From positions 124,001 to 188,000 of the forward strand of contig CANMGS010000002.1 in NCBI GenBank assembly GCA_947497475.1: a DNA stretch of 64,000 nucleotides. The letters are read 5' to 3'. This document shows positions 1 through 64,000 of this stretch, one piece after another; positions within the stretch are counted from its first letter, which is position 1, and every line of letters starts with the position of its first letter. The notes below the pieces were generated by a model that was given only the letters and a program-made list of their open reading frames with translations, was not told the DNA's origin and made no database searches. A program made the position numbers and the translations under genes. The DNA comes from an uncultured Amylibacter sp. (lineage in GTDB: Bacteria; Pseudomonadota; Alphaproteobacteria; Rhodobacterales; Rhodobacteraceae).

Positions 1-283
1 ATATTGCAGTTTCTAAAACATGGATATCATTCTGATCAGGTAACCAGAGTGTATCTTCAGTTTTTCCTGCAATCTCTGCTTTGGGCCAGTTTGCTCTGAC
101 TAAGGCGATTTCGACACCTGCAATCTGGTCTTGCTCATCGCTATGGCGCGCGGCTGCACGGCGCCATTCTTCTAATAGTCGCGCTGACCAAATAGGCGTG
201 AACGCCCCTTTTTTTGCTGCCCTTAAAAGAACTTCTCGCATGACAGTTGGGTATAGAACACAAGCATCAAGAACGATACGCAT
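1..283 (-). CDS. PIN-domain protein, RSP_2648-like (partial, cut by left edge)
   Basis: Translating the minus strand from the ATG at 283-281 gives an open frame that runs off the window. It begins MRIVLDACVLYP and continues with a WSARLLEEWRRA segment and a WLPDQNDIHVLE segment. The early Asp in VLDACV and the later acidic D-x-x-D-x-H stretch fit PIN-fold nucleases. The overall pattern matches the Rhodobacterales PIN family called RSP_2648. Its ATG shares one base with the stop of the upstream methyltransferase (TGATG), so the two are probably translationally coupled. No antitoxin-like partner is visible, so a toxin role is not supported. The C-terminal part is missing. Confidence 0.75.
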   Translation of the reverse strand, partial: MRIVLDACVLYPTVMREVLLRAAKKGAFTPIWSARLLEEWRRAAARHSDEQDQIAGVEIALVRANWPKAEIAGKTEDTLWLPDQNDIHVLETAI

Positions 284-1479
284 CAGTCTAACCTAAAGAA
301 CATAGCTTTCAGATAAGCGCTTTCGCTTAGGCTTGCATGTGTTGGATGATCAGCCCCTGCAAAACCTGTGTGCAAGATTTGCCCTGAGCGCCCAGATTTT
401 CCAATTCCAGCCAATGATGCTGTGCGGAAATTTTGGATATCGGCTGCATGAGAACATGAACACAACCCAAGATATCCACCTTCTACTACCAATTGGCTGC
501 CCAAACGTGCAACACGCTCATATGCGCGCAAACCTGCTTTAAGGGCTGCTTTATTTGGTGCAAAGGCGGGTGGATCGCAAACCACAAGATCATATTTTTC
601 ACCCGCATCAATAAGTTCTTTCATCTTATCGAAAGCATCGCCACGCAGTGTTTTGAACTTGTCTGATACACCCATTGCGCTCGCACCCTGAGAAGCCAGT
701 TCTAAAGCTGCTTCTGATCCGTCCAAAGCTGTAGCTTCTGATGCGCCATGTGCCAAGCATGTTAGAGAGAAGCCACCGACATGAGAAAATACATCCAAAA
801 CACGTGCATCTTTTGCTAAACCCGCTGCGAATGCATGATTGGGACGTTGATCAAAAAACAAACCTGTCTTTTGACCGCCCTCGACATCCGCCATAAATGT
901 AGCACCGTTCATAAACACGGGGATAACACCATCCACGTTTCCAGTAAGAACCATATTTTCTTCATCAAGGCCTTCTAGCTTACGTGCGCGACCAGTAGCA
1001 TTCTTTATAACAGTTTTGATGTTTAGATCCTCTGTCAGAACAGTGACAAAATCATCTAACATATTTTCAGCCCAGCTGGCATTTGGCTGCAATACAGCCG
1101 TGTCACCAAAGCGGTCGATAATGACACCTGGTAAAGCATCAGCTTCAGCATGTATCAAACGATAGAATGGAGCATCATATAATCGATCACGCATTGCAGC
1201 GGCATTCAAAAGTTTTTTGCGTAACCATTCTTGATCAATGATTTGTTCTGCTGTGCGGTCCATAAAGCGCCCAGCTATTTTTGAGTCTGGGTTAAACGCA
1301 CAAATTCCCAGAAAATGTGCATTACTATCAACAACATTCACAAAGCTTCCGGATGGCAGTTTGCGTGTACGACGATCCATAACCAATTCGTTTGAAAATA
1401 CCCATGGAAACCCAAATCGTATCTTTTGGGCATTCATTTTAGGAAGGAGGCGGATTGTGGGGTACATGCTATCTGTCAT
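283..1479 (-). CDS. rlmI: RlmI-like class I SAM-dependent 23S rRNA cytosine-C5 methyltransferase
   Basis: This 398-residue protein has the RlmI/YccW layout. An N-terminal PUA-like region (about 5-85) with GFPWVFSNE is followed by a central fold and a Rossmann methyltransferase domain. The domain shows DVFSHVGGFSL (SAM-binding motif I, about 235) and VVCDPPAFAP (motif IV). A Cys in LGLCSCS near residue 345 fits the position of the catalytic cysteine in this family. RlmI methylates 23S rRNA C1962 in E. coli, and that target is inferred here. The length is normal (about 395). The downstream PIN gene overlaps its stop by one base. No clear Shine-Dalgarno precedes ATG 1479, so a slightly internal start is possible. 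Confidence 0.85.
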   Translation of the reverse strand: MTDSMYPTIRLLPKMNAQKIRFGFPWVFSNELVMDRRTRKLPSGSFVNVVDSNAHFLGICAFNPDSKIAGRFMDRTAEQIIDQEWLRKKLLNAAAMRDRLYDAPFYRLIHAEADALPGVIIDRFGDTAVLQPNASWAENMLDDFVTVLTEDLNIKTVIKNATGRARKLEGLDEENMVLTGNVDGVIPVFMNGATFMADVEGGQKTGLFFDQRPNHAFAAGLAKDARVLDVFSHVGGFSLTCLAHGASEATALDGSEAALELASQGASAMGVSDKFKTLRGDAFDKMKELIDAGEKYDLVVCDPPAFAPNKAALKAGLRAYERVARLGSQLVVEGGYLGLCSCSHAADIQNFRTASLAGIGKSGRSGQILHTGFAGADHPTHASLSESAYLKAMFFRLD

Positions 1480-1582
1480 AGAATGCTACTAGCGGGTTTA
1501 AGAGGTTTCGAAAACCCACAAAAAAAGGTGACCGATAGTATGGCCACCCTAAGTTTGGTCTTTAGGAATAAGTTTTGGGAGA

Positions 1583-2197
1583 TTAACTTTCCGAATTACC
1601 GATCATTTCTTTGTACATGATGTCGCGAACACGCTGTGTGATACGGACTTTTTGCGTCTCACCGCGGTTTTCTGCTGCTACAGCTTTTGAACCACCGTAT
1701 GCTTTGAATGTTGCGTCCACGTTTTTAATTTCAGCCACTGGCAAACCAGTATTTACGTCACGTAGGAGGTAATCAAAGTTAATGTTATGTTTACCACCAA
1801 CCGTATAGCGGGCTTTTTCTGTAACCGCATGGAATGTGTTTAAGCGTACTTCCATCGTTACAGGTTGACCTGTAGTCACTTGTGAAACGCCTTCTGCTAT
1901 TGCGTTTGCCATGATGGCTTGTATTTGATGTTTGCGATTACCGCGAGGATCTTCACGCCATACGATATCTGCACGTGGTACGAATGTGTTAGCTTCTGAT
2001 ACTGTTAGTTCTTCTGGCACTGTGACGCTTAGTTGCTCAACCTTATATACAGGTCGCTGTGCTTCGATTGTTTGTGTAGGAGAGGCGAGGATTGCATTTT
2101 TAGTAGGGGCCTGTGTGCTTGCACATGCTGTTACTGACAATGCCAACGCGATACCTGCGATGTATTTTGCGATTTTTGTTTTCAAGACCATTTTCAT
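1583..2197 (-). CDS. DUF6778-like lipoprotein
   Basis: This 204-residue protein has a type II signal peptide: Lys-rich start, hydrophobic stretch, then a lipobox LSVTAC, giving acylation at about Cys25. The mature part contains SEANTFVPRADIVWRED, a TEKARYTVGG segment and a C-terminal QKVRITQRVRDIM. This pattern resembles DUF6778 lipoproteins of Rhodobacterales, whose function is unknown. The start at 2197 is supported by a GAAGGAAG Shine-Dalgarno about 7 bases upstream. It is monocistronic and convergent with nothing. The assignment rests on recalled family pattern. Confidence 0.75.
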   Translation of the reverse strand: MKMVLKTKIAKYIAGIALALSVTACASTQAPTKNAILASPTQTIEAQRPVYKVEQLSVTVPEELTVSEANTFVPRADIVWREDPRGNRKHQIQAIMANAIAEGVSQVTTGQPVTMEVRLNTFHAVTEKARYTVGGKHNINFDYLLRDVNTGLPVAEIKNVDATFKAYGGSKAVAAENRGETQKVRITQRVRDIMYKEMIGNSES

Positions 2198-2370
2198 TTT
2201 TTCTTCCTTCGCTTGGTGCGTGGATTGATTTTATGGTCCCTTTATTACGTTTGAATGTGTTTGATTTTGGTAAGACGTGAGGGGATTCAGAGGTAATATT
2301 AAGAAAATCTTGCGCCGAATAAGGGCTGAATTGTGCCAATTTGAGTTAAATTGGGCAGATTTGACAAATT

Positions 2371-2403
2371 TAAAAAAGAAAAAGCCGCAGCAAAAGCAGC
2401 GGC
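2371..2403 (-). terminator. Intrinsic terminator of the small gene at 2467-2616
   Basis: Read on the minus strand, GCCGC and GCGGC arms with an inner GC/GC pair close a TTTT loop. They are followed at once by TTTTTC and TTTTTT (plus-strand A-rich 2371-2383). It sits 64 bp past the stop of the 49-residue gene. Confidence 0.8.
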
Positions 2404-2466
2404 CATTCGGTTACTCTACAGGGTCTCGATATTAAATCAAAACGCTCTGCTTAGAGAAGATTTTGC

Positions 2467-2616
2467 TTAATGTGCAAAACGTAGCTTTGGTGCAATCTTG
2501 AAGGATTTGACCCAAGCTACAAACTGTGTGCCAACATTTTGCATTGCTTCTGCGCGTAGTTTGCGGGCATGTGCTTCAATTGCTACATAGTCGATTTTTG
2601 TGTCTAGATTAGTCAT
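2467..2616 (-). CDS. Small 49-aa protein, DUF1127/RSP_7527-like
   Basis: A 50-codon frame starts at ATG 2616, preceded by a strong GAAGGAG Shine-Dalgarno 7 bases away, and ends just before a good terminator. The product starts MTNLDTKIDYVAIEAHARKL and then has LRAEAMQNVG. It is helical, with the A-R-K-L-R-A-E-A pattern of short Rhodobacterales proteins such as RSP_7527 and DUF1127. Members of DUF1127 have been implicated in RNA turnover and phosphate/carbon control in other alphaproteobacteria. Nothing here shows that role. Signals at both ends make this a real gene despite its size. Confidence 0.7.
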   Translation of the reverse strand: MTNLDTKIDYVAIEAHARKLRAEAMQNVGTQFVAWVKSFKIAPKLRFAH

Positions 2617-2660
2617 CTTGGTGCTCCTTCGCTTCCATGACTAAAACATAAGTGACAAAA

Positions 2661-2686
2661 GCGACATTTACATCAGACAATGTCGC
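2661..2686. repeat. Perfect 8-bp inverted repeat between soxG and the small gene
   Basis: Arms GCGACATT (2661-2668) and AATGTCGC (2679-2686) surround a 10-base spacer. In the minus direction the right arm is followed by TTTTGTC, so it could be a weak terminator for the sox operon. It is equally placed to be an operator for the downstream small gene. Confidence 0.5.
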
Positions 2687-2694
2687 AAAACCGA

Positions 2695-2711
2695 TATGCG
2701 TATAACGCATA
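2695..2711. repeat. Short inverted repeat TATGCG-N5-CGCATA
   Basis: Arms at 2695-2700 and 2706-2711 with an AT-rich TATAA centre. It is 9 bp from the previous inverted repeat, upstream of the 49-aa gene and 23 bp past the soxG stop. A protein-binding site is more likely than a terminator because no T-run follows on either strand. Confidence 0.4.
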
Positions 2712-2733
2712 GGTTTGTGTAACAGTTATGCGA

Positions 2734-3303
2734 CTATGTATGGTATTTGGGCAGATTGCCTTTTTTCGAGGCATTTTTTAACCACGTAAAGACGTGTTCG
2801 CCAACGGATCGGAAACATACCATTCGGGCTGTCTTTTCATCATCCATCCAAAATGCGACGGGTAATTGACCCAAGCGACTGCGGCGGATCATACCGACGG
2901 GCAGGGCATCTTTGTTCATATCTGCTGGGCTACCTTTGGCTATTATATCACGTGTGGCTACGCCCTTGATTTCAAATAAGGCACGGGCATCAGATACATT
3001 CACAACCAATGCATGTTCGCCAGATAGTGCTTTATCCAGCTTGGCGATAACAGCATCCACATTGGTATAGTCCACAAGCAAAAGCAGTTCGTCAGGTGAC
3101 ATCCATGCAGCAGACCCTTTTGTGCTGTGCAATATCTGACCTGTCTCAGGAACGGCTGTACCTGTTGCGGCTTTTACAGCTTTTGCTAATACCGCAGATT
3201 TGAAGTCGCCACGTAAGGTAATCATACCTTGCAGGCCTACATCCTTAATAGCTACGGAACCTTTGAATGATGCGCCGTTCAATGCGCTTACAGCATTAGA
3301 CAT
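2734..3303 (-). CDS. soxG: Sarcosine oxidase subunit gamma
   Basis: This 189-residue protein from ATG 3303 has an AAGGAG Shine-Dalgarno in the soxA end. It contains the SoxG landmarks IKDVGLQGMITLRGD, SPDELLLLVD and a C-terminal FRSVGEHVFTWL. Gamma is the GcvT-like small subunit of heterotetrameric sarcosine oxidase, which turns sarcosine, O2 and tetrahydrofolate into glycine, 5,10-methylene-THF and H2O2. The gene overlaps the end of soxA by 8 bases and is last in the operon. A longer in-frame start at 3369 lies well inside soxA, and I reject it. Confidence 0.9.
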   Translation of the reverse strand: MSNAVSALNGASFKGSVAIKDVGLQGMITLRGDFKSAVLAKAVKAATGTAVPETGQILHSTKGSAAWMSPDELLLLVDYTNVDAVIAKLDKALSGEHALVVNVSDARALFEIKGVATRDIIAKGSPADMNKDALPVGMIRRSRLGQLPVAFWMDDEKTARMVCFRSVGEHVFTWLKNASKKGNLPKYHT

Positions 3304-6300
3304 TTTGACGTGCTCCTTCTTTATCCAAGAACACTGGATCACAAATTTCGGCTTTGATACTTTCACCACCGATTGTTGGGAACTCTATCACTTCACCCAT
3401 ACGATCAGGGCCGTTCTGAACTAAACCCATAGCAATCGAATGGTTTAGTGTCGGTGAGAAATATGTGGATGTCACACGTCCGATCATATTGTGCATACCG
3501 TTTTCACGCATTGTGCCATCAACCGCATAAGCACCATCTGGAATGACTTTTGCTGGATCTACAGTTTTCAAACCAACCAGCTTCCAACGATTTGGATCTG
3601 TCATATGGGATCGTTGCTGACCACGTTTACCTAAGAAATCTTCTTTCTTCTTAGAAATAGCCCAATTCAAACCCAAATCTTGTGGAATGACTGTGCCGTC
3701 TGTCTCATCACCAATCATGATAAAGCCCTTTTCAGCGCGCATCACGTGCAAACATTCGGTGCCATATGGCTGGATACCAAACTCTTTACCGGCTTCCATG
3801 CACATATCCCAAAACGCTTGGCCTTGGGATGCTGGAACAGCGATTTCGTAAGACAACTCACCCGAGAATGAGATGCGGTAAGGACGCGCTTTGATACCAC
3901 CTAATTCGCCATCTTTAAATGTCATGAATGGCAAGGCTTCTGCAGATACATCCATACCGCCCAGTTTTTCTAATACTTTGCGGGCATTTGGGCCAACAAC
4001 AGCAATCTGTGCGTATTGTTCTGTGATATTGGCCGTGTAAACTTTCCAATCCCACCATTCGGTTTGCAACCATTCTTCCATATGGGCGTGAATGCGGTCA
4101 GAACCGCCAGAGGTCGTGTGGCATAAGAACGTATTTTCATCCAAACGTGCGACAACGCCGTCGTCTGATAAGAAGCCGTTTTCAGAACACATCAAACCAT
4201 AGCGGCAGAAACCAACTTTCAAGGTGCTCATCATATTGGTGTATATCATATCAAGGAATTTGCCTGCATCAGGCCCTTTGACGATGATCTTACCAAGGGT
4301 GGAAGCATCCAACAGCCCGCAGTTTTCACGTGTGTTTAGAATTTCGCGTGTGACCGCTTCTTCGACACTTTCGCTGCCTTGTTTATAGCAATACGGACGG
4401 CGCCAGTCTGCGACAGGTTCCCAATCGCCACCGTTTTCATCAATCCACTGATGCATAGGTGTTTTGCGGATTGGCTTAAACAATTCATTATGTGCATCCC
4501 CTGCAATCGATCCCAATGAAATAGGGTGATAGGGTGGGCGGAATGTTGTTGTACCTACATTTGGGATGTCAGCGTTCAGGCTGTCTGCTAGGACTGCTAA
4601 ACCGTTGATGTTTGACAATTTACCTTGGTCTGTTGCCATACCCAATGTTGTGTAACGTTTTGTGTGTTCCACACTTTCATAGCCTTCTTGCGCGGCAAGA
4701 CGAACATCGCTGACTTTTACGTCGTTTTGGTAATCAAGGAATGTTTTTGACTTTAATGCGTAGCTCGCACCCTGTGGCATTGACCAAACAGGCAGCATTG
4801 TTGCTTCGAGCTCGCTTGCAGCAATGGGTGCGGCCGCACGCGCGGGCTTAAAGCCCACTTCCTTGGCCGCGGCCATGCCTGCTGCATGACCATCTTTGAG
4901 AGCAGCCGCTGCATCCAGATGACCGTTGGCAGTACCTGTTGCAATTACAAAACCAGTTCCATCAGCGCCTAATGGTGGGCGCGCTGGATCCGGACGGAAT
5001 ATCGCTGTGTCTGTATCCCAGTTCAGCTTGCCGCCGCAGTGTGACCAGAGGTGCACAACGGGTGACCAGCCGCCAGACATGGCAACCGCATCGCATTTAA
5101 TCTCTTCTAATGTAGTGCCTTCGCCAGCTTGCGCACAAAGTGTAACAGCTTCTACACGTTTGCCGCCTTTGACTTTGCCAATAGCAGATTTGTTTTCCAC
5201 GCGGATGCCAAGTGCGATGGCCTTGGCTGGTAATTCGCCGTCTAAATCGCCACGTGGGTCAATAATACAAGGTACATTCAAACCTGCTTCATGAAGTGCA
5301 ATCGCCGTGCGGTAGCCATCATCGTTGTTGGTGACAACAACTGTACGATCGCCAATGCTGACGCCGTAATCAGCGATATAATCGCGAACCGCACCTGCAA
5401 GCATGACACCTGGGATGTCATTACCAGCAAAGCTAAGCGGGCGTTCAATGGCGCCTGTTGCTGTGACGATGCGTTTGGCGCGGATACGCCACAAGCGATG
5501 ACGTGGGCCATCAGATGGGCCCATGTGATCTGTTAGGCGTTCATAGCCTAAGAGGTAGCCGTGGTCATAAACACCAGCGGCCATCATGCGAGTGCGCATT
5601 TGGACGTTTGGCAGTTTCTTTAAAGCGGCCAATGTAGATTTGATCCATGCTGCGGCTGGTTTGCCGCCGATTGTCACGCCGTCTGTAATGGCACGACCAC
5701 CATAGTCGACGGCTTGTTCCATCAAAAGAACTGTGGCACCAGCTTGGCCTGCTGTCAGGGCGGCTTGCAAACCTGCGATGCCGCCGCCAGCAACCACGAC
5801 ATCTACGTGTGCGTAGAAGTATTCGTAGCTGTCTTCGTCTTTATGTGTTGGGGCTTTGCCCAAGCCTGCGGATTTACGAATAATCGGTTCAAATACATGT
5901 TTCCAAGCGAAGCTCGGCGCCATGAATGTTTTGTAGTAAAACCCAGCAGGGAAGAAACGCGATAGCTTTGTGTTTATCGCACCGACATCAAACTCTAGCG
6001 ATGGCCAGTGGTTCTGAGAATGGGACTTAAGCCCTTGATATATCTCAGTTGTTGTGGCGCGTTGGTTCGGTTCGAAACGGCCACCTTCGCCTGTGCCCAT
6101 TAGGGCATTTGGTTCTTCTGGGCCAGCTGCTACAACACCGCGTGGGCGGTGGTATTTGAACGAACGTCCCATAAGCATTTGATCATTCGCCAAAAGAGCA
6201 GAAGCCAAAGTATCGCCCTGAAATCCGTTCAGGCGTTTGCCATTCCAGTTAAACTCGATTTGCTTTGTGCGGTCGATCAGGCGGCCGCCGGATTGTAAAC

Positions 6301-6310
6301 GTGTGCTCAT
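3296..6310 (-). CDS. soxA: Sarcosine oxidase subunit alpha
   Basis: This 1004-residue protein is full length for the family. An N-terminal ferredoxin-like fold (about 15-95, NQRATTTEIY) precedes an NAD(P)-binding domain with VAGGGIAG at about 172. A second dinucleotide region (TATGAIERPLSF) follows. The C-terminal third is a GcvT/aminomethyltransferase module from about residue 610 (WEPVADWRRPYCY, GKIIVKGPDAGKFLD, FSGELSYEI), where folate accepts the methyl-derived carbon. The start overlaps soxD by four bases (ATGA). Alpha partners SoxB, SoxD and SoxG in the cytoplasm. Confidence 0.95.
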   Translation of the reverse strand: MSTRLQSGGRLIDRTKQIEFNWNGKRLNGFQGDTLASALLANDQMLMGRSFKYHRPRGVVAAGPEEPNALMGTGEGGRFEPNQRATTTEIYQGLKSHSQNHWPSLEFDVGAINTKLSRFFPAGFYYKTFMAPSFAWKHVFEPIIRKSAGLGKAPTHKDEDSYEYFYAHVDVVVAGGGIAGLQAALTAGQAGATVLLMEQAVDYGGRAITDGVTIGGKPAAAWIKSTLAALKKLPNVQMRTRMMAAGVYDHGYLLGYERLTDHMGPSDGPRHRLWRIRAKRIVTATGAIERPLSFAGNDIPGVMLAGAVRDYIADYGVSIGDRTVVVTNNDDGYRTAIALHEAGLNVPCIIDPRGDLDGELPAKAIALGIRVENKSAIGKVKGGKRVEAVTLCAQAGEGTTLEEIKCDAVAMSGGWSPVVHLWSHCGGKLNWDTDTAIFRPDPARPPLGADGTGFVIATGTANGHLDAAAALKDGHAAGMAAAKEVGFKPARAAAPIAASELEATMLPVWSMPQGASYALKSKTFLDYQNDVKVSDVRLAAQEGYESVEHTKRYTTLGMATDQGKLSNINGLAVLADSLNADIPNVGTTTFRPPYHPISLGSIAGDAHNELFKPIRKTPMHQWIDENGGDWEPVADWRRPYCYKQGSESVEEAVTREILNTRENCGLLDASTLGKIIVKGPDAGKFLDMIYTNMMSTLKVGFCRYGLMCSENGFLSDDGVVARLDENTFLCHTTSGGSDRIHAHMEEWLQTEWWDWKVYTANITEQYAQIAVVGPNARKVLEKLGGMDVSAEALPFMTFKDGELGGIKARPYRISFSGELSYEIAVPASQGQAFWDMCMEAGKEFGIQPYGTECLHVMRAEKGFIMIGDETDGTVIPQDLGLNWAISKKKEDFLGKRGQQRSHMTDPNRWKLVGLKTVDPAKVIPDGAYAVDGTMRENGMHNMIGRVTSTYFSPTLNHSIAMGLVQNGPDRMGEVIEFPTIGGESIKAEICDPVFLDKEGARQNV

Positions 6311-6633
6311 TTCACGAACCCTTCCCAGTTAGGGCGTTTCTTTTTGATCTTATTAATCAATGTCTTGGGTGGTTCTAACGTTTGCGCTGAATATGTTCCA
6401 AACACTTCCAAGGTCATTGTACAGCGGGCCGCATGGAACCATTTTCCGCAGCCGTAAGCATGACGCCAACGTTCGAAATGCACACCCTTTGGGTTTTTAC
6501 GCATGAACATATACGTCTCAAAATCATCGTCAGATGCACCAGCGCCGTGGCGGGTGATATGGGCCTCACCACCTGCTTCTAATTCTGTTTCATCGGCATC
6601 AATACCGCAGTATGGGCAATTTAACAGAAGCAT
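6307..6633 (-). CDS. soxD: Sarcosine oxidase subunit delta
   Basis: I place the start at ATG 6633 because GGAG lies 6 bases upstream. The longer frame to 6675 reads through the repeat upstream. The 108-residue product starts MLLLNCPYCG and has the zinc ligands of SoxD: CPYC near the N-terminus and the H and C of RWRHAYGCGKWF. An AARCTMTLEV segment follows. Delta is the small zinc subunit of the heterotetramer. The gene overlaps soxA by four bases and is separated from the upstream secreted-protein gene by a short repeat-bearing spacer. Confidence 0.93.
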   Translation of the reverse strand: MLLLNCPYCGIDADETELEAGGEAHITRHGAGASDDDFETYMFMRKNPKGVHFERWRHAYGCGKWFHAARCTMTLEVFGTYSAQTLEPPKTLINKIKKKRPNWEGFVK

Positions 6634-6653
6634 AAGAATCTCCAAAATTGAGT

Positions 6654-6697
6654 GTATGGAATGCGTATGGCACACGTATGGAATGCGTATGGCATTT
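6654..6697. repeat. Four tandem 11-bp units in the soxD leader
   Basis: The sequence is built from four consecutive 11-mers: GTATGGAATGC, GTATGGCACAC, GTATGGAATGC and GTATGGCATTT. The two 22-bp halves match at 19 of 22 positions. The array starts 20 bp upstream of the soxD start and fills nearly half of the spacer behind the secreted-protein gene. One unit is close to one helical turn. Confidence 0.85.
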
Positions 6698-6725
6698 GCG
6701 ACATCCTAATACCGACCCTTTCGGG

Positions 6726-7232
6726 CTATTTCATACCTTCTAGACAGGTTTCTATGCTGGCGCGTGCCGCACGAATTATGTCTAGATCAATATTCATTGT
6801 GTCCTGTGTATTTTTAAACACGAAGGACATCGTTTCTGCAGTTGTAACGCCTGCATCAAACCCTTTTAGGTCGTTGTCTTCGGTGAATGGCAGAACAAAA
6901 TCACTACGGCTGAAATCAACTGCGCGTGCCATCAAATTGCGACCGTCAAATTTAATGAACAACAGGTCGCTTTTTGAGGTGATCTTGTTGTCATCGGTGT
7001 AACCAGCAACCTGCCAGCGGTCGTTGCCCAAAGTTTTGTAAGTTGCATATGTAAAGTCAGAACCATCTTCGGATTTGCCTGCGTGAACCGCAAAGCACAC
7101 TTCAGACGCTTTGACTTGCATGACGTTGTAGTCGTCTGAGGTTTTAAACACCTCGACGTTTTGCGCAAAAGAGGGCAGAGCAACACATGATAAAATTGCT
7201 GTTGTTAGTATTGTCTTCATATGTGTTGTCAT
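6726..7232 (-). CDS. Unrecognised secreted protein inside the sox operon
   Basis: From ATG 7232 the product is 168 residues: MTTHMKTILTTAIL, a hydrophobic core and a likely signal-peptidase I site after PSFA. The mature protein is about 145 residues with Cys in SEVCFAVHAG and near the end in ETCLEGMK, which could form a disulfide. I do not recognise the family. The start overlaps the soxB stop (TAATG) and an AGGAG lies about 10 bases upstream; ATG 7220 is the alternative. The frame remains open to 7478 inside soxB, but that extension has no signal peptide at its start. Location suggests co-transcription with soxBDAG; its role is unknown. Confidence 0.75.
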   Translation of the reverse strand: MTTHMKTILTTAILSCVALPSFAQNVEVFKTSDDYNVMQVKASEVCFAVHAGKSEDGSDFTYATYKTLGNDRWQVAGYTDDNKITSKSDLLFIKFDGRNLMARAVDFSRSDFVLPFTEDNDLKGFDAGVTTAETMSFVFKNTQDTMNIDLDIIRAARASIETCLEGMK

Positions 7233-8479
7233 TAGTGAGCTACTCCTGCTGCTACGCTTTCGTCGATAAATCGACCTTCTTTGAAACGGTCCAGCGTGAA
7301 CGGTGCAGCCAGTGCACGCGGTTCGCCGTCCGCAATTAATTCTGCCATGGCCCAACCAGAGCCTGGAATTGTTTTGAAACCACCCGTGCCCCAACCGCAG
7401 TTGATAAAGCAATTGCCAAGAGGTGTTTTTGAGATAATCGCTGAACGATCCCCGGTCATATCCACGATGCCGCCCCATTGGCGTAGCATTTTCAGACGCG
7501 ATAGCATTGGGAAAGTCTCAATAAGAGCACGAACAGTTTCCTCAATATGGTGGAAACTACCGCGCTGGGTGTAATTGTTAAACGCGTCAGTCCCACCGCC
7601 GATAACCATTTCGCCCTTATCGGATTGAGACAGATAACCATGAACTGTGTTGGCCATGATCACAACATCCATACAGGGTTTGATAGGCTCAGTTACCATC
7701 GCTTGCAGCGCGATAGATTCCACAGGCAAACGGAAACCAGCCATGTCGGCCAAGTGGCCAGAGTTACCAGCCACAACGATGCCAAGTTTTTTTGTTTTGA
7801 TATAGCCTTTGGCGGTTTCAACGCCTGTGACTTTGCCGTTTTTACGGGTGATGCCCGTGACTTCGCATTGTTGGATGATGTCCATACCCATGTCAGAACA
7901 GGCACGTGCATACCCCCAAGCCACTGCATCATGGCGTGCAGTACCGCCACGTGGTTGCCAGAGACCGCCCAAAACTGGATAGCGTGGGCCAGATAGTTCG
8001 ATGATTGGGCAAAGCTCTTTTACTTTTTGCGCGTCGATATATTGCGTTGCCACACCTTGCAGATTGTTGGCATGTGCCGTGCGTTGATAGCCACGAATTT
8101 CAGATTCTGTTTGTGCCAACATGATCACACCGCGCGGGGAGAACATGACGTTATAATTCAAGTCTTGGCTCATTGTTTCGTACAAAGAACGGGCTTTTTC
8201 AAAGATAGCCGCTGACTCGTCTTGCAAATAGTTAGAGCGAATGATTGTTGTATTGCGGCCTGTGTTACCGCCGCCCAACCAGCCTTTTTCTATCACGGCA
8301 ACATTGGTGATGCCAAAGTTTTTGCCAAGATAGAATGCTGTCGCCAAACCGTGGCCGCCAGCACCGATAATGATAACATCATATTCTTTCTTTGGCTCAG
8401 GAGATTTCCATGCACGTTCCCAACCTGTGTGGTGGCGCATAGCTTCACGTGCGATTGCAAAAGCAGAATAACGTTTCAT
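7232..8479 (-). CDS. soxB: Sarcosine oxidase subunit beta
   Basis: This 415-residue flavoprotein is close to the family length. An FAD-binding motif YDVIIIGAGGHGLATA lies at about 33-48. The segment GGGNTGRNTTIIRSNYL is characteristic of SoxB. The C-terminal part has NCGWGTGGFKTIPGSG. Beta holds the covalent FMN and the site where sarcosine is oxidised. It is the first gene of the operon and is transcribed away from ccmI across a 222-bp shared upstream region. No regulator gene is next to the operon. Confidence 0.95.
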   Translation of the reverse strand: MKRYSAFAIAREAMRHHTGWERAWKSPEPKKEYDVIIIGAGGHGLATAFYLGKNFGITNVAVIEKGWLGGGNTGRNTTIIRSNYLQDESAAIFEKARSLYETMSQDLNYNVMFSPRGVIMLAQTESEIRGYQRTAHANNLQGVATQYIDAQKVKELCPIIELSGPRYPVLGGLWQPRGGTARHDAVAWGYARACSDMGMDIIQQCEVTGITRKNGKVTGVETAKGYIKTKKLGIVVAGNSGHLADMAGFRLPVESIALQAMVTEPIKPCMDVVIMANTVHGYLSQSDKGEMVIGGGTDAFNNYTQRGSFHHIEETVRALIETFPMLSRLKMLRQWGGIVDMTGDRSAIISKTPLGNCFINCGWGTGGFKTIPGSGWAMAELIADGEPRALAAPFTLDRFKEGRFIDESVAAGVAH

Positions 8480-8701
8480 AGTGTGACCTTAACGATGAGT
8501 GTCGTGGATTATATAGCCTGATCATCCCAAAACGACCAGTGTGTATTGTATTTGCGTCAGAAGTGCGATTCCACCCGTTCACACAGCGGCGTTTTCATGT
8601 TTTTTCACGACATTTTGGTCGGTCGCTATGTCGCGATATGTGGAAATCGCTTTCCACTGGAATTGGGCTCCGTTAGCAAGGAGGAAATAGTAAGGATAAG
8701 T

Positions 8702-9904
8702 ATGATGGTTTGGCTTGGTGCCAGTTTCATTTCTATTGTCGTTGTTTGGATGATTTTGCGTGCTTTTTTAGCAGCTCCTGCTGGTGCAAAAGCTGCTGAA
8801 TTAGACGTGCAGGTTTATAAAGACCAACTTAAAGCACTAGACAGTGACCTTGAGCGGGGCGTCTTGTCTGCTAATGATGCTAAATCTGCGCGTTTAGAGA
8901 TTTCACGTCGCTTATTGGCGGCTGATAAACGGGTTCAAGACGAAGTTGGCGTTTCTGTTGATCAGATTTCTAAACCCTTCTTAGCTGCTATAGCTTTGGT
9001 ATTGGTTGGCGGGGCATTTGGGTTGTATGCATATATCGGAAGTCCTGAATTGCCAGATCAGCCTTTGCAGGCCAGATTGGAAGCGGCTAAATTGGCCCGC
9101 GCAGAACGTCCAAGCCAAGCACAAGCAGAAGCACAAATGCCAGCACCGTCTATTGAGGGTGCGCAAGAGTATCTGGAATTGATTGAAAAACTGCGCAATG
9201 CGATGGTTGAGCGCCCTGATGATCCTAAAGGATGGGGATTGCTGGCATTACACGAATCTCGGATTGGTAACTTTTCGGCCGCTTGGATGGCGAAAGATAA
9301 AGCAATTGTGCTTTTAGGCACTGATGCCACTGGCGAAGATTATGCTGATTTGGCTGAGTTTATGATCTTTGCTACAAATGGTTATGTTTCGGTCGAAGCA
9401 GAAGGCGCTTTAGCGAATGCCTTGAAATTAAACCCGAAATCCCCCCGTGGTCGTTATTATTCTGGTTTGACATTGGCACAAAATGGCCGGCCAGATATTG
9501 CATATCGTATGTGGGTCGGATTGTTGCAAGAAGGCCCAGAAGATGCGCCATGGGTTCAATCCATTCGAGGGCAAATTGGTGGTGTTGCGCGCGCTGCTGG
9601 TATTAATACGGCTGACATTGATGCGCCTGGGCCAACCAATGATGATATTGCTGCAGCGAATAACATGTCCGAAGCGGAACGCAGAGACATGATCGCGGGT
9701 ATGGTTTCAGGTTTATCTGACCGTTTGTCTACAGAAGGAGGCACAGTGACGGAATGGGCGCGTTTGATCCGTGCTTATGGTATTCTTGGGGAAACTGGTA
9801 ATGCGGCTGCCGCTTGGAAAAATGCGCAAAACGTGTTTAGTGCTGATCCAGCAGCGATGGCTGTTTTACTAGAGGCGGCCCAAGCGGCTGAGATATCGAA
9901 TTGA
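8702..9904 (+). CDS. ccmI: c-type cytochrome biogenesis protein CcmI
   Basis: This 400-residue protein has the CcmI (CycH) layout. A first membrane segment (MMVWLGASFISIVVVWMIL) is followed by the cytoplasmic VYKDQLKALDSDLERGVLS segment typical of the family, then a second membrane segment (about 85-105). A periplasmic TPR-containing domain follows (WGLLALHESRIGNF, RGRYYSGLTLAQNG). CcmI chaperones apocytochrome c to the CcmFH ligase. The start at 8702 has AAGGA 5 bases upstream; the frame upstream of it has no hydrophobic start. No other ccm gene is adjacent. Confidence 0.88.
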   Translation: MMVWLGASFISIVVVWMILRAFLAAPAGAKAAELDVQVYKDQLKALDSDLERGVLSANDAKSARLEISRRLLAADKRVQDEVGVSVDQISKPFLAAIALVLVGGAFGLYAYIGSPELPDQPLQARLEAAKLARAERPSQAQAEAQMPAPSIEGAQEYLELIEKLRNAMVERPDDPKGWGLLALHESRIGNFSAAWMAKDKAIVLLGTDATGEDYADLAEFMIFATNGYVSVEAEGALANALKLNPKSPRGRYYSGLTLAQNGRPDIAYRMWVGLLQEGPEDAPWVQSIRGQIGGVARAAGINTADIDAPGPTNDDIAAANNMSEAERRDMIAGMVSGLSDRLSTEGGTVTEWARLIRAYGILGETGNAAAAWKNAQNVFSADPAAMAVLLEAAQAAEISN

Positions 9905-9906
9905 GC

Positions 9907-10380
9907 ATGATCATCGAAGGCATTGAAGACTTTTCAGCTGAAACTGGGGCTTTTGGTTCTTTGATGGGATTGGATTTTGGAACCAAGACAATTGGTGTTG
10001 CAATCTCTGATCGGTTACAATCTGTAGGGTCCCCTCGTGAAACGATCAAGCGTAAGAAGTTTGGTGTTGATGCGGATGCAATTGATCAATTGATTGCAGA
10101 AAATGAAGTTGTTGGGATTGTTTTAGGATTGCCGATGAATATGGATGGCTCCGAAGGGCCACGTGCGCAATCAACACGGGCGTTTGCACGAAACTTGTCG
10201 GCGCGAATAAGCGTACCTATATTCTTTTGGGATGAACGTTTGTCGACTGTGGCGGCGGAAAGAGTGCTGATAGAGGCGGATATGTCGCGTAAAAGACGTG
10301 CAGATGTGATAGATAACGTAGCAGCGTCTTACATTTTGCAAGGCGTTTTGGACCGTTTAGCACATATAAGGGCAAGCTGA
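9907..10380 (+). CDS. ruvX: RuvX/YqgF pre-16S rRNA nuclease (putative Holliday junction resolvase)
   Basis: This 157-residue RNase H-fold protein shows the catalytic pattern LMGLDFGTKTIGVA (first Asp), GIVLGLPMNMDGSEG, and FWDERLSTVAAERVL followed by DNVAASYILQ (last Asp). YqgF processes the 5' end of 16S rRNA in E. coli. I prefer ATG 9907, two bases after the ccmI stop, because family members start MI-x-E-x-IEDF. A TTG at 9901 is the alternative. Confidence 0.9.
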   Translation: MIIEGIEDFSAETGAFGSLMGLDFGTKTIGVAISDRLQSVGSPRETIKRKKFGVDADAIDQLIAENEVVGIVLGLPMNMDGSEGPRAQSTRAFARNLSARISVPIFFWDERLSTVAAERVLIEADMSRKRRADVIDNVAASYILQGVLDRLAHIRAS

Positions 10381-10604
10381 TGGATGAAGTTTGGAAACGT
10401 GAAGAACGGCAAAGCCCCTGTGTGAAGATCTGTGTGATGCATCCGCAAGCGAAGCTGTGTATTGGTTGCTATCGAACGAATGCAGAGATTGCAGCTTGGA
10501 GCCGAATGAGCAGTGAAGAACGAATGGCTGTTATGGCTGAACTTCCTGAGCGTGAGCCTCTATTAAAAGCTAAGCGCCGTGGTGGCCGTAAAGCCCGTTT
10601 ATAG
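10380..10604 (+). CDS. DUF1289 family Cys-rich protein
   Basis: This 74-residue protein has the DUF1289 pattern SPCVKICVM-x5-LCIGCYRT, four cysteines expected to bind a metal. WSRMSSEER and a basic tail (KAKRRGGRKAR) follow. Its ATG shares a base with the ruvX stop (TGATG). It is therefore the third gene of a tight ccmI-ruvX-DUF1289 unit. The function of DUF1289 is not established. Confidence 0.88.
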   Translation: MDEVWKREERQSPCVKICVMHPQAKLCIGCYRTNAEIAAWSRMSSEERMAVMAELPEREPLLKAKRRGGRKARL

Positions 10605-10754
10605 GTGACCTGGGTTAATTGCCCAGATTTTTTCACGTCGAAAAAATAGCAAATTTTGGGACTTTTAGTGCTAAAAAGCACATTTTTTGAGCGGTTTCTT
10701 GCTTTTCAACTTAAAAGTGATAAGGTCTTTGCAGGTTCGCTGATGGGGAGTGCC

Positions 10755-11261
10755 ATGAGAACTCAATATTTGTTAGACAACGAAGATCGCATTGTAAGTG
10801 TCGGTGGTGAATGGAATGAGTTTGCTGTTGAAAATAATGCAGAACAAGCGATGTCAAACTCGGTTGTAGGTAAGCCCGTTTGGGATTTTATCGCAGGAAC
10901 GCCAACAATAGACTTTTTGCAAGAAATATTCGACGTTTGCAGATCTCAACGAGATCCTCTGACAATGTATTATCGTTGTGATTCACCTACAGTAAAAAGA
11001 CTCTTTAAATTCAGCGCCTTATCGGACAAGAGTAATAATATTGTTATTGGTAACACCTTAATCCCTATTGATTTTCAATTTTGGGGCCCAAAAATTGTCA
11101 CGCCACTTGATGAACTAAGGTCAGGGGAAACTGCCAGTTGCGCATCTTGCCGCGCCTTAAGAATGAAGGATGGATGGGTCGATATCTTTCCTGCCGAAGA
11201 TTATAATGCTGGTACCCACGTAAATTACACAATCTGTGCAAGATGTGCCAAAGCAGCTTAA
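10755..11261 (+). CDS. PAS-like protein with C-terminal zinc-ribbon-type cysteines
   Basis: I set the start at ATG 10755 (GGGAG 4 bases upstream); an in-frame ATG at 10743 is possible. The 168-residue product begins MRTQYLLDNEDRIVSVGGEW and contains VVGKPVWDFIAG, the pattern of a small alphaproteobacterial PAS-fold family. The C-terminus adds CASC about 35 residues before a terminal CARC, likely a zinc site. It converges on luxR with 7 bases between stops, so a link to quorum sensing is possible but unproven. It may sense a ligand; none is identifiable. Confidence 0.65.
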   Translation: MRTQYLLDNEDRIVSVGGEWNEFAVENNAEQAMSNSVVGKPVWDFIAGTPTIDFLQEIFDVCRSQRDPLTMYYRCDSPTVKRLFKFSALSDKSNNIVIGNTLIPIDFQFWGPKIVTPLDELRSGETASCASCRALRMKDGWVDIFPAEDYNAGTHVNYTICARCAKAA

Positions 11262-11268
11262 GATAATA

Positions 11269-11895
11269 TTACCCATCATGTAAGTAACTTCGCACCATAG
11301 CGATTGAAACGGCATGTGTTGGTGTTTTTGCATTCAGCTTATGCATTGCTTTTGCGACGCGTTTTTTTATGCCTGATACACTTACACCCAATACTGTTGA
11401 GATTTCTGGGTAATTATAGCCGTCGCGCAGCATTTTAAGCACTTGAAGTTCGCCTGATGTAAGATTTGCATTTTCGATTAAAGCATTTGTCATACGATCC
11501 CATTGCAAAGAGAGAATCATCATTTCGTTGTCGGTTAATTCGCGATCAGACCGCGATACTGATAATATAGACTTCTTACCGTTTTTTAGACGCGAGAATA
11601 TTGCGCCGTAATTAATGCCGTGTACACGCGCTTTTTTAAAAACACGACCGATGTCTATGTATCCTGTTTCGCTCCAACGGCATTCACCTGTGTTTCTTAT
11701 GGCCCACCAGACTGTTGGATCTACGAATTGTAAGCTTCTGCTATGATATTCTTCTTTCCATGCTTCTGAATACGTACTCATTAAGTATTCGGCGCCACTG
11801 TAGGCCGTATTCCATGCAATAACGATTCCCTTCGTCGCAATTGTTTCGATGCTGGCCAATTCATTGTCAAAATTGGGTATAATGGATGGTAACAC
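11269..11895 (-). CDS. luxR: LuxR-family autoinducer-binding regulator
   Basis: This 208-residue protein has an N-terminal autoinducer-binding domain with aromatic and acidic markers (FVDPTVWWA, INYGAIF). A C-terminal LuxR helix-turn-helix occupies about 145-205 (LTSGELQVLKML, NYPEISTVLGVSVSGIKKRV). Together they match acyl-homoserine-lactone receptors. The start codon appears to be GTG at 11895 with AGGG about 10 bases upstream. It is divergent from the small gene plus luxI across a region holding a symmetrical operator. Its own cognate ligand cannot be read from sequence. Confidence 0.9.
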   Translation of the reverse strand: MLPSIIPNFDNELASIETIATKGIVIAWNTAYSGAEYLMSTYSEAWKEEYHSRSLQFVDPTVWWAIRNTGECRWSETGYIDIGRVFKKARVHGINYGAIFSRLKNGKKSILSVSRSDRELTDNEMMILSLQWDRMTNALIENANLTSGELQVLKMLRDGYNYPEISTVLGVSVSGIKKRVAKAMHKLNAKTPTHAVSIAMVRSYLHDG

Positions 11896-11935
11896 TTTTT
11901 GTTTGCCCTAAAAATCATAAGTGAGTTTTATATAG

Positions 11936-11962
11936 GGTACTATAGTACTGTACGATAGTACC
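11936..11962. promoter_or_regulatory. Candidate lux-box operator with four GTAC motifs
   Basis: GTAC occurs at 11937, 11945, 11950 and 11958, spaced 8-5-8, with 22 of 25 bases symmetrical about T11949. Outer arms GGTACTAT and ATAGTACC are perfect. Positions 11948-11961 read CTGTA-N-GAT-N2-TAC, matching the left half and core of the classical lux-box consensus. It lies 41 bp upstream of the luxR GTG, so LuxR is the obvious candidate binder (inference). Confidence 0.6.
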
Positions 11963-12217
11963 TTTTTTAATTTTTTTTATAGGACGATGATTATAAATAT
12001 ATGACGTTCATTTCTATTAGCGGGGGGATGAACTGAGTGATCGGTGTCAAAAGTAAAATTCAAAATGTACCTGTTACAATTTTAGCGAGTACCGGCAAAG
12101 AAACCAATGTGTGTGCAATAACTGTGAGCAAGGCGTAGTGATGCAAAATCAAAGGTTTATTGGTACCAAATCGAAAGGCAGTCGTCTTTGCGCATCAATG
12201 TCGAGGCGTAATCAGGT
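11963..12217 (+). other. Leader region upstream of the small gene and luxI
   Basis: This is 255 bp of AT-rich sequence after the operator, beginning with T-runs. No family-level gene is visible. Two tiny frames exist. GTG 12037-12138 (33 residues) has a G-rich stretch upstream. ATG 12141-12221 (26 residues, basic) has a stop that overlaps the next gene's ATG as ATGA. They may be leader peptides or chance; I do not annotate them as genes. Confidence 0.35.
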
Positions 12218-12460
12218 ATGAGTAAAAATGTAAACTTTGAACTTACTTGGGATATGGTCGAGAATTTGGTAAAGTTCTTTCCCCGCTATGCTAAAGATGG
12301 CGTTGTAGAAATACATTGCAATAATATGGGGCTATGGTTCGTAAATCCTGAAAATGGAGCACATCAATTCTTAGGCAAAGCGCCAGAAACTCAAAATAAT
12401 CTCTCTACAAATCAACCAGAACGCGTTAAGCAGAAGAAGAATAAACCTACGCTGAATTAA
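12218..12460 (+). CDS. Unknown 80-aa protein between luxR and luxI
   Basis: The product starts MSKNVNFELTWDMVENLVKF and continues with a beta-rich GVVEIHCNNMGLWFV segment. It ends in a polar, Lys-rich tail that looks disordered. There is no signal peptide or membrane segment. I do not recognise it. The Shine-Dalgarno is weak, and its ATG overlaps a tiny upstream frame. It ends 39 bp before luxI on the same strand, so the two are probably co-transcribed and controlled by LuxR. Small regulators next to luxI occur in other proteobacteria, but no similarity can be claimed. Confidence 0.6.
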   Translation: MSKNVNFELTWDMVENLVKFFPRYAKDGVVEIHCNNMGLWFVNPENGAHQFLGKAPETQNNLSTNQPERVKQKKNKPTLN

Positions 12461-12499
12461 GGGAGTTCATGCGTATATAGAATACTGGACGCAAACTGG

Positions 12500-13060
12500 A
12501 TGGCCGAAATAACGATCCTTAGCTTTCCGCGGGATATTGATAAATATGATCTTGTCGCGAGTTTTTTGAAGCTTAGGAATGAAGTTTTTATTAATAAGAT
12601 GCGTTGGCCGCTATACCAAACAGAGGGTATGGAGTTTGAGCAATATGATACGCTAGGGGTCACTTATATTATTGCGCATGAAGGTCGTGAGGTTGTTGGT
12701 GGTGCGCGTTTAATGCGGACTGACCGTCAATTCGCCCGGTACAGTTATATGATACGAGACGCATATTTAAAGCTGTTACCAGGCTTGCCACCCGAAATTT
12801 GTACCGAAGAACCGCCTGTTGATCATGATGTTTGGGAAATGACACGCTTTGCAACTAAGCAAAACAGCGTAGCTGCTGATATTATCAATCAAGGTATCGA
12901 TTTTTTAGTAGAGAAAAATGCAAAAGGCTGTCTGTTTTTAGGCCCACCAGCATTTATGCGCTTTGGTGTGCGCCTAGGATATGAACCAATTCCTTTAGGG
13001 CCAGTGACAGGAAATAAAGATGGCCGTTTTTTAGCCTTTAGGTGTGATTTTAAGAAATAA
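12500..13060 (+). CDS. luxI: LuxI-family acyl-homoserine-lactone synthase
   Basis: This 186-residue protein has the LuxI GNAT fold and nearly all invariant residues. R26, F30 and W36 lie in LRNEVFINKMRW, D50 in FEQYD, R70 in GGARLMRT, and E113 and R116 in WEMTRF. The position usually Asp (D45 in EsaI numbering) is Glu47 here, a conservative change. Such enzymes make N-acyl-homoserine lactones from S-adenosylmethionine and acyl-ACP or acyl-CoA. It follows the 80-aa gene and is close to luxR, forming a complete quorum-sensing circuit. Confidence 0.9.
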   Translation: MAEITILSFPRDIDKYDLVASFLKLRNEVFINKMRWPLYQTEGMEFEQYDTLGVTYIIAHEGREVVGGARLMRTDRQFARYSYMIRDAYLKLLPGLPPEICTEEPPVDHDVWEMTRFATKQNSVAADIINQGIDFLVEKNAKGCLFLGPPAFMRFGVRLGYEPIPLGPVTGNKDGRFLAFRCDFKK

Positions 13061-13129
13061 CTGCCCCTGCGTTATGATTGCACGCAACGGTTCTGATCGC
13101 GTACATTCATGTGAACGAAAGGGAGCTTA

Positions 13130-14146
13130 ATGTCTGATAGGTCAAAACCGATTGTTATTGTTGGGGCAGGTGCAATTGGTTGTTTTGTGGGCTGCCATTG
13201 GACCGCCGCTGGTGAGAATATCCAATTTTTAGGGCGTACAGCTTCGATTAAAGCATTGAAGGCATCAGGGTTAAGTTTTTCAGGTGAAACGGATTTGTCT
13301 GTTTCTGGGGAGAGAATTAACGCAACCAATGATGCGTCTTGTCTTTCAAATGCACGTGCGATTATTTTAGCTATCAAGTCTACAGCTTTACCCAAGGCAA
13401 TTGATGAGATTAAGGCCTATGTCCCAGCAGGGGTTCCGATCATTAGCCTTTTAAATGGGTTGGCTCCTGTTCGGGATTTAAAACAGGCCTTGTCTGATAA
13501 CCCAATTCTTGCAGGAATGGTGCCATATAATGTTGCGTGGAAGACGGATACACATTTGCACCGTTCAAGTGCAGGCAATGTTGCGATTGAACGCAGTGCA
13601 GTCAGTGAAGAACTGGCAAACATAGCTCAAAACTCGGCTGCGGTGATTGATCTATATGATGATTTGAAACCAATACAATATGGCAAGTTGCTGCTAAACT
13701 TAATAAACCCTGTAAATGCGCTATCGGGGCAGGCATTACATGCTCAGATGTCACAACGTGGATACCGTATGATTTATGCGGCTGCATTAGGTGAAGCTTT
13801 GGATATATACACGGCTATAGACCTTAAACACCAAAAAGCGGGGCCTTTTCCACCTGCACTGATTATACGTATGCTAAAATTGCCAAACCTATTGTTCAAT
13901 CATACGGCCTTACGATTGCAGAAAATTGATAAATCTACATTGACTTCGATGGCATCTGATTATCAGTCGCATAAACCGACAGAAATAAAAACGATTAATG
14001 GTGAAGTGGTCGAGCTTGCTCAGAAACATAATCTGAAAGCGCCAATAAATGCGGCTTTGGTGAGGTTAATAGAGCAAGCAAAAGACAATAATTGGCAAAC
14101 ATATACTGCGCCTGAATTGGCCAATGCAGTAGGACTTAAACGTTGA
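13130..14146 (+). CDS. panE: 2-dehydropantoate 2-reductase (PanE/ApbA family)
   Basis: This 338-residue NADPH-dependent reductase has the nucleotide motif IVIVGAGAIGCFVG at the start. YGKLLLNLINPVNAL supplies the catalytic Lys, and HKPTEIKTINGEVV supplies the C-terminal acidic residue of the family. PanE reduces ketopantoate to pantoate for CoA synthesis. Paralogues with other ketoacid substrates are common, so the exact substrate is inferred. It is longer than E. coli PanE (303). GGGAG precedes the ATG. It is 69 bp from luxI and could be read through from it. Confidence 0.8.
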   Translation: MSDRSKPIVIVGAGAIGCFVGCHWTAAGENIQFLGRTASIKALKASGLSFSGETDLSVSGERINATNDASCLSNARAIILAIKSTALPKAIDEIKAYVPAGVPIISLLNGLAPVRDLKQALSDNPILAGMVPYNVAWKTDTHLHRSSAGNVAIERSAVSEELANIAQNSAAVIDLYDDLKPIQYGKLLLNLINPVNALSGQALHAQMSQRGYRMIYAAALGEALDIYTAIDLKHQKAGPFPPALIIRMLKLPNLLFNHTALRLQKIDKSTLTSMASDYQSHKPTEIKTINGEVVELAQKHNLKAPINAALVRLIEQAKDNNWQTYTAPELANAVGLKR

Positions 14147-14285
14147 CGCTTTAAACTTAGGCTTAAACGATATATTTAAAGTACTTAGAGCTTATTTTTA
14201 CAAAACTGTTACCGCCAATGTGTTAACCATTTGATACGCATAAACTCTATTACTTCATGTGATAAGACTTTAGGATGACTATAAG

Positions 14286-15197
14286 ATGGACGATAATTTA
14301 AAAGATCAAAGCTGGATCCAGACAGAATTCCGAGATGGCTTGGATGAAGAATTGGAAATGGAAATCTATGATGAACATATTCCAGAAGAATTATGCCATA
14401 TTGATCGACCATGTGCTTTTCCTCCTTTGGAACGGCACACCTATTTTACGGAGCTCTTTCGCTTACAAGCAGAATTGGTGAAGCTGCAAGACTGGGTGAT
14501 CCATACAAAGGCTAAGGTCGTTGTCATATTTGAAGGTCGAGATGCTGCTGGTAAAGGCGGTATTATCAAACGTGTAGCGCAACGTCTGAACCCAAGGGTC
14601 GCGCGTGTTGTTGCATTGCCTGCGCCAAGTGAGCGTGAACAAACGCAATGGTATTTCCAGCGGTATGTATCGCATTTGCCTGCGGGTGGTGAGATCGTGT
14701 TTTTTGACCGTTCTTGGTATAACCGTGCGGGTGTTGAGCGGGTTATGGGGTTTGCAGATGAAGGTCAGGTAGAGCAGTTTTATAATGACGTTCCTGAGTT
14801 TGAACGCATGCTTTGTCGTTCTGGTATCAAACTGATCAAATATTGGTTCTCGATTACAGATGAAGAGCAACAATACCGTTTCTTGAGCCGTATTTACGAT
14901 CCGATGAAGCAATGGAAATTAAGCCCTATGGACCTGCAATCGCGTATCCGCTGGGAAGATTATACAATCGCTAAAGAAGAAATGCTGTTGCGCACGAATA
15001 TCGATGAAGCACCTTGGTGGATTGTCGAAGGCAATGATAAAAAACGGGCACGTCTGAACTGTATTGATCACCTGTTAAAACAGATCCCATATGAAGAAGT
15101 TCCACATGAGACGATTGAACTACCTGATCGTGTGTCAAATCCAGATTATGAACGCCATGTTCTGCCTGAAGATTTATACGTGCCGCAAAAATACTAA
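14286..15197 (+). CDS. ppk2: Polyphosphate kinase 2
   Basis: This 303-residue PPK2 has Walker A GRDAAGKGG at about 84-92, FFDRSWYNRAGVE (Walker B with the lid Arg) and YWFSITDEEQQYRF. The C-terminal half has the WKLSPMDLQSR segment of one-domain PPK2 enzymes. These transfer phosphate between polyphosphate and nucleotides. The sequence alone does not decide the PPK2 subclass. The acidic first 45 residues fit short-type members. It converges with the next gene, sharing four bases at the stops. Confidence 0.92.
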   Translation: MDDNLKDQSWIQTEFRDGLDEELEMEIYDEHIPEELCHIDRPCAFPPLERHTYFTELFRLQAELVKLQDWVIHTKAKVVVIFEGRDAAGKGGIIKRVAQRLNPRVARVVALPAPSEREQTQWYFQRYVSHLPAGGEIVFFDRSWYNRAGVERVMGFADEGQVEQFYNDVPEFERMLCRSGIKLIKYWFSITDEEQQYRFLSRIYDPMKQWKLSPMDLQSRIRWEDYTIAKEEMLLRTNIDEAPWWIVEGNDKKRARLNCIDHLLKQIPYEEVPHETIELPDRVSNPDYERHVLPEDLYVPQKY

Positions 15198-15985
15198 GTC
15201 AGCCACTTCTGCATGTCTGCATCCCAATAGGGGCGGAAGTACGCAATAATGCGACCTGCTTTTGGGCCATCTAAAGTATCTGGCCATGATGCCATGCCAT
15301 GTAAGGAAAAGCGATGAGCTATATATGCTTCACCAACTTTTGCGTGTAGCTCAACCCGTTTGCAGTCTTTGAACATCTTCTGACGTGTTTCTTGATATAT
15401 TTCAGTCATATCAACAGTATCCCAACGATCGGGTGGTACATCTGCATATAACTTTTGCAGCATATCGCGGAATATGATGTGTGAACCTTCCCAAATGACA
15501 AAAGGAGCGGCTTTTTCTGGATACTCATTCAGTGGGATACCAAGGATAAACCCGTGGAACTCATCCATAATCCGGCGGCGTTTTTCACCAACGGGTTTTA
15601 ACCCGTCCAGATGCGCAAAGTCACGGTTGCGGCGATAATTAAACATGCCGTCCGTCTCATCTGTACCTTTTTTAGGATAGCCTTGGTAACACACAGATAT
15701 TTGGCCTAAACCCCAATCAATATTGTTTTGGCCTGTTGCATATTGTGCGGCTTCTAAAACCCCGCCTTGTAAGGGTGCGGAACCGTGAACGCAGCCTTTG
15801 CTGTCATTGTCCAAAGCATCGACACCCACAAACCACGTCCCTTGGGATCGCATCCATTCTGCGTGATGTTTAGGGTCATTCGCGGCATCTATTGCATAGG
15901 GCAGCGCATTTTCTGCCCAAACTTTTAACTCTGGATCATAAGGGATTGTTGCCCAGCCGAGAATATCAAAAGAGGATTTATCCAA
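15194..15985 (-). CDS. Unrecognised Rhodobacterales protein, possible 2OG-oxygenase-like fold
   Basis: This 263-residue soluble protein has a TTG start (15985) preceded by GGAAAG about 7 bases away; no early ATG exists. DEFHGFILGIPLNEY, VIWEGSHIIF and a late AYIAHRFSLHG with GRIIAYFRPYW resemble the double-stranded beta-helix of phytanoyl-CoA-dioxygenase-like proteins. I cannot point to a complete H-x-D...H set with confidence. It overlaps the TSUP permease gene by 8 bases and probably shares its transcript. Function unknown. Confidence 0.6.
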   Translation of the reverse strand: MDKSSFDILGWATIPYDPELKVWAENALPYAIDAANDPKHHAEWMRSQGTWFVGVDALDNDSKGCVHGSAPLQGGVLEAAQYATGQNNIDWGLGQISVCYQGYPKKGTDETDGMFNYRRNRDFAHLDGLKPVGEKRRRIMDEFHGFILGIPLNEYPEKAAPFVIWEGSHIIFRDMLQKLYADVPPDRWDTVDMTEIYQETRQKMFKDCKRVELHAKVGEAYIAHRFSLHGMASWPDTLDGPKAGRIIAYFRPYWDADMQKWLT

Positions 15986-16802
15986 AATAGGCTTTCCGTA
16001 ACATGTTTAAGGCCACAAAGATTAAGAAAAACGCGAAAACACGTTTCAACGGTTTTGGGTCCATTGCATGTGCAATTTTCGCGCCAATTGGTGCTGTGAA
16101 TGTGGTCATCGAAATAATGATCAGGAAGGCAGCGATATTTACACTGCCCACTGTAAAGGGTGGGCGCGCCTCTGCCACGACGGGTGTTAGTAAAAAGCCG
16201 ATTGCAGATGGGATTGCGATGGCCAAGCCAAAACCTGCTGCCGTTGCAACCGCGCGGTGAATAGGGCGGCCGTGTAATGTCATGGTTGGCACAGCAAAGC
16301 TGCCGCCGCCAATGCCCATCAACACGGATAGGAAGCCAATTATTGAGCTGAGACTGATGCGTTTCAAACCTGTTGGCATGACATCCGATAGTTGCCAATC
16401 TTTTTTGCCAAACGCCATATAAAGACCCACAATAAAGCCAAGCCCAGCAAAGATATATTGCAAGGTTGTAGAACGCAGATTACTGGCGATAATCACACCG
16501 ATAATAGCACCTGCCACAATACCTGGTGTCCACGTTTTTAAGATATCCCAATCGACAGCGCCCTTTTTGTGATGACTGGAAACAGACCGAATGGATGTAA
16601 ACACGATTGTTGCCAAAGAGGTTGCCACGCAGATCTGCATCAACTGAGGTGAATTATACCCAAGCGCTGGGAATGCGTAGAAAAAAGCGGGTACCAAGAC
16701 GATACCGCCACCAACGCCAAGCAACCCTGCTAGCACACCTGCAAAGGCGCCAATACCCATAAGCAATAAGATGACGGGTAATAAAGTCATAAAGTCTTGC
16801 AT
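15978..16802 (-). CDS. TSUP-family (TauE/SafE) membrane permease
   Basis: This 274-residue protein has about eight membrane segments and two TauE/SafE signature repeats: GVLAGLLGVGGGIVLVP near residue 25 and IGFLSVLMGIGGGSFAVP near residue 155. The family moves sulfite, sulfoacetate or other organosulfur anions; the substrate is not readable here. ATG 16802 has AAAGGA at good spacing, 10 bp after dusA. The order dusA-TSUP-unknown suggests one minus-strand unit. Confidence 0.85.
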   Translation of the reverse strand: MQDFMTLLPVILLLMGIGAFAGVLAGLLGVGGGIVLVPAFFYAFPALGYNSPQLMQICVATSLATIVFTSIRSVSSHHKKGAVDWDILKTWTPGIVAGAIIGVIIASNLRSTTLQYIFAGLGFIVGLYMAFGKKDWQLSDVMPTGLKRISLSSIIGFLSVLMGIGGGSFAVPTMTLHGRPIHRAVATAAGFGLAIAIPSAIGFLLTPVVAEARPPFTVGSVNIAAFLIIISMTTFTAPIGAKIAHAMDPKPLKRVFAFFLIFVALNMLRKAYFG

Positions 16803-16812
16803 GGGCTGTCCT

Positions 16813-17802
16813 TTAGGCGGCTTTTTGTTTCATAGCGTCCAAAGCAGTTAACACCACTTCTGGCCCAGCACCATCTTTATGCGCTGTTTCTGATAATATA
16901 CGGCGCCAGAGTTTTGCACCTGGGCGCCCCGTAAAGATACCTAACATATGGCGTGTGATCTGGTTCAATCGGCCACCATTGGCGATATGGCGTTCAATAT
17001 AGGGCAGCATGTCTAATACGGCCTGCTCTGCGGTGGTCTTATCCGTCTCACCGTAAACCAGACTGTCGGCCTGCAGCAAAACAGAAGCAGGATCGTGATA
17101 GGCTGCACGCCCAATCATTATACCGTCTAATCCACGTTCCAAATGGGGCAGGGCTTCGGTCAATGTCATCAAGCCACCATTGATATGGATGTTCAGATCA
17201 GGGTTTTCCGCTTTCATTTGATGCACCAGATCATAATCCAGTGGTGGAATATCGCGGTTTTCCTTAGGGCTTAATCCTTTGAGCCAAGCTTTACGGGCAT
17301 GAATAGCAAAGGTTTTTACGCCCGTTGCACTGACGCGTTTGATGAAATCAGGCAGCACTTCATGTGGGTCTTGGTCATCTACGCCGATACGACATTTCAC
17401 GGTAATTTCTGCGCCCGTACTAGCATCTTGCATCGCGGATACACATTTTGCGACCAAATCAGGCTCTTGCATCAAACAGGCGCCGAATGCCCCTGATTGA
17501 ACGCGGTCTGATGGGCAACCGATGTTGATGTTGATTTCATCATACCCATAATCGCAGCCAATTTTAGTGGCTTCGGCCAATTGAACGGGATCTGATCCTC
17601 CCAACTGCAGGGCGATGGGGTGCTCAGTCTCATTATATGATAACAACCGATCTCTATCTCCATGAATTACAGCGGGCGCTGTCACCATTTCGGTATAGAG
17701 AAGCGCATGCGTAGACATGAGGCGGTGGAAATATCGGCAATGCCGATCCGTCCAGTCCATCATGGGCGCAACGCTTAGGGTATGTTTGACCGTTTTTTGC
17801 AT
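16813..17802 (-). CDS. dusA: tRNA-dihydrouridine(20/20a) synthase DusA
   Basis: This 329-residue FMN enzyme has SVAPMMDWTDRHCRYFHRLM, the DusA N-terminal signature. INIGCPSDRVQSGAFGACLM provides the catalytic Cys loop. KCRIGVDDQDP, FAIHARKAWLKGLSPKENR and the HINGG, DGIMIGRAAY phosphate-binding strands follow. DusA reduces U20/U20a in tRNA. Length and motifs are all typical. Confidence 0.95.
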   Translation of the reverse strand: MQKTVKHTLSVAPMMDWTDRHCRYFHRLMSTHALLYTEMVTAPAVIHGDRDRLLSYNETEHPIALQLGGSDPVQLAEATKIGCDYGYDEININIGCPSDRVQSGAFGACLMQEPDLVAKCVSAMQDASTGAEITVKCRIGVDDQDPHEVLPDFIKRVSATGVKTFAIHARKAWLKGLSPKENRDIPPLDYDLVHQMKAENPDLNIHINGGLMTLTEALPHLERGLDGIMIGRAAYHDPASVLLQADSLVYGETDKTTAEQAVLDMLPYIERHIANGGRLNQITRHMLGIFTGRPGAKLWRRILSETAHKDGAGPEVVLTALDAMKQKAA

Positions 17803-17850
17803 AAAGCGACCTATAGCACGCGCGCTCGCAAGAGCAAGATAGTGTCGTTT

Positions 17851-18141
17851 CTATTTGAATTTATTCTTTGCGCGCTCAATTAAAGCATTTTTTGCATTTT
17901 CAAAGCCGTAAGCAATCAGTAACCCAAGCCCAATTGCAGGCAAATCTACTGTTTGGGCAAGGCTTGGTAAACCTATGAAGATTTGCAATAGAAGCCATAA
18001 AATTACGCCAATCATCGCGATGCCAGACAAAAGAATTAGTGGGCGCTGTAATGGGTTTTCCGACATAGGTAGCCTAGAGGCAATCCATATGGCGACCATA
18101 CCAATACAAAATGCCAGTGTTACTGTTTGATAAAAGCCCAT
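17851..18141 (-). CDS. Small three-helix membrane protein, unknown
   Basis: This 96-residue protein has hydrophobic segments at about 5-22, 35-55 and 65-82. It ends in a Lys-rich cytoplasmic tail (IERAKNKFK). It sits 49 bp upstream of dusA on the same strand. I do not recognise a family. Good hydrophobic periodicity and a reasonable position make it a likely gene. Confidence 0.55.
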   Translation of the reverse strand: MGFYQTVTLAFCIGMVAIWIASRLPMSENPLQRPLILLSGIAMIGVILWLLLQIFIGLPSLAQTVDLPAIGLGLLIAYGFENAKNALIERAKNKFK

Positions 18142-18309
18142 AACGCCTCCTCGTTTTGCTGAAAATACCTGTCCAATGATGTGATCGCAAGCATGATCCT
18201 TTCAGTGAATATACGGATAGGGATAACGCATCGGTGAAACTCCGCTTAAGGCATTGGACAAAGGTAATCTCGCAGATATGATGTTGGTGAATAAGACGGG
18301 AGATATAAA

Positions 18310-18753
18310 ATGAAGTTTCTTCATACGATGGTACGTGTCAGTGATTTAGACGCGTCTTTGGATTTTTGGTGCAATAAATTTGGATTGATCGAACGCAGCC
18401 GCAATGAATACCCAGAGGGTAAATTCACATTGGTTTTCCTGACGGCGTCAGAAGACGAAGAAAGTTCAAATGAACACCACGCTCCTGAATTAGAGCTTAC
18501 ATATAACTGGGACAGTGATGAGAAATTGGAAACGGGTCGCAGTTGGGGGCATTTGGCCTATTCCGTTGAAAACATTTATGAAACTTGCAACGATTTGATG
18601 AATAAAGGCGTGACGATCAACCGCCCGCCGCGCGATGGACGCATGGCGTTTATCAAATCACCAGACAATGTTTCGATTGAGTTGCTACAGCAAGGTGATG
18701 CATTGCAACCGATGGAGCCATGGGCCTCTATGGATAATGTTGGTGAATGGTAA
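18310..18753 (+). CDS. gloA: Lactoylglutathione lyase (glyoxalase I)
   Basis: This 147-residue VOC protein has a candidate metal set in the expected places: His5 in KFLHTMVRV, Glu in ELELTYNW, His in WGHLAYSV and Glu in SIELLQ. GloA isomerises the methylglyoxal-glutathione hemithioacetal to lactoylglutathione. The ATG follows GGAG. It overlaps the next gene by 7 bases, suggesting coupled expression of two carbonyl/sugar-handling enzymes. Confidence 0.85.
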
Positions 18754-19820
18754 AAATTGGGTACATTGCATTTAAGGCCCTTATAGGTCTGTTGATTTCA
18801 ACAAACCTTTCATTTGCGGATGTTGTGCGTCACGAAAGTGGTACGGTTAAGATTGAACCAATCGTAGAGGATTTATATGCGCCTTGGGCTGTAGGTATAT
18901 TGCCTGATGGCGATTTATTGATCACGGAACGCGATGGGGTGTTGATCCATTTTAGAAATGGCAAACGGCAAGATGTGACAGGTGTTCCAAAAGTCTGGGC
19001 GAATGGCCAAGGCGGCTTGTTGGATGTGGTCGTTGCGCGCGATTTCGCACAAAGCCGTAAGATTTACATAACCTATGCAGAGCCCCGCCAAGGCGGTGCT
19101 GGGACGGCCTTAGGAGCAGCTCGTTTGTCGGATGACGGCAGTAGGATCACTGGATTTAAAGTTTTGTACCGCCAATTATATGCCAGCAAAGCAGGGCGCC
19201 ATTTTGGGTCGCGTGTGGTTGAAGCTAAAGACGGTTTTCTATACGTCACTGTTGGTGATCGTGGTGATCGCCCCAAAGCGCAAAGTTTAGAGCATCATAA
19301 TGGTAAAGTCATTCGGGTGAACCCAAATGGCGGCGGTGAAATATATTCAATCGGTCATCGCAACCCTCAAGGTGCCACATTGGATTTGAAAGGTCAGTTA
19401 TGGACTGTTGCCCACGGTGCCAAAGGTGGGGATGAGATTAACATACCCGAACGGGGCAAAAACTATGGTTGGCCTGTGATTTCATATGGCATTCATTATC
19501 AGGGCGGTAAAATTGGTGAAGGCACACATAAAGAAGGGATGGAGCAGCCCAAGTTCTATTGGGATCCATCCATCGCCCCCTCTGGTATGATGATTTATTC
19601 GGGCAAGTTATGGCCTGAATGGAGGGGTGATATTTTTGTGGGGTCACTCAAGTTCGATATGATTTCACGCCTTGAGCGTAAGGGTGATAGGATCACGAGC
19701 GAAGAACGCTTATTTACCAAGAAATATGACCGCATCCGCGATATTCGCGAAGCTCCAGATGGCTCGATCTATTTCTTGGCTGTTGGTGACGGCGCCCTTT
19801 ACCGCATGACACCGAACTAA
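18747..19820 (+). CDS. Periplasmic PQQ-dependent sugar (aldose) dehydrogenase-like protein
   Basis: This 357-residue protein has an N-terminal signal peptide (cleavage near NLSFA). It then shows a six-bladed beta-propeller pattern of soluble aldose dehydrogenases (YliI type): [68 protein letters not shown] and [11 protein letters not shown]. These enzymes oxidise sugars in the periplasm with PQQ. Co-location with glyoxalase is by overlap. PQQ synthesis genes are not in the window. Confidence 0.87.
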
Positions 19821-19824
19821 ATTG

Positions 19825-20145
19825 TTAAGACGTTAACATTGTTGCACACCCTCTATGTGCATTGGGTTGACCGATATGATGCGGATTCAAGATTAAGTGC
19901 CAAGTTGGCGCATACCCTGGCGCTTGTGCTCGTGAATAGGAACAGCCATTTGCAAGGGTCATATGCTGCCCATATGCGCCCGTGGGCGCAGCCACTATTC
20001 GAATGTTGTTGCCAGAAGACGGGCCAATGAAGTCAGATATATCTTGGCCGCCATCAAAACGATTGATCACAGTTTCGCCAACGGCCCCGCAATTTGCGAG
20101 GATAAGCGTTGATAACAGAAATGGAAGTTTGGTTTTAGGAAACAT
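19825..20145 (-). CDS. Small lipoprotein, unknown
   Basis: This 106-residue protein has a type II signal: MFPKTKLPFLLSTLILANC, with acylation expected at Cys19. The remainder holds IINRF-like and DFIGPSSGNNIRIV segments and three more cysteines. I do not recognise the family. It converges with the sugar dehydrogenase, 4 bp between stops. Its start codon lies in the arm of a strong hairpin. Confidence 0.6.
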   Translation of the reverse strand: MFPKTKLPFLLSTLILANCGAVGETVINRFDGGQDISDFIGPSSGNNIRIVAAPTGAYGQHMTLANGCSYSRAQAPGYAPTWHLILNPHHIGQPNAHRGCATMLTS

Positions 20146-20178
20146 CAGGATACTCTCTTTATGGAAGGTACCCTGATG
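20143..20178 (-). promoter_or_regulatory. Hairpin enclosing the lipoprotein start codon
   Basis: Arms at 20143-20153 and 20168-20178 pair at 10 of 11 positions around a 14-base loop. The lipoprotein ATG (20145-20143) is the last three bases of one arm, and the purine-rich ribosome-binding sequence is in the loop. In the mRNA this would hide the start codon. Confidence 0.5.
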
Positions 20179-20250
20179 ATTAGTGTTAAAACATTAATGG
20201 ATGTTTGGAGAATGCCCGAGATTATAGCTAGGATTTAATGCGATTTTTCA

Positions 20251-21039
20251 TCAAACAGCCGTCCATCCGCCATCCATAGAAATGTTTGTGCCCGTGATGC
20301 CTTTTGCTGCATCTGAACAAAGATAGACAACCGTGGCTGCAACATCATCCACTTCGATAAAGTCCTTGTTGGGATGTTTAGCCAGAAACCCCTTTAGCTT
20401 TGCCTCATCCTCACTAATACCGCGATCTTTGGCAACGGCATCAATCTGGGCTTGCACCAATGGGGTCAGCACATAGCCGGGTGAAACAGCATTCACCGTG
20501 ACCCCAAATTCAGCCGCTTCTAAAGCGACAGTTTTGGTCAAACCAGCGATACCGTGTTTGGCTGCGACATAGGCCGATTTATAGGGTGATGCGACCAAGG
20601 AATGGGCGGATGCCAGATTAATAATACGCCCCCAACCGCGTGATTTCATGCCCGTAATCACAGCTTTGGTGGTGTAAAAAGCAGAGCTTAGATTAACCGC
20701 GATAATCTGTTCCCATTTATCTGCAGGAAAATCTTCGACGGGGCTGACGTGTTGTATGCCTGCATTGTTCATCAAAATATCAACGCCGCCCATTTTGGTA
20801 TCAGCCGTTTTAATCATCTCGGCAATCTGGTCAGGTTTCGTCATATCTGCATCTGAATAAAACGCACGTTTGCCAGACAGCTTTTCCAATTCCGCAATCA
20901 GCGCATCAATGTCAGCTTTGTCGCCAAAACCATTGATCATAATTTGCGCGCCTTCAGCCGCCAATTTCAAAGCGATACCGCGACCAATCCCACTGGTTGA
21001 TCCTGTAATAACGGCTGTGCGTCCTGTAAGCATGTACAT
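20251..21039 (-). CDS. bdhA: D-3-hydroxybutyrate dehydrogenase
   Basis: This 262-residue short-chain dehydrogenase has TGSTSGIGRGIA for NAD binding, NNAGIQHV, Ser in NLASAHSLVAS, and the catalytic YVAAKHG. The SPGYVLTPLV segment and the length of about 260 are characteristic of BdhA/HbdH. It interconverts 3-hydroxybutyrate and acetoacetate in storage-polymer and ketone metabolism. It lies 49 bp downstream of the dimethylglycine-dehydrogenase-like gene on the same strand. Confidence 0.88.
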   Translation of the reverse strand: MYMLTGRTAVITGSTSGIGRGIALKLAAEGAQIMINGFGDKADIDALIAELEKLSGKRAFYSDADMTKPDQIAEMIKTADTKMGGVDILMNNAGIQHVSPVEDFPADKWEQIIAVNLSSAFYTTKAVITGMKSRGWGRIINLASAHSLVASPYKSAYVAAKHGIAGLTKTVALEAAEFGVTVNAVSPGYVLTPLVQAQIDAVAKDRGISEDEAKLKGFLAKHPNKDFIEVDDVAATVVYLCSDAAKGITGTNISMDGGWTAV

Positions 21040-21088
21040 CCCCTTTTTACGTTTAATTTAAAGGTTTTATACAGGTTGAAAAGACCGT

Positions 21089-23503
21089 TTAACTACGCAT
21101 GCGGTTGTTTTCTGGATCGAATAAAACGGTATCCAAACGCGTGGCTTTACACATTTTACCCAGTATTTCGATTTCTGCAGAAAAATCTGTATTCATCAAA
21201 TCGCTTGGAATGAAAGCAAAGGCGATCGATTTCTGCGCATAATGCGAATATCCACCAGATGTGCAGAACCCAACGACTTTGCCATCCACCCAAATTGGTT
21301 CGTAGCCACCAACATCTGTATCATCTGCATCGACTTCAAACGTACAAAGATGTCGGGCTGGCCCTGCGTCACGCTCTGCAGTAGCTGCAACTTTACCAAT
21401 GAAATCGGCGGGTTTATCGTAGGATGTGAAACGATCCATACCTGTTTCAGCAGGCAGGTAATCTGGGCTGAATTCGGCATTCCATGACCCAAACCCTTTG
21501 TCCAATCGCAATGACATCATGGCACGCATCCCGAACGGCTTCATGTCATATGCTTTGCCCGCATTTGACAGTGTTTCATACAAAGCAACCTGTTGATCGG
21601 CATCGACATAAATCTCATACCCCAGATCGCCCGTATAACTGACACGTTGCACAAGGGCAGGGATGCCGCCCAAGTCGATATGTTTGGCATCCATAAACTT
21701 AAACGCGTCATGGCTGACATCTGCATTGGTGCAAGCTGCCAAAACATCACGTGCTTTTGGTCCTGCAATTTGAAATCCTATGCGTTTGGTCGAGATGTTT
21801 TCAATGCTAACACCATCATCAGCATTCTGTTCAAAATACCGCATATGGATGGCCTGCATGCCAAAAGAAGCCGTTAACAGAAATTCTTTTTCGGACAGAC
21901 AAGTCACTGTAAAGTCACCTAATATCTTACCCTTAGCGCTTAACATAGGTGTCAAAGATATACGTCCAACCTTTGGAATTCGCCCCGCCATGGTGCGATC
22001 CAGCCATGCACGTGAACCTGCACCTGTCACACGGTATTTCCCAAAGTTATGCACCTCGTTGATGCCAACGGAATTGCGTACAGCCATCACTTCGCGCGCT
22101 GTTGCCTCAAACGCGTTTGAACGGCGGAATGTTGGCGTTTCATAATCCGCCTCGCCATCTGCAGCAAAGTAATTCACCACTTCCATGCCAAACTGTGCGC
22201 CAAAGACAGCGCCTTGTTTTTTCCAGATGTCATACATCGGTGTTGTGTTCCATTCGCGCGCAACAGGCAATTCTTCGTTTGGGTATGAGACCGAGAAACG
22301 GCGTTGGTAGTTTTCCACCACCTTAGGGCGCGTATAATCTGGCGTGATCCAATCACCAAAGCGGCCAACATCCATTGCATGAACATCCCGTTCGGCTTCA
22401 CCTTCGATCATCCATTGTGCCAATGACAGGCCAACACCGCCCCCTTGGCTGAACCCTGCCATAACACCACAAGCAGACCAATAGTTGCGCAGCCCTGGCA
22501 CAGGGCCAACCAAAGGATTGCCGTCAGGGGCGAATGTGAAGGGGCCATTGATAATGGTTTTGATGCCAGCGCGTTGCAGCACAGGGAAACGGTTGAACGC
22601 AAATTCAACGCTTTCAGAAATGCGGTCCAGCTTGTTTTCCAGCAATTCATGCCCGAAATCTTGTGGTGTGCCATCCACAGCCCATGGATCACAGCGTTGT
22701 TCGTAAAAGCCAATACAAATCCCGCGCCCTTCTTGGCGCAGATAACTTTCACCGCCTGGATCCATCACATGTGGTAACTCGCTATCAGGTTCATACACCT
22801 CTGGGGTTTCCTCGGTCACCAGATACTGATGTTCCATTGGGTGAAGTGGCAAATACACGCCTGCCATTGCACCAACTTCGCGCGCCCACAAACCGCCAGC
22901 ATTGACGATATGCTCTGCATGAATGGTGCCTTTTTCTGTCACAACATCCCATGTTCCATCTGGGCGTTGGTTGGTTTCTTTGACGGGGTTTTGGATGACA
23001 ATTTCTGCCCCGCCCATACGGGCTGCTTTAGCGTAAGCATGTGTTGTGCCAGAAGGGTCAAGATGACCATCCAAAGGGTCGTATAAACCGCCAATAACCC
23101 CTTCGATATTGGTGATAGGTGAGATTTTCCGTATCTCTTCGGGTGTCACGATTTCCGTATCCAACCCCATAAACCGATGTTTGGCACGTTCCGCCAACAT
23201 CATATCCATACGCTCTGGTGTATCGGCCAATGTTACGCCACCCACATGGTGCAAACCGCATGACATACCTGTCAGTTCTTCCAACTCTTTATACAAGCGA
23301 ATGGTATAGCCTTGCAGGGCAGCCATATTCGTGTCGCCGTTCAATGTGTGAAAACCACCAGCCGCATGCCATGTAGACCCAGATGTCAGTTCAGACCGTT
23401 CCACCAACATCACATCTGACCAACCCAACTTGGTTAGGTGGTATAGAACGGAACAGCCAACAACGCCGCCTCCGATAACACAAACTCTTGTTGTTTTTTT
23501 CAT
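21089..23503 (-). CDS. Dimethylglycine/sarcosine dehydrogenase-like FAD-GcvT protein
   Basis: This 804-residue protein has VCVIGGGVVGCSVLYHL at the N-terminus and SGSTWHAAG, where the His is the covalent FAD attachment site in dimethylglycine dehydrogenase. A DAO domain reaches about residue 370. A GcvT folate-binding domain (about 430-700; FGKYRVTGAGSRAWLD, YTGDLGYEIYV) and GcvT C-terminal barrel follow. Such enzymes demethylate dimethylglycine or sarcosine and pass formaldehyde to THF. The adjacent GlxA-type regulator and the sox operon fit glycine-betaine breakdown. Exact substrate is inferred. Confidence 0.85.
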   Translation of the reverse strand: MKKTTRVCVIGGGVVGCSVLYHLTKLGWSDVMLVERSELTSGSTWHAAGGFHTLNGDTNMAALQGYTIRLYKELEELTGMSCGLHHVGGVTLADTPERMDMMLAERAKHRFMGLDTEIVTPEEIRKISPITNIEGVIGGLYDPLDGHLDPSGTTHAYAKAARMGGAEIVIQNPVKETNQRPDGTWDVVTEKGTIHAEHIVNAGGLWAREVGAMAGVYLPLHPMEHQYLVTEETPEVYEPDSELPHVMDPGGESYLRQEGRGICIGFYEQRCDPWAVDGTPQDFGHELLENKLDRISESVEFAFNRFPVLQRAGIKTIINGPFTFAPDGNPLVGPVPGLRNYWSACGVMAGFSQGGGVGLSLAQWMIEGEAERDVHAMDVGRFGDWITPDYTRPKVVENYQRRFSVSYPNEELPVAREWNTTPMYDIWKKQGAVFGAQFGMEVVNYFAADGEADYETPTFRRSNAFEATAREVMAVRNSVGINEVHNFGKYRVTGAGSRAWLDRTMAGRIPKVGRISLTPMLSAKGKILGDFTVTCLSEKEFLLTASFGMQAIHMRYFEQNADDGVSIENISTKRIGFQIAGPKARDVLAACTNADVSHDAFKFMDAKHIDLGGIPALVQRVSYTGDLGYEIYVDADQQVALYETLSNAGKAYDMKPFGMRAMMSLRLDKGFGSWNAEFSPDYLPAETGMDRFTSYDKPADFIGKVAATAERDAGPARHLCTFEVDADDTDVGGYEPIWVDGKVVGFCTSGGYSHYAQKSIAFAFIPSDLMNTDFSAEIEILGKMCKATRLDTVLFDPENNRMRS

Positions 23504-23527
23504 CGGCGTTGCTCCTGATGGTCTGGA

Positions 23528-24517
23528 CTACTGTGGTCGGTTGGGTACGGCCCCACGCTCGCGGTACGGCGTGGTTTCATATTGTGTTCGGTAGCATTTG
23601 GAAAAATGCGAAGGCGAAGCAAAGCCGCAAGCAAGGGCGACATTGATCACGGACATATCCGTTTGCATCAACAGATTACGCGCCTTTTGCAGGCGTAATT
23701 CCATGTAATAGCGTTTGGGCGAACGATCCAAATACCGCCGGAACAAACGCTCCAACTGGCGGGTCGACATGCCAACATCTGAGGCCAAATTAGACGGTGA
23801 AATCGGTTCTTCGATATTCTGTTCCATCATTTGGATGACTTTGGACAGTTTTGGATGTCGCACACCAATACGCGTTGGAATAGATAGACGAGGTTCGTCA
23901 TGTTCCGTGCGCATAGAGTTATAGATCATCTGGTCAGCGCACCAATTTGTAATTTCTGGGCCGTGATCGTCGCCTATAAGTTTCAGCATCAAATCCACAG
24001 AGGCTGTACCACCAGCAGAAGTGAAACGATTTCCCTCTGCGGTGAAAACGCTATTGACCAGCTCCACATCTGGAAACTCTTCTTCAAAACTGTCGTAATT
24101 TTCCCAGTGAATGGTGCATTTTTTACTGTTCAACAATCCAGCGGCAGCCAAAGTATAAGATGCCGTACACAAACCACCAACGGCCATGCCTTTGCGGGCT
24201 TCGCGGCGCAGCCAATTTAAAACCGGCTTTGTGGTGTTTTCTTTGATATTCACACCACCACACACAATGATTGTATCATTGCGATTTAAGTCGCCTAAGT
24301 TGCCACTGACATTCACTTCAATATTGCTAGAAGTCATCGCCGTTTTCCCTGTCTCAGAAACGAGCGTCCAAGAGTATAGCGGTTTATCATTAAAGCTGTT
24401 TGCCAAGCGCAAAGGCTCTATCGCGCTGGTGAAAGCGATCATAGAGAATTGATCCAACAGTAAAAACACAAAGTTTTTTGTGGGCGTAGTGGCTGTTGCG
24501 GCTTCTACAGGCGACAT
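23528..24517 (-). CDS. GlxA-family AraC-type regulator, GbdR-like
   Basis: From ATG 24517 this is 329 residues; a TTG at 24523 would add two. A DJ-1/PfpI-like domain (about 15-190) contains FVFLLLDQFSMIAFTSAIEPLRLAN and GGLCTASYTLAAAGLL. An AraC helix-turn-helix pair (about 215-320; MSTRQLERLFRRYLDRSPKRYYMELRL, ALACGFASPSHFSKCYR) follows. This is the domain order of GbdR/CdhR activators of glycine-betaine catabolism. The gene is 24 bp upstream of the dimethylglycine-dehydrogenase-like gene on the same strand, so local control is likely. Confidence 0.85.
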   Translation of the reverse strand: MSPVEAATATTPTKNFVFLLLDQFSMIAFTSAIEPLRLANSFNDKPLYSWTLVSETGKTAMTSSNIEVNVSGNLGDLNRNDTIIVCGGVNIKENTTKPVLNWLRREARKGMAVGGLCTASYTLAAAGLLNSKKCTIHWENYDSFEEEFPDVELVNSVFTAEGNRFTSAGGTASVDLMLKLIGDDHGPEITNWCADQMIYNSMRTEHDEPRLSIPTRIGVRHPKLSKVIQMMEQNIEEPISPSNLASDVGMSTRQLERLFRRYLDRSPKRYYMELRLQKARNLLMQTDMSVINVALACGFASPSHFSKCYRTQYETTPYRERGAVPNRPQ

Positions 24518-24737
24518 GGGCAATTGTCCAAAAAAGGTGACGAATCAACCGTTAACAAGATTATTCTGCAAGCTAGAGCAAAAAGTTATGCACCAAGCAA
24601 GCTTTTACATGCATTCATTAAAAAAATGTAACATGTGGCAGTTTCATCCTAGGCGCCGCTGAATGTAAAAGTCTACTAGAATCCCTTGTAAAATTGTTCT
24701 ATGGGAGTGTTCTGAAAATTTATTATGGAGAAGGCCA

Positions 24738-26108
24738 ATGACCATGGCTTGGGACAAAGCGGGATGGCGTTCAAAAGAGCGCATCCAAATGCCAGACTAC
24801 ACAGATGCTGCGAAACTCGCAGAAGTAGAGGCGCGCTTGGGTCGTTATCCACCGCTGGTATTTGCAGGGGAAGCCCGTGATTTGCGCGCTAAATTAGCAG
24901 CTGCATCACGCGGTGAAGCCTTTTTATTACAAGGCGGCGATTGCGCAGAAAGTTTCGATGAATTCAACGCTGATTTGATCCGTGACACATACAAAGTCAT
25001 GTTGCAAATGGCTGTTGTTTTGACATATGGCGCCAAAGTGCCAGTGATCAAAATCGGCCGTGTGGCAGGTCAATTCGCGAAACCACGTTCAGCACCAACT
25101 GAAACTGTAGATGGCGTAGAATTGCCAAGCTACCGTGGCGATATCATCAATGCTTTGGACTTCACTCCAGAAGCACGCATTCCAAATCCTGACAATATGT
25201 TGCGTGCCTATACACAAGCAGCGGCATCTTTGAACTTGCTACGCGCGTTCAGCCAAGGCGGTTTTGCCGATATCCACCGTGTTCACGAATGGAACCTAGG
25301 GTTCGCCAATGCAGCAGGGGCGGCTGATCAATACAAAGTTCTGGCGGATCGTATTTCCGACAGCTTAGACTTTATGAACGCAGCGGGTATCAATTCAGAT
25401 AATAATCATTCGCTTCATACAGTGGATTTCTATACATCACACGAAGCGTTGTTGTTAGAATACGAAGAAGCATTATGCCGTACGGACAGCACAACTGGTT
25501 TGCCAGTTGCTGGTTCTGGTCACATGATTTGGATCGGTGATCGTACACGCCAGCCTGATGGTGCGCATGTTGAATTCTGTCGTGGTGTGCAAAACCCAAT
25601 CGGTTTGAAATGTGGTCCAACAATCACAACGGATGATCTGTTGAAATTGATTGATAAGCTGAACCCAGAAAACGAAGCAGGTCGTTTGACATTGATTGCA
25701 CGATTTGGCGCAGGCAATGTTGGTGATCACTTACCAAAATTGATCAAAGCTGTCGAAGCGGAAGGTCGCAATGTTCTTTGGACATGCGATGCGATGCACG
25801 GCAACACGATCAAATCGTCAACGGGCTTCAAAACACGTCCATTCGACAGCATCTTGCGCGAAGTCCGCGAGTTCTTTGCCGTTCACAAAGCCGAAGGCAC
25901 TGTGCCAGGTGGTGTTCATTTTGAAATGACAGGTAAAGACGTAACAGAATGTACAGGTGGTGTTCGTGCGGTAACAGATGAAGATCTGTCCAGCCGTTAC
26001 CACACAGCTTGTGATCCACGTCTTAATGCATCCCAATCGCTTGAATTGGCGTTCTTGGTGGCGGAAGAATTGGAAAACCGTCTGCAAGCACAACGCAAAG
26101 CGGGTTAA
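24738..26108 (+). CDS. aroG: Class II 3-deoxy-7-phosphoheptulonate (DAHP) synthase
   Basis: This 456-residue enzyme is full length for plant-type DAHP synthase. It shows [11 protein letters not shown] with the metal-site Cys, [62 protein letters not shown] and [11 protein letters not shown]. It catalyses the first step of the shikimate pathway from PEP and erythrose 4-phosphate. GAGAAGG precedes the ATG. It is divergent from the GbdR-like gene across about 220 bp. Confidence 0.95.
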
Positions 26109-26109
26109 G

Positions 26110-26688
26110 CTACTTTACAATACGCAAATAGGGCGGCCTTGATTGGGTCGCCTTTTTTGTTTGTGCTGCAATGAAGTCCGCCTGATCTTCTGCCATTTCC
26201 AGAACAGGTTTCTTATACGTAGGTTTTGATGCCACAATGCGGGTTCGGCTTAAGGATTTTACTGCAAGCCGTGTTGGAAAGTCTGGATGCGTTGTGTTCG
26301 CGATCAAGCATCCTAACATACGCGTCGTTTGATTTGCTTCATCTGACATAGGAAGCAGAATTAAACGGGCTTTATGGCTGAGGTTTAAATCTAATATTTC
26401 TGGTGTATTAAAAGAAGCGTCTAAAGCCTTACTAAAATAATCGCGGTTTTCTGGCACGATTAAAGAGTGTGCAGGCATCCCACGCATTTCCATTCCCATG
26501 CAATCCGAAACCTTACTGCCAGCCAGACGAAACCGTGCAATGCCTGACGCGTTTAGTTCAAGAATGAACGTATAGTTTAAAGATTTTTGTAACATGCGCG
26601 GATCAACTTCTGACCGCTTAGGCACCAACCGTCCATGCCGTAAACTTTCCCAATATGAGAAGATTTCATCTGCAAGAACATCTTTCAT
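26110..26688 (-). CDS. PAS_5-domain protein
   Basis: I set the start at ATG 26688 because GGAGG lies 4 bases upstream; the longer frame to 26748 has no Shine-Dalgarno. The 192-residue product shows the PAS_5 pattern: FSYWESLRHGRLVPKRSEVDP, FILELNASGIARFRLAGSKVSDCMG and MRGMPAHSLI. Family members are common single-domain proteins of alphaproteobacteria with unknown output. It converges on aroG with one base between stops. Confidence 0.8.
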   Translation of the reverse strand: MKDVLADEIFSYWESLRHGRLVPKRSEVDPRMLQKSLNYTFILELNASGIARFRLAGSKVSDCMGMEMRGMPAHSLIVPENRDYFSKALDASFNTPEILDLNLSHKARLILLPMSDEANQTTRMLGCLIANTTHPDFPTRLAVKSLSRTRIVASKPTYKKPVLEMAEDQADFIAAQTKKATQSRPPYLRIVK

Positions 26689-26888
26689 TAAACCTCCATT
26701 CCAAGTGAAAGGAATGATTTTTGAGTTATTTTGTACCATTTTACGCATTTTTACCGTGTTGTTTCAAGTTTATGCTAAGTTTTATGTGTTGTTGAGGAAT
26801 ACGTTCAGATTTGCTATCGCTCTAACAACACAGGTGTTTGATGCGTTTTGGCATAAAATTATCTCAAATGAGAGGCAAAGTTTATTAA

Positions 26889-27782
26889 ATGGTTAATTCA
26901 ATGACAGGGTTCGCGTCATTAGGCGGCGACTATCAGGGTACGCATTGGGTCTGGGAAATTCGCAGCGTTAACGGTCGTGGCTTGGATATTCGAAGCCGTA
27001 TGCCAGAAGGTTTTGATGCGGTTGAAAAATTTGTTAAAGCAGAAACAGCCAAGGTTTGTGCACGCGGCACTGTCAACATCGGATTACGTATTAAACAAGG
27101 TGCCGAAGATGCTGCCCCTGTTTTGAATGTAGAGAATCTAGATGCTGTGATCGAAGCGGTAAAAACCGCTGAAGAACGTGCGTTGAATAAAGGTTTATCT
27201 TTGGCTGTGACGCGTGGTGCCGATTTATTATCAATACGCGGTGTTATTGAAATGGCATCACCTGAGAAGCAAGACGATGCTGCATTGCATAAAATGATGC
27301 AGGCAGATTTCAAAAAGGTATTGGCTGATTTTATTGCAGCACGTGGTGCAGAAGGCGACAGTCTGAAATCCATTCTGTCTGAACAAGTGGATCAGATCGA
27401 AATATTAAATAAACAGTCATTGGATATATTGGCGGAACGTGCTGACGAAACCAAAAAAACCTTCCATGCCAACGTACAAAAAATCCTACAAAACTCAGAT
27501 GGCGTTGATGAAACACGTTTGACACAAGAGCTTGCAATTTTGGCTGTTAAATCTGATGTCATGGAAGAACTGGATCGTTTGACAGCACACGTAAATGCGG
27601 CGCGTGATTTATTGAAAACCAAAGGGCCAATTGGTCGTAAATTTGATTTCTTAACGCAGGAATTTAACCGCGAAGCCAATACTTTATGTTCTAAAGCCGG
27701 ACATACAGCGTTGACGCAAATTGGATTAGAGTTAAAAACCGTTATCGATCAGATGCGTGAACAAGTACAGAATGTGGAATAA
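26889..27782 (+). CDS. yicC: YicC family endoribonuclease-like protein
   Basis: This 297-residue protein has the family start SMTGFASLGG, WEIRSVNGRGLDIRSRMPEG and the C-terminal signature GRKFDFLTQEFNREANTLCSKAG. YicC proteins have been shown to act as endoribonucleases. It is 2 bp upstream of gmk on the same strand, the usual alphaproteobacterial arrangement. Confidence 0.93.
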   Translation: MVNSMTGFASLGGDYQGTHWVWEIRSVNGRGLDIRSRMPEGFDAVEKFVKAETAKVCARGTVNIGLRIKQGAEDAAPVLNVENLDAVIEAVKTAEERALNKGLSLAVTRGADLLSIRGVIEMASPEKQDDAALHKMMQADFKKVLADFIAARGAEGDSLKSILSEQVDQIEILNKQSLDILAERADETKKTFHANVQKILQNSDGVDETRLTQELAILAVKSDVMEELDRLTAHVNAARDLLKTKGPIGRKFDFLTQEFNREANTLCSKAGHTALTQIGLELKTVIDQMREQVQNVE

Positions 27783-27784
27783 AA

Positions 27785-28432
27785 ATGACCGATAACAACC
27801 GCCGTGGATTACTGATTATTCTGTCGTCACCCTCTGGTGCAGGCAAATCCACCCTGTCTAGAATGCTCTTAGATTGGGATAACAGTCTGCAATTTTCAAT
27901 CTCGGCAACAACACGCGATCCTCGCCCTGGTGAAGAAGATGGTCGTGAATACTACTTTAAGACCCGCGAAGATTTCCAAGACATGGTGGCAAAGGGCGAT
28001 ATGTTGGAACACGCTGAGGTTTTTGGGAATTTCTACGGATCTCCACGGCAACCCGTTGAAGATGCCGTAAGCGCAGGCAAGGATGTTGTTTTCGATGTGG
28101 ATTGGCAAGGTGGCCAGCAAATCGGTGAAAGCACAATGAGTGGCGATGTGGTGTCTATCTTTATCCTGCCGCCCTCCATCGCAGAATTGGAACGTCGCTT
28201 AAACAGCCGCGGCCAAGACAGTGCTGAAGTGGTTGCCAATCGTATGTCCAAATCAAAAGATGAAATAAGCCATTGGCGTGAATATGAATATCTCATTGTG
28301 AACGATGATCTTGAAGCTTCTTTTGAAACTTTGAAATCCATATTAATCGCAGAACGAACCAAACGCATTCGCCGCAACGATCTTATGGATCACGTTGGCA
28401 ATTTGAACGCAGAATTTGAGGCTTTATCATGA
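27785..28432 (+). CDS. gmk: Guanylate kinase
   Basis: This 215-residue enzyme has P-loop SSPSGAGKSTLSR at about 14-26. The GMP-binding segment ISATTRDPRPGEEDGREYYF, AEVFGNFYGSPR, VDWQGGQQI and IFILPPSIAELERRL follow. It phosphorylates GMP to GDP. Its stop overlaps the next gene's ATG by four bases, giving a yicC-gmk-carbonic-anhydrase unit. Confidence 0.96.
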   Translation: MTDNNRRGLLIILSSPSGAGKSTLSRMLLDWDNSLQFSISATTRDPRPGEEDGREYYFKTREDFQDMVAKGDMLEHAEVFGNFYGSPRQPVEDAVSAGKDVVFDVDWQGGQQIGESTMSGDVVSIFILPPSIAELERRLNSRGQDSAEVVANRMSKSKDEISHWREYEYLIVNDDLEASFETLKSILIAERTKRIRRNDLMDHVGNLNAEFEALS

Positions 28433-28956
28433 CTCTATACGCATTAGATGGCGTAAAACCAACGACACCAGAAAACGGCGATTTTTGGGTGGCCCCTGAC
28501 GCTCAAGTCATCGGGAATGTACACATTCAAGAAGCTGTCGGTATTTGGTTCGGTTGCGCGTTACGCGGTGATAATGAACCGATCACACTGGGCGAAGGGT
28601 CGAATATCCAAGAACACACAGTGATCCATACGGATCCAGGTTTTCCTGTAACGATTGGGAGGAATTGCACCATCGGTCATAAAGCCATGATCCATGGGTG
28701 CACCATCGGCAATAATTCCTTAATTGGTATGGGCGCAACAGTTTTGAACGGCGCTATCATTGGTGAAAATTGCCTGATTGGGGCAGGGGCTTTGATCACC
28801 GAAGGCAAAGTTATACCTGATGGCTCAATGGTTGTGGGTATGCCGGGCAAAGTAATCCGAGAATTGGATGAAGCTGCCATTCAACGGCTGACAGTGTCTG
28901 CAATGATGTACCAATCAAATATGCGCCGCTTCCGTGATGGGTTAACAGAAGTCTAA
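28429..28956 (+). CDS. Gamma-carbonic-anhydrase family protein
   Basis: This 175-residue left-handed beta-helix protein is built of hexapeptide repeats (IGRNCTIGHKAMIHGCTIGNNSLIG split over the middle). Three metal-ligand histidines are seen in EHTVIH, IGHKA and IHGCTI. The catalytic Glu pair of archaeal Cam is not obvious, as in most YrdA/PaaY-type members. Activity as carbonic anhydrase is therefore uncertain. The end converges with chpT over four bases. Confidence 0.88.
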   Translation: MTLYALDGVKPTTPENGDFWVAPDAQVIGNVHIQEAVGIWFGCALRGDNEPITLGEGSNIQEHTVIHTDPGFPVTIGRNCTIGHKAMIHGCTIGNNSLIGMGATVLNGAIIGENCLIGAGALITEGKVIPDGSMVVGMPGKVIRELDEAAIQRLTVSAMMYQSNMRRFRDGLTEV

Positions 28957-29552
28957 GGCTTTATTAAAATAGACAGGCTTTGTGCATTTAACGTGAACTC
29001 TAAATGATAGCCAAAATCGGCGATCATCTTTTGCAGAAGTTTATAGTGAACAGATGCTGGACCGTTTGGGGTGCAAAAATTCTGTGTATCTAAGTCAACA
29101 ATTCCATCTGTTTTGATCTGATCGCCAATGGCATCAAGTTGCCAACCGTCGCTGTTATCCATGATTGCGATATTCCCACCGTGTGGCAGGGTGTTTTCCA
29201 AACACATCAGGGTCAGAAAACACGTTTTTAAATTTTGACGATTGAGTGCTGTGTTTATGCGCCAATCGATATGCAAGCGATTGTCACTGTAATTCTGCGC
29301 CAGAATATCCGTGATTTCTGATGTCCCAATTGCAGTACCACCTGAAGCATCTCCAAACGCTATACGCAAAAACCGTATTTTACCGTTTGCAGCACGTACA
29401 CTGTCTGCGATCAATACCATCTCGGGGCTTTGCGCCGCACCTGTTAACTCTAGAAGTTCTATGCCATTGCTGATAGCGCCAATAGGGCTGATCAAGTCAT
29501 GACAAATACGGGAACCGATTTCTGAAGCGATGTCGGATTTCTTATCAAGCAT
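28953..29552 (-). CDS. chpT: Histidine phosphotransferase ChpT
   Basis: Start at ATG 29552 (AAGG about 9 bases upstream) gives 199 residues; the frame is open further but lacks the family start. The segment EIGSRICHDLISPIGAISNG holds the phospho-accepting His. The rest has a degenerate ATPase-like fold. ChpT relays phosphate from CckA to CtrA and CpdR in the alphaproteobacterial cell-cycle/motility pathway. The DUF3553 gene is divergent 32 bp away, a common neighbour in Rhodobacterales. Confidence 0.85.
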   Translation of the reverse strand: MLDKKSDIASEIGSRICHDLISPIGAISNGIELLELTGAAQSPEMVLIADSVRAANGKIRFLRIAFGDASGGTAIGTSEITDILAQNYSDNRLHIDWRINTALNRQNLKTCFLTLMCLENTLPHGGNIAIMDNSDGWQLDAIGDQIKTDGIVDLDTQNFCTPNGPASVHYKLLQKMIADFGYHLEFTLNAQSLSILIKP

Positions 29553-29584
29553 AACAATGGCCTTTATAAAATTAGGAGTGCCAC

Positions 29585-29761
29585 ATGAATGATTTTTTGA
29601 CACCGGGTGATTTCGTACGACATCCAACACAACTCGATTGGGGATTGGGGCAGGTGCAATCTGTTATCGATGGAAAGATAACAGTGAACTTTGAACATGC
29701 TGGCAAAGTCGTCATCGAAGGCTCACGTGTGGAATTACGTATGGTGATTGATCAGAAATGA
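29585..29761 (+). CDS. DUF3553 family small protein
   Basis: This 58-residue protein begins MNDFLTPGDFVRHPTQLDWG and contains GKITVNFEHAGKVVI, the DUF3553 pattern of a small SH3/KOW-like barrel. AGGAG sits 6 bases before the ATG. It is divergent from chpT across 32 bp, so their promoters must overlap. Function unknown; a CtrA-type site lies just past its stop. Confidence 0.85.
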   Translation: MNDFLTPGDFVRHPTQLDWGLGQVQSVIDGKITVNFEHAGKVVIEGSRVELRMVIDQK

Positions 29762-29767
29762 AAAAGG

Positions 29768-29782
29768 TTAACAGAGCGTTAA
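29768..29782. promoter_or_regulatory. CtrA-box-like site TTAA-N7-TTAA
   Basis: TTAA at 29768-29771 and 29779-29782 are spaced by seven bases, the exact full CtrA site. It sits between DUF3553 and olsB, next to chpT. The same bases form a 5-bp hairpin followed by six T, so a weak terminator is the alternative. Confidence 0.4.
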
Positions 29783-29890
29783 TTTTTTAAGGATGACGTT
29801 GCTTTCTTGCATGACTTTAAAACAGAATATTTGCAAGAAACCGAAAAACGCCTTATCAGCGAAATAGGACAGTAATTTACGGTTTTAGCG

Positions 29891-30664
29891 ATGAAACACG
29901 ATAGTGCGGAGTTTTCAATAAAGCTGGCGGAGACATCTACCGAGATGCAGGCCGCCCAAAAATTACGTTACCGTGTTTTTGTCGAAGAGCTTGGCGGTTC
30001 AACTGACCCAAATCATGCTGCGGATGGTTTGGAACGTGATGCGTTTGATGCTCATGTCGATCACCTCATCTTGCAAGATAAATCACTGCCAGAAACGGAT
30101 AATGTTATTGGCGTCTACAGGTTGCTGCGTGGGGACGTTGCAAAACAAGGCATTGGATTTTACTCTGCTACAGAGTTTCAATTGGATAAAATCATCCAAT
30201 CTGATCGTAAGTCATTAGAATTAGGCCGTTCTTGCGTTGATGCGCGATACCGTGGTGGCACTGCTATGCATCTTTTATGGAACGCATTGGCCGATTATGT
30301 CGCCACTCATGAAATTGAAATCCTATTTGGTGTGGCCTCTTTTCACGGGACAAACCCAAATGACATTGCCCATGCTTTATCGTTTTTACATCATAACTAT
30401 CTGGCTCCAGATGATCTGTGTGTTGCAGCCCATGGCCAAGATGCAATCGCTATCGATATCCTTCCTGTTGAAGACATAAACAGACCCAAAGCATCGTCTC
30501 AATTACCTGCATTGATCAAATCCTATCTGCGTTTGGGCGGCATGATCGGGCAGGGTGCTTATATTGACCATGCTTTTAACACCATTGACGTTTGTCTGGT
30601 GATGGACACGGCACGTATGTCTGAAAAATACAAAAACCTTTACGAGCGGGACAGTGCTGCATGA
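29891..30664 (+). CDS. olsB: L-ornithine N-alpha-acyltransferase OlsB
   Basis: This 257-residue GNAT-like acyltransferase has QKLRYRVFVEELGGS, the AHVDHLIL strand, VIGVYRLLRG, and ELGRSCVDARYRGG. FGVASFHGTNP follows. OlsB acylates ornithine with 3-hydroxyacyl-ACP in the first step of ornithine-lipid synthesis. It is coupled to olsA by a four-base ATGA overlap, which strongly supports the call. Ornithine lipids replace phospholipids under phosphate limitation in many marine bacteria. Confidence 0.9.
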   Translation: MKHDSAEFSIKLAETSTEMQAAQKLRYRVFVEELGGSTDPNHAADGLERDAFDAHVDHLILQDKSLPETDNVIGVYRLLRGDVAKQGIGFYSATEFQLDKIIQSDRKSLELGRSCVDARYRGGTAMHLLWNALADYVATHEIEILFGVASFHGTNPNDIAHALSFLHHNYLAPDDLCVAAHGQDAIAIDILPVEDINRPKASSQLPALIKSYLRLGGMIGQGAYIDHAFNTIDVCLVMDTARMSEKYKNLYERDSAA

Positions 30665-31476
30665 TTAGATGGGACGGGGGGGAACCAATTGAATTAGACC
30701 GTCCTTCTGGCCTGCAATGGATACGTGTGGTCGTGCGCGCCAGTTTAGGGGTTATCACAATCGCCACGCTTATGGTTCCGATGATGCTCTTTCGCGCTGT
30801 TGGCGCATGGCGTATCGGTCAACGTATCGTGCGCACAGCCTGCTGGATTTGCTTAAAAATCATAGGCTTACCTGTAACAACCAAAGGCAAGCCAATGAAA
30901 CACGCGGGTGTCGTTGTTGCCAATCATTCATCTTGGTTGGATATTTTAACCTTACACGTCTGTCATAATGTTTTCTTTGCATCCAAAGACGAGGTGAAAT
31001 CATGGCCTGCAATCGGCTTTATGGCGCGCTCTGCTGGTACCTTGTTTATCAAACGGGAACGCGCAGATGCAAAACGCCAACATGATTTGTTCTTAGATCA
31101 CGCAATGAAAGGCCATAAACTGCTGTTTTTTCCAGAAGGCACCAGCACAGATGGTCTTCATGTTTTGCCATTCAAGTCATCGCTATTCGCAGCCTTCTTC
31201 TCACCCGATTTGGCGGAACGTATGTGGGTTCAACCCGTCACTGCGCTTTATTATGGTCCAAAGGGCAAACGCCACGACTTCTATGGTTGGTGGGGTGATA
31301 TGGAATTGTTAGAGCATATGGGACATGTCCTGTCGCAGCGCAAACAAGGACGGTTGGAAATCGTTTTCCATGAGCCGCTTAAGATTACAGATTACAAAGA
31401 CCGTAAAGCGTTAAGCCAAGACGCATGGCAAGCCGTGGCGGATGGCATGCCCTTCAGGGTGCCAAACAACTTGTAA
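30661..31476 (+). CDS. olsA: Lyso-ornithine lipid O-acyltransferase OlsA
   Basis: This 271-residue PlsC-type acyltransferase has one N-terminal membrane segment (about 25-45). The catalytic NHSSWLDIL supplies the H-x4-D, and the acceptor motif is FFPEGTSTDG. OlsA adds the second acyl chain to lyso-ornithine lipid. The start overlaps olsB. A 9-bp inverted repeat follows the stop. Confidence 0.9.
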   Translation: MIRWDGGEPIELDRPSGLQWIRVVVRASLGVITIATLMVPMMLFRAVGAWRIGQRIVRTACWICLKIIGLPVTTKGKPMKHAGVVVANHSSWLDILTLHVCHNVFFASKDEVKSWPAIGFMARSAGTLFIKRERADAKRQHDLFLDHAMKGHKLLFFPEGTSTDGLHVLPFKSSLFAAFFSPDLAERMWVQPVTALYYGPKGKRHDFYGWWGDMELLEHMGHVLSQRKQGRLEIVFHEPLKITDYKDRKALSQDAWQAVADGMPFRVPNNL

Positions 31477-31489
31477 ACGGGCTGTATGC

Positions 31490-31523
31490 TGAATGTCTGC
31501 TTAGAGCCCAAATTAGACATTCA
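31490..31523. repeat. Inverted repeat after olsA; first copy of a 26-bp repeat
   Basis: Arms TGAATGTCT (31490-31498) and AGACATTCA (31515-31523) pair perfectly around 16 bases. The first 26 bases recur at 32235-32260 with 22 of 26 identical, on the other side of the DUF4189-like gene. Confidence 0.6.
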
Positions 31524-31601
31524 TAAATAGTTTGATATTTATTCGCGTTAAAAATTATGTTATAAAAAGTGTATTAATCATAATGTTTTTGGATAAGCCA
31601 T

Positions 31602-32228
31602 ATGAATTTATCACATCTAATTATTACATTTACAGCTATTAGTATTTCGGGATGTACCGTGGATTCTACTCAAGAAAAACCTACATCGGAGGGACCCCTT
31701 GATCTCTACGGCACTCAGCACAAAATTATACTTGAATCCAAAACCAAACCACAGGGAAAAGCTGCGAATGGATTTAAAGAATTCAAGAAAGGTGGTAAAA
31801 GCGGCCATGGTTACTATGGGGCTTTTGCTTACTCTATCAACCCTAGGAAGAGCAGTGTATATGGATCACATACTGGATATAATTCCTTAAAAACAGCACG
31901 TGAGGGAGCGTTGGCTGGGTGTAAAAGCTACCTGAAAAAAGGTGAGGCACCTTGCAAAATTATTGCTGTTATGGTTCCAAAAGGATATGTAAATAAACAA
32001 AAAATCACATTGAGTAAGAGCGTAACAAAATTATTGCGTGATCAAAAGAATAAAGGTGAATACCGCGCGTTTGCCACCAATGATGGTGATTACGCTAGAG
32101 TTTGGAACCGTGAAACGCAGGAATTAGCAAATCAGGAAGCCTTGGAGAATTGCAATACACGTGCAAAAAGAGAGACCCCAAGGCACCAAAAACTATATCC
32201 ATGCCGCTTGATACCCGAAGAACAATAA
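31602..32228 (+). CDS. Lipoprotein with two DUF4189-like modules
   Basis: This 208-residue protein has lipobox ISISGC (Cys18). The mature part has two similar halves. GAFAYSINPRKSSVYGSHTGY with AREGALAGCKSYL and CKIIAVM comes first. YRAFATNDGD with ANQEALENCN and PCRLI comes second. Each half has the A...C...C pattern of DUF4189, a family of extracytoplasmic proteins of unknown role. The body is Lys-rich, unlike its neighbours. The gene is bracketed by a short repeat and has no strong Shine-Dalgarno. Confidence 0.65.
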   Translation: MNLSHLIITFTAISISGCTVDSTQEKPTSEGPLDLYGTQHKIILESKTKPQGKAANGFKEFKKGGKSGHGYYGAFAYSINPRKSSVYGSHTGYNSLKTAREGALAGCKSYLKKGEAPCKIIAVMVPKGYVNKQKITLSKSVTKLLRDQKNKGEYRAFATNDGDYARVWNRETQELANQEALENCNTRAKRETPRHQKLYPCRLIPEEQ

Positions 32229-32234
32229 CATGTT

Positions 32235-32260
32235 TGAATGTTTGCTTTGAGCCCAAAGTG
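32235..32260. repeat. Second copy of the 26-bp repeat
   Basis: The sequence TGAATGTTTGCTTTGAGCCC followed by AAAGTG repeats the bases after olsA with four mismatches. Here the right arm of the inverted repeat is lost. Confidence 0.55.
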
Positions 32261-32325
32261 ACACATAGACTAACCAGCTTGTATGTGATCCAGTAAAGAA
32301 CGTTTTAGAGTAAAGGATGCCAACT

Positions 32326-32556
32326 ATGCCGTGTAGCGAAAGTTTAGCTTTACTACATCTTGTTTTTTGGCTTGGGGTGTTTCTGCTTACCTATCTTGTT
32401 GCAAAGCATAACCAATTCGGACCGAAAGATGCTGTTCTCGCGCTTGTTGGAGTCAAGAAATTTCAGCGTACCTTGCTTATCAATGTGGTTCAGGCGGCTA
32501 CGCTCTTTGGTTCACTTGGCGTTGCAGCCTGGATACTCCAAAGCTGCCCAAGCTGA
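32326..32556 (+). CDS. Small membrane protein, unknown
   Basis: ATG 32326 has AAAGG 9 bases upstream and gives 76 residues; ATG 32317 would add three. Hydrophobic segments lie at about 8-25 (LHLVFWLGVFLLTYLV) and 50-70 (VVQAATLFGSLGVAAWIL), separated by a basic loop. The family is not recognised; it has an MAPEG-like feel but is too short to assign. It is convergent with the ThiE-like gene. Confidence 0.5.
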   Translation: MPCSESLALLHLVFWLGVFLLTYLVAKHNQFGPKDAVLALVGVKKFQRTLLINVVQAATLFGSLGVAAWILQSCPS

Positions 32557-32653
32557 ATTAGCCAACGGTGGCTTTGTCCTCCATAACAGACTTATGAGGA
32601 TTGCCTGTTTTACAATGAAAGGCGCCCAATCTTGGTAGAACGATAAAGGTAAA

Positions 32654-33280
32654 TTAAGAAATTACTTTTAGATATGCACCTAATGCAGCTACAGGGTCAT
32701 CCGACGCCCAAATCTCATCACCCACGCCAAAGAAATCGACGACAGGTGCCAGTGTCTTGGCAATCTCTAATGTAACATTCCCTTCGGCAATCACAGGAAC
32801 CTCGACCATTTCGGACCACCATTCAAAGGTTTCAAATTCTGCCAAAGTGCCATCGCCCAATGCGCTTTCGCCCACAGGGCCAAAGGCCACGTAATCCGCA
32901 CCGATTTCACCCGCAGTCATGCCAGCATGTTTGGATGCACCGCAATATGTGCCGACAATCGCATCAGGCCCCAGTGCTTTGCGCACATCGCGCACTTGAC
33001 GTGAGCTGTCAGGCAAATGCACACCGTCCAGCCCATGGGTTTCCACAAGACGGAAATGGCTTTCAATCACAATTGCCACTTCACGCGCATGGCAAATTTC
33101 ACGCAGTTGATCAGCAGCTTGTGAAATCTCACGTTCATCTGTGCTGGCCATCGTCAACCGCACACAAGCCACAGGATGCGCATCCAGAACTTTGGCCAGT
33201 TGCGGGCCATATGTTGCTAAATCGAATGTGGTCGGTGTGATCAGATAAATCTGTGGTTCGTGTTGCTCAGTCTCAGACAT
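32654..33280 (-). CDS. Thiamine-phosphate-synthase-like protein (ThiE family)
   Basis: Start at ATG 33280 is supported by AAGGGG 7 bases upstream. The 208-residue TIM barrel has IYLITPTTFD at strand 1, DGVHLPDSS, VGTYCGASKHAGMTAGEIGADYVAFGPV and VIAEGNVT. These are ThiE-type elements, but the pyrophosphate-binding residues are only partly conserved. It may be a ThiE paralogue rather than the thiamine enzyme. No other thi gene or TPP riboswitch is adjacent. Confidence 0.75.
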   Translation of the reverse strand: MSETEQHEPQIYLITPTTFDLATYGPQLAKVLDAHPVACVRLTMASTDEREISQAADQLREICHAREVAIVIESHFRLVETHGLDGVHLPDSSRQVRDVRKALGPDAIVGTYCGASKHAGMTAGEIGADYVAFGPVGESALGDGTLAEFETFEWWSEMVEVPVIAEGNVTLEIAKTLAPVVDFFGVGDEIWASDDPVAALGAYLKVIS

Positions 33281-33382
33281 AGTCAGCCCCTTTGTTTGCA
33301 TAGGGGTTTAACGGGCAACGGGACTTGCGTCAAAGGGCAAGTTTGGATGCACCGCGAACGGATCGCGGTGCACAAGCGCACT

Positions 33383-33919
33383 TTAAACAGCGCCAGTATA
33401 TTCGCCACGACCTGGGTAGTCTTTTGCGATCACAAAATCCAAAGCACCCAGCATTTCTTTGAAAGATGGGCGTGTGAATGGCATTGTTTGAACAGATGCA
33501 AAATACAATGTTTGATCTGGACGTACTAAGAACAAACCAGGCTCTGCAAATATGGCTGGTTCTTCGATGCCGATGGACGTCGTACCGATGCCTTCGGATG
33601 TATACAGACCCCATTCACGCGCTTTTTCCAATGACACACCGTAACCGATACGCAATTTGTCAGTACCAGCTGCTTCAACCATCTGCGCTGCTTTTTCTTG
33701 TGTGTCACCACTTAGCGCAATCACATTCACACCGCGCTGGGTGAATTCTGGCATCAGGCGTTCAAGCTCTTTTAGATAGTTTGCACAGATCGGGCAGTGA
33801 ATGCCGCGATAGAACACAACCAATGTAAATTTCTCTGACCCTTCTGAGCTTAAATCGAATGCGCCATGGGCGACTGTTTCTACAGAAAGATTAGGTGTTT
33901 TTTGGCGGGGCGTAAGCAT
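33383..33919 (-). CDS. Peroxiredoxin-like (AhpC/TSA) thioredoxin-fold protein
   Basis: This 178-residue protein has LVVFYRGIHCPICANYLKEL, a CxxC active site in a thioredoxin fold. VNVIALSGDT and GLFLVRPDQTLYFASVQ follow. It belongs to the short peroxiredoxin-like group often controlled by a divergent AraC regulator. AAGGA lies 8 bases upstream of the ATG. It probably reduces peroxides or protein disulfides in the cytoplasm; substrate unknown. Confidence 0.82.
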   Translation of the reverse strand: MLTPRQKTPNLSVETVAHGAFDLSSEGSEKFTLVVFYRGIHCPICANYLKELERLMPEFTQRGVNVIALSGDTQEKAAQMVEAAGTDKLRIGYGVSLEKAREWGLYTSEGIGTTSIGIEEPAIFAEPGLFLVRPDQTLYFASVQTMPFTRPSFKEMLGALDFVIAKDYPGRGEYTGAV

Positions 33920-34032
33920 TTTATATCCTTGTCATATAAAGTTTGGCACAGGGGTATCCCACGCCTTTTCTTGACAATACTGTATTATGGAATACTTTTT
34001 GTTCAAATAAGTTGATCCAAAGTACGAAATCC

Positions 34033-34866
34033 ATGCCGCCTAAACCAGACAGACTGTCCGCACTCATCAACAGCTTTCGCGTTGATACACATGTTCTATC
34101 ATTGGGGGCATGCCGTGTGCCTGCATTGATGGATAAGGGCCTACAAAACCCGAATTTATTCATCATAACAAAGGGATCACTTCATAAGTATAACACCGAT
34201 TTCCCTGAAAACGCCGATGATACACCAGTGTTGGTCTTCTTTCCACATGGTGGTTTGAAAGGTGTTTGCAGCTTTGCGGATACGCAGGAGGCAGAGTTCA
34301 TTTGTGCCTCTGTTGATATGGGCGGCGATGCGAATCCTATCGCTTTGGCCTTGCCTGACGTTGTGACCATCCCGTTGAATGAAGCGAAAGCCCTAAAAGC
34401 TGTGGCAGATATGTTGATCACAGAATCCTATGCCCCACGCTGTGGGGGGAATGCTGTGATTGATCGCCTGTGTGAAATCATGGTGATCCAACTGCTGCGC
34501 CATTTGATGGAAAAGGGCGAGGCAGAGGTTGGTTTAATCGCAGGCTTAACGCATCCCAATCTATCCTATGCAATTGTGGCTATGCACAATGATCCGCAGA
34601 AAACTTGGTTGATCGAAGATTTTGCACAGATTTCAGGAATGTCGCGCACACATTTTTCAAATACGTTCCATAAAGTAGTTGGCGTCCCTGCGGGTGAATA
34701 TTTATCAAGTTGGCGATTGTCTTTGGCACGGGCTGAATTGGCGCGTGGAACCCGCCTAAAAGCGGTGGTGCAGAAGGTGGGATTTTCCAGTTCTGCGGCC
34801 CTGTCGCGAGCGTTTAAGCGCCGATACGGCGTAACCCCGCGACAGGATTTATTGAATGCATCTTAA
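34033..34866 (+). CDS. AraC-family regulator with N-terminal cupin
   Basis: I prefer ATG 34033 (277 residues). A candidate promoter (TTGACA 33971, TACTTT 33993) lies inside the longer frame that opens at 33943. The cupin_6-like sensor has DRLSALINSF, NLFIITKGSLHKYN and VLVFFPHGG. The AraC DNA-binding domain at the end has MSRTHFSNTFHKVVG and KVGFSSSAALSRAFKRRYGVTP split over two helix-turn-helices. It is divergent from the peroxiredoxin-like gene and is its likely regulator. Confidence 0.85.
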   Translation: MPPKPDRLSALINSFRVDTHVLSLGACRVPALMDKGLQNPNLFIITKGSLHKYNTDFPENADDTPVLVFFPHGGLKGVCSFADTQEAEFICASVDMGGDANPIALALPDVVTIPLNEAKALKAVADMLITESYAPRCGGNAVIDRLCEIMVIQLLRHLMEKGEAEVGLIAGLTHPNLSYAIVAMHNDPQKTWLIEDFAQISGMSRTHFSNTFHKVVGVPAGEYLSSWRLSLARAELARGTRLKAVVQKVGFSSSAALSRAFKRRYGVTPRQDLLNAS

Positions 34867-34876
34867 ATGCGAAACC

Positions 34877-36193
<1,317 letters not shown>

Positions 36194-37093
36194 TTAACGT
36201 GAACTCTCGTCAGATGGAAGGGTTTGGATGTCGCGTTCTCGCATCATAAGAAAGATTCCTGACGCTATTATGCCAGTAGCCCCCAAAAGTGTTTGCCAAT
36301 CAGGGCGTTCACCAAAGAAAACGATTCCGTAAAAAAGCGCGAATATTAAGCGGCTATAGCGGAATGGAACGATTGCAGAAATTTGCCCCAACCGAACCGA
36401 AGCTGTGATGGTGACATAGGCCAGCATGGAACAGATGATGATGCCGATCATATAGACCTGTTCTAAGTGTGAGGTTGTGAGGATATATGTCAGATCACTA
36501 CCCTCTAGCTGGATCATGATAAACCCAACAGGGACCAGGATAAGATACCCAAAGACGGACAATTGCAGTGTGGTTACACTGTCTTTGATCCTGCGTGTTG
36601 CCAAGTCACGAATGGATAGGCCAAGCACTCCCACAAGGGCAAACAAGGCGTTTGCATCGAACCCATCAAGCCCAGGGCGGATGATAAGAACAACGCATAG
36701 AAAGCCAAAGATAATTGCGGTCCAGCGCCGCCATCCCACGGTTTCGCCAAGGATAACGGCTGCGCCTAATGTTACCATCAATGGCGTTGCTTGATGGATC
36801 GATGACATCGTTGATATATCCGTATAAGCCAAGGCCAAGACCACGCCTGTTGTTCCTAAAACTTCACCGAAGTTTCGCAACAAAACTGCGGGGGCAAAGA
36901 ATGTTATTGGCAGCGGGTTTTGTTTGTTGACTAAACAGACCGCAGAAAAAACGATAGTAGCCACGATGCCCAACACAAAAATAATCTGCGCAGGGCTTAG
37001 GTCATTATTTGAAGCTGCTTTGATGAATGCATCTGATGAAGCGAATGCAAACATGGAAAAAACCATCAGTAAAATGCCACGGGTATTTTCCAT
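36194..37093 (-). CDS. EamA/DMT-family permease
   Basis: This 299-residue protein has about ten membrane segments in two EamA repeats. It shows SMFAFASSDAFIKAAS at the start, YTDISTMSSIHQATPL in the first repeat and IVPFRYSRLIFALFYGIVFFGE in the second. The RhaT/SAM-type DMT permeases export metabolites or amino acids; the substrate is not readable. It lies 18 bp downstream of fur on the same strand. Confidence 0.85.
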   Translation of the reverse strand: MENTRGILLMVFSMFAFASSDAFIKAASNNDLSPAQIIFVLGIVATIVFSAVCLVNKQNPLPITFFAPAVLLRNFGEVLGTTGVVLALAYTDISTMSSIHQATPLMVTLGAAVILGETVGWRRWTAIIFGFLCVVLIIRPGLDGFDANALFALVGVLGLSIRDLATRRIKDSVTTLQLSVFGYLILVPVGFIMIQLEGSDLTYILTTSHLEQVYMIGIIICSMLAYVTITASVRLGQISAIVPFRYSRLIFALFYGIVFFGERPDWQTLLGATGIIASGIFLMMRERDIQTLPSDESSR

Positions 37094-37111
37094 ATTTATG
37101 TTTTTAATTCG

Positions 37112-37531
37112 CTATTCTTTGGGTTTCTTTGGCACGCCGTATAATTCCAAACGGTGTCCACGGAGTTCATACCCTAATTTCTCGGCGATCTTTTCTTGCA
37201 AAGTTTCGATTTCTTTATCAACGAATTCGATGACCTCTCCAGAGTTCATATCAATAAGATGGTCATGGTGTTCCCGTTCTGCATCTTCGTAACGTGCACG
37301 GCCGTCACCAAATTCGTGACGTTCCAAAATGCCCGTTTCTTCGAACAATTTCACTGTCCGATAAACGGTGGCAATGGATATACCAGAATCGATTGCAGAT
37401 GCGCGTGCATATAATTCTTCTACATCAGGATGATCATTTGAGTGTTGTAAAACATCAGCAATAACACGGCGTTGACCTGTCATGCGCAAACCATGAGCCT
37501 CGCAACGTGCTGTTATGCTGTCTTTTGTCAT
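37112..37531 (-). CDS. fur: Fur-family metal regulator (Fur/Mur type)
   Basis: Start at ATG 37531 with AGAGGA upstream gives 139 residues; the open frame extends further but is unlikely. The winged-helix domain has GLRMTGQRRVIADVL and SIATVYRTVKLFEETGIL. The metal-binding part has EREHHDHLIDMNSGEVIEF. The C-terminal Cys pairs of classical E. coli Fur are absent, as in Mur of alphaproteobacteria. It may therefore sense manganese rather than iron. Irr features are absent. Confidence 0.85.
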   Translation of the reverse strand: MTKDSITARCEAHGLRMTGQRRVIADVLQHSNDHPDVEELYARASAIDSGISIATVYRTVKLFEETGILERHEFGDGRARYEDAEREHHDHLIDMNSGEVIEFVDKEIETLQEKIAEKLGYELRGHRLELYGVPKKPKE

Positions 37532-37630
37532 GTCAGGTCCTCTTTGCATGCTTTCTAAAGTTTCGCAGCAATCCTGCAAGCCCGTTTACGCAAACTTTAT
37601 AACAATTTTATTCAGGACCCAAGACCGACC

Positions 37631-38503
37631 TCAAACGGCGAGCTGACCTTGCATGACTTTAATTGCAGCACCGCTAATCGTAATAGATGTCACTTTATCA
37701 TCTTGCATTGTTGTTGATATATCAATGCGCGATGGTCTACCCATTTCCAACCCTTGCGCCAAAGTGATCTGGATTGGCTTTTTTTCTAGTGTTGAAATTA
37801 GGCCCCCCAAAGCAGCGGCAGCATTGCCAGAGGCAGGATCTTCAACAAGGTTACTTAAAGGGTCAAACGCGCGGGCTTGGAAACCTGTTTCAGTTCTTAC
37901 GTATGCATATGTTGGTAGACGATCTGAAAAACGGGGGCGATGCCGTCTGTTTAATTCAATATAGGCTTCCATATTCATGCCAATTTTAGCAAGAGCATAT
38001 AAATCTATAAGCTCGACTATAATGAAAGGAATGCCCAAAGATACAATATGTGGTGAGTGGTTTTTTGTGATTATATTATTGGGTAATAAAGACAAACATT
38101 TGGCTATTTCTGCATAATCTACGTTCTCAATGAAATTGGGCGTTTTATTTATTGTGAATGAAGCAGATTTCACTTCACCCGAAGTGACACTAACAGGAAT
38201 ATTTGCAATTTCTGTCTCCAAGTTCATATCATCGGGATATCCTAGATCTGATAAAGCTATAATTGTCCCAATAATTGGATGACCCGCAAAAGAGAGCTCT
38301 TTGGTTTGTGTGAATATGCGTAAATTTACAGTGTTTTTGGGATCTTTAGGTGGGTAAACAAATACAGTTTCAGAATAATTGAATTGCTTTGCAATCTTCT
38401 GCAAATCGTCTTCATTCAACTTCGTTGCATCTGGTATGACCGCTAATGGATTACCTTCGAATTGCGTGTCGGTGAAGACGTTATATACAACATAATCGGT
38501 CAT
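37631..38503 (-). CDS. PhzF family isomerase-like protein
   Basis: This 290-residue protein has VFTDTQFEGNPLAVIPDA at the start, FNYSETVFVYPP with the catalytic Glu, LSFAGHPIIGT and DPASGNAAAALGG. PhzF enzymes are diaminopimelate-epimerase-fold isomerases; most chromosomal members have no known substrate. It is one base downstream of the antiporter gene, so the two are co-transcribed. Confidence 0.88.
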   Translation of the reverse strand: MTDYVVYNVFTDTQFEGNPLAVIPDATKLNEDDLQKIAKQFNYSETVFVYPPKDPKNTVNLRIFTQTKELSFAGHPIIGTIIALSDLGYPDDMNLETEIANIPVSVTSGEVKSASFTINKTPNFIENVDYAEIAKCLSLLPNNIITKNHSPHIVSLGIPFIIVELIDLYALAKIGMNMEAYIELNRRHRPRFSDRLPTYAYVRTETGFQARAFDPLSNLVEDPASGNAAAALGGLISTLEKKPIQITLAQGLEMGRPSRIDISTTMQDDKVTSITISGAAIKVMQGQLAV

Positions 38504-38504
38504 A

Positions 38505-39752
38505 TCACAGCAAATCCGGTTCGCGTCCTAAGCGTTTAGCGAGTGGGGCGATTGTTAATCCTTGGACGATGATAGAGAAGATCACAACAACATAGGTTGT
38601 TGTCAAAATAATGGGTTTCCATTCGCTGTCAGGTAAGGTCAGTGCAAGGGCGACAGATATACCGCCTTTGAGCCCACCCCATGTCATTATGGGTATGACG
38701 TCTGATGTAAATGTACGGAATGGTTTTAGCAGCATTATAGGAACCGTCACAGCAGCAGCGCGCCCAATTAACGCAAGCCCGATGCATAAGACACCACTTA
38801 ACAGAGCATCCATGTCAAAGGTTACAACGAAAACTTCGACCCCAATCAAGAGGAATAGAACGGCGTTTAGAATTTCATCTATAAGTTGCCAAAACCCATC
38901 CAGGTATTGGCGTGTTTGTTCGGACATTCCGTATTTCACACCGACATCACCAATAAATAGACCTGCCACAACTGCCATGATTGGGCCTGACATGTGTAAG
39001 GCTACGGCCAATTGATAGCCGCCAAAAGCAAGGCCGAGAGATAGAAGAACTTCAAGTGGATAATCATCGATGCGCTTCATGACTTGGAAAACAAGGAAGC
39101 CCAAAAGCGCCCCCAGCAATGCGCCACCGATGGCTTCTTGGAAAAAGAGCAAGAGTGCGCCTGAAGCACCTTCAGCATGGTGATCCCCTGATGGAAAAGC
39201 GATGCCAACCAACACAAGAAAGACCACATAAGCAACGCCATCATTAAAGAGACTTTCACCCGCAATTTTTGTTTCGAGCGTTTTACGCAGGTTTGCTTCG
39301 CGTAAAACACCCAATACTGCCACAGGGTCTGTAGGTGTTATTAAAGCCCCAAAAACCAAGGCAATGATCAATGGCGCGCCCGTCAGCCAACTAAAGCCAT
39401 ATCCCACAATAATAGTAGAGATAATCACGCCTAATGTTGCCATTAACAATACAACCCAAGCTTGTTGGCGTAAGTCGCCCAACTTCACATGAAGGGCGCC
39501 AGCAAATAACAATAACCCAAGCATCCCTTCCAAAAGCGCGTCTGAGAATTCGATGTCTAAGGCAACTTTTTGAATCGTGTCTGTTATCTCGAGGCTTGGA
39601 ATTAAATATTCCAATCCCATAACGCTTAAAGACGCAAATAGGGCGACAATTAATATTCCAATAGCAGAAGGTAGTTTTAAAAAGAGATAGTTAATGGCTC
39701 CAAAGACGCCAGCTAGGACGATTAACAGCGATGCGACTTGAAGTACGGTCAT
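38505..39752 (-). CDS. NhaP-type cation:proton antiporter
   Basis: This 415-residue CPA1 protein has about twelve membrane segments. FGALITPTDPVAVLGVL and IAGESLFNDGVAYVVFLVLVG are the ion-binding Asp-containing motifs. WGGLKGGISVALAL follows near the end. It exchanges Na+ or K+ for protons at the inner membrane. The gene leads a two-gene unit with phzF-like. Confidence 0.9.
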   Translation of the reverse strand: MTVLQVASLLIVLAGVFGAINYLFLKLPSAIGILIVALFASLSVMGLEYLIPSLEITDTIQKVALDIEFSDALLEGMLGLLLFAGALHVKLGDLRQQAWVVLLMATLGVIISTIIVGYGFSWLTGAPLIIALVFGALITPTDPVAVLGVLREANLRKTLETKIAGESLFNDGVAYVVFLVLVGIAFPSGDHHAEGASGALLLFFQEAIGGALLGALLGFLVFQVMKRIDDYPLEVLLSLGLAFGGYQLAVALHMSGPIMAVVAGLFIGDVGVKYGMSEQTRQYLDGFWQLIDEILNAVLFLLIGVEVFVVTFDMDALLSGVLCIGLALIGRAAAVTVPIMLLKPFRTFTSDVIPIMTWGGLKGGISVALALTLPDSEWKPIILTTTYVVVIFSIIVQGLTIAPLAKRLGREPDLL

Positions 39753-39836
39753 TAGCTATCCCTACGATTGTGCTGGCTATGCCTAGCATCTCAAAGGGTG
39801 CTGGGTAAAGAATTAATGTATACAGTGCTATACAAT

Positions 39837-39864
39837 AAAAAAGGCGCCCCAAAAGAGGGGCGCC
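39837..39864 (-). terminator. Strong intrinsic terminator of the iron-binding-protein gene
   Basis: On the minus strand, perfect 8-bp arms GGCGCCCC and GGGGCGCC enclose a 6-base loop and are followed by six T (plus-strand A at 39837-39842). It lies 29 bp past the stop at 39893. Confidence 0.95.
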
Positions 39865-39892
39865 AATACATTCAACGAATGAATAAGGGAGA

Positions 39893-40906
39893 TTATTCGT
39901 CGAAATTCACTTGTTCTGTGATTTTCAAAGATGCTGGGCGTAGCTTTGCAATGTCGATCAAAGCTTTGTCGTCTGATGAGAATTCGCCCCAGCTTGCAAC
40001 CAAATCAGATGCGTTTGTACCTTCTTTCAAAGGATATTCGCCGTTCGTTTCAGCGTAGATTTCTTGGGCTGTGCCTGAAGACAACCATTCCATCAATTTC
40101 ACAGCGTTTTCTTTGTTTGGTGCTGCTTTCGTAAGCGCTACACCTGAAAGGTTTACGTGTGTGCCGCCATTTTCGAATGTTGGGAATACGATTTTAACAC
40201 TGTCAGCCCAAGCAACTTGCTCTTCGTTTTCCAGCATTTTCTTCATGTAGTATGTATTGCCAACAGAAATGTCGCATTCACCAGAAAAGATTGCTTTAAC
40301 TTGTGCGCGGTCATTGCCAGATGGTTTGCGTGCTAGGTTTGCTTTTACGCCTTCTAACCAGCCTTTTGCACCTTCTTCACCGTGGTGTGCGATTACAGCA
40401 GATGTCAAAGCCAAGTTATATGCGTTTGTACCTGAGCGGATGCAAATACGGCCTTTCCATTTTGGATCAGCAAGGTCTTCGTATGTTGTTACTTCGCCGT
40501 CTTTAACGCGATCTTTCGATGCGTAAACAATGCGTGCACGTGATGTTAGACCAAACCAATGACCTTCTGGATCGCGGAATTCAGCAGGGATATTCGCAGT
40601 TAGAGCATCTGAAGTTACAGATTGTGTCACACCAGCTTCTACCAAGCCGTTAAGGCGGGAAATATCGACAGTCATCGCCAAGTCAGCGGGTGAACGGTCA
40701 CCCTCTGCAACCAATTTTTCGATCATACCTTTTTTCAAGAAAGCAACATTTACCTTGATACCTGTTTCTGCTGTGAAAGCGTCAAACAAAGGTGCTACCA
40801 ATTCTGGTTGGCGGTATGAGTATACGTTTACTTCATCGGCAAGAGCGGGTGCTGCAATCGCTGTAAGAGTAGCAGCAAGAAATACGTTTTTAAATGGCGT
40901 GAACAT
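39893..40906 (-). CDS. fbpA: Ferric-iron ABC transporter substrate-binding protein
   Basis: This 337-residue periplasmic protein has a signal peptide cleaved after APALA. The mature sequence has VNVYSYRQPELVAPLFDAF, DPKWKGRICIRSG and the ferric-ion Tyr pair in SVGNTYYMKKM, as in FbpA/FutA. It would deliver Fe3+ to an inner-membrane permease. The gene stands alone: no permease or ATPase is adjacent, and a strong terminator follows. Its promoter carries a palindrome and its leader a hairpin over the Shine-Dalgarno. Confidence 0.9.
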   Translation of the reverse strand: MFTPFKNVFLAATLTAIAAPALADEVNVYSYRQPELVAPLFDAFTAETGIKVNVAFLKKGMIEKLVAEGDRSPADLAMTVDISRLNGLVEAGVTQSVTSDALTANIPAEFRDPEGHWFGLTSRARIVYASKDRVKDGEVTTYEDLADPKWKGRICIRSGTNAYNLALTSAVIAHHGEEGAKGWLEGVKANLARKPSGNDRAQVKAIFSGECDISVGNTYYMKKMLENEEQVAWADSVKIVFPTFENGGTHVNLSGVALTKAAPNKENAVKLMEWLSSGTAQEIYAETNGEYPLKEGTNASDLVASWGEFSSDDKALIDIAKLRPASLKITEQVNFDE

Positions 40907-40913
40907 TTCGAAT

Positions 40914-40971
40914 CCTCGTTTGTGTTACGAGGCTTTATAAATCTGACTTTTTTTGTCAGGTCAATACCTGA
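40914..40971 (-). promoter_or_regulatory. fbpA promoter with operator palindrome and leader hairpin
   Basis: On the minus strand TTGACC is followed after 17 bases by TTTATA. The palindrome TCAGGT-ATTG-ACCTGA (40956-40971) overlaps the -35. Downstream, CCTCG (40928-40932 on the minus strand) pairs with CGAGG (40914-40918), which contains the ribosome-binding site. The operator could serve an iron regulator; it does not match the Iron-Rhodo box. Confidence 0.55.
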
Positions 40972-41007
40972 TTAAAAAAATAGGGTAATAATTAAGAGTG
41001 ACTTTTC

Positions 41008-42180
41008 TTATAACCGTTTTAAAGAATGGATGCATTTTTCAATCTCAGATTCTGTATTATAATAATGTGGTGCAACACGTAAAAGCGTTGGCAAATTCCG
41101 CCTTTCTGAATCAATACGGGTACTAGACGTAACTGATGCGCCAATAGCGATACCTTGTTTATACAAGTCCGCAACCGCACTTTTGGGTTCAACACCATCG
41201 ATTGAAAAACTGACAATACCGCAGTGATCAGTTCCAATATCCCTAAGGTGAGCACCTTTGACTTCGCCTAATAAATTACGACAGGTATTTGCCAATTCCC
41301 AAACGCGGTTTTGAATGTTCTCAATACCCAAAGCGCTTGCATAATCGACGGCAACGCCAAGACCCGCGCGCAATGCATATGCATTCTCCCAAGTTTCAAA
41401 GCGGCGAGCATCATTGCGTAATTCATATTTATTGCGCGATATCCAAGGGGCGCCAAAATGATCGATCATAGCAGGTTCTAATGTATCCAGCCATTTTCCA
41501 GCAACATATAAGAAACCAATACCGCGTGGGCCGCGTAAAAATTTGCGTCCTGTTGCGGATAAGAAATCACAATTCAGTTCTGCAACATCCACAGGCATCT
41601 GCCCCACGGCTTGGCATGCATCTAACAGGTAAGGGATGTTATGCTTTTTCGCAATTTTCCCAATCTCGGCAGCTGGGTTTACCAAACCGCCATTTGTGGG
41701 AATCCAAGTGATTGCTATTAAACCGACATTATCGTCGATCATATTCTCTAAAGCATCTAAATCCACTGCGCCTGTTTCGTCACTGGGAATAACATCGATG
41801 GTTAAATTTTCTTTCTGAGCGCGCTGTAAAAAAGCGACGTAATTCGCAGCATATTCTGCTTCACATGTCAGAATGCGCGATCCTGATTTCAAAGGCAGCG
41901 CATAAAATGCATGGCACCATGCAACGGTTGCATTTTCCATTAAGGCAATCTCTGATCGATTTGCACTAATATGTTGGGCAACACTATCATAGACGGATTC
42001 TAACACAGCATCTTGTTGGTTTTTTGCTTCGTAACCGCCGATGCGTCCCTCTAATTGGGTATGGTCTACGATTGCATCAATCACAGATTGCGGCATCAAG
42101 GCTGATCCGCAGGCAAGCAAGTGAATGCTGTGTTGAACGCCTGGGGTTTCGGCGCGAATTTTTTCTATGTCGAGTGTCAT
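41008..42180 (-). CDS. Class V aminotransferase-like PLP enzyme
   Basis: This 390-residue fold-type I enzyme has VAWCHAFYALPLKSGSRIL, WIPTNGGLVNPAAEIG, the PLP-Asp in YLLDACQAVGQMPVD and the likely Schiff-base Lys in SATGRKFLRGPRGIGFLYV. The pattern is near cysteine-desulfurase and EgtE/isopenicillin-epimerase relatives. No egt genes or Fe-S genes are adjacent, so I do not assign a substrate. It overlaps mazG by four bases. Confidence 0.78.
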   Translation of the reverse strand: MTLDIEKIRAETPGVQHSIHLLACGSALMPQSVIDAIVDHTQLEGRIGGYEAKNQQDAVLESVYDSVAQHISANRSEIALMENATVAWCHAFYALPLKSGSRILTCEAEYAANYVAFLQRAQKENLTIDVIPSDETGAVDLDALENMIDDNVGLIAITWIPTNGGLVNPAAEIGKIAKKHNIPYLLDACQAVGQMPVDVAELNCDFLSATGRKFLRGPRGIGFLYVAGKWLDTLEPAMIDHFGAPWISRNKYELRNDARRFETWENAYALRAGLGVAVDYASALGIENIQNRVWELANTCRNLLGEVKGAHLRDIGTDHCGIVSFSIDGVEPKSAVADLYKQGIAIGASVTSSTRIDSERRNLPTLLRVAPHYYNTESEIEKCIHSLKRL

Positions 42181-43019
42181 GTTTTTTCAGCCTCATCTTT
42201 TTTCACGGCATCCCACAAGGCGTCCATTTCTTCTAGATTGGATTGTTGTGGTGTTTTACCCATCGCTGCCAATTTTGCTTCAACGCCTTCAAACCTGCGG
42301 GTGAATTTGGCGTTTGTTTTACGCAGAGCCTCTTCAGGATCAATTTTTAAGTGACGTGCTAGATTTGCCATTACAAACATCAGATCACCATATTCTTCGA
42401 CCTGTTCATCATGTGTAAGCGTATCGCGCGCTTCAACCAACTCTTGGCTTTCTTCAATGATCTTATCCAAAACGCCCTGTGTCGATGGCCAGTCAAACCC
42501 CACACGTGCAGCACGTTTTTGGAGTTTCACAGCGCGGGTCAGGGCAGGCAGGTTCTTAGCAACACCATCCAAAGTTCCAGATTGCGTTTCGCCTTTGGTA
42601 GCACGTTCGGCTGCTTTGATCTTTTCCCAATCGGCGGTTTGTTGATCCGCGGATTTATCACGGTTTTCATCACCAAAGACATGTGGATGGCGGTGTACCA
42701 TTTTATCCGCGATCTTTTTTGTCACACTGTCAAAGGTGAAATTTCCATCCTCTGACCCCATCTGTGTATAGTAAACCACTTGCAGCAATAAATCGCCCAA
42801 CTCGCCTTCTAATTCTGCTATATCGTCCTGTTCAATAGCATCGGCAACTTCATAGGCTTCTTCGATGGTGTAAGGGGCGATGGATTTGTAATTTTGCTCG
42901 ATATCCCACGGACATCCTGTTTCAGGATCCCGCAAACGTGCCATGATTTCCAGCAATCGGGGAAGCCCGCCGTTTGGGTTAAGGCAAAGGGCTTGGCTGT
43001 CATCGCGGTTTTTTGTCAT
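42177..43019 (-). CDS. mazG: Nucleoside triphosphate pyrophosphohydrolase MazG
   Basis: This 280-residue protein has two all-alpha NTP-PPase modules. The first contains CPWDIEQNYKSIAPYTIEEAYEVADAI and EGELGDLLLQVVYY; the metal-binding E-x-x-E and E-x-x-D pattern is complete. The second contains GFDWPSTQGVLDKIIEESQEL and EYGDLMFVMANLARH. It hydrolyses non-canonical NTPs and limits (p)ppGpp-type stress in E. coli. It is first of two genes with the aminotransferase. Confidence 0.93.
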   Translation of the reverse strand: MTKNRDDSQALCLNPNGGLPRLLEIMARLRDPETGCPWDIEQNYKSIAPYTIEEAYEVADAIEQDDIAELEGELGDLLLQVVYYTQMGSEDGNFTFDSVTKKIADKMVHRHPHVFGDENRDKSADQQTADWEKIKAAERATKGETQSGTLDGVAKNLPALTRAVKLQKRAARVGFDWPSTQGVLDKIIEESQELVEARDTLTHDEQVEEYGDLMFVMANLARHLKIDPEEALRKTNAKFTRRFEGVEAKLAAMGKTPQQSNLEEMDALWDAVKKDEAEKT

Positions 43020-43086
43020 TGTTGGGCTTTTCTAATGCAATTTTCTCTGCCTATTATGATGCGGAATCTTGAGGAGTAAACCCGCT

Positions 43087-44247
43087 ATGCCTGTAATCAA
43101 CCGCATTGCTGATTATTATGACGACATGGCTGCATGGCGCCATCATCTGCATGAAAATCCAGAGTTGGAATACGACTGTTTTGAAACGGCGAAGTTTGTG
43201 ACTGCCCGCTTAGAAGAATTTGGTGTCGATGAAATTTCACAAGGTTGGGCAAAGACAGGTGTGATTGCGGTTATCAACGGTAAGTCTGAAGGTGATACGA
43301 TTGGTTTGCGTGCCGATATGGATGCATTGCCAATGCCCGAGGAAACGGGATTGCCTTATGCGTCTAAAGTTGAAGGTAAAATGCATGCTTGTGGCCATGA
43401 TGGCCATACAACTATGCTTTTAGGGGCCGCAAAGTATTTGGCGGAGACGCGCAATTTTTCAGGGCGTGTTGTTTTGATTTTTCAACCTGCCGAAGAAGGT
43501 GGTGCAGGGGCTGGTATGATGGTCGAAGAAGGTTTGATGGAGAAATACGGTATTTCTCAGGTTTACGGCGTTCATAATATGCCGAACCAACCTGTTGGCA
43601 CGATTGAAACGCGCGGCGGGCCGTTAATGGCAGCAGCGGATGTGTTTGCTATTGAGATTACGGGTAAAGATGGTCATGCAGCCCAGCCGCATTTGACGAT
43701 TGATCCGATCATTGTTGGGACATCATTGGTGCAAAACTTGCAAACGATTGTCAGTCGAGCTGTAGATCCAGTTGATAGTGTTGTTATCTCTGTGACGCGT
43801 TTTAATGCTGGGACTGCTGATAATGTCATATCGGATCGTGCGAAAATCGTGGGGACTTTACGAACATTCAAAAAGGATGTGCGCAAGATGGCGATGGAGC
43901 GGATTGAAACAATGGCTAAGAATGTTTCAGAAATGTATGGAGCCACTTTTGAGATAAGCTATCACGAAGGATACCCAGCGACAGTGAATGATGCAGCGAA
44001 AGCGGCATTTGCAACAAAAGTAGCTGCAGAGGTTGTCGGGGATGAACAGGTCAGCATGGAGGCCGTTCCGATGATGGCCGCAGAGGATTTCTCATACTTC
44101 CTACAAGAAGCGCCAGGGGCGTATTTATTTATTGGCAATGGGCCAAGTGCAGGACTGCATCAAACTACATATAATTTTAATGATGAGATCAGCCCGATTG
44201 GGGCATCTTTCTTTGCTCGTATGGTGGAAACGGCTCAACCTGTCTGA
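43087..44247 (+). CDS. M20-family amidohydrolase/aminoacylase
   Basis: Start at ATG 43087 (GAGGAG about 10 bases upstream) gives 386 residues. The di-zinc pattern is visible: LRADMDALPMPEETG, MHACGHDGHTTMLLGA, FQPAEEGGAGAGMMVEEG and the late GLHQTTYNFND. M20D members remove acyl groups from amino acids (hippurate hydrolase, aminoacylase); acyl-homoserine-lactone acylation products are also conceivable substrates, but nothing here shows that. Monocistronic, divergent from mazG. Confidence 0.88.
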   Translation: MPVINRIADYYDDMAAWRHHLHENPELEYDCFETAKFVTARLEEFGVDEISQGWAKTGVIAVINGKSEGDTIGLRADMDALPMPEETGLPYASKVEGKMHACGHDGHTTMLLGAAKYLAETRNFSGRVVLIFQPAEEGGAGAGMMVEEGLMEKYGISQVYGVHNMPNQPVGTIETRGGPLMAAADVFAIEITGKDGHAAQPHLTIDPIIVGTSLVQNLQTIVSRAVDPVDSVVISVTRFNAGTADNVISDRAKIVGTLRTFKKDVRKMAMERIETMAKNVSEMYGATFEISYHEGYPATVNDAAKAAFATKVAAEVVGDEQVSMEAVPMMAAEDFSYFLQEAPGAYLFIGNGPSAGLHQTTYNFNDEISPIGASFFARMVETAQPV

Positions 44248-44490
44248 CATCGGCGTGATTATCGTTTCATTATAAATAATATTGCACCATAAGAGATCAT
44301 CAGTTCACGTTGAAAGTGTGAAACTGTAACAATTTTATTCTTATAATGTTAATTGTAATCAGTACTTTATGGTGAAATGGCAAAAATCTATAATTTTAAA
44401 TTAACGATACTTCACGGGGTTAAACAGAAACTTCAACAAACGTGGTTGGAGCTTTTCGATTGGATAGTGTTTTTTGAGATTAATCAGAAA

Positions 44491-44500
44491 TTATCTATAA
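44491..44500. promoter_or_regulatory. Exact BioR-consensus palindrome TTATCTATAA
   Basis: This 10-mer matches the known alphaproteobacterial BioR consensus. It lies 13 bases before the ATG of the small secreted protein and partly overlaps its Shine-Dalgarno (AAGGA). A chance occurrence in an AT-rich leader is quite possible. Confidence 0.3.
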
Positions 44501-44513
44501 GGATACTAATACA

Positions 44514-44774
44514 ATGACACATAAAAATATCTTCGTAAAATCAGTCGTAATTGGCGCAACTGCAATTGGTCTTGCTGCTTCTTTATCATCAGTCGCACAA
44601 GCTAAAGGTGGGCGTGATCATGTTGACCTGAAAACAACACAAAACGTTGTATCAAAAGATGCAGGTGTAAAGGATACGTTTTTTGTAAAACGCAATGTAG
44701 TGAATAAAGCAACACGCGGTCAGCATTCAAATGGCGTTTCAAGAACTACATCTGGTGTGAAAAAGTATAAATAA
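44514..44774 (+). CDS. Small secreted basic protein, unknown
   Basis: This 86-residue protein has a clear signal peptide (Lys-rich start, hydrophobic core, cleavage after VAQA). The mature 55 residues are rich in Lys, Val, Thr and Asn with no Cys (KDTFFVKRNVVNKATRG). I do not recognise it. AAGGA precedes the ATG and a good terminator follows, so it is a complete one-gene unit. The 266 bp upstream hold no other gene. A periplasmic or surface role is inferred. Confidence 0.7.
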   Translation: MTHKNIFVKSVVIGATAIGLAASLSSVAQAKGGRDHVDLKTTQNVVSKDAGVKDTFFVKRNVVNKATRGQHSNGVSRTTSGVKKYK

Positions 44775-44797
44775 CTTTTAATCGACCAAAGGTTTAG

Positions 44798-44831
44798 CCC
44801 CGTCAGTACCATGTCTGGCGGGGTTTTCTTT
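44798..44831 (+). terminator. Intrinsic terminator of the small secreted protein gene
   Basis: Nine-base arms (44798-44806 and 44815-44823, with one G-T pair) around an 8-base loop are followed by TTTTCTTTT. Confidence 0.88.
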
Positions 44832-45055
44832 TGATTAATGCTATATTGTTAAAATGGTGGCGCCACCTGAATGTGGTGTAATGCCGAACAGGGGGTTGAT
44901 GGACCCTTGCACGTATATCTTAACTGTTAAGTGTGTCGTAGGCCTCATTTGGCGCTGTTACCCGCCCATTGGCCCTCGTGAACCACTTTTGTCGACGCTG
45001 TAGTTATACATGGTAAAGCGTTAAGGCTTTGTTTGTATAGCGCACGCTTGATTGA
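44832..45055 (+). other. Gene-free structured region, possible non-coding RNA
   Basis: There is no frame of note here. A perfect 12-bp palindrome GGTGGCGCCACC lies at 44856-44867. AATGTGGT near 44871 can pair with ACCACTTT near 44990. Between them a long imperfect hairpin centres on CTTAA-CTG-TTAAG (about 44920-44932). The rod-like fold hints at a structured RNA of 120-180 nt. A fit to 6S RNA could not be established. Confidence 0.25.
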
Positions 45056-45080
45056 AAGGCTCCGCTATCTGCGGAGCCTT
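45056..45080 (-). terminator. Terminator of the metallo-hydrolase gene
   Basis: Perfect 10-bp arms AAGGCTCCGC and GCGGAGCCTT around a 5-base loop end 7 bp before the stop at 45087. Only three T follow on the minus strand; the hairpin may also stop transcription from the left. Confidence 0.8.
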
Positions 45081-45086
45081 ATGAGC

Positions 45087-46052
45087 TTAGACTTCTACTG
45101 GGTTAAAGACGAAGTTTGAGCCCTCTTTTTCTATTTTACCCGAGTTTGGGAAACCAAAGTGATAGCCTGCTACTGTGATATTATCCGCCACCGCACGGTC
45201 GATCATTTGCTTGCGGGCTTTGGATGCTTTTTCCTTATCGGCATCAAAAACAATCTGCCAATCCAAGTTTTCCAGGAATAGAGCAGGCATATTAATCATA
45301 TCGCCCAACAGCATCATTTCGTCATTGCCCGAGCTGATGTGGAATGCCATATGGCCTGCTGTGTGGCCCGATGTATCCACACTTCGGATCCCTGGCAGCA
45401 GTTCTTTATCAGCAGAATACAATGTGACGTTTTTCCATTTAGGGAAGGTCGCCTGAATACGCTGTGCGAGGGGTTTCCTGCCTTCTGGAAGGTTCGCTAA
45501 AGTTTCGGCGGATGTCCAATAGTTGTATTCTGTTTCACCTACCATAATTTCCGCATTCGGGAAGATTTGTTCATTGGTGTCTTTGGCCATTAGGCCAAAA
45601 ATATGATCTGGGTGCATGTGAGAAATCAATACAGTATCAATGTCTGATGTCTTGATACCAGCTGCCGCCATACCTTGTGCGCCAAGGCCAGCAGTCGGTG
45701 CCAATTGTGCACCAGTTCCTGCATCAATCAGAACAGTTTTCCCACCAGTTTTTACGATCGTATATGTAAATTCGATTGGCACATGTTCATCTGTTTTGCC
45801 TGCTTCACGCAAAGCTGCTTTAACTTCTTCTACACTGCCGCCGAGCGCAAAGTTTTCGTCATGTGGTTTTTGCCAAACACCGTCGTAGATTGAGATAACT
45901 TCGATATCTGAGCCGACTTTATATTTATAGTAACCTTTGGCTTTCACATCTGCGGCTTGTGCAGGTGTAAGGAACACCAATGATCCAGACAGGCCTAATG
46001 CGGTTGTGCCTGCGGTGGTTGCAAGAAATTCTCGTCTTGAAAAATTGGACAT
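45087..46052 (-). CDS. Exported MBL-fold metallo-hydrolase
   Basis: This 321-residue protein has a twin-arginine signal (SRREFLATTAG) with cleavage near PAQA. The metallo-beta-lactamase core holds ISHMHPDHIFG, DTSGHTAGHM and LLGDMINMP. It therefore carries folded metal cofactors to the periplasm. Related enzymes include lactonases and methyl-parathion-hydrolase types. Quorum-quenching lactonase activity cannot be decided from motifs alone. It is monocistronic with its own terminator. Confidence 0.85.
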   Translation of the reverse strand: MSNFSRREFLATTAGTTALGLSGSLVFLTPAQAADVKAKGYYKYKVGSDIEVISIYDGVWQKPHDENFALGGSVEEVKAALREAGKTDEHVPIEFTYTIVKTGGKTVLIDAGTGAQLAPTAGLGAQGMAAAGIKTSDIDTVLISHMHPDHIFGLMAKDTNEQIFPNAEIMVGETEYNYWTSAETLANLPEGRKPLAQRIQATFPKWKNVTLYSADKELLPGIRSVDTSGHTAGHMAFHISSGNDEMMLLGDMINMPALFLENLDWQIVFDADKEKASKARKQMIDRAVADNITVAGYHFGFPNSGKIEKEGSNFVFNPVEV

Positions 46053-46162
46053 AATTCTCTCCTGTGTAAATACTTTTGGATATTGCCGGCAGCATAAACA
46101 TGGGTTGTAAGATTCTTATGTCACAGAAATGCACGAACACATCAAACATTCGTGATGTGATA

Positions 46163-47458
46163 CTAGTCGAGTGTGCGTTTTAATAGATAATTCGCAAAAC
46201 GTCTTAAGCCTATGCCAGATCGAATTTCGAATTCTTCATAATGAAACGAGCGTGATGAAAGCCCGCGCATTTTGAACCCGTTCACCAAGCTTTTCCGCAT
46301 AGCCTCTGGCCCGCAAAAGAATACTTTGGTTTTAAAAAGGTCATTTGGTGCTACATCCTCAATGGTCAGACGTTGACCTGTGTGTGTTTCGTGCACATGA
46401 AGCGTGAAGTTTTTCAACCGCTTTGCTTGCTCTTGCAATTCATCCAAATGCGCTGCTTGTGCTGCATGACGTACAGAGTAATGCAGTGTTACTGGCGCAT
46501 GGTCATCGGGCAGTGCATTCGCCCAAGCCACAAATGGTGTGATGCCGATGCCAGCAGCGATCCAGATTTGTGGGTGTTTCGGGGCAGGGGTAATGAAACG
46601 TCCAAATGGGCCTTCGACCTTTGCCGTGAGGCCTGATTGAACGGTTTTGTTCAGGCGGTAGGTATAATCACCAAGTGTGGCGATTGTGAAACGAAGGTTG
46701 CCGTCATCCGATGGTGCCTTGCTTATGGTGAAAGGGTGTCTTTCGGACAGGCCGTTGCTTTCAAACGTGACAAAAGCAAATTGGCCTGCTTTGTAGTTTA
46801 AGGGTTTGCCTGATGGTTTCAGTGTGATGCTTGTTGTATCTTCTACTTTGGTCACAGTATCCACAGTATAAGTTTTTGATGGGCGCATGCGATCTGGTAG
46901 TAGTTTATAAACATAAGCCAGAACGCCGAGCAGGCAGAATGTGCCTGTGTAGAGCCCAAGTGGTTCGCCGTTGGAAAAAGGTTTTAGTATAAATAGGTAG
47001 TGAAAAGCGCTGAGTGCGAAAAAGGCGCCCATGAACTTATGTGTCCAATGCCACAGGTGGTAAGGGATGAAAGTTGCAACGGTAATGACCGACAGGATTA
47101 AAAGGCCATAAAGGCTGATTTCCCCCGCAGTTTCGGCTACCTCTGTCAGAACGGTTTCCGCACCAAGTCCGTTCATTTCGGCATCGATTGTATCGTGTAG
47201 CAAGACAGCAACCAATGCGCCAATACCCAGCCATTTATGCAGGATATAGCTGCGGTCAAGGCCGCCAAATATGGCTTCAATGCCCGTAAGTCGTGTCGCA
47301 ATGATTTGTGTGATTGCCATAGCAATCAAAGCCCATATGCCAAGATATTGGCTGAACAGGGCAATTGTATCGTGTTTGACGGCTAGTTCTGGAAACCAGA
47401 TCAGTGGCGTTGCAAGGGCTATGGCTGTGAGTGTTAACCCAGTGGCTTTTAGCTTCAT
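46163..47458 (-). CDS. Ferric-reductase-like transmembrane oxidoreductase
   Basis: This 431-residue protein has an N-terminal six-helix ferric-reductase-like domain with paired heme-type histidines (SYILHKWLG, VLLHDTID, HLWHWTHKFMG, SAFHYLF). An FAD/NAD ferredoxin-reductase domain follows from about residue 215 (RHPFTISKAP, IWIAAGIGITPFVAWA, FFCGPEAMRKSL). It would move electrons from NAD(P)H across the membrane; the acceptor is unknown. It lies 4 bp after the metC-like gene on the same strand. Confidence 0.85.
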   Translation of the reverse strand: MKLKATGLTLTAIALATPLIWFPELAVKHDTIALFSQYLGIWALIAMAITQIIATRLTGIEAIFGGLDRSYILHKWLGIGALVAVLLHDTIDAEMNGLGAETVLTEVAETAGEISLYGLLILSVITVATFIPYHLWHWTHKFMGAFFALSAFHYLFILKPFSNGEPLGLYTGTFCLLGVLAYVYKLLPDRMRPSKTYTVDTVTKVEDTTSITLKPSGKPLNYKAGQFAFVTFESNGLSERHPFTISKAPSDDGNLRFTIATLGDYTYRLNKTVQSGLTAKVEGPFGRFITPAPKHPQIWIAAGIGITPFVAWANALPDDHAPVTLHYSVRHAAQAAHLDELQEQAKRLKNFTLHVHETHTGQRLTIEDVAPNDLFKTKVFFCGPEAMRKSLVNGFKMRGLSSRSFHYEEFEIRSGIGLRRFANYLLKRTLD

Positions 47459-47462
47459 TCTA

Positions 47463-48614
47463 TTATCCGCATGCTTTCGTTATAGCCTGTTCTAGATCGG
47501 CGATGAGGTCATCTGGATCCTCAATCCCAACGGAGAGGCGCAATAGGTTTTCGGCGACACCGTAATCGGGGCCTTCGATGGTATACCGGTGTTCAATCAA
47601 GCTTTCGACGCCGCCCAATGATGTGGCAGGTAAAAACAGTTCTGTGTTCCGCGCAACATTGCGTGCGACCTCTTCGTCGCCTTTGACAAGGATCGACATC
47701 ATACCGCTAAAACCACCTGTCATTTGTTTTTTTGCAACCGCATGACCTGGGTCGTTTGGCAGCCCTGGGTATTGTACGCGCTCAACCAACGGATGGTTGT
47801 TGAAATGTTTTGCAATCGCCATGGCATTTTCGCAGGCTTTGTTCCAACGCACGTAAAGCGTGCGCATGCCGCGCATAACAAGCCATGCTTCGAACCCGGG
47901 CAGTGCTGTGCCTTGGAGCTTGCGCACAAAACCGATATCTTCCCAACGATCATCGATCAGGTTGGTGGATAAAGCCCCTGCCAAAACATCGGAATGACCG
48001 TTGAGGTATTTGGTGGCTGAATGAAAAGCGTAATCTGCCCCTAATGCCAGCGGCTTTGTTGTACAAGGTGGGGCTGTTGTGCTGTCGACCAGCACTAGTG
48101 CCCCTTTAGCTTTGGCTATTTTAGAGACTTCTGCAATGTCTGTAACTGCCCATGTAGGATTGGTTGGTGTTTCGATCCAGACCAATGCAGTGTCATCACG
48201 GATGGCGGTTTTGATGCTGTTCAAATCTGCGGGTGTATACGTATCGAGGGTCAGATACCCTTTATCCGCTTGGCGCTGCATCCAGATAAGGACGCCGAAA
48301 TACATGTTTTCGGGCACGACGATATGAGATTGTGCTGGCAAGCTTTCCAAAACTGCGGCGGCGGCTGAAAGGCCTGAGTTGAATAGATATGTACCCTCTG
48401 CCTCTTCCAGTTTTTGCAAAACCGTTTCGGCCTGCCCACATGTGGGCGAACCGTAGCGGGCGTAAATCAAACCTTCGCGCAAATCGTAGTTTTCATCGCG
48501 CGCATATGTCGATGCCATATGGATGGGTGCAATAACGGATCCCGTTTTTTCGTCAATCTGACCTGCTGCTTGGGCGGCGATGGTTTCTGGAGACAGTTTT
48601 GAGTTTTTTGTCAT
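47463..48614 (-). CDS. metC: Cystathionine gamma-synthase/beta-lyase-like PLP enzyme
   Basis: This 383-residue transsulfuration enzyme has IHMASTYARDENYDLREGLIYARYG split over the active-site region. WIETPTNPTWAVTDI, LVDSTTAPP and the Schiff-base Lys in FHSATKYLNGHSD follow. SLGGVESLIEHR is near the end. MetB, MetC and related lyases are hard to separate by motif, so the symbol is tentative. It is the first gene of a pair with the ferric-reductase-like gene. Confidence 0.82.
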   Translation of the reverse strand: MTKNSKLSPETIAAQAAGQIDEKTGSVIAPIHMASTYARDENYDLREGLIYARYGSPTCGQAETVLQKLEEAEGTYLFNSGLSAAAAVLESLPAQSHIVVPENMYFGVLIWMQRQADKGYLTLDTYTPADLNSIKTAIRDDTALVWIETPTNPTWAVTDIAEVSKIAKAKGALVLVDSTTAPPCTTKPLALGADYAFHSATKYLNGHSDVLAGALSTNLIDDRWEDIGFVRKLQGTALPGFEAWLVMRGMRTLYVRWNKACENAMAIAKHFNNHPLVERVQYPGLPNDPGHAVAKKQMTGGFSGMMSILVKGDEEVARNVARNTELFLPATSLGGVESLIEHRYTIEGPDYGVAENLLRLSVGIEDPDDLIADLEQAITKACG

Positions 48615-48648
48615 GGTTTAAGCTGCCTTCATATGGCCGATTGTACAT

Positions 48649-49263
48649 TTATGTTGCTGCGATTTTCACACCTAGTGCTGCAAGTAAGCCACCGAACAAG
48701 CGATCAATAAGCCCTTTAAGGCTAATGTAGGCTGTTCGTGTGATATTGAGTGAAAAGATACGCGCAACCATAGTGTTCCAAATAGTTTCATTCAAAAACA
48801 CAACTGTCAGAAGCGCAATGTAAACGCCTATTCCCGCAGTTTCTGGAACAGTTCCTACAAAAATTGCAGCAAATAAAACAGCAGGTTTAGGGTTTGAAAG
48901 CTGTGTTATGAGGCCGAGCAAAAAACCACTGCGTAGTGACCGCGGTGCTTTGTTTTCATTGGCTAGGGGCAGTGGTTCATCGGCGGTTTTCCAAAGCTTG
49001 TAGGCCATGTAAATCAAGAAGATGCCGCCTGCCACTTTGAATACAGTTAATAAGACAGGTGCATATTCGAACAAAAGGGCAAGACCGAAAAGTGCAGCGG
49101 CTGCCCAAACAACCGCGCCTATCCCTATTCCCAAAGCAACAGAGAACCCTGTTTTTAAACCTTCGGTTACACCAATTCGTGCAGCCATCAATACCGCAGG
49201 TCCTGGGCTGATGGCTGCCATTAAATGTAGTATAGCAACAGCTAAAAAGGCACTCGTTGTCAT
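48649..49263 (-). CDS. LysE/RhtB family exporter
   Basis: This 204-residue protein has about six membrane segments and the LysE signature AAISPGPAVLMAARIGVTEGLK near residue 15, with LITQLSNPKPAVLFAAIF in the middle. The family exports amino acids and homoserine lactone-type compounds. It overlaps fabI by four bases and so is co-translated with it. Confidence 0.88.
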   Translation of the reverse strand: MTTSAFLAVAILHLMAAISPGPAVLMAARIGVTEGLKTGFSVALGIGIGAVVWAAAALFGLALLFEYAPVLLTVFKVAGGIFLIYMAYKLWKTADEPLPLANENKAPRSLRSGFLLGLITQLSNPKPAVLFAAIFVGTVPETAGIGVYIALLTVVFLNETIWNTMVARIFSLNITRTAYISLKGLIDRLFGGLLAALGVKIAAT

Positions 49264-50078
49264 TTTCGACCAGAGGCCACATCAATATCTGGTGCGTCTT
49301 CTGCTTTCATACCGACAATATGATAACCAGAATCTACGTGCAGGTTTTCACCCGTTACGCCAGACGCGAGGTCGGATAGTAAGTATAAAGCTGACTTACC
49401 CACATCTTCGGTTGTGACATTGCGGCGTAGAGGTGAGTTCAGCTCGTTCCATTTCAAGATGTAGCGGAAATCGCCAATACCTGATGCGGCCAATGTTTTG
49501 ATTGGGCCAGCTGAAAGTGCATTCACACGGATGTTTTTAGGACCGAGATCCATCGCCATGTATTTTACAGAGGCTTCTAGGCCAGCTTTCGCTACGCCCA
49601 TTACATTGTAATGTGGCATGACCATTTCAGCGCCGTAATATGTTAGCGTGAGTAATGATCCGCCATCTGGCATAATCTTTTCTGCGCGTTGAGCCACTGC
49701 GGTGAAAGAAAATACAGAAATGTCCATTGTCATGCGGAAGTTTGCAACGCTTGTATCTACATAACGACCACGAAGTTCATTCTTATCCGAGAAACCAATG
49801 GCATGTACTACAAAATCTAATTTGCCCCATTTTGCTTCAAGCTCAGCAAATAAAGTGTCGATAGATTCTTCGTTTGTCACATCACATTCTAATACGATGT
49901 CACAGTCTATGCTTTCTGCAAGCGGCTTTACACGTTTGCCCAATGCTTCGCCTTGGTATGAGAAAGCTAACTCTGCCCCTTGTTCTGAACAGGCACGCGC
50001 AATGCCCCATGCGATTGACTTGTCATTAGCGACGCCCATGATTAGTCCGCGCTTACCAGCCATAATTCCTTGCGACAT
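49260..50078 (-). CDS. fabI: Enoyl-[acyl-carrier-protein] reductase FabI
   Basis: Start at ATG 50078 is favoured by GAGGA 6 bases upstream, giving 272 residues. GLIMGVANDKSIAWGIARA is the FabI nucleotide motif. TYYGAEMVMPHYNVMGVAKAG holds the Tyr and Lys of the Y-x6-K catalytic pair. VNALSAGPIKTLAA is the substrate loop. It reduces enoyl-ACP in fatty-acid elongation and is the target of triclosan-type inhibitors. Confidence 0.94.
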   Translation of the reverse strand: MSQGIMAGKRGLIMGVANDKSIAWGIARACSEQGAELAFSYQGEALGKRVKPLAESIDCDIVLECDVTNEESIDTLFAELEAKWGKLDFVVHAIGFSDKNELRGRYVDTSVANFRMTMDISVFSFTAVAQRAEKIMPDGGSLLTLTYYGAEMVMPHYNVMGVAKAGLEASVKYMAMDLGPKNIRVNALSAGPIKTLAASGIGDFRYILKWNELNSPLRRNVTTEDVGKSALYLLSDLASGVTGENLHVDSGYHIVGMKAEDAPDIDVASGRK

Positions 50079-50230
50079 ATAAGTCCTCATTTTCGTAATT
50101 AAATTTCTGGACTTACGATAGCGGTATGCTTTGTTTAAGACTAGGGCAAATTGCTGTTTTGAGCCAATCTAGGTTATTATATTGGCTTTACGGCTTTTTT
50201 AATGTATACATTGCGTAAGGAATGACCAGA

Positions 50231-50836
50231 ATGTCTGATAATGCTGAATTGTTTTTGGGTGATAACCCTTTTGAGATTGCCCGCAAGTGGTTGAAGGAGG
50301 CACAAGAGACGGAGATTAATGATCCAAATGCTATGGCGCTTTCGACTGTTGATCCAGAAGGTATGCCGAATGTGCGTATGGTGTTGCTGAAGGATATCGA
50401 AGATGATGCGTTTGTCTTTTATACAAACTACGGCAGTGCAAAAGCGCAAGAATTGGATGCATCCGGAAAAGCAGCGCTTGTTCTTCATTGGAAGTCTTTA
50501 AGACGTCAAATTCGTGTAAGAGGGACAGTTGTTCGTGAGGATGGTGATGTTGCTGATGCATATTTCCAATCACGCCCGCTAAAAAGCCGTATTGGGGCCT
50601 ATGCAAGTAAGCAATCGCAGGTATTGGAGCATAAATCTGATCTGGTTAAACGCGTTGCAAAGTTTGGCTTGAAGCTTGGTGCAAATCCTCCTCGGCCCGA
50701 GTTTTGGGGCGGTTACAGAATTCAACCAACAGAGTTTGAATTTTGGTCTGATGGTGCTTTTAGACTGCATGATCGTTTCAATTGGAAAAGTGACGTTGAC
50801 GTCAATACTTGGACGAAAGTTAGGCTCAACCCATGA
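50231..50836 (+). CDS. pdxH: Pyridoxamine 5'-phosphate oxidase
   Basis: I prefer ATG 50231 because AAGGA is 9 bases upstream; ATG 50222 is too close to it. The 201-residue FMN enzyme has [47 protein letters not shown], and the C-terminal [13 protein letters not shown] pattern. It makes pyridoxal phosphate. It is divergent from fabI, the usual arrangement in Rhodobacterales. Confidence 0.94.
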
Positions 50837-51000
50837 TTGTTCTTGCGTTGTCTACAAAAGCAATTTAAACTAGAAAACAGTGATATTTAACACTAAATTT
50901 TTGAAATTACGCAATATTTATGCGTTTATTTAACATTTTCTTTTGAATTTTGTTGCCTTTTTTTTAGCAATTTATAGAGTAAGGCGAGACGGGGAACAAA

Positions 51001-51516
51001 ATGCAGAAGAAAACGGGTACAGTAAAGTGGTTCGATACCACGAAGGGGTTCGGATTTGTCATCGATGATGATGGCGGACCAGACATATTGCTTCACGCAA
51101 ATGTCTTGAGAAACTTTGGCCACAGTTCAGTTGCCGAAGGGACTAAGATTGAGATCAGTGTTGTTTCCTCTGATCGGGGGCAGCAAGCTGCTGAAATACT
51201 TCATTTAGAACAACCAGATAGTGTTCCTGAGAATGCTCTGCGTGGACTAGAGGAAGCTGGCATTGACCTATCTACTTTATCTGCCCATTCTGAGCTGACA
51301 CCAGCGCGTGTTAAGTGGTTTGATAAGGTTAAAGGTTTTGGTTTTTTAAATGTTTTTGGAAGTACAGAAGATATTTTTGTTCATGCAGAAGTCTTACGTG
51401 CCTATGGCATTTCAGAACTCCAACAAAGCGAGGCAATCTCTGTGCGAACTGCATCTGGCCCACGCGGCGTCTTGGCTGTCGAAATCAGGTCTTGGGATTT
51501 TGCGTCAGATAAATAA
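51001..51516 (+). CDS. Double cold-shock-domain protein
   Basis: This 171-residue protein has two cold-shock domains. The first is at about 3-68 (GTVKWFDTTKGFGFVIDDDGG, DILLHANVL). The second is at about 100-165 (ARVKWFDKVKGFGFL, DIFVHAEVLR). Both keep the aromatic RNP1 residues. Single-stranded nucleic-acid binding is expected. The two-domain form is typical for alphaproteobacteria. Its end overlaps the DUF192 gene in another frame, and its leader is AT-rich. Confidence 0.92.
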   Translation: MQKKTGTVKWFDTTKGFGFVIDDDGGPDILLHANVLRNFGHSSVAEGTKIEISVVSSDRGQQAAEILHLEQPDSVPENALRGLEEAGIDLSTLSAHSELTPARVKWFDKVKGFGFLNVFGSTEDIFVHAEVLRAYGISELQQSEAISVRTASGPRGVLAVEIRSWDFASDK

Positions 51517-51979
51517 ATATGCATTAGCTACAGCATTGATGTTTGCCCTGCCTGGTCAGGGCTTTGCTAATTGTAAGCTAGATCAAACGGTTATTACCTA
51601 TGAGAATAATAAAGCGTCTTTTGCTATTGAGATAGCAGATACAGAATCTGAGCGTGCTCAAGGTTTAATGTTTCGTGAAAGCATGCCGAAATTTTCGGGT
51701 ATGCTTTTTGTTTATGAGTTTCCACAACCGACCAGTTTCTGGATGCGCAATACGTTGATACCATTGGATATGTTGTTCATTAATGAAAAAGGTGTCGTCA
51801 CTAAAATACATAGCAATGCGATTCCCGGTGATGAAACACCTATTTTTGGTGGGGATGAAGTGCTTGCCGTTTTGGAATTAAATGGGGGGCTTGCCGAAAA
51901 ATTAGGTTTAAAAGCAGGCGCAATTTTACAGCATCCTGCGTTTGACCCTGAAATTGCTGCATTGCCGTGTAAAAAATAA
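51500..51979 (+). CDS. DUF192 family secreted protein
   Basis: From TTG 51500 the product is 159 residues: a short basic start, hydrophobic core and cleavage near GQGFA. The DUF192 core ERAQGLMFRESMP, MLFVYEFPQPTSFWMRNTLIPLDMLF and GGDEVLAVLELNGGLAEKLGLKAG follows. The TTG overlaps the end of the cold-shock gene by 17 bases. A later ATG (51539) would cut the signal peptide. The frame is open further upstream but only as overlap. Function of DUF192 is unknown. Confidence 0.83.
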   Translation: MRQINKYALATALMFALPGQGFANCKLDQTVITYENNKASFAIEIADTESERAQGLMFRESMPKFSGMLFVYEFPQPTSFWMRNTLIPLDMLFINEKGVVTKIHSNAIPGDETPIFGGDEVLAVLELNGGLAEKLGLKAGAILQHPAFDPEIAALPCKK

Positions 51980-52040
51980 TACATTCGTCACTTTAGGGGT
52001 TTTCATTTTGCTCAGAGCAATTTAAACCCCGCCAAATAGT

Positions 52041-52117
52041 CGGGGCGTGGCGCAGTCTGGTAGCGCACTTGTTTTGGGTACAAGGGGTCGTTGGTTCGAA
52101 TCCAGCCGTCCCGACCA
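52041..52117 (+). tRNA. tRNA-Pro(UGG)
   Basis: 77 bases including encoded CCA. The acceptor pairs CGGGGCG with CGTCCCG (one G-T), followed by A-CCA. The anticodon stem CTTGT/ACAAG holds loop TTTGGGT with anticodon TGG at 52075-52077. The T arm is GTTGG-TTCGAAT-CCAGC. C1-G72 is normal for bacterial tRNA-Pro. A terminator follows. Parts of both acceptor strands recur after nrdJ. Confidence 0.97.
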
Positions 52118-52141
52118 TTTTCTAAAATCCTAGAAATAATT

Positions 52142-52177
52142 AAACCCAGTGTAGTTTACTGCACTGGGGTTTATTTT
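52142..52177 (+). terminator. Terminator after tRNA-Pro
   Basis: AAACCCAGTG (52142-52151) pairs with CACTGGGGTTT (52162-52172) with one bulged G, then ATTTTGTTT follows. Confidence 0.75.
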
Positions 52178-52204
52178 GTTTGCGAATTATTAATATATGA
52201 GTAC

Positions 52205-52226
52205 CCCCTATATATAGCGGTATAAT
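52205..52226 (+). promoter_or_regulatory. NrdR-box-like site overlapping a TATAAT promoter
   Basis: CTATATATAG (52208-52217) fits the 10-base core of the NrdR box, CwAtATaTwG, exactly, inside a 16-base near-palindrome. TATAAT follows at 52221-52226. No convincing second NrdR box lies at the usual spacing. Regulation of nrdJ by NrdR is inferred. Confidence 0.55.
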
Positions 52227-52674
52227 TTTTCAAAGAATTTGATGTGGCATAATAAAATTGACGTTAAGTCATGGATTTTTTTTTATTGGTGTCCATTTTA
52301 TAGATTCGCACCAAAATCCGACATTCAATTAGAGTAGCGCAGTATAGATAGTTTCTGTGACCAACCATAATTTCATAGTGTTTTTAAGGGATTGTATCGC
52401 ACTCCAGTTGTAAGACGGACTATCAATTTTAGGACATCTTAAAAGTCTCATTTTTTGAAGTGGTTTTTGGGAAGTTTCGGTCAACAACTAAATATGACTA
52501 TTTTGTGAATATTTTCGTTGACCCATAGTGTGTCTTGGTACAGGTTGTGTGCAGTTACTTCTACAGGCACTACATGTAGTACCCAGGGGCAGGGGTAACA
52601 TTATAAGAATAATTCGGACCTACGTTAGTCGATTCAGGCAACGTGATAGGTTTTGCAACGTGACAGGGGAAAAA
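52227..52674 (+). other. Long gene-free leader of nrdJ
   Basis: About 450 bp with no supported frame. A perfect 12-bp palindrome ACTACATGTAGT lies at 52569-52580. The conserved B12-box elements of a cobalamin riboswitch were not found. The final 15 bases hold the ribosome-binding site AGGGGA. If transcription starts near 52233, the mRNA leader is about 440 nt. Confidence 0.45.
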
Positions 52675-55600
52675 ATGAAGATCGACCGCCGATTTACTGA
52701 CTCAACAAAAGATGCATACGCAAGCATCGAGTTCCATAAGACAACTTCCGAAATTCGCAATCCAGACGGCTCAGTCGTTTTCTCATTAGAGAACGTAGAA
52801 GTGCCAACAGGTTGGTCCCAAGTGGCCGCAGATGTGATTGCACAGAAATATTTCCGCAAAGCGGGTGTTTCATCTGATCTAAAACGCATTAAAGAAAAAG
52901 GCGTTCCTGAATTTCTTTGGCGTTCAGAGCCAACAGATGGCAAACAGGTAAAAAATTCAGACGTATACAGCGGCGAAACATCCTCTAAGCAAGTGTTCGA
53001 CCGTCTTGCAGGCGCATGGGCATACTGGGGCTGGAAAGGTGGCATGTTTGACACCGAAGCTGATGCAAAGACATATTATGATGAAATGCGTTACATGCTG
53101 GCCAGCCAAATGGCAGCGCCAAACAGCCCACAGTGGTTCAACACTGGTCTTCACTGGGCATACGGCATTGATGGCCCATCACAAGGCCATCACTATGTAG
53201 ATTACAAATCTGGTAAACTGACGAAATCAAACAGCTCTTATGAGCATCCACAACCACACGCGTGTTTCATCCAGTCTGTTGAAGATGACTTGGTAAACGA
53301 TGGCGGTATTATGGATCTTTGGGTGCGTGAAGCGCGTTTGTTTAAATACGGTTCTGGTACAGGCACGAACTTTTCATCACTGCGTGGTTCAGAAGAGTCA
53401 CTCGGTGGTGGTGGTAAATCATCTGGCTTGATGTCTTTCCTTAAAATCGGTGACCGCGCTGCGGGTGCGATTAAGTCTGGTGGTACGACACGTCGTGCAG
53501 CCAAGATGGTGATCTGTGATATGGATCACCCAGATGTGGAAGAGTTCATCACTTGGAAAGTGAAAGAAGAGCAAAAAGTGGCCTCACTGGTGGCTGGCTC
53601 TAAACTTCACGAGCAAAAGTTGAACGAGATTTTCAGCGCAATTCGCAACTGGGATGGCACAGAGTTAGATGCGTTTGATCCGAAGAAAAATGCGGGCCTG
53701 AAAACGGCTGTTAAATCAGCTAAAAAATCAATGATCCCAGAAACTTATGTGAACCGTGTGCTTCAGTACGCGAAGCAAGGTTACAGCAGCATTGAGTTCC
53801 CAACATACGACACAGATTGGGATTCAGAAGCATATGTAACAGTAGCTGGTCAAAACTCGAATAACTCTGTTCGTGTGACAGACGCATTCTTGAACGCTGT
53901 AAAGAATGACGGCGACTGGGAATTGATCCGCCGTACAGATGGTAAAGTTGCCAAAACAGTCAAAGCTCGCGATCTGTGGGAAGAGGTTGGTCACGCAGCT
54001 TGGGCCTGTGCTGATCCGGGTGTTCAATATCACGATACAATCAACGCGTGGCACACATGCCCAGAAGATGGTCTGATCCGCGGATCGAACCCATGTTCTG
54101 AGTATATGTTCCTAGACGATACAGCTTGTAACTTGGCATCGATGAACTTGTTGAAGTTCTACAAAGATGCCAAGTTCCAAGCCGATGATTATATCCACGC
54201 GACACAATTGTGGACGATGACATTGGAAATCTCTGTTTTGATGGCGCAGTTCCCATCAAAAGAGATTGCACAGCGTTCATATGAGTTCCGTACATTGGGT
54301 CTGGGTTATGCCAACATCGGTGGTTTGCTGATGAATATGGGGTACTCATATGATTCCGCTGAGGGTCGCGCACTTTGTGGTGCGTTGACGGCGATCATGA
54401 CTGGTACATCTTATGCAACATCTGCGAAGATGGCGAAAGAATTGGGGCCATTCCCAGGGTATCAGAAAAACGCGAACCATATGTTGCGTGTGATGCGCAA
54501 CCACCGTAACGCGGCTTATGCTGAGACTGAAGGCTATGAAGGTTTGGAAGTGAAGCCTGTTCCTTTGGACCACGGCAACTGTCCTGATCAAGACTTGATC
54601 AAGCTATCAACAGCGGCTTGGGATGAAGCGGTGAAATTGGGCGAAGCTCATGGTTATCGTAACGCACAAGTGTCAGTGATTGCGCCAACAGGTACAATCG
54701 GTTTGGTGATGGACTGTGATACAACAGGTATCGAGCCAGATTTTGCATTGGTTAAGTTTAAGAAACTTGCAGGTGGTGGTTACTTTAAAATCATCAACCA
54801 ATCTGTGCCAGCAGCGCTGGAAATGTTGGGATATTCTTCGTCACAAAGCGAAGAAATCATTTCCTACGCCGTTGGTCACGGAACAATGGGCAATGCACCT
54901 GATATCAACCATACAACGTTGACGGGTCATGGTTTTGGCAAGGATGAGTTGGATAAAATCGAAGCAGCGCTTCCGACAGCATTCGACATTCGTTTCGTGT
55001 TCAACCAGTGGACATTGGGCGAAGACTTCTGCAAAGGCACATTGGGTATTCCTGAAACACAGCTGAACGATCCAGCGTTTGATTTGTTGTCACACCTTGG
55101 TTTCAGCAAGAAACAAGTGGAAGCAGCGAACAATCACGTTTGCGGTACGATGTCTTTGGAAGGTGCGCCGCATCTGAAAGAAGAGCATTACGGTGTGTTT
55201 GACTGTGCAAACCCTTGTGGTCGTATCGGTACACGTTACCTGTCTGTTGAAAGCCACATCACTATGATGGCTGCGGCGCAATCATTCATCTCTGGTGCGA
55301 TCTCTAAAACGATCAACATGCCAAATGATGCAACGATCGAAGATTGTCAGGAAGCATATGAATTGTCTTGGTCATTGGGTGTGAAAGCGAATGCTTTGTA
55401 CCGCGATGGATCAAAACTGTCACAACCATTGGCATCAGCACTGGTAGACGATGATGATGAGGATCTGGATGAGGTATTGGCCGAAGCACCAGCAGGTGAG
55501 CGCGCTACTATCCTTGCTGAGAAGATCGTTGAGAAAGTGATCGTTAAGGAAGTGAACCGCCGTTCACGTGAAAAACTTCCAGAGCGTCGCAAAGGTTATA

Positions 55601-56322
55601 CGCAAAAAGCTGTTGTTGGTGGGCATAAAGTTTACCTGCGTACAGGTGAATATGAAGACGGCTCCATCGGTGAAATCTTTATCGATATGCACAAAGAAGG
55701 TGCTGGTTTCCGTGCCATGATGAACAACTTCGCTATCGCGGTGTCTGTTGGCCTGCAATACGGTGTGCCGCTAGAAGAGTTTGTGGATGCGTTTACATTC
55801 ACACGTTTTGATCCTGCTGGCATGGTGCAAGGCAACGACAGCATCAAGAATGCAACATCTGTTTTGGATTACATCTTCCGTGAATTGGCTGTGTCTTACC
55901 TAGATCGTTCTGATCTGGCGCATGTTAAGCCGACTGGCGAAACATTCGACGAATTGGGTCGTGGTGTTGAAGAAGGTCAAAGCAACATCCAACCTGCATC
56001 TGATGATGCGGTAGCGATGCTGAAACAGGTTGTGTCTCCAGGCTATCACCGTAACCGCATGCCGCAAGAATTGGTTGTGCTTCAAGGTGGTTCTGGAAAT
56101 CTTTTCGGGGGGGGAGGCCAGCAAGTTGCTGGTTCAACCGAAGCGGTGACAGCGGCTGCGGCCCAAGTGGCAGCCCCTGTCACCAAAATGGATGATCGCA
56201 CCAAAGCCAAAATGCAAGGCTATGAAGGCGACGCTTGTGGCGATTGCGGTAACTATACATTGGTTCGCAATGGCACATGTATGAAATGTAACACTTGCGG
56301 GGCAACCAGCGGGTGTAGCTAA
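52675..56322 (+). CDS. nrdJ: Vitamin-B12-dependent (class II) ribonucleotide reductase
   Basis: ATG 52675 with AGGGGA 5 bases upstream gives 1215 residues; the frame opens earlier without support. It shows [39 protein letters not shown] with the active-site Cys region, [27 protein letters not shown] and HNTCGT-like [10 protein letters not shown]. An acidic linker (DDDDEDLDE) precedes the C-terminal lobe and a four-Cys tail ([15 protein letters not shown]). It makes dNDPs without oxygen using adenosylcobalamin. The first structured repeat follows its stop. Confidence 0.96.
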
Positions 56323-56328
56323 GAGTTA

Positions 56329-56441
56329 GGGGCGTGCGGACTATCTGCCGTCCCGACGATTTCAGGCCGCAGGCAACAAACTAGAGCGGTTATAAAGAGC
56401 CTGAATCATAGACTGGGGGGATTTATCCCCCCTCTTTTTTT
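56329..56441 (+). ncRNA. Structured repeat copy 1, ending in an intrinsic terminator
   Basis: It starts 6 bases after the nrdJ stop. Hairpin I: GGGGCG/CGTCCC plus GCGGA/TCTGC with a CTA loop (56329-56354). Hairpin II: TTCAGGC (56361-56367) with GCCTGAA (56399-56405). Terminator: six G and six C around ATTTAT (56415-56432), then TCTTTTTTT. It is about 86% identical to copy 2, and differences keep the pairing. It may be the nrdJ terminator, a 3'-UTR small RNA, or both. Confidence 0.6.
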
Positions 56442-56452
56442 ATGGCCAATAG

Positions 56453-56647
56453 ATATTTTGTGTAATTCACTTCACTGTTGTTGAGCGTCTGGGGGAATTG
56501 ACAGGGGAAGACCCTGAAAATCAAACGCAAGACTTGGAATGCCGCGTGATTTATAAGTCTGGACGTAGAACAGTAGAGGTACGCGACCCGTTCCCCGAAT
56601 TAGAGGAAAAGATTGCAACGCAGCATCAAGCGTATTGGAACCGTTAG
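56453..56647 (+). pseudogene. Protein-like open frame without a start, possible gene remnant
   Basis: After a stop at 56450 the plus frame stays open for 64 codons to TAG 56645-56647. The last 50 residues read like a real hydrophilic protein end (LTGEDPENQTQDLECRVIY, then RTVEVRDPFPELEEK). No credible start codon or ribosome-binding site is present. It may be the 3' end of a gene truncated at the repeat. I do not recognise the family. A minus-strand frame over the same bases is less protein-like. Confidence 0.4.
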
Positions 56648-56649
56648 TT

Positions 56650-57108
56650 CTAAATCCAGTCGCCGAGGATTTCACCCATATTTTGCATTATACCAATCAG
56701 TAATATGACACCTACAACCAATAGGATTGCCCATGTTACCACCTGAAATAAGATTGCACCGATGCCAAGTGCCAAAGCACCAATAATTGGGCGCTTTGCT
56801 TCGTGACGGATATAGCCAATAATGCCCAGTACGACAGCGCTACCTGCAAGAAGCGTGCCAATCAATTTTAAGGTGTCATCGATATTCCAAGGATTGACCT
56901 GTGGTTCGGTTTGCGGAGCACCTGTCAAAGCACGCGCTGCTGCTTGACGTATTTCCCCAGCGATTTCACCAATGCTGACGGAAATATCTTGTTGTGGGGT
57001 AAACGGGCCTATCCAAAAATGTGTCATGACAATAAGAAGGGCGCAGGCACCGAAAATAACGCCAAAAAAACTGGCAGTTGGGCGCGGCTTTAGTATCGTT
57101 TGTGACAT
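56650..57108 (-). CDS. Inner-membrane protein, unknown
   Basis: This 152-residue protein has membrane segments at about 14-36, 80-98, 108-125 and 128-146. A periplasmic loop (37-78, QQDISVSIGEIAGEIRQAAARALTG in two parts) carries a predicted amphipathic helix. The pattern is seen in unannotated Rhodobacterales proteins, but I cannot name a family. It lies between the two structured repeats. Its stop is 2 bp from the remnant frame's end. Confidence 0.65.
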   Translation of the reverse strand: MSQTILKPRPTASFFGVIFGACALLIVMTHFWIGPFTPQQDISVSIGEIAGEIRQAAARALTGAPQTEPQVNPWNIDDTLKLIGTLLAGSAVVLGIIGYIRHEAKRPIIGALALGIGAILFQVVTWAILLVVGVILLIGIMQNMGEILGDWI

Positions 57109-57316
57109 AATTCAATACTCCGTTAAGGTTTGTGCCTTATTACATAGGAGTATGACCAGAGTATGACTTCAGATAAGTCATTGAAACTATGTCTTCTTTT
57201 TGTACAAGAAGGCATAATGATGTCTAATGGCATCATCTTTTATTAAGAAGCTGCAACGTGTATAGAAACCGTTATTAAATATTTAAGGAACTCTGCACGA
57301 GTAGTTATAAGCTAAT

Positions 57317-57427
57317 GCCGTGCGGACTATCCGTCGCCCTAGAAATTTCAGGTCGCAGGCAACAAGCTAGAGCGATTATAAAGAGCCTGAATCACAAACT
57401 GGGGGGATTTATCCCCCCTCTTTATTT
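57317..57427 (+). ncRNA. Structured repeat copy 2, overlapping the MFS gene end
   Basis: Hairpin I: GCGGA-CTA-TCCGT (57322-57334). Hairpin II: TTCAGGT (57347-57353) with GCCTGAA (57385-57391). Terminator: G6-ATTTAT-C6 (57401-57418), then TCTTTATTT. The last 19 bases are antisense to the 3' end of the MFS gene. No tRNA-like acceptor pairing is kept here. Promoter signals upstream are weak. Role unknown. Confidence 0.55.
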
Positions 57428-58614
57428 GCAGCGTTGAAGACGACCCAGCTTAAAAAAGCTGTACATAGCAAAGAAAGGCTGAGGGATGCCATTGGCAACC
57501 CAAATATATCGGTTGCGATACCAATCATATAAGCGCCTAAAGCAGAAGCACCTGTCGCGATAACGATCCACAAAGACATCACACGTCCGCGCATGTCATC
57601 TGGGAGCCCTGCCTGCATTGAGGATTGTAGGGTTACGCCAAGGTGAGTGCTGCAAAAGCCCAAAACAGCAGCAGCTGTCAATGTAAGAGGCCATTCGGAA
57701 GATGTTCCGAATATAACAATGCTGATAAAACCTAATACCGTCATGCTAAGTGTTTGTATGGAAATCATTTTATGGTACTTAGATGACCCCAATGATTTCG
57801 CGACTGCGGCAATCAAAGCACCGCATCCAACTGCTGACCCAAGCTGGCCCAAACCTGTTGGCCCTTTTTGGAATACGCCATCTGCAACAACTGGCAGGAT
57901 TTCAGCAATGCCGCGTACGGATAAAGCCATGAAGGCTGTAAAAATGATCACCAACCGTAATTCTGGCCTGTTAGCAATGTAGCGAAAGCCATTTGTTAAT
58001 GCTGTTAAAAATGGTTCCTTGCTGCCTTTTGCTTCGCGTTCGCGTGGATGCATGAAGCGAATTAAAAGGATTGCTGGTAAATAGAAAAACACTGATACAA
58101 TCAAAGCCGCTGTTATCCCCAATTGGTCAATGATTAAGCCACCAAGGGCAGGGCTAATCATGCGGGCAGAGTTAAAGTTTAAGGCTGCAAGAGCTATGAC
58201 TGAACTGACATTTTCTTTTGGAACCAAACGTGGGGCAAGTGACATGCGAACAGGATGATGGGCGGATGAGACCATACCTATGAGTGTCGATATGACAGCC
58301 AATAATAAAGGTGTCAGTTGGTTAGTCAGATGAATGCCAAGTAAGAGCAATACGCAGCAAATCATAGCTCCGTTTGTAAAATAAGCCGCTTTTTTAATGT
58401 TAGTGCGGTCAATGATAACACCGAAAAATGGGCCGCCTACAAACGATGGAATTAAAGATAGTGCGGCAACGAGCCCAACAAAGCTTGCAGATTGGGTCAT
58501 ATCCCATGCCAGCCAACCGACAAGAACACGCATGATCCACAGGCCATAGACTGAGAAAAACGAACCCGTAAAATAAAGACGGAAACTTGGTGATTTTAGC
58601 GCAATTAAATTCAT
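57409..58614 (-). CDS. MFS permease
   Basis: This 401-residue protein has about twelve membrane segments of the MFS_3/enterobactin-exporter type. It shows SFRLYFTGSFFSVYGLWIMRV, GPFFGVIIDRTNIKKA (motif A) and GCGALIAAVAKSLGSS. The substrate is unknown. The gene follows selO directly: the selO stop and this ATG are adjacent. The last three codons are encoded in the terminator of repeat copy 2. Confidence 0.82.
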   Translation of the reverse strand: MNLIALKSPSFRLYFTGSFFSVYGLWIMRVLVGWLAWDMTQSASFVGLVAALSLIPSFVGGPFFGVIIDRTNIKKAAYFTNGAMICCVLLLLGIHLTNQLTPLLLAVISTLIGMVSSAHHPVRMSLAPRLVPKENVSSVIALAALNFNSARMISPALGGLIIDQLGITAALIVSVFFYLPAILLIRFMHPREREAKGSKEPFLTALTNGFRYIANRPELRLVIIFTAFMALSVRGIAEILPVVADGVFQKGPTGLGQLGSAVGCGALIAAVAKSLGSSKYHKMISIQTLSMTVLGFISIVIFGTSSEWPLTLTAAAVLGFCSTHLGVTLQSSMQAGLPDDMRGRVMSLWIVIATGASALGAYMIGIATDIFGLPMASLSLSLLCTAFLSWVVFNAANKEGG

Positions 58615-60084
58615 TCATGTCCCGCAAAAGGTTTGTTGCACGACTTCGGTGTCCAATGGCGCTAATTCATAGTCACCTGCACCGCTTTGCTGAGTAAATG
58701 GCGCTTGTAGGATATTATGAAGATCGTCCATAGGTTTATAATCTCCCGCCACACCTGCCTGAATAGCGGCTTCGACGCGATGATTACGCGCGATATATAT
58801 AGGGTTAGCAGCGTCCATTGCTTCTTGGCTGTCTGAAGCTGTTATGCCAGATTTTGCCTTTATAGCATCCCATTGGGACAGCCACATACCAGCTGCCTCT
58901 GGTGTTTCGAACAATGTGATGAACTTCTCTTGATAGATTGGATCATGTGAGCGACGCAAATGCGCAAAGAATAGGGTGAAATCGATTTTATTGTTTTGAA
59001 GCGCCTCAAATGTTGTTTCCAAAAAGGATGCAGTTTTTTGGGTTAATTCTGGTAATCCAAGTTTCTGAGCAAAAGCGGCATAGAAGTTTTCGTTAAATGT
59101 ATCGCTGAACGTATCTAACTCGGCACTTATCTCTGCAACTGCCGTGTCATCATCGTTACCCCATATAGGCATTAATGCTTCGCCAAGACGAGAAAGGTTC
59201 CAATGGGCCATATGTGGTTGTTTTCCCCATGCATAGCGGCCCTGCTGATCAATTGAACTGAATACTTTCATTGGATGAAAGGTATCCATATATGCGCAAG
59301 GGCCATAATCGATGGTTTCGCCTGCGATTTGGCAATTATCCGTGTTCATAACACCGTGAATAAAGCCAAACTTCATCCAAAGAGCGATTAATTTAGCTTG
59401 GCGGGTAACGATACCCTTATACATTGCTTGAACTGGATTTTCAGCGTTTTGTGCCTCTGGATAATGACGATCAATGACGTAATTGGCTAAAGCCAGCAAA
59501 GATGCTTTGTCATTTTGGGAATAAAAGTATTGGAAGGTTCCAACTCGGATATGAGATTGAGCAACGCGTGTTAAAATCGCGCCTGGTAATGGGATTTCAC
59601 GAATAACGGTTTCACCTGTTGTAACTGCGGCCAAAGCGCGGGTGGTTGGAACACCAAGTGCGGCCATTGCTTCGGATACAATGTATTCTCGGATCACTGG
59701 GCCAATGGCCGACTTCCCATCTCCGCCACGAGAGTATGGAGTGCGTCCTGATCCTTTAAGTTGGATGTCATACCTGATGCTGTCAGTTCCAATGACTTCA
59801 CCTAAAAGCAGTGCGCGACCATCTCCCAAGCGCGGTGACCAGCCGCCGAATTGATGACCAGCATAGACCATGGCTAATGGGTTTGAACCATCAGGTGCTG
59901 TGCGGCCTGAAGCCATATCTAGGCCAGCATTAGATGTTAGAAAAGCCGTATCAATTCCTAGAGCTTGGGCAAGTTCTGTATTGGCTTTGATCCATTGAGG
60001 GGCAGGTGCTGGTTCAGCATTTTGCTTTGTGTAAAATGTTTCGGGCAGGGATGCATAACTGTTGTTAAAGTTAACGGCGCTCAT
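58615..60084 (-). CDS. selO: SelO protein adenylyltransferase (YdiU)
   Basis: This 489-residue pseudokinase-fold AMPylase has AMVYAGHQFGGWSPRLGDGRALLLGE, QLKGSGRTPYSRGGDGKSAIGP and HGVMNTDNCQIAGETIDYGP. The last residues are TFCGT, with Cys487 third from the end, the same place as the Sec of human SelO and the redox Cys of E. coli SelO. It AMPylates redox proteins. It is the first of a two-gene unit. Confidence 0.94.
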   Translation of the reverse strand: MSAVNFNNSYASLPETFYTKQNAEPAPAPQWIKANTELAQALGIDTAFLTSNAGLDMASGRTAPDGSNPLAMVYAGHQFGGWSPRLGDGRALLLGEVIGTDSIRYDIQLKGSGRTPYSRGGDGKSAIGPVIREYIVSEAMAALGVPTTRALAAVTTGETVIREIPLPGAILTRVAQSHIRVGTFQYFYSQNDKASLLALANYVIDRHYPEAQNAENPVQAMYKGIVTRQAKLIALWMKFGFIHGVMNTDNCQIAGETIDYGPCAYMDTFHPMKVFSSIDQQGRYAWGKQPHMAHWNLSRLGEALMPIWGNDDDTAVAEISAELDTFSDTFNENFYAAFAQKLGLPELTQKTASFLETTFEALQNNKIDFTLFFAHLRRSHDPIYQEKFITLFETPEAAGMWLSQWDAIKAKSGITASDSQEAMDAANPIYIARNHRVEAAIQAGVAGDYKPMDDLHNILQAPFTQQSGAGDYELAPLDTEVVQQTFCGT

Positions 60085-60182
60085 TGGATATATCCGATGC
60101 TTGATAATATGTTCTCAGAAGTCTTTAGTCTAAAGTGTCTTGGCTTGTCCGACCATACCAAAAGGTGTTAGTGGCAATAACG

Positions 60183-60191
60183 TTATTATAA
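60183..60191. promoter_or_regulatory. Weak BioR-like palindrome before bioM
   Basis: TTATTATAA lies 7 bases upstream of the bioM start. It is one base shorter than the BioR consensus TTAT-N2-ATAA. Confidence 0.25.
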
Positions 60192-60198
60192 TAGGCGC

Positions 60199-60924
60199 TT
60201 GAATACCGTGACTGTAGTTTTTGAAGATGTTGAATATAGCCCACAAGGAACCCACGTATTGGGCCCTTTGTCGTTGGAGATATCAGAGCGCCGAATTGGC
60301 ATTGTTGGGCGCAATGGGTCGGGAAAGTCTAGTTTTTCGCGTTTATTGGCAGGTTTGATTGCTCCAAATGTTGGAAAAGTGAAGGTAAATAATGTCGATG
60401 TTCTTAAGGATCGTAAAGCAGCGCTTGCTACAATCGGCATTATTTTTCAAAATCCCGATCACCAAATTATCTTTCCAACGGTCGGCGAAGAGATAGAATT
60501 TGGGCTTCAGCAAATGGGTTTGTCACGAGAACGTGCTGCTGAAAAAGCGGCTTTGACATTATCCTATCATAACCGATCACATTGGATCGATCGCAGCACA
60601 CATATCTTGTCACAGGGGCAAAGGCATTTTGTGTGTCTTATGTCTGTGTTGGCAATGGAACCCAAAACGATTGTTTTGGATGAACCTTATGCGGGTTTGG
60701 ATATTGCCACGTCGTTACAGCTACATCGCTGGTTAGATGGTTTGGAGCAGCAAATTATTTTGATCACGCATGATCCAGAAAGATTAAAAGATTTTGACCG
60801 TGTTCTATGGTTGGAAAAAGGGCAATTGAAACAAGATGGCTTGGCGAAAAATGTTTTGCCTGAGTTTAATGCAGAAATGATACGGTTAGGGGAACAAGAT
60901 GCTAGCACTGACCCTACCGCGTAA
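60199..60924 (+). CDS. bioM: Biotin ECF transporter ATPase BioM
   Basis: This 241-residue ABC ATPase has Walker A GRNGSGKSSFSR, QNPDHQIIFPTVGEE (Q-loop and ECF Q-helix), signature LSQGQRH, Walker B TIVLDEPYAGLD and switch His in ITHDPE. Its start is TTG 60199 or GTG 60208; neither has ideal spacing. It overlaps bioN by 26 bases. The gene set M-N-Y identifies biotin as substrate. Confidence 0.92.
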   Translation: MNTVTVVFEDVEYSPQGTHVLGPLSLEISERRIGIVGRNGSGKSSFSRLLAGLIAPNVGKVKVNNVDVLKDRKAALATIGIIFQNPDHQIIFPTVGEEIEFGLQQMGLSRERAAEKAALTLSYHNRSHWIDRSTHILSQGQRHFVCLMSVLAMEPKTIVLDEPYAGLDIATSLQLHRWLDGLEQQIILITHDPERLKDFDRVLWLEKGQLKQDGLAKNVLPEFNAEMIRLGEQDASTDPTA

Positions 60925-61495
60925 AACAATAGCGCATTCTATTCCTGCTGGATGGAAGTTGGCGGGTTTGGCGATTATTTCCGCACTGGTTTTTCCGATT
61001 GATAGTTTGGCGCTTTTGACTGGATTACTTGCTGGGATAATTGCGCTTCATCTTGTCCTTGGGAGAGATGTTTTGAAATACGCGATTTGGATGATGCGCC
61101 CAATAGCTGTTTTCGCAGGAGTGATATTGGCATTCCATTTTGTGGTATCTGATTTTGCTGCAGGGTTAGGCATCATCCTTCGCATGCTGACATTGGTTGC
61201 TTTGGCAAATTTGGTCACGATGACGACCAAGCTGAATGAAATGATTACGATAATGGAATTTTGTCTGACACCTTTGAGTAAACTAGGTGTTAATACACGC
61301 GCTTTTGGGGTTGCCACTGCTATGGTCATCCGCTTTACACCTGTCCTTATAAACAAAGCCTCTGCTCTTCGGGAAAGTTGGCGGGCGCGATCAGCAAAGC
61401 GGGCTGGATGGCGAATTGTTATGCCACTCTTCTTGACGGCTGTAGATGATGCCGATCGTGTTGCCGAAGCCTTGAAGGCTCGTGGGGGCGTATAA
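60899..61495 (+). CDS. bioN: Biotin ECF transporter T component BioN
   Basis: This 198-residue membrane protein has four or five helices. The ATPase-coupling helices carry the A-R-G/S-type motifs: SALRESWRARSAKRAG and the C-terminal EALKARGG. EFCLTPLSKLGVN is typical of the T component. It links the BioM ATPase to BioY. Confidence 0.9.
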   Translation: MLALTLPRKTIAHSIPAGWKLAGLAIISALVFPIDSLALLTGLLAGIIALHLVLGRDVLKYAIWMMRPIAVFAGVILAFHFVVSDFAAGLGIILRMLTLVALANLVTMTTKLNEMITIMEFCLTPLSKLGVNTRAFGVATAMVIRFTPVLINKASALRESWRARSAKRAGWRIVMPLFLTAVDDADRVAEALKARGGV

Positions 61496-61507
61496 AAGGA
61501 TTATATT

Positions 61508-62053
61508 ATGGAACGTAACATTGCGTATGTCGCATTGTTTGCAGCATTGATTGCTGCACTTGGTTTATTGCCTAAGTTCACTTTGGTCAGTGGTATTCCT
61601 ATCACGGCACAAAGCTTGGGTATTATGCTTTGTGGTACTGTATTAGGTGCAAAACGTGGTGCTCTTGCAGTTGTGCTATTCTTGGCACTTGTTGCACTAG
61701 GTTTGCCATTGTTAGCAGGTGGTCGCGGTGGTTTGGGTGTGTTTGGTACACCTTGGGCTGGTTTCTTGTTTGGCTTCCCATTTGCAGCGCTCTTTGCTGG
61801 TATAATTATGGAGAATTACAAAGCAGGTTCAGTCGCTTTGGTTGCAGGAATTGCTGCCGTTATTGGCGGAATTGGTGTGCTATATGCGATTGCGATCCCA
61901 TATTACATGGTCGGCACAGGTAAAGGTGTGATCGAATCTACAATCACAATGCTACCGTTTATTCCAGGCGACCTGATCAAAGCTGTTCTGGCGGGTATCA
62001 TTACGCAAGCGCTATATAAAGCGCGTCCAGCGGCGGTTCTATCCCGCGCTTAA
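61508..62053 (+). CDS. bioY: Biotin transporter S component BioY
   Basis: This 181-residue protein has six membrane segments and the BioY signatures GIPITAQSLGIMLCGTVLGAKRG and GGRGGLGVFGTPWAGFLFGFP. IPGDLIKAVLAGIITQAL is near the end. It binds biotin at the outer face of the membrane. GGAT-type ribosome-binding sequence precedes the ATG. It converges on the thiolase with four shared bases. Confidence 0.95.
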   Translation: MERNIAYVALFAALIAALGLLPKFTLVSGIPITAQSLGIMLCGTVLGAKRGALAVVLFLALVALGLPLLAGGRGGLGVFGTPWAGFLFGFPFAALFAGIIMENYKAGSVALVAGIAAVIGGIGVLYAIAIPYYMVGTGKGVIESTITMLPFIPGDLIKAVLAGIITQALYKARPAAVLSRA

Positions 62054-63147
62054 GACTTTAGCTGCAGGGCGGTTCCTATACCGCCCGCAGCTGCAATGGC
62101 TGCAAGTCCGTTGCCACCTGTCTCTAGTAAGTCACTATACAAACGAACTGCAAGGATGGCACCCGAAGCCCCAATAGGGTGTCCGCGGGCTAAGGCACCA
62201 CCTTTTTGATTAACCTTTAAAGGATCAAGCTTTGTTTTTTGTACACAAGCTATGGCTTGTGCTGCATAGGCTTCCATAATTTCTATATGCTCAAAGCTTT
62301 GACCTGTAGCACCTATCGCATTGATAGCCGCTACGGGAGCGATACCAGGCATGTCTGGTGCTGCGCCAACTGTTGCGCCGCCGGTGATCTCAATTGCTTT
62401 GGCGTTTGTTAAAGCTTTTAAGGCAGTTTCTGAGACTATGACACAAAAGGCTGCTGCATCCGCAGCGACAGCGGTTGTTGCGTTGGTAATATTGCCAGCG
62501 ATAGGTTTGGCGCGATTACAAAGGGCAGGTGTTAGGGCGCGCGTAAAAGGATCATTTAGGCCTGTATCATTAATCTCAACGATTTCTGCAGTGGCGTTTT
62601 GATACTTCAAAGCTTTTGCATGGCTATCGACAGCCCATTGATCTTGACCTGCTTTTGATATGTTTAACCTTTGAGCCAAGGCCGCTGCAGCGTCGTGCAT
62701 ATCTGGGTCACGATCTGCCCATGGCGTAAAAGGGGGGCGGTCATATGCTTGCGGGTGGCGTTTATCTATAAACGTTTTTTGACGAATGGGGCGGCGTGAA
62801 TAGCTTTCTGCGCCTCCTGCAATGATAATGTTAGCAGCACCAGATTGCACCATACGTGCAGCTAATAAAATAGCATCCAAACCGCCTGCGCATTGGCGAT
62901 CTATGCTTAACCCTGCAATGCGTTCCGGTAAGCCTGATGCAAGTGTCGCAAGGCGGGCAGGGTTACCGCCGCCGTATAAAGCGTTTGAGAGGATCAGTTC
63001 ATCGGCTTGATCGGAGGCTATATTTGCGGATTGTAAGCAAGCTTTGATAATGGGTGCGGCAAGCTCGTGCACATCAAGCGTGGATAAAGCGCCGCCAATA
63101 GGGGCAACAATGCTGCGTTTTGCAGCGATTATATACGCTTTAGTCAT
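62050..63147 (-). CDS. Thiolase-family protein, YhfS-like, with altered active site
   Basis: This 365-residue protein keeps the nucleophilic Cys in DRQCAGGLDA and the His in ARGHPIGASGA. The usual NEAF reads MEAYA, and the second catalytic Cys of the C-x-G-G-G strand is Ala (AAAGGIGTAL). It is shorter than typical thiolases (about 390). It overlaps an AMP-ligase gene by 8 bases and neighbours bioMNY. The thiolase/ligase/BioY set recalls yhfS-yhfT-yhfU of Bacillus, linked to biotin by comparative genomics. Reaction unknown. Confidence 0.8.
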   Translation of the reverse strand: MTKAYIIAAKRSIVAPIGGALSTLDVHELAAPIIKACLQSANIASDQADELILSNALYGGGNPARLATLASGLPERIAGLSIDRQCAGGLDAILLAARMVQSGAANIIIAGGAESYSRRPIRQKTFIDKRHPQAYDRPPFTPWADRDPDMHDAAAALAQRLNISKAGQDQWAVDSHAKALKYQNATAEIVEINDTGLNDPFTRALTPALCNRAKPIAGNITNATTAVAADAAAFCVIVSETALKALTNAKAIEITGGATVGAAPDMPGIAPVAAINAIGATGQSFEHIEIMEAYAAQAIACVQKTKLDPLKVNQKGGALARGHPIGASGAILAVRLYSDLLETGGNGLAAIAAAGGIGTALQLKS

Positions 63148-64000
63148 CTGTTTTGCCCTTTAGCAAAGCTTCCAAAGCTTTGTAATCTGTTTTGCCCGAG
63201 GGTAACAGGGGCCAATCACTGACTAAGGTTAAGCTGCGCGGCTGTATATGGCGGGGCAAATGTGAGGTGAAATCTGTGAGTGATAGATCATCCGCATTTG
63301 TCAGAGCGTGCAATGTATATCCCCTGAGAGTGTCTTGCTTTGGCATAAAGGCGATGTGCTGTAGGTGAAGGTCTTGGGTGATTTTGGTCTCTATTTGATC
63401 CAGATAAACGATTTGATCTGCAATTGTGATAGCACGATCTGAACGACCTGATAGGAAAAGGTAGCCGTTTTTATCCAATGCGCCCATTTCGCCGACGTTT
63501 ATGAATTCTAGTGGAGGTGAGCTGGGGGGCAGGTACCCTTTGAAAGCCAATGGTGTTTTAACCCAGACTTCGCCTATGGTGCCCGTTTGGGTTGGGCTGC
63601 CGTCTGTGTTACGGATGTCTATTGTTACATTTTCAAAAGCACGCCCGACCGATCCTTTGGGGGTTTGATCATCGGAAATTGTTATAAAACTGGTTTCTGC
63701 TGCGCCGTAAAACTCAATGATATTTGCATTTGGAAACAAAGATTTGGCATGGGCATAATTGGCGGTGTCCATCATACCCCCGCCAATTAAAACGGATGTG
63801 ACGCTGGGAATATGATTTTGAGGCATAAGCCGTATTTGTGTTGGGGTGGCATAGAGATGTGTAATACTCCGTTTGTGTAACTCGGCCGTGTAGGTATGTG
63901 GTTTTAAACCACAAAGCGCGTGGAAATTGGCCCCTAGGTGCAAAGCTTCTAACCCAGCATAAAGCGCCAAAGAATGATTAAGATGTCCAAGGGCGGCGAC
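63140..64000 (-). CDS. AMP-binding acyl-CoA ligase, YhfT-like (partial, cut by right edge)
   Basis: The frame stays open to the right edge, so the N-terminal part is missing; the TTG at 63970 is not the start. The 287 visible residues have THLYATPTQIRLM, IEFYGAAETSFIT (A5-type), GEVWVKTPLAFKGYL, FLSGRSDRAITIADQIVYLDQIE in two parts and the C-terminal Lys in LPSGKTDYKALE. This is the acyl-CoA synthetase/NRPS adenylation fold. It precedes the thiolase. A role in pimeloyl or biotin-related acyl activation is possible. Confidence 0.82.
   Translation of the reverse strand, partial: VAALGHLNHSLALYAGLEALHLGANFHALCGLKPHTYTAELHKRSITHLYATPTQIRLMPQNHIPSVTSVLIGGGMMDTANYAHAKSLFPNANIIEFYGAAETSFITISDDQTPKGSVGRAFENVTIDIRNTDGSPTQTGTIGEVWVKTPLAFKGYLPPSSPPLEFINVGEMGALDKNGYLFLSGRSDRAITIADQIVYLDQIETKITQDLHLQHIAFMPKQDTLRGYTLHALTNADDLSLTDFTSHLPRHIQPRSLTLVSDWPLLPSGKTDYKALEALLKGKTDD

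Follow-up and report, generated by a model that had tools for sequence, protein, structure and literature searches.

A predicted structured RNA family at the 3' end of nrdJ in Rhodobacteraceae

Comparative analysis of a 64,000-nt stretch of DNA from an uncultured Amylibacter sp., hereafter the window, indicates that a sequence of about 110 nt behind nrdJ (copy 1) is the local member of a family-wide structured RNA situated at the 3' end of the nrdJ transcription unit. On the evidence of sequence comparison, the element is a structured noncoding RNA family under selection for base pairing, because its stems covary beyond shuffled controls and its loop nucleotides are conserved. It appears to be confined to the family of the window (Rhodobacteraceae and kin, to judge from the titles of the hits that bear names).

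The repeat pair and its gene neighbourhood

A repeat search in the window detected a direct repeat on the same strand at 56315-56441 and 57301-57427 (127 nt, 83% identical, spacing 986), the start of which lies inside the last nrdJ codons, slightly upstream of that given in a preliminary description of this DNA. BLAST comparison of copy 1 with copy 2 in the 3.02-Mb genome yielded 87% identity over 109 nt (E 1.8e-32), in agreement with the two same-strand copies of about 110 nt near nrdJ noted in that description. No further full copies were found in the 3.02-Mb genome, the four other BLAST matches being 14-15 nt in length with E > 1.

Three parts can be distinguished in each copy, all on the forward strand. 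In copy 1, hairpin I at 56329..56354 was obtained from the minimum free energy (MFE) fold, the equivalent stem covarying in relatives with the common hairpin I. Hairpin II at 56361..56405, with the conserved loop CCGCAGGCA...GAGCGGU, is based on fold, alignment and covariation, and hairpin III with its T-run at 56415..56441 is read from the sequence as an intrinsic terminator, with terminator-like hairpins in aligned relatives. The corresponding parts of copy 2 are hairpin I at 57320..57337 (MFE fold), the lower stem of which has been lost, hairpin II at 57347..57391 (fold, covariance-model match and alignment), and the terminator at 57401..57427, the reverse strand of which holds the last codons and stop of a gene for an MFS transporter. 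The fold of copy 1 displayed a z-score of -3.81, with 0 of 200 dinucleotide shuffles as good, compared with -1.81 and 11 of 200 for copy 2, whose weaker fold arises because the lower part of hairpin I is unpaired. The terminator and T-run had been described as identical; this holds for the G6-ATTTAT-C6 stem, but the tails differ (TCTTTTTTT vs TCTTTATTTG). Stem differences had likewise been said to keep pairing. Inspected by eye, those between the copies are one-sided or G-U changes with no double compensations, so that covariation is contributed by other genomes, and in the lower part of hairpin I of copy 2 the pairing is lost. No sigma-70-like promoter was found over 56200-57480 in a simple scan, and a small RNA would thus need processing or another promoter type.

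The gene upstream of copy 1, nrdJ, encodes a class II (vitamin B12-dependent) ribonucleotide reductase at 52675..56322 on the forward strand; the ORF 52528-56322 carries the Pfam domains Ribonuc_red_lgC, Ribonuc_red_2_N and TSCPD, and the ATG at 52675 is preferred over the GTG of the ORF start at 52528 from the sequence and the start regions of relatives. Between the copies lie a deaminase gene remnant at 56486..56644 (forward strand, ends approximate), located by blastn to L036 and intact in G018 (Pfam dCMP_cyt_deam_1), an ORF at 56650..57108 (reverse strand) for a 152-aa protein with no Pfam hit, which in G018 sits between the deaminase and NmrA genes, and an NmrA-like gene remnant at 57251..57304 (reverse strand), identified by comparison with G018, where the gene is intact. 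The MFS gene (ORF, Pfam) occupies 57409..58614 on the reverse strand. Its stop codon at 57409-57411 falls on the reverse strand of the copy 2 terminator stem. Upstream of copy 2, the first ORF of 90 aa or more has the opposite orientation. The sole Rfam 15 match at gathering score in the window is a tRNA at 52041-52114; a mir-9418 match at 57169-57229 scored far below gathering and was taken as chance.

Consensus structure and covariation

In the consensus, the common hairpin I reads GGGGCGGG-UGCG-CUCGCCCC, with a UGCG tetraloop in most aligned members; in Amylibacter-type members, among them those of the window, the sequence of hairpin I is mostly different. Hairpin II consists of CGACGUUCAGGC...GCCUGAACGGCG enclosing CCGCAGGCA and CGRGCRGU, and its loop is near-invariant (CGCAGGCA...GRGC). 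There follow a linker, mostly GCGAAACU, and a terminator of variable sequence. A terminator-like end is found after hairpin II in the aligned members, and it is the least conserved part of the element.

Two covariance models were used. R1 was built from 17 sequences and describes hairpins II and III, both window copies included, and R2 comprises all three parts in 45 sequences, namely 22 found by R1 and 23 loci from an exact-pattern scan of named genomes. The scan gave 94 loci, of which 92 were extracted and 61 remained after 90% redundancy removal; alignment A3 contains 59 of these 61 together with the two window copies. The alignment of R2 (A4) omits the window copies and members with other hairpin I sequences, and two of its entries, L057 and L117, are the same element. 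For the whole fold in A4, 15 of 23 pairs displayed two-sided changes and 93.2% of cells were paired, 0 of 500 shuffles equalled the alignment on any of five measures, and pairing fell to 25-45% when the partners were slid. Because the exact-pattern scan had supplied 23 of the A4 sequences, a second count was made on 24 sequences found by the model (A5), with 10 of 23 pairs two-sided, 93.6% paired and again 0 of 500 shuffles on five measures. A5 comprises 22 of the best-scoring 30 R1 loci (186 genomes matched) and the two copies of genome G390; it omits L038-L040, L044, L045 and L048-L050, most of which have the other hairpin I type or had been used before. Hairpin II alone was assessed in A6, which holds the best-scoring 30 R1 loci of the 186 matching genomes, both G390 copies and copy 2, with no rows dropped. 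Here, 10 of 15 pairs were two-sided and 87.5% paired, with 0 of 500 shuffles on five measures. The earlier proposal that selection acts on RNA structure is therefore supported by covariation in all three sets.

The exact-pattern scan fixes core positions by construction and was not used for the claim of invariance, which refers to the A6 set (the best 30 R1 loci and three others), where all 33 rows have the same CGCAGGCA. For the putative inner CCGC/GCGG pairs, pairing amounts to 94.1%, 93.1% and 92.9% in A4, A5 and A6, respectively, with no two-sided change. Other pairings within hairpin II were viewed by eye and by column counts and set aside. A coding peptide in the element was rejected on account of the loop lengths, which fall in all three classes modulo 3 among 93 sequences.

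Distribution across genomes

R1 matched 186 of 295 sampled genomes of the family at E<=0.01 under strict filters, and R2 matched 205 of 295, with one match in 200 genomes and 2-3 in five; the latter count is a lower bound, since the large searches use strict filters. The homologues across the family, for which the preliminary description had proposed a search, are more than simple terminators. In a draw from the order, R2 matched 121 of 149 genomes, and every row listed belonged to the window's own family, so this draw provides no test beyond the family. In a draw from the class, 9 of 289 genomes matched, four from the own family and five from others at E 0.0015-0.009, which is about what chance would give, as E<=0.01 per genome over some 285 genomes leads one to expect such matches. 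The nrdJ C-terminus was not found in the loci of these five. One R2 match, in G459 from another family of the class (L197 1501-1548, E 0.0065), includes the hairpin II part only and contains CCGCAGGCA inside a GC-rich stem near an apparent tRNA gene; it is taken as chance, or may be a distant relative.

A DNA search of 61 genomes (the own genome, 32 others of the genus and more distant ones) detected the hairpin II-bearing element in 16 others, after nrdJ in 16 of 16. At E<=1, 36 of the 61 genomes matched, mostly through short chance matches. The match in G041, outside the family (E 2.9e-4), concerned the terminator part without nrdJ and was rejected. The remaining genus members gave no convincing match in the DNA search, one of which, G004, was later matched by R2. 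Among the 80 titles listed from the exact-pattern scan, the genera Shimia, Roseobacter, Sulfitobacter, Amylibacter, Lentibacter, Phaeovulum, Albidovulum, Marivivens and Poseidonocella are represented. A dispersed or mobile repeat (REP-like or IS-derived) was rejected, given one match in 200 of the 205 matching genomes and none in plasmids or phages for one 130-nt query. The exception to this low copy pattern is an orphan copy beside Tni genes in G390.

Linkage to nrdJ and the orphan copy

Of the 94 pattern-found loci fetched, 89 show the nrdJ end, and all 89 carry the element downstream of nrdJ and on its strand; in the other five, that end is missing or does not align. The distance from the nrdJ stop to hairpin II in these 89 loci is 33-787 nt. 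Furthermore, all 47 family loci found by the model and fetched (41 genomes) have the nrdJ C-terminal region upstream in the same orientation. The position of copy 1 downstream of nrdJ, as originally noted, matches these relatives. By crude ORF calling, 54 of 77 loci have a convergent next ORF and 23 a co-directional one.

It can be observed that the element stays behind small cargo ORFs inserted after the nrdJ stop. Small ORFs occur in the long gaps between nrdJ and the element at L069, L071, L079, L088, L097, L100, L121, L126, L133, L136, L144 and L158, several with a GGAG-like ribosome site. Four gap ORFs were scanned, giving an M78/IrrE peptidase, a GIY-YIG-like protein below the Pfam cut-off, and 47-aa and 85-aa proteins with no Pfam hit. 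At L166 (G103) and L170/L183 (G093), a small inserted gene is followed by a repeat of the nrdJ terminus, covering its last 38 and 60 nt, which would fit a role of this terminus as a target for the insertion of small cargo genes; such repeats were present in 3 of 171 loci tested (two being the same place in one genome) and in 0 of 60 shuffled.

An R2 match was absent in 90 of the 295 family genomes under strict filters, by which some may be missed. Probing 19 of the first 20 listed of these 90 (G089 was left out) located the nrdJ C-terminus in 17. In the 16 no-match genomes read, the nrdJ stop is followed by other sequence over up to 420 nt, and nrdJ therefore works without the element. TIGR02504 matches 293 of 295 family genomes, but the profile also picks up a second 775-aa reductase, so that element presence is not comparable with nrdJ presence. 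In the genome of the window, a second class II reductase-like protein of this kind (775-aa frame) is located at G000:C1:395039-396670 and scores above the TIGR02504 cut-off.

The sole exception seen to nrdJ linkage is the orphan copy in G390 (L203 3127-3247, reverse strand), which adjoins TniQ and TniB genes; a Mutator-family transposase gene lies at a greater distance, and the 7.5 kb taken contains no nrdJ. The nrdJ-linked copy of G390 has the stem CCAAG/CTTGG vs CCTTG/CAAGG in the orphan, and GCCGCAGGCA, ACGAGCGGTGAACGATGAGC and GCGAAACT are unchanged between the two. Retention of loop, linker and terminator in the orphan, with the stem altered by compensation, suggests a function apart from nrdJ. 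In another genome, G295, a full copy is followed by tandem repetition of its linker and terminator part (L204 3679-4150).

Origin and status of copy 2

In L009, L010, L011, L012 and L013, nrdJ is followed by the element and a convergent MFS gene, the stop of which lies in the reverse strand of the terminator. The window MFS gene ends inside the copy 2 terminator in the same way, implying that copy 1 keeps the nrdJ junction and copy 2 the ancestral MFS junction. In L016, L020, L023, L127, L141 and other relatives, the MFS stop lies outside the terminator. G018, the closest relative, has a single element copy, after nrdJ, followed by a GntR-aminotransferase regulator, a transporter-like gene (EamA-like by eye), the deaminase gene, the 152-aa gene, the NmrA-like gene and the MFS gene; in the window, only the deaminase remnant, the 152-aa gene and the NmrA remnant are found between the copies. 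Copy 1 and the G018 element are 96% identical, and copy 2 is less identical to both (85% to copy 1 and 82% to G018), indicating that copy 2 changed faster.

Copy 2 most likely remains from an insertion event through which nrdJ and the MFS gene came to lie apart. A gene block would have been inserted between the two genes and the element duplicated, one copy remaining at each junction; subsequently, the G018 line would have lost copy 2 and the line of the window most of the block. Copy 2 may have kept a role in terminating transcription of the MFS gene. Whether both window copies are functional sibling small RNAs is a separate question, and an affirmative answer seems unlikely. In favour, hairpin II and its loop are retained in copy 2 (38.6 bits, E 4.7e-9 over 116 kb searched), but hairpin I is weakened, a simple scan detected no promoter near copy 2, the nearest relative has one copy, and the position is explained by the MFS junction. 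With these points and the opposite upstream ORF, the view of copy 2 as a second gene on a par with copy 1 is not supported.

Function

The conserved loop nucleotides within covarying stems imply a partner, be it a protein, a ligand or target RNAs. We favour copy 1 as a trans-acting small RNA derived from the nrdJ 3' UTR, a reading for which belief and doubt are evenly balanced, because such RNAs are frequent in Rhodobacter sphaeroides and because an orphan copy exists. The element is co-directional with nrdJ and downstream of its coding region, and an intrinsic terminator forms its 3' end at the sequence level. RNA polymerase would transcribe nrdJ and any cargo ORF and stop at the hairpin III terminator, after which an endonuclease such as RNase E would free a stable transcript about 110 nt long. 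Its conserved hairpin II loop would then act in trans by pairing with mRNAs or binding a protein, and the amount of regulator would follow the expression of nrdJ. The nrdJ start region was rejected as a pairing partner, since complementarity in duplex energy over 48 loci was not above chance (mean z -0.15).

The main rival, ranked close behind the small RNA reading and a real possibility though a less probable one, is a cis-acting 3'-UTR element, in which fold and terminator would protect nrdJ mRNA or time its decay, possibly with a protein bound to the loop and with no RNA acting in trans. The linkage to nrdJ in all fetched family loci but one fits such a role, as does the arrangement of two hairpins with a highly conserved loop as the last feature before the terminator. 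The orphan in G390 argues against it, as this copy keeps its conserved parts and a compensated stem away from nrdJ, and a number of nrdJ genes lack the element. The conserved loop and asymmetric interior within a covarying stem, and a linked gene for a B12-dependent reductase, could also point to a riboswitch-like ligand sensor at the 3' end, for example one coupling the cobalamin or nucleotide state to termination or decay. This is improbable, however, given the proportion of convergent next ORFs described above and no Rfam match at gathering score. A riboswitch or 5' leader in the usual position was rejected: the element follows nrdJ, has a terminator at its 3' end and is not upstream of a co-directional gene, the next gene being convergent in the window (MFS) and in 54 of 77 loci, so that it is unlikely to be a leader. 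A mere intrinsic terminator with incidental upstream hairpins has very little likelihood and was rejected, for although a terminator-like end is shared by aligned members and the nrdJ of G022 has only a terminator downstream (L023), conservation is lowest in the terminator, while hairpins I and II show covariation and the loop hardly varies.

The small RNA reading extends to a bolder proposal, which we consider doubtful: that a family-wide RNA regulator, made from the nrdJ message, ties other genes to B12-dependent deoxynucleotide synthesis, with a new kind of loop partner and with mobility. If so, the coupled genes might be, for example, those for B12 use, the cell cycle or the second class II reductase; the partner bound by the hairpin II loop, whether protein, ligand or target set, would belong to a kind so far undescribed; and the RNA would be able to move away from nrdJ, as the orphan beside the Tni genes may illustrate.

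Significance and comparison with known RNAs

The element adds a well-supported RNA family, tied to the B12-dependent reductase, to a large bacterial family including Shimia, Roseobacter, Sulfitobacter, Amylibacter and others. It makes testable the idea of the nrdJ message as the source of a regulator that links B12 status and DNA precursor supply to other genes, and with the covariance model and the invariant loop, probing, deletion and pull-down in culturable strains can be aimed precisely.

A tRNA or another Rfam RNA was rejected as the identity of the element, as no Rfam 15 family reached gathering score over it in the window or in 15 of the 94 homologue loci; one homologue at a permissive threshold gave 13 matches, all below gathering. 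The nrdJ RNA motif of Weinberg et al. 2017 is reportedly located upstream of nrdJ. We take that motif to be among the Rfam 15 families; it shares the gene name with the element, which has no Rfam 15 match at gathering score. The nrdJ RNA motif is listed among conserved cis-acting elements in PMC8388888.

No published report of the element was found in literature searches confined to articles without their supplements. The string "nrd" is absent from the texts of PMC8625941, PMC5107571, PMC4809877 and PMC8632094, and "ribonucleotide" from PMC8307010. The numbering of the motifs in PMC8632094 suggests further HRC-8 motifs, possibly in its supplement, where an earlier listing of the element is possible. 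With this reservation, the element is regarded as new, without a match in Rfam 15 and set apart by description from the motifs in that text.

Among the motifs in PMC8632094, HRC-28-1 resembles the element in probably lying in the 3' UTR of the upstream gene, in its intrinsic terminator end and in a convergent downstream gene, but differs in occurring mostly in Polynucleobacter, in its six stems and in having another upstream gene. HRC-8-4 and uORFC-8-2 are, like the element, structured RNAs restricted to the order Rhodobacterales, but the former lies between cco operons and the latter upstream of cysS (PMC8632094). Parallels also come from R. sphaeroides, where, according to PMC8625941, 3'-UTR-derived small RNAs are established (SorX, CcsR1-4 and UdsB/C/D/H) and 16 small RNAs were predicted in 3' UTRs. 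These are likened to the element by description rather than by sequence, the transcript of the element being predicted and the string "nrd" being absent from that text. As with the element, they concern related bacteria and an RNA in an mRNA 3' UTR, and in UdsB, C, D and H the predicted 3' end is likewise at a terminator (PMC8625941).
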